Below are positions 1 through 8,972 of a DNA stretch of 8,972 nucleotides, piece by piece (within the stretch, counting starts at the first letter, position 1; each line of letters starts with the position of its first letter). The stretch is from Nitrospirales bacterium (lineage in GTDB: Bacteria > Nitrospirota > Nitrospiria > Nitrospirales > UBA8639). The DNA is taken from positions 1-8,972 of the forward strand of contig BQIY01000062.1 of NCBI GenBank assembly GCA_021604265.1, read 5' to 3'. The notes under the pieces were generated by a model, which ran no database searches, was not told the origin of the DNA, and saw only the letters and a program-made list of their open reading frames with translations. A program made the position numbers and the translations under genes.

Positions 1-2
1 TA

Positions 3-698
3 ATTAATTCGATCTCGATATCAATTGATGTGCTCAACGATTCCATCAACGACGTGTTGAGCCGAATCAACGGTTCAGCAGCCAATGTAACGGCTAGCTT
101 CAATGAGTCAAGACAGCGCATCTCGATTACGGCCAATGACCCGGAAGACCAACTTATATTAAACAGTAACGGCACAGCATTTTTTGCGGCACTCGCAATA
201 ACCGATGGAACATATGATCCAGTACAAACTACGGGAGGAGCCAATAAAACTCAAAAAGGGGTTTCTCCAAAACAAACGGCTGAATTTATAACCTTGCTAC
301 GGGAAGTGGGAGACGCCTTCAATCCGTTATTCGACAACGGGCAATTTGCTGGCGATCCCGGACCATTCTTAGGCGCACTCCGTGCAGATCTTCAGTCAAC
401 CGTTGCAACGGTGTTTGGGACAGAGGGACCACGGTTTAGAAGTCCATTTGGAATTGAATTAGACTTTCGTCCTACATCAAACAAAGTCTTTGACTTTCGA
501 TTATCAGGATCGAACTACAACGCCTTAACCGCCACACTTCGTGAAGACCCCACTCGCATCAATCAACTATTTTTTGGTTCACCCTTTGTCCATGACGATG
601 GCCTCCTTGAATCGATCACAGCCGTACTCGAAAACGTTGACACCAGCCTACGTGATAAACTGGGCGAAACGGGAAGCCTTGTCGACATCTTTGCCTAG
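3..698 (+). CDS. FliD-like flagellar hook-associated (filament cap) protein, C-terminal part
   Basis: This reading frame is open to the window edge, so the gene is 5'-truncated; a GTG at position 30 is probably not the true start. The visible 231 residues begin with a flagellin-hook IN-type segment (SINDVLSRING, then VTASF and a hydrophobic strand pattern ending in GTYDP). They continue with a layout like the FliD C-terminal domain: a helix ending in AFNPLFD, a GDPGPFLGALRADL segment, FGIELDF, and a stretch resembling the family's 'aL..dp..v..lF.g...Gl' pattern (LREDPTRINQLFFGSPFVHDDGLL). FliD proteins cap the growing flagellar filament outside the cell and are exported by the flagellar type III system. 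Another IN-motif hook-associated protein is possible. No flagellar neighbour is visible because the gene sits at the edge. A weak 5-bp hairpin follows the stop, with no T-tract. Confidence 0.6.
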   Translation: MNSISISIDVLNDSINDVLSRINGSAANVTASFNESRQRISITANDPEDQLILNSNGTAFFAALAITDGTYDPVQTTGGANKTQKGVSPKQTAEFITLLREVGDAFNPLFDNGQFAGDPGPFLGALRADLQSTVATVFGTEGPRFRSPFGIELDFRPTSNKVFDFRLSGSNYNALTATLREDPTRINQLFFGSPFVHDDGLLESITAVLENVDTSLRDKLGETGSLVDIFA

Positions 699-882
699 AA
701 TCCTTCTTGTCTCACACCTCTGATCCAGAGACTGACCGCCTAACCATTTCAGACTAAATACCGTAAGACCTTCAAGTGCACCACACAAAAAAGGACAAAT
801 TAGCTCCAGACCACTACGCGCTGACCTTTTCACCGACTCATAATGACCTTGTAACATTTTCAGAGTATGGAAGACTGTCCCT

Positions 883-899
883 CTAGAAAAGAATTCTAG
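883..899. repeat. Short inverted repeat upstream of the DUF547 gene
   Basis: CTAGAA (883-888) and TTCTAG (894-899) are perfectly complementary around a 5-base loop. The stem can grow to 9 bp (880-902) if one G-T wobble is allowed. No T-run follows on either strand, so it is not a convincing terminator. It lies about 40 bases upstream of the DUF547 start, next to a (GA)6 tract at 917-928, and could be a leader hairpin or an operator. It could also be chance. Confidence 0.25.
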
Positions 900-942
900 G
901 GGCACATTACAGGAACGAGAGAGAGAGATTTAACAAGCATCA

Positions 943-1845
943 ATGCACGATGACCTCAGTCATCGCCCAACATATCGAGGCGAACTCTTGCGAACACCGA
1001 CAATCATGAACGCCCTGCATGTCTTGCTTATCACCCCGGTCTTGCTTGCAGGATGTACGGCTATTCCGCAGACCTTTACCCCTGAACAGCCAATAGCTGC
1101 CAGAACCTTTTCACATCGATTCTTTGATACGGTACTTCAAGCCCACGTTCAGGACGGCGTCGTTCAGTATCCAGCCATTGCGCAAAACACCATATTCACC
1201 GAGTATCTTCACCAACTCGATCACATTGCCCCAACTCAACTCCCCACTCCAAACGACCGGCTGGCATTTTGGATTAACGCATACAACGCCTTTGCCATCA
1301 AGGGTATCCTTGATGGATATTCCCCTAAGACCTTCACTGGCCGATACCAGTATTTTGTGAATCAGCGATACGCGGTTGGCGGTGAAACCATCAATCTCTA
1401 TGATTTAGAACGAGGACTCCTCATTCCCAATTTTCGAGAACCCCGCATTCACTTTGCCATCGTGTGCGCATCTCACTCATGCCCGAAGTTGCAATCCTGG
1501 GCATTTACCGGGGGGCAAATCGACGAACAACTGACTGAGAGCGCCAAACAGTTCATTAACGATCCAACACGAAACCATTTCGACCATCAAAAAAACATTG
1601 CCTATCTTTCAAAGATTTTCGATTGGTTTATGGATGATTTTGTCAATCATTCAGGCTCACTCACAAGATACGTGGCTCAATACGTGAATGACCCGAATGT
1701 GGCAGAAGCCTTAACCAATGGACAATATACCGTCCAATTTCTTGAGTATGACTGGAGTCTTAACGGAATTGCTCCAGAAAGCACAAACCTCGTATCACAG
1801 CACGGAGAGACAAGGCCAAGCCAACCGACAAGTCTCAATAAATGA
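943..1845 (+). CDS. DUF547 domain-containing lipoprotein
   Basis: The product is 300 residues from the first ATG, or 279 residues from an in-frame ATG at 1006. The later start places a hydrophobic segment and the lipobox LLAGC (Cys38 in the long form) directly at the N terminus, as in a lipoprotein signal peptide. The earlier start gives an n-region with Arg residues. Neither has a good ribosome site: a GA-rich tract ends 14 bases before 943. DUF547 hallmarks are clear: LAFWINAYNAF at about 107-117, HFAIVCASHSCPKL at 170-183 with conserved His and Cys, FDWFMDDF, and YDWSLN near the end. The biochemical role of the family is unknown; the conserved Cys and His would suit a thiol enzyme, which is speculation. 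The protein is predicted to be membrane-anchored on the outer side of the inner membrane or in the outer membrane. A terminator-like hairpin follows, so it is probably transcribed separately from the bufferin operon. Confidence 0.85.
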   Translation: MHDDLSHRPTYRGELLRTPTIMNALHVLLITPVLLAGCTAIPQTFTPEQPIAARTFSHRFFDTVLQAHVQDGVVQYPAIAQNTIFTEYLHQLDHIAPTQLPTPNDRLAFWINAYNAFAIKGILDGYSPKTFTGRYQYFVNQRYAVGGETINLYDLERGLLIPNFREPRIHFAIVCASHSCPKLQSWAFTGGQIDEQLTESAKQFINDPTRNHFDHQKNIAYLSKIFDWFMDDFVNHSGSLTRYVAQYVNDPNVAEALTNGQYTVQFLEYDWSLNGIAPESTNLVSQHGETRPSQPTSLNK

Positions 1846-1879
1846 CTGTGTGAGTATATTTTTCTTGTAACGCGATACG

Positions 1880-1936
1880 GCTTGCCCGGACTATGCTCGA
1901 AGAATAGGCATAATCCTGGCCGCAAGCATCGATTTT
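1880..1936 (+). terminator. Imperfect terminator-like hairpin after the DUF547 gene
   Basis: Three nested complementary segments form one long interrupted stem: GCTTGC (1880-1885) with GCAAGC (1922-1927), CCGG (1886-1889) with CTGG (1916-1919, one wobble), and TATGC (1892-1896) with GCATA (1908-1912). A TTTT run lies five bases downstream. The bulges and the short, displaced T-run make termination efficiency doubtful. It would fit ending the DUF547 transcript before the bufferin promoter. Confidence 0.35.
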
Positions 1937-1950
1937 GCCGTAGACAGAGG

Positions 1951-1978
1951 GGAACCCAGATACAATCTATTTGTCCCC
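1951..1978 (+). promoter_or_regulatory. Candidate ECF-sigma-type promoter of the bufferin operon
   Basis: GGAACC (1951-1956) is followed after exactly 16 bases by GTCCCC (1973-1978). GGAAC-type -35 elements with a GTC-like -10 about 16-17 bases away are typical of extracytoplasmic-function sigma factors, which are known to control some bufferin operons such as the SigF regulon of Caulobacter. Transcription would start near 1985, giving a leader of roughly 35-40 bases containing the strong ribosome site. A TACAAT box at 1961-1966 resembles a sigma-70 -10, but the possible -35 boxes (TAGACA, TTGCCG) are 14 and 20 bases away, a poor fit. No sigma or anti-sigma gene lies in the window. Confidence 0.35.
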
Positions 1979-2004
1979 GCCTTATACGTTCATTTCACTC
2001 TCAC

Positions 2005-2011
2005 AAGGAGG
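2005..2011 (+). promoter_or_regulatory. Strong Shine-Dalgarno sequence of the bufferin precursor gene
   Basis: AAGGAGG ends 10 bases before the ATG at 2022. It is the best ribosome binding site in the window and decides the start of the precursor gene over upstream in-frame alternatives such as the TTG at 1971. Its strength fits a peptide made in excess over its modifying enzymes, whose own starts have weak sites. Confidence 0.75.
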
Positions 2012-2021
2012 ATTTCTTGTT

Positions 2022-2288
2022 ATGTCAAGCAAAACAATACTTATGGGTGCAGCACTGTCAGGGCTGTTGATTGCATCAGGTTGCGCAACATCACATGACA
2101 GCATGTCCGGGGCACAAATGGCCAAAGGCCAATGTCACGGCGTCAATGACTGTAAAGGTCATGGCGAATGTAAAGGCGTCGGCCATTCTTGCGAAGGCAA
2201 GAATGATTGTAAAGGCAAGGGATGGGTCAGCATGTCCCAAGCCGATTGCGATGCGAAAGACGGGCAATACGTCGCAAAAAGTCACTAG
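2022..2288 (+). CDS. bufA: BufA2-like Cys-rich precursor peptide (bufferin-type metallophore, RiPP precursor)
   Basis: This 88-residue peptide has an N-terminal signal (MSSK n-region, then a hydrophobic stretch at about 5-20) ending in ASGC, with Cys21 in a lipobox-like context. The mature part is Gly/Lys/Cys-rich, with Cys at 38, 44, 50, 57, 63 and 76. The first five each sit in a C-[HKE]-G unit. The NDCKGKGW segment followed by a late DC resembles BufA2-family bufferins. In that family, an MNIO enzyme converts core cysteines into thiooxazole-type groups that bind copper outside the cytoplasm. MNIO (bufB) and DUF2063 (bufC) genes follow immediately, which supports the assignment. A strong ribosome site precedes it and a 15-bp hairpin follows it. 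The lipobox is odd for a family described as soluble and periplasmic. Family membership is judged by eye; the metal and the modifications are inferred. Confidence 0.85.
   Translation: MSSKTILMGAALSGLLIASGCATSHDSMSGAQMAKGQCHGVNDCKGHGECKGVGHSCEGKNDCKGKGWVSMSQADCDAKDGQYVAKSH
2133..2216 (+). repeat. Degenerate tandem C-x-G repeats in the bufferin core
   Basis: Five consecutive units carry Cys-x-Gly at residues 38, 44, 50, 57 and 63 (x is His, Lys, Lys, Glu, Lys), with periods of 6, 6, 7 and 6 residues. At DNA level TGTAAAGG recurs at 2151-2158, 2169-2176 and 2208-2215, suggesting growth by short duplications. These cysteines are the likely sites of MNIO modification or metal binding. Confidence 0.7.
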
Positions 2289-2301
2289 GCCTGAATCTGC
2301 A

Positions 2302-2337
2302 GCCCTTCCTTTTTCCTGGAATGGAGGGAGGAAGGGC
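2302..2337 (+). promoter_or_regulatory. Strong intercistronic hairpin between bufA and bufB
   Basis: The left arm (2302-2316) pairs along its full 15 bases with the right arm (2323-2337), including three consecutive T-G wobbles in the middle, around a six-base loop TGGAAT. It starts 13 bases after the precursor stop codon and ends 36 bases before the bufB ATG. No T-run follows on either strand, so it is not a canonical intrinsic terminator. The position suits an RNA-stabilising or attenuating hairpin that keeps the short precursor transcript abundant relative to the downstream enzyme genes. Confidence 0.6.
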
Positions 2338-2373
2338 ACAGAAAGAAAGGTTCGTCATTCTGCGAGTGTCGTT

Positions 2374-3258
2374 ATGATTGAAACTGCCATTAAAACCGTT
2401 TCGACTTCACAACCAAAGATTGGCGTGGGACTTCGTCCTACTCATTATCCGCACCTGGAAACTTGTCCACAGACCTCGGTGACCTGGTTTGAAGCCATCA
2501 GCGAAAATTATATGGATACCAAAGGACGACCACTCGAAATGCTGGAATTGATTCGTGAGGACTACCCAGTTGCGCTCCATGGCGTTTCATTATCCATCGC
2601 ATCAACCGAAGGACTCCGACCGGAATACTTACAACAACTCAAACAGCTCAAGGATCGTATTGAGCCATGGATTGTGTCTGATCATCTTTGCTGGACCGGC
2701 CTTCGAGACGCCAACCTCCATGACCTGCTGCCTATCCCCTATACAGACGAAGCTCTCGCCTTTCTGCTTCAGCAAGTCGATCAAGTCCAAAATGCTCTTG
2801 GCGGTCATATACTGCTGGAAAACGTCTCAACCTATCTCCAGCCTCCAGGTTCAACGCATACAGAGTGGGAGTTTCTGACCGCACTCGCTAAACAAGCAGG
2901 ATGTCGGCTCCTCTTAGACATCAACAATCTGTACGTCAATGCCATTAATCACCGGTTTGACCCCATCGTCTTTCTTGACGCCATCCCCGCGGACCTGATC
3001 GGACAGATTCACTTAGCCGGCTATACCGACATGGGTACTTATCTCTTTGATACCCACTCGAAACCCGTCTACCCGGAAGTGTGGGAATTATTTTCAAAAC
3101 TGATTGCTCGTATTCCGGAGATACCCGTTCTCATTGAATGGGATGATAACATTCCAGAATTTTCCGTCCTGGAAGCCGAAGCGCGCAAAGCCACACGAAT
3201 TTGGAACTACCATCATGGCAGCACTCACACTGAGCCAATATCAGCATCTATTTTCTAG
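2374..3258 (+). CDS. bufB: MNIO (DUF692) family bufferin-modifying enzyme BufB
   Basis: The protein is 294 residues from the ATG at 2374, the usual MNIO length. The frame extends upstream through bufA in another phase, but only the part from here matches the family. MNIOs are TIM-barrel multinuclear non-heme iron oxidases that oxidise cysteines of RiPP precursors with O2. Family motifs appear in order: FEAISENYM (39-47), HGVSLSI (69-75), SDHLCW (102-107), HDLLPIPYT (116-124), LENVS (148-152), EWEFL (164-168), LLLDINNLYVNAINHRFDP (179-197), HLAGY (213-217), DTHSKPV (226-232) and LIEWD (253-257). Conserved His, Asp and Glu residues in these motifs supply the metal ligands. The usual HLAGH motif reads HLAGY here. 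The ribosome site is weak (GCGAG), in contrast to bufA. The end overlaps bufC by 44 bases, indicating translational coupling. Confidence 0.93.
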   Translation: MIETAIKTVSTSQPKIGVGLRPTHYPHLETCPQTSVTWFEAISENYMDTKGRPLEMLELIREDYPVALHGVSLSIASTEGLRPEYLQQLKQLKDRIEPWIVSDHLCWTGLRDANLHDLLPIPYTDEALAFLLQQVDQVQNALGGHILLENVSTYLQPPGSTHTEWEFLTALAKQAGCRLLLDINNLYVNAINHRFDPIVFLDAIPADLIGQIHLAGYTDMGTYLFDTHSKPVYPEVWELFSKLIARIPEIPVLIEWDDNIPEFSVLEAEARKATRIWNYHHGSTHTEPISASIF

Positions 3259-4030
3259 TGCAGCATGTAGACGAGATCACGAAGCCCCGGACAAACGTCT
3301 TCGCGACTCCATCACTCCCGGAAAGGACCTGACCGCACTTGAAGCGCTAGAAGTCTATCGACGCGGGCATAGGGTTAGACTGACCGAGGCCTTAGGTGAT
3401 ACCTACGAAGGCGTCTGGTGGGTTGCCGGCGATGAAGAGTTTTTTCGGATGGCCAAAGCTTTCATCCAGAGTCATCCATCTCGAACCTATAATCTTTCTT
3501 CATACGGAGAGGAGTTTGCTAACTTTCTAGAAACAACACGTCCCTTTCCAGACCTCCCATTTCTCCCCGACCTTGCCAGATTCGAATGGACATTCAAAAA
3601 TATTTTCCATATGCCGCAACATGAACCGGTATCCCAAGAAACGATCCAAGCGATGACCCAACAGGGGAATATACAGTTTCAATTCGGCCCGTCCGTTCAT
3701 CTCTTTTCTTCGCCATACACCATCTATGATATCTGGAAGCTCCGAGGGACTTGCCATAATCAGCAGCCGCCGACCGACTGGAACCATGGGCAACATCTGT
3801 TGCTCTACAAAAAACATCGTCAGGTTTTTGTAAATACGCTACAAGAAGTCGAACATGGAATTCTTGAACAACTGTTGAAGGGACGCTTGCTAGAAGAGTC
3901 GCTCAATGAAACCATGATCCAATATCCGGACATTCGTCAGACAGAAATTTCTCAATTGTTTCAAGTCATGGTCCACACAGGCATTATTCAACATATCTTG
4001 AGCCCTTCCTCACAAAAAGGCGCTTCTTGA
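3215..4030 (+). CDS. bufC: DUF2063 family protein, MNIO partner BufC
   Basis: The protein is 271 residues from the ATG at 3215, which lies inside the end of bufB; an earlier in-frame start would only add residues translated from bufB sequence. The N-terminal DUF2063 domain is recognisable by YRRGHRVRLTEAL (48-60), VAGDEEFF (70-77), a YNLSSYG segment (92-98) and LPDLARFEW (117-125). In related systems the DUF2063 protein binds the leader or core of the precursor peptide and delivers it to the MNIO enzyme; it is cytoplasmic and has no signal peptide. The C-terminal half (about 155-265), with a winged-helix-like helical part, is less conserved. The gene overlaps bufB by 44 bases and its stop overlaps a TTG start of the radical SAM gene, so the three are likely translated from one mRNA. 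Confidence 0.9.
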   Translation: MAALTLSQYQHLFSSAACRRDHEAPDKRLRDSITPGKDLTALEALEVYRRGHRVRLTEALGDTYEGVWWVAGDEEFFRMAKAFIQSHPSRTYNLSSYGEEFANFLETTRPFPDLPFLPDLARFEWTFKNIFHMPQHEPVSQETIQAMTQQGNIQFQFGPSVHLFSSPYTIYDIWKLRGTCHNQQPPTDWNHGQHLLLYKKHRQVFVNTLQEVEHGILEQLLKGRLLEESLNETMIQYPDIRQTEISQLFQVMVHTGIIQHILSPSSQKGAS

Positions 4031-5067
4031 ATACTGAGCACACCATGCGTTCATCCCTGCATAACATCACCGCCCCAGCCCTCAATCTCTTGCGCCGCCG
4101 TCCCCTCTTGGCCATTTTTGAAGTCACCCTCCGTTGTAACTCTGCCTGTGGATACTGTGACCTCCCGTTAAATGAAGGGCGATATGAAATGAGCCGACAG
4201 GAAATCTATCAGGTCTTTAAGCATCTGTATCAACAAGGACTACGCTATGTCTTAGTCCAAGGCGGAGAACCGCTCCTGAGAAAAGACCTGCCAGAGATCT
4301 TGCATGATCTGGCTGAAATGGGATTTGGGCTGAGTGTGATTACAAACGGGACGAAGCTGACACCAACGCTGATTAATCGTTTGACGTCTATTCCTCTGAA
4401 TATTTCCGTCAGCCTTGACACGCTTGACCGTAAACTTTACAAACACATTCGCGGGGCTAATCAATTACGGCTTGCGCTCAACGGCATTGACGCGTTGACT
4501 GACTACCCGCATCCTAAATACTTGACCTGTATTGTGAGTGAAGCGAATCGCACGCATGTCGTCGACGTCGTGCAGTTTGCTCGAGATCGTGGCTTCATCC
4601 CGGTCGTTGGAGCCTACCATTGGGATATTGAGCGGTACGGAAAAGTCGACTTGACTCTCCAGTACCAAAAATCCACAGCCGTCTCGGTCTTTCAATCTGT
4701 CTTAGATTCCGGACTCGTCCCTCGCGGGTATTTTCGTCAGTACCTGCGCGATAACATCACATGGCTAAGCGGCGGCTCGCTAAATCGATGCGATGCCGGC
4801 CGCTATAGTATCGCCATCGACGCCTCAGGCAACGTCGCCCCCTGCTTAGCGCTCCAACATCACGGCAACCTCTTGACATCATCGCTCGATGACATTCTGT
4901 CGCATTTTGATCAACAAGCCATTCAGCAATGCTCTGATCAGTCTTCATGCAACATGCTCTGCAGCCGTGTCATTGGCTCAACCCTACGTCACCCCATCAA
5001 TGCCCTCCTAACTCCAACTAAACTTGAACCATGTCAACGGAATCACACCGATGCTACTGCAGACTAA
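4027..5067 (+). CDS. Radical SAM/SPASM domain protein
   Basis: The product is 346 residues from a TTG that overlaps the bufC stop, preceded by AAAAAGG six bases upstream. The ATG at 4045 is the alternative start and would give 340 residues. The core motif C37-x3-C41-x2-C44 (LRCNSACGYCD) binds the SAM-cleaving [4Fe-4S] cluster, and QGGEPLLR (78-85) and VITNGT (104-109) are typical barrel motifs. The C-terminal third carries a SPASM-like set: C255-x12-G-x4-C273, then C302-x5-C308-x3-C312, then C336. The first Cys of the canonical CX2CX5CX3C block is replaced by Ile299. SPASM proteins commonly modify ribosomally made peptides (as PqqE and sactipeptide maturases do) or mature other enzymes. No signal peptide is seen. 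The position directly behind bufABC suggests action on the precursor or on a cofactor, but the substrate is unknown. No RRE-like leader-binding domain is obvious. Confidence 0.9.
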   Translation: MNTEHTMRSSLHNITAPALNLLRRRPLLAIFEVTLRCNSACGYCDLPLNEGRYEMSRQEIYQVFKHLYQQGLRYVLVQGGEPLLRKDLPEILHDLAEMGFGLSVITNGTKLTPTLINRLTSIPLNISVSLDTLDRKLYKHIRGANQLRLALNGIDALTDYPHPKYLTCIVSEANRTHVVDVVQFARDRGFIPVVGAYHWDIERYGKVDLTLQYQKSTAVSVFQSVLDSGLVPRGYFRQYLRDNITWLSGGSLNRCDAGRYSIAIDASGNVAPCLALQHHGNLLTSSLDDILSHFDQQAIQQCSDQSSCNMLCSRVIGSTLRHPINALLTPTKLEPCQRNHTDATAD

Positions 5068-5707
5068 CGAACAACTCCCTCTTGCAAGACTGCTCCAATT
5101 CATTGAGCAAGGTGAACGCCTCGCACAAACATGCGCCAAGGCACAAGCTGCATTGGCCCCAGACCTCGGGACCAATCGTTTCTTTCAAGAGCAGGCTCGA
5201 CAAGAAGGGCTGCACGCCTATACCTTTCAGAAAGCCATCTCCTGGATCGCGCCAAGACATCTTGGCGCTTCGCCCTTTACTGACCCCTTTGTGCATTATC
5301 AGCGCCTCCTCGAATCGGCAGTGCGCCATGGCGACTTGTATGAAACCATTTTGGCCGAACAAGTCATTCTTGAAGGCCTTGGAACGGTCACACTTAAAAA
5401 ACTCGAAATTGGCCTCCTTAAACGACAAGCGCCATTTCAACGGCTGCGGCGTGTATTTCTCCAACAAGAAGAAGCCCACTATGGGTTTGGGAATCGCGCG
5501 CTTGAACGGGCCATCGAAAGACATGACGTGACCGAACATGACCTGTATGAACGAGCACCGATGTATCTGCAGTTAGCCGAGTCGATGATTACGATTGGAC
5601 AAGAATTACTGGTCGAGATCTCAGAAGATCCTGATTGGTACGTGTCAGAGTTTCATAAGACATTACCCAATTGGCTCTACCGTTCACGAATTGACGCGGT
5701 CGCATAA
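5051..5707 (+). CDS. Ferritin-like putative diiron protein
   Basis: The protein is 218 residues, almost entirely helical in character, from the ATG at 5051, which lies inside the radical SAM gene (17-base overlap). A TTG at 5024 would add nine residues. The spacing of acidic and His residues fits a four-helix diiron site: Glu19/Glu22 in the first helix, E52-x2-H55 (QEGLH), Glu103 and Glu108 (LAEQVILEGLG), and E140-x2-H143 (EEAHYGFG). The paired ExxH motifs are the main evidence for a ferritin-like or rubrerythrin-like oxygenase or oxidase. A heme-oxygenase-like diiron fold is an alternative. Such enzymes use O2 or peroxide to oxidise small molecules, peptides or themselves. The gene sits in a tight series with a radical SAM and an MNIO gene, so a role in tailoring is plausible but inferred. 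Exact family not recognised. Confidence 0.7.
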   Translation: MLLQTNEQLPLARLLQFIEQGERLAQTCAKAQAALAPDLGTNRFFQEQARQEGLHAYTFQKAISWIAPRHLGASPFTDPFVHYQRLLESAVRHGDLYETILAEQVILEGLGTVTLKKLEIGLLKRQAPFQRLRRVFLQQEEAHYGFGNRALERAIERHDVTEHDLYERAPMYLQLAESMITIGQELLVEISEDPDWYVSEFHKTLPNWLYRSRIDAVA

Positions 5708-5735
5708 CGCAGAACGAGGAAGAAACGAGAAACGT

Positions 5736-6431
5736 ATGATCTGGGTCATCATACCCACATTGAACGAAGAACGGGCCTTACCAGCAACATTACAATCCGT
5801 ATTTTCTCAATCAGGAAAATACCAGGTGATTGTCGTTGATGGAGGCAGTACGGATCATACACAACACCTTATCGCCCACGATCCACGCCTGACACTCTTA
5901 ACAGCCTCAAGAGGCCGAGCGTCACAGATGAATGCCGGAGCCGAGCATGCGTGGCGCCTCAGGCAATCATGCAACGATTGGCTCCTATTCCTTCACGCCG
6001 ATACCATGCTTCCAACTGATGCCTTCCGACAATTATATCAGTTACATGCGCAACCAGATTGCCAGGCCGGTGGATTTGCACATCAATTTTCCGGTAATGA
6101 CTGGAGACTCCGCTTTATCTCCTGGCTAGATAATTTTCGCTGCAATAAGTCACATATTATCTACGGAGATCAAGCACTCTTTGTCCGGCAAGGCCTCTTC
6201 GAACAAATTGGGAGGTTCCCCAAGCAGCCAATCCTTGAAGATGTGGCATTCGGCAATACACTCCTGCACTACACCGTCCCTCTTCTCCTTCCCTCACCTG
6301 TGGTCACCGATGCCCGCAAATTTCTTCGTATGGGAATCTGGAAAAGTTTGACCAGAGTCTTACTGATCATCTTACATGTTGAATACGGACTTCCGACTCT
6401 CACTCCAGCATTTTTTCAAGATATTCGCTAA
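5736..6431 (+). CDS. Family 2 glycosyltransferase, TIGR04283-like
   Basis: The protein is 231 residues from the ATG at 5736, preceded by purine-rich sequence (GAGGAAGAAACGAGA) and starting 28 bases after the diiron gene. It is a GT-A fold transferase: IIPTLNEE (5-12) and VIVVDGGSTD (31-40) form the nucleotide-sugar site, RGRASQMNAGA (59-69) and FLHADT (85-90, with the Asp of the DXD-like motif) follow, and GDQALFV (144-150) with LEDVAF (167-172) supplies the acceptor-side acidic residues. This order and the short length match the group NCBI names TIGR04283, found near radical SAM genes and in arsenosugar-type clusters. Its usual partner (TIGR04282/DUF2064) is not in the window. There is one hydrophobic stretch near the C terminus (about 207-213) and no clear membrane anchor. 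It may glycosylate the peptide or a small molecule; the acceptor is unknown. Confidence 0.88.
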   Translation: MIWVIIPTLNEERALPATLQSVFSQSGKYQVIVVDGGSTDHTQHLIAHDPRLTLLTASRGRASQMNAGAEHAWRLRQSCNDWLLFLHADTMLPTDAFRQLYQLHAQPDCQAGGFAHQFSGNDWRLRFISWLDNFRCNKSHIIYGDQALFVRQGLFEQIGRFPKQPILEDVAFGNTLLHYTVPLLLPSPVVTDARKFLRMGIWKSLTRVLLIILHVEYGLPTLTPAFFQDIR

Positions 6432-6792
6432 CACGCGCAATTCAGCAAGTCACCTTCATCACACCATACGCCATCGATTCCTCTCAAAATAGGCCGTCCG
6501 CAACCTCATGGTCCAAGGCACCTTCAGTTCTGCGCCCCCTCCCTTTTCCATGAAAAAAACAAAATCTCGCACAATGTTCACATAACCTGCTACAACATTC
6601 ATCGATTCGTGATCCGCAAAGGACGACCTCCTCTCCGACCATAAATCCAATACAGTAAATACAGAGAATTGAACCACTGAAAGTAATTTGTAATAAAGAA
6701 TGAATATACAAGAAAAACCAGCAGAGGGTTAAGAAATAGATAAAGAGAAACCGATAAAGACCGAAAACAAGGCAAGAGATAGGAACTTAGCA
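6432..6792. other. Gene-free interval after the glycosyltransferase
   Basis: No coding region is supported in these 361 bases. From about 6640 the plus strand becomes A/G-rich and contains short GATAAAGA repeats (6739-6746 and 6753-6760). The minus-strand frames here owe their Leu/Ser/Phe-rich translations to that skew. No clear intrinsic terminator follows the operon. A weak sigma-70-like pair, TTGAAC (6669-6674) and TAATAA (6691-6696) with a 16-base spacer, could serve the next ORF, but the match is poor. Confidence 0.4.
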
Positions 6793-7038
6793 ATGAGCTC
6801 AGCAAACGACTTTTCAGCTTTTCTTCGAGACTTTCATGATGTTGACTTGAATCACTACACGTGCTTTGCCGGAGAATTCCGTGATCAACGGCTCGAAGCG
6901 GGAGCCATGGCGGAGGCAGGGTTTTGGAATACCGTCGTCAATCTCTGTATTGACGAACGACTACGGCGAGAAGGCGAAGTCCGTAGATTAGAATATATGT
7001 ACCGCACCGGAGTCGATCTAGAGGAAACAGAAGATTAA
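6793..7038 (+). CDS. Small acidic hypothetical protein
   Basis: This is an 81-residue ORF with an AGGA ribosome site eight bases before its ATG. It has no signal peptide and no membrane segment. It is rich in Glu, Asp and Arg, with Cys24 and Cys52, a central AEAGFWNTVVNLCIDERLRREGEVRRLEYMYR stretch likely to be helical (about 40-71) and an acidic tail (EETED). I do not recognise a family. It stands alone between two gene-free stretches, 361 bases after the operon, on the same strand. The ribosome site and balanced composition favour a real gene; a chance ORF cannot be excluded. Confidence 0.55.
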   Translation: MSSANDFSAFLRDFHDVDLNHYTCFAGEFRDQRLEAGAMAEAGFWNTVVNLCIDERLRREGEVRRLEYMYRTGVDLEETED

Positions 7039-7514
7039 CCGGAATTGACAGTCTCAGCCCCTCACCCCAACCACCCGCTTACAACCCATCCCCGGCACGT
7101 GCATTCAAGTGACAACCCAAACGGCGAATCTCGATAGACGTGTTCTCAAATGCCTCAACTTCTATCTCTGAAAAAGGAGAATGTCCCATTTTACTTACGG
7201 ACTAAGTCATCAATGTTCCTGAAAATCTAAACTAATACAAATAGAGACAGGTGAACATGCAGGGGATAACTCAAGACAAAAAGTATGATTAATCAAGTAG
7301 CTTGACCACGTTATGTTGGTTCAAGCGTCACACTCGAACGTACAGCTAGTCATGTTTGACAACGATACTTCTTTCCGCTTCCAGTATGTTGAATATACCT
7401 ATCTATAGAGAATCCCAATAAGTTCCAGTCAAGCCTGCATGGATAACCCAGCGTAATTACCCATGTCAAACATTGGAAGTCGCTTGAAACGGCTATAGAC
7501 ATACGATACCCTCA
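7039..7514. other. Gene-free interval between convergent genes
   Basis: No credible gene is visible in these 476 bases. The only ORF with a purine-rich lead (ATG at 7181) encodes 13 residues and has an SD one base from the ATG. A bulged hairpin, GCTTGACCA (7300-7308) pairing with TGGTTCAAGC (7317-7326) around an 8-base loop, is the most notable structure, but no T-run follows on either strand. A terminator for either convergent gene is not evident. Confidence 0.4.
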
Positions 7515-8972
7515 TTATCCAATATACATACTTCTCAATCGTCTGAACATTGCAAACGCAAGGAGGTAAATGGTTAGGGCAATCATACAAGTCACTTGAA
7601 AACCGAAATAAATCGAGAGCAGGACACTCAGTAATCCTCCAACGACCGTAAATAATCCATTCAATCCCCACGCCCACGCAACGGCCCCTTGTGGCATACC
7701 CTCTATAGCTAAGATGCCTAAGGGAAACGGCATTCCAAGGAAAAATCCGATCGGAAACAACAGACCGGAAGTAACCAGTATCCGGACCCATATCTGCGAA
7801 GCCATGAAAATATCAAAGACAAAAGGATGAATGAAAAGAATGAGACCCCCCATAATACCAATACCTGCAAAAGGCCATATCCAGCGATGCGTGACGGTCA
7901 CATTCAAGTGACTTGAGGACAGACTTCCAATGCCTGCAGCTAAGAGTAACGTAAAAATAACGGTCGAGTACGTATAAAGGGGATATCCAATCAACTTCAT
8001 AAATATGTGGATAAAGATTAATTCTAAAATGATAAAGCCGGCTCCAAGACAAGAGAAATAGACGATGGCATTTTTTTTCATCGGCCAGTTGGTTTTTCCA
8101 AGGTCAGAAAACCATAAAGGTAACAAAATAAAGAGGGCAGCGAAAAATATCGAAACACCTCCAGTCACAATAAGATGAATGATGTCCATGGGGACAGATT
8201 GCCGAAGCTGTGAATTCAGCAATCCAGCTGTCGATGAATTTAAAAACACCTGAGGATCAGCATTCACCACGTCAATATACTTTCTTAGAAAATTGAAAAA
8301 CGGCTGATTATCGGTTGTCGGCAGAACTTGAAACGGCACATTAGACTCAACCCCATCGGGCAAGCTGCCATTATAAAAATCAGAAGAAAGAAAACTCTCC
8401 TCAGGCTGTAAGGGATTTTCAACAAGACGACTTTTTATTGCTGCAACCCCGACAAGATTCATAATTTTGTCTAATTCACTCTCTGTCCAGGGTTGCATCT
8501 TGATAAGAACGGTTGGAAGGTTATCCATGAGCCTATCGGCACGTTCGAATACCACAACATGCTTTTGGAAATCCGTAAATCCTAACTGTTTCCATGCACG
8601 CGCTGCGGTTGTGATCATCCTGGGATATACATGATGATTCATATGCAAAATACCATTTTCGGATAAATGCCCAAAATATTCTTTATAGGCTTCAAGCGTT
8701 TGCAAGTAATTGGGATTCATCGCCCCAGACCCTGATGCGATGCTTGAGCTCGTATAATTACTGAAGATCTGAATAATATCGTACCGCTCTTTGCTTGCTC
8801 GCAAAAAACTTCGCCCCTCTCCCACGGTGGCCTGAACGTTGGGATGGGTAAAGAGGTTCCCGATATAATCAGCATATCGGGTTTTACCTAATCGAACCAC
8901 TGTTTCCACCATCTCAATCGCATCAACATGACTAGCTCCATACGCAAGGGCAGCTTTAGTCTCTTGTCCCCC
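7515..8972 (-). CDS. Membrane-fused spermidine-synthase-like (SAM-methyltransferase fold) protein, C-terminal part
   Basis: The frame stays open to the window end, so the N terminus is missing; 485 residues are visible. The fragment begins inside the spermidine-synthase-like domain: GGQE (nucleotide-binding loop), HVDAIEM (acidic strand end), GEGRSFLRASKERYDII, and LQTLEAYKEYFGHLSENGIL. It continues with the PTTDNQPFF motif typical of the fused form, then about seven hydrophobic helices from residue 262 to the end (with GMPFPLG and AWAWGLNG). These large inner-membrane proteins bind an aminopropyl or methyl donor by homology, but their substrates are mostly unknown, and true polyamine synthesis should not be assumed. 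The gene is convergent with the plus-strand genes and shows no link to the bufferin operon. Confidence 0.85.
   Translation of the reverse strand, partial: GGQETKAALAYGASHVDAIEMVETVVRLGKTRYADYIGNLFTHPNVQATVGEGRSFLRASKERYDIIQIFSNYTSSSIASGSGAMNPNYLQTLEAYKEYFGHLSENGILHMNHHVYPRMITTAARAWKQLGFTDFQKHVVVFERADRLMDNLPTVLIKMQPWTESELDKIMNLVGVAAIKSRLVENPLQPEESFLSSDFYNGSLPDGVESNVPFQVLPTTDNQPFFNFLRKYIDVVNADPQVFLNSSTAGLLNSQLRQSVPMDIIHLIVTGGVSIFFAALFILLPLWFSDLGKTNWPMKKNAIVYFSCLGAGFIILELIFIHIFMKLIGYPLYTYSTVIFTLLLAAGIGSLSSSHLNVTVTHRWIWPFAGIGIMGGLILFIHPFVFDIFMASQIWVRILVTSGLLFPIGFFLGMPFPLGILAIEGMPQGAVAWAWGLNGLFTVVGGLLSVLLSIYFGFQVTCMIALTIYLLAFAMFRRLRSMYIG

Follow-up and report, generated by a model that had tools for sequence, protein, structure and literature searches.

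Does a bufferin operon that runs directly into genes for a radical SAM/SPASM protein, a diiron protein and a glycosyltransferase encode one pathway acting on one peptide, or two gene sets that share only a promoter? The window analyzed here, the complete 8,972-nt stretch of a Nitrospirales contig, poses this question, as bufA, bufB, bufC, the radical SAM/SPASM gene, the diiron protein gene and the family-2 glycosyltransferase gene form one gene run, all on the forward strand. Its features are as follows:

850..877, + strand: ECF-type promoter-like element TGTAACR-N16-GACTR ahead of the DUF547 gene (pattern match)
943..1845, + strand: DUF547 lipoprotein (PF04784, 98.3 bits against a cut-off of 27)
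1866..1893, + strand: ECF-type promoter-like element ahead of bufA (pattern match)
2022..2288, + strand: bufA2, bufferin precursor (NCBIfam BufA2 NF050166, 68.9 bits against a cut-off of 60)
2374..3258, + strand: bufB, MNIO bufferin maturase (NF050167 MNIO_BufB, 347.1 bits against 310; PF05114, 336.8)
3215..4030, + strand: bufC, DUF2063 MNIO partner (PF09836, 66.5 bits against 27.2)
4027..5067, + strand: radical SAM/SPASM protein (PF04055 and PF13186 above cut-off)
5051..5707, + strand: putative ferritin-like diiron oxygenase-type protein (ligand-type residues and predicted fold)
5736..6431, + strand: family-2 glycosyltransferase of the TIGR04283 family (200.3 bits against 182)

The earlier note had placed the six genes from bufA onward correctly, as it had the 44-nt overlap of bufB with bufC, the 17-nt overlap of the radical SAM and diiron genes (also found in the bufABC-free locus L001) and the 28-nt gap before the glycosyltransferase gene. 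Its 3-base overlap between bufC and a TTG-started radical SAM gene needs correction: the TTG at 4027 gives a 4-nt overlap, and ATG 4045, 14 nt past bufC, is the likelier start because 17 relatives in alignment A2 start at or after Met7 of the window protein. The DUF547 gene probably starts at ATG 1006, as judged by alignment. The proposed single transcript finds support by inference from the short junctions and the single promoter-like element ahead of bufA, and a pattern scan of the window detected no second copy of this element between bufC and the radical SAM gene.

BufA2 and MNIO_BufB exceed their curated cut-offs and a DUF2063 gene directly follows the MNIO gene, as in BufA2 bufferin operons, while bufC remains below the NCBIfam HvfC equivalog cut-off (47.7 vs 142 bits). 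BufA contains six core cysteines plus a lipobox-like Cys21, a position kept as cysteine in 9/9 distinct relatives listed, and is thus a predicted lipo-bufferin. In the DUF547 protein, the lipobox Cys38 and Cys175/Cys180 are invariant (15 rows, alignment A3), and in the radical SAM protein, the domain match of which begins at residue 32, the same holds for C37, C41 and C44 and for C255, C273, C302, C308 and C312 (alignment A2). An assignment of the cassette radical SAM protein as ArsS (TIGR04167) was rejected, with 29–32 bits against a cut-off of 300 in five family genomes (G003, G008, G010, G268, G269). The diiron protein reached no Pfam or NCBIfam cut-off and matched no ADO (aldehyde-deformylating oxygenase) family; invariant residues E22, E52/H55, E108 and E140/H143 (alignment A1) and a model with a pLDDT of 86 predict a ferritin-like fold with diiron-type ligands.

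Analysis of related loci revealed that these genes occur largely without the bufferin operon. Among the 80 matches listed, at least 58 loci contain the radical SAM, diiron and glycosyltransferase genes together, and bufB was seen in 7 of these 58 and not in the remaining 51 within the stretch examined, a count that ignored radical SAM matches below 200 bits (e.g. L030), BufB below 60% and BufC below 40% identity. Requiring no less than 3 kb of sequence before the diiron gene and 0.9 kb after it left 48 such loci among the matches listed, with bufB in 7. The earlier note had proposed this co-occurrence search, with triplets routinely lacking bufABC as the outcome that would speak against one pathway on one peptide, and such triplets were indeed found, the nearest relative included. 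That relative, NPIRA01 (locus L001; the closest among the matches listed), has the same flanking genes on both sides without bufABC between them: positions 353–1778 and 4075–6430 of the window align at 73% and 81%, respectively, and 266 nt replace 2.3 kb. A search with the BufB of the window gave no match in G001 and G002, and no bufB was found elsewhere in the NPIRA01 genome.

In a table of 48 family genomes, compiled without the window's own genome, the diiron gene is present in 23, and both a close bufB (10 genomes) and a radical SAM gene of the cassette type (11 genomes) are confined to these 23. Four diiron-bearing genomes carry the radical SAM gene without detected bufB, while the reverse case, bufB without a detected radical SAM gene of this type, is found in G014, G016 and G018; bufB was not found in 13/23 cassette genomes. 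As the genomes are mostly MAGs of unstated completeness, these absences may be assembly gaps; in G268, the contig ends at bufC, and bufB may be missing from the assembly only. The presence of bufB and of the radical SAM gene is weakly associated among diiron genomes (7/10 vs 4/13, p 0.10; p 0.04 if G268 is counted as buf-bearing). Where bufB is present, it lies on the diiron contig in 9/10 genomes, eight times within 2 kb and once (G003) about 5 kb away, and on a different contig from the cassette in G018. The enzymes thus do not accompany the precursor across genomes as those of an extended RiPP pathway should, and the alternative of a separate pathway behind a shared promoter fits better, since the genes occur independently.

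The lasting unit is the DUF547 lipoprotein, the diiron protein and the glycosyltransferase, usually with the radical SAM protein. Near it, other genomes encode a TVP38-type membrane protein, a MerA-like FAD oxidoreductase, DUF3047 and a molybdenum oxidoreductase of the sulfite-oxidase/MsrP type. A search of the literature, mostly outside subscription journals, retrieved no paper joining DUF547 and radical SAM with either Nitrospira or glycosyltransferase, nor any two of DUF547, TIGR04283 and DUF3047. Midpoint-rooted trees of the diiron and glycosyltransferase proteins (28 rows: the window, 23 family-type loci and 4 others; L080 was omitted for a diiron gene cut by the contig end and L165 for carrying the same cassette as L056) place L058 and L050 together, whereas their radical SAM proteins belong to different clades, which suggests that the radical SAM gene was probably exchanged while bufABC stayed. 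In the BufB tree, likewise midpoint-rooted and calculated without the BufB of G269, the 11 close BufB proteins included group in a single clade, and most are encoded next to the cassette. The mostly constant position of bufABC at the cassette might also reflect a joint function.

The promoter-like element offers a link of another kind. The pattern GTAACR-N16-GACTR matches the window twice, compared with a shuffle mean of 0.01 and none of 200 shuffles with two matches, and L001 has a homologue of the DUF547 element at 492. The full pattern precedes bufA in L003 (a locus with bufABC some 2 kb upstream of DUF547), L004, L058, L059 and L080, as well as a solitary BufA2 gene in G009; one-mismatch forms precede bufA in L061 and bufB in L068. 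L050, L060 and L087 (G018) show only two-mismatch forms ahead of bufA, and 40/500 shuffles of one 201-nt bufA-upstream stretch matched or beat such a form. In L001 and L005 the element also precedes the radical SAM gene, and in L065, L066 and L072 the diiron gene. Because the pattern was derived from these loci, its presence ahead of their bufA is not independent evidence, while its presence ahead of other regulon genes is.

Across the 48 family genomes, 102 of 103 motif sites were analyzed (a G005 site ahead of the radical SAM gene was left out), of which 89 are intergenic, 80 of these within 250 nt of a same-strand gene start. A reversed-pattern control of 33 sites from 30 loci, out of 80 such sites found, gave 4 intergenic sites and 1 near a same-strand gene start (Fisher p about 2e-15, a value that, like the one for the sigma factor below, overstates independence because the genomes are related). 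Some motif sites are orthologous copies in related genomes. Thirteen of the 102 sites fall inside ORFs; those at the 3' end of sigma genes (L182, L197) lie within coding sequence. Raw counts are only modestly above the control (103 vs 80 sites in 48 genomes; 82 vs 45 in diiron genomes and 21 vs 35 in the others), and the separation of motif and control lies in position rather than number. Families recurring downstream of the sites include YHS-like (17), diiron (6), ArsM-like (6), BufA (5), glutaredoxin-like (5), MsrB (5), MsrA (5), TVP38 (4) and molybdenum oxidoreductase (3) proteins. A shared element hence precedes both Msr genes and an MNIO operon, as in sigmaF/RpoE2-like regulons, and the membership of the gene set resembles that of an envelope-stress regulon under an ECF sigma factor. 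No strict-type element turned up ahead of cassette genes in the scanned Nitrospira loci, and N. moscoviensis (G017) had zero sites; counting on those stretches yielded a variant, TGTAAG-N16-CGACT, which precedes TVP38 at 7/11 intergenic sites.

A candidate regulator tends to occur in the genomes that carry the cassette. An ECF sigma match (E 1e-30) was obtained in 22/23 diiron genomes compared with 8/25 others (Fisher p 4e-6, to be read with the relatedness noted above), and in six family genomes the sigma gene lies 5–9 kb from the diiron gene; in G009, the one case scanned, it adjoins a zf-HC2 protein gene encoding a candidate anti-sigma factor. G002 carries the cassette without a sigma match, and four genomes lacking sigma matches hold 7 motif sites.

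Taken together, we consider it probable that a single stress promoter in the window serves two functional units, an older cassette and an inserted bufABC, which share regulation and not substrate. The units occur independently, a syntenic locus lacks bufABC and the promoter-like element recurs. The first unit would be an old Nitrospirota cassette of DUF547, diiron protein, TIGR04283 glycosyltransferase and usually radical SAM/SPASM protein; the second, a three-gene lipo-bufferin operon between the cassette promoter and the radical SAM or diiron gene, is present in one Nitrospirales family, is missing from other members of it, and probably entered, and was sometimes lost from, this position. 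With bufA downstream of what is likely the stress promoter of the older genes, both sets would probably be induced together; common regulation is likely, a common product unlikely. An ECF sigma factor may read the promoter under envelope oxidant or metal stress, whereupon MsrA, MsrB and perhaps the molybdenum enzyme would repair periplasmic methionine sulfoxide, BufB with BufC would oxidize the cysteines of BufA, and the membrane-anchored bufferin would bind copper. The radical SAM protein, the diiron oxygenase and the glycosyltransferase would make or modify a probably non-peptide envelope compound. More tentatively, the cassette, widespread in Nitrospirota including Nitrospira, could represent an undescribed pathway for an oxygenated, glycosylated envelope-protective compound, induced with the Msr repair enzymes by an ECF sigma factor under periplasmic oxidant or metal stress, the lipo-bufferin having been captured behind this promoter as a metal-buffering module; we regard this as possible, though somewhat short of an even chance.

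Among other explanations, an arsenosugar-like pathway, with the glycosyltransferase working alongside co-regulated ArsM/ArsS and an organoarsenic or similar compound as the product of the cassette, appears unlikely. The TIGR04283 family is named arsenosugar biosynthesis glycosyltransferase, the promoter pattern precedes an ArsM-like methyltransferase gene in six genomes, and an ArsS (TIGR04167) gene follows about 1.5 kb downstream of it in 6/6. However, the cassette radical SAM protein itself scores far below ArsS, ArsS above cut-off is found in 44/48 genomes compared with 23/48 for the diiron gene, and the single methyltransferase scanned fell below every cut-off shown. Pure hitch-hiking, with bufABC in the cassette by chance and no useful shared regulation, would explain the many cassette genomes without bufB, its separate contig in G018 and the degenerate elements of L050, L060 and L087, but we judge it slightly less credible still in view of the single BufB clade mostly adjoining the cassette and the elements ahead of the distant bufA of L003 and the solitary BufA2 gene of G009. 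Finally, the reading of the earlier note, that the radical SAM protein, diiron protein and glycosyltransferase tailor BufA after BufBC to an oxidized, radically modified and glycosylated metallophore, draws on the single gene run with its tight junctions and on the proximity of bufB to the diiron gene in 8/10 family genomes with close bufB, but is very improbable given the 51/58 listed loci without bufB in the stretch examined, the three genomes with bufB and no detected cassette-type radical SAM gene, the L058/L050 exchange and a radical SAM domain beginning so early that, given the size of an N-terminal peptide-recognition domain, little room for one is left.

Under the preferred two-unit reading, what was suspected to be a hybrid RiPP pathway becomes a more clear-cut claim that can be tested: in Nitrospirota, a further distant group besides Caulobacter and Haemophilus/Neisseria, ECF-sigma control appears to be common to MNIO metallophores and methionine-sulfoxide repair. 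This points to oxidant or thiol damage, and not copper alone, as a setting of bufferins. The same reading also marks a conserved radical SAM/diiron/glycosyltransferase/DUF547 cassette of Nitrospira and relatives and suggests inducing conditions. For genome mining, it cautions against taking the neighbors of a RiPP operon for tailoring enzymes on the strength of tight junctions.

With regard to known systems, the predicted diiron protein resembles cyanobacterial ADO in modeled fold and length (ADO structures are its best PDB matches, TM about 0.8) and in a ferritin-like E, ExxH, E, ExxH pattern, which we take to correspond to the ADO ligands; it differs in sequence, with 16% identity and no ADO among the matches of a PDB sequence search, and no gene for an acyl-ACP reductase was noticed next to it. 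Buf2 (BufA2) operons share with the window a precursor with six core cysteines and an export signal, an MNIO and a DUF2063 partner, and about 16% of Buf2 are predicted to carry lipoprotein signals, according to the sections available of PMC12452194. The window differs in its position inside another cassette, in the ECF-type promoter-like element and in that a scan of ten window ORFs found no DoxX gene, DoxX being part of the core of the clusters published there; the same sections place sigma/anti-sigma genes in Buf1 and not Buf2 clusters, and the main text as available contains radical SAM only in its reference list and no glycosyltransferase. In another phylum, msrAB and a UPF0276/DUF2063/DoxX cluster are under the control of RpoE2 in H. 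influenzae exposed to HOCl, and RpoE2 and Neisseria SigE are ECF sigma factors with small anti-sigma factors similar to ZAS-motif ones, while the accessible part of PMC7907618 mentions no radical SAM/diiron/glycosyltransferase cassette. The Caulobacter sigmaF regulon, with the ECF promoter GTAACC-N16-CGAA, takes in two DUF2282/DUF692/DUF2063 operons and a YedY-type oxidoreductase (PMC3511200, available sections); compared with this regulon, the putative Nitrospirota counterpart has GACTR as its -10-like part, a BufA2 bufferin and a zf-HC2 candidate anti-sigma factor (in the one case scanned) instead of DUF1109, and adds the radical SAM/diiron/glycosyltransferase/DUF547 cassette.

Annotation of the window (8972 bases, GC about 40–53%) confirmed the run of bufA, bufB, bufC, radical SAM, diiron and glycosyltransferase (GT) genes described in an earlier note, while alignment favoured ATG 4045 over the previously proposed TTG 4027 as the start of the radical SAM gene. 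The following features were assigned:

Left end of the window: flagellar-hook-like gene, end of the gene only, weak matches only
943–1845: DUF547 lipoprotein gene
2022–2288: bufA2
2374–3258: bufB
3215–4030: bufC
4027 or 4045 to 5067: radical SAM/SPASM gene
5051–5707: ferritin-like diiron gene
5736–6431: TIGR04283 glycosyltransferase gene
6793–7038: small conserved ORF; the copy in the window matched nothing in Pfam
7515–8972, minus strand: spermidine-synthase-like membrane-type protein gene, incomplete, weak matches

The ORF at 6793–7038 belongs to a family of ~80–110 aa that is present in 11 of the 80 related loci listed (L001, L003, L004, L050, L058–L061, L064, L066 and L072, besides the window), often as two copies flanking a small lipoprotein-like gene directly downstream of the GT gene.

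The same note had suggested, from the gene spacing, that all six genes form one pathway, perhaps acting on one peptide; a single tailored peptide is unlikely, as bufB was seen in just 7 of the 58 listed loci having radical SAM, diiron and GT genes. bufABC rather sits within an older cassette of DUF547, diiron, GT and usually radical SAM genes, beneath the likely promoter of that cassette, and the two likely share their regulation. The diiron alignment, searched once against GTDB contigs, returned at least 80 loci, and among the 80 listed the arrangement radical SAM–DUF547–diiron–GT accounted for 49, DUF547–diiron–GT for 15, DUF547–bufABC–radical SAM–diiron–GT for four and radical SAM–DUF547–bufABC–diiron–GT for two, the other ten showing nine further arrangements, some cut by contig ends. 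The cassette and bufABC parts show no dependence on one another. The closest relatives of the window among the fetched loci, by diiron, radical SAM and GT trees, are the Nitrospirales MAGs NPIRA01 and NPIRA04. The NPIRA01 locus (L001), the nearest, is collinear with the window on both flanks (DNA identity 73% and 81%) and carries 266 nt in place of the 2.3 kb bearing bufABC. The window BufB found no match in the genomes of L001 and NPIRA04; genome G001 gave a weak MNIO-like match alone (29.9 bits vs a cut-off of 310).

Across 245 Nitrospirota genomes, the diiron protein was matched in 38, weakly in two of these, and BufB exceeded its cut-off in 16. Within the 48 genomes of NPIRA01's family, 23 carried the diiron gene, 10 a close BufB and 11 a cassette-type radical SAM (E 1e-40), an eleventh BufB match (G273, 44% identity) being set aside as a separate lineage. 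Every family genome with a close BufB, and every one with the radical SAM, also had the diiron gene. Radical SAM occurred without detected BufB in four family genomes (G001, G002, G005 and G268, the last with bufC at a contig edge), and BufB without radical SAM in three (G014, G016, G018). Close BufB lay on the diiron contig in 9 of 10 genomes, eight times <2 kb away and once (G003) at ~5 kb.

On the diiron and GT trees, adjacent bufABC requires four changes, two rows with bufABC elsewhere being left uncounted, while the 11 close BufB included in the BufB tree form one clade separate from eight Nitrospira BufB. Although the root of the trees is not fixed, they are compatible with one gain of bufABC followed by losses or moves. 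L050 and L060 neighbour L058, L059 and L061 on the diiron and GT trees, whereas on the radical SAM tree they cluster with L005 and L003; the radical SAM gene therefore has a history of its own.

BufA carries a lipobox-like Cys and six core Cys in the window and in all nine distinct relatives listed (L003, L004, L050, L058–L061, L080, L087), and is therefore likely a membrane-anchored bufferin of a predicted lipo-bufferin clade; one study gives a lipoprotein prediction for about 16% of Buf2 (PMC12452194). For the diiron protein, the predicted structure (pLDDT 86) matched that of aldehyde-deformylating oxygenases at a TM of about 0.8, with E22, E52/H55, E108 and E140/H143 invariant in the alignment. 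The DUF547 lipoprotein has an invariant lipobox Cys and the motif HF[AS]IVCASxSCP, and its confident model found no solved-structure match in Foldseek at E 0.001. Alignment of the radical SAM protein revealed CxxxCxxC and five more invariant Cys. Our best guess, held with low confidence, is that the cassette product is a small molecule, both oxygenated and glycosylated.

Inspection of the sequence before bufA in relatives suggested the promoter-like pattern GTAAC[GA]-N16-GACT[AG], which occurs twice in the window, before DUF547 and before bufA (0.01 expected). In L001 one copy precedes DUF547 and another the radical SAM gene, the latter at a distance of 152 nt; the pattern also precedes radical SAM in L005 and diiron in L065, L066 and L072, where bufABC was not seen. 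A complete copy precedes bufA in L003, L004, L058, L059 and L080; the copy in L061 deviates at one position, as does the one before bufB in L068, and degenerate forms with two mismatches stand before bufA in L050, L060 and L087. TGTAACR-N16-GACTR gave 103 sites in the 48 family genomes vs 80 for the reversed pattern, and site positions differed sharply: 89 of 102 element sites examined were intergenic, 80 of these ≤250 nt from a same-strand gene start, compared with four intergenic and one near such a start among 33 control sites. A variant, TGTAAG-N16-CGACT, lies upstream of a TVP38 gene in the Nitrospira-type loci L010, L015, L024, L028, L031, L044 and L047 (13 sites in total, TVP38 downstream in 7 of 11 intergenic ones; reversed control, one site, none intergenic).

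Families downstream of the element comprised YHS-like protein (17), diiron and ArsM-like (6 each), BufA, glutaredoxin-like, MsrB and MsrA (5 each), TVP38 (4), TPP enzyme, thioredoxin-like and molybdenum oxidoreductase (3 each), and cytochrome P460, TetR, carbonic-anhydrase-like and an unnamed exported protein (2 each), the rest being single cases. A Pfam scan of one example from each of eight families placed PMSR, SelR, methyltransferase, glutaredoxin/GST_N, cytochrome P460, AhpC/TSA and TetR above cut-off and the YHS-like example slightly under it (29.9 vs 30.3). Our own reading of the sequences is the basis for the names carbonic-anhydrase and TPP and for the predicted export signals of MsrA and MsrB. 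The L058 molybdenum enzyme scored highest to sulfite dehydrogenases, under every cut-off shown, so 'MsrP-type' is a loose label. In six genomes (L191, L220, L265, L279, L294, L296) the element precedes an ArsM-like methyltransferase gene with ArsS (TIGR04167) ~1.5 kb downstream. A solitary BufA2 behind the element in G009 (L187, 1616–1891) is without a lipobox and above the NCBIfam cut-off; no MNIO gene was recognised among ORFs of the surrounding 3 kb.

An ECF sigma factor (E 1e-30) was present in 22 of 23 diiron genomes vs 8 of 25 others in the family, and is a likely candidate for recognising the element. The sigma and diiron genes are 5–9 kb apart in G009 (where a zf-HC2 protein follows the sigma factor), G013, G267, G270, G271 and G273, and ~35 kb apart on a shared contig in G010. 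L040 runs sigma, promoter element, molybdenum oxidoreductase, TVP38, FAD oxidoreductase, DUF3047, DUF547, diiron, GT, and L058 molybdenum oxidoreductase, DUF547, bufABC, radical SAM, diiron, GT. In our literature search, no listed paper linked bufferins to both Msr genes and an ECF sigma factor for Nitrospirota. Caulobacter sigmaF (PMC3511200) and Haemophilus RpoE2 (PMC7907618) are known systems that resemble this putative Nitrospirota ECF sigma system.
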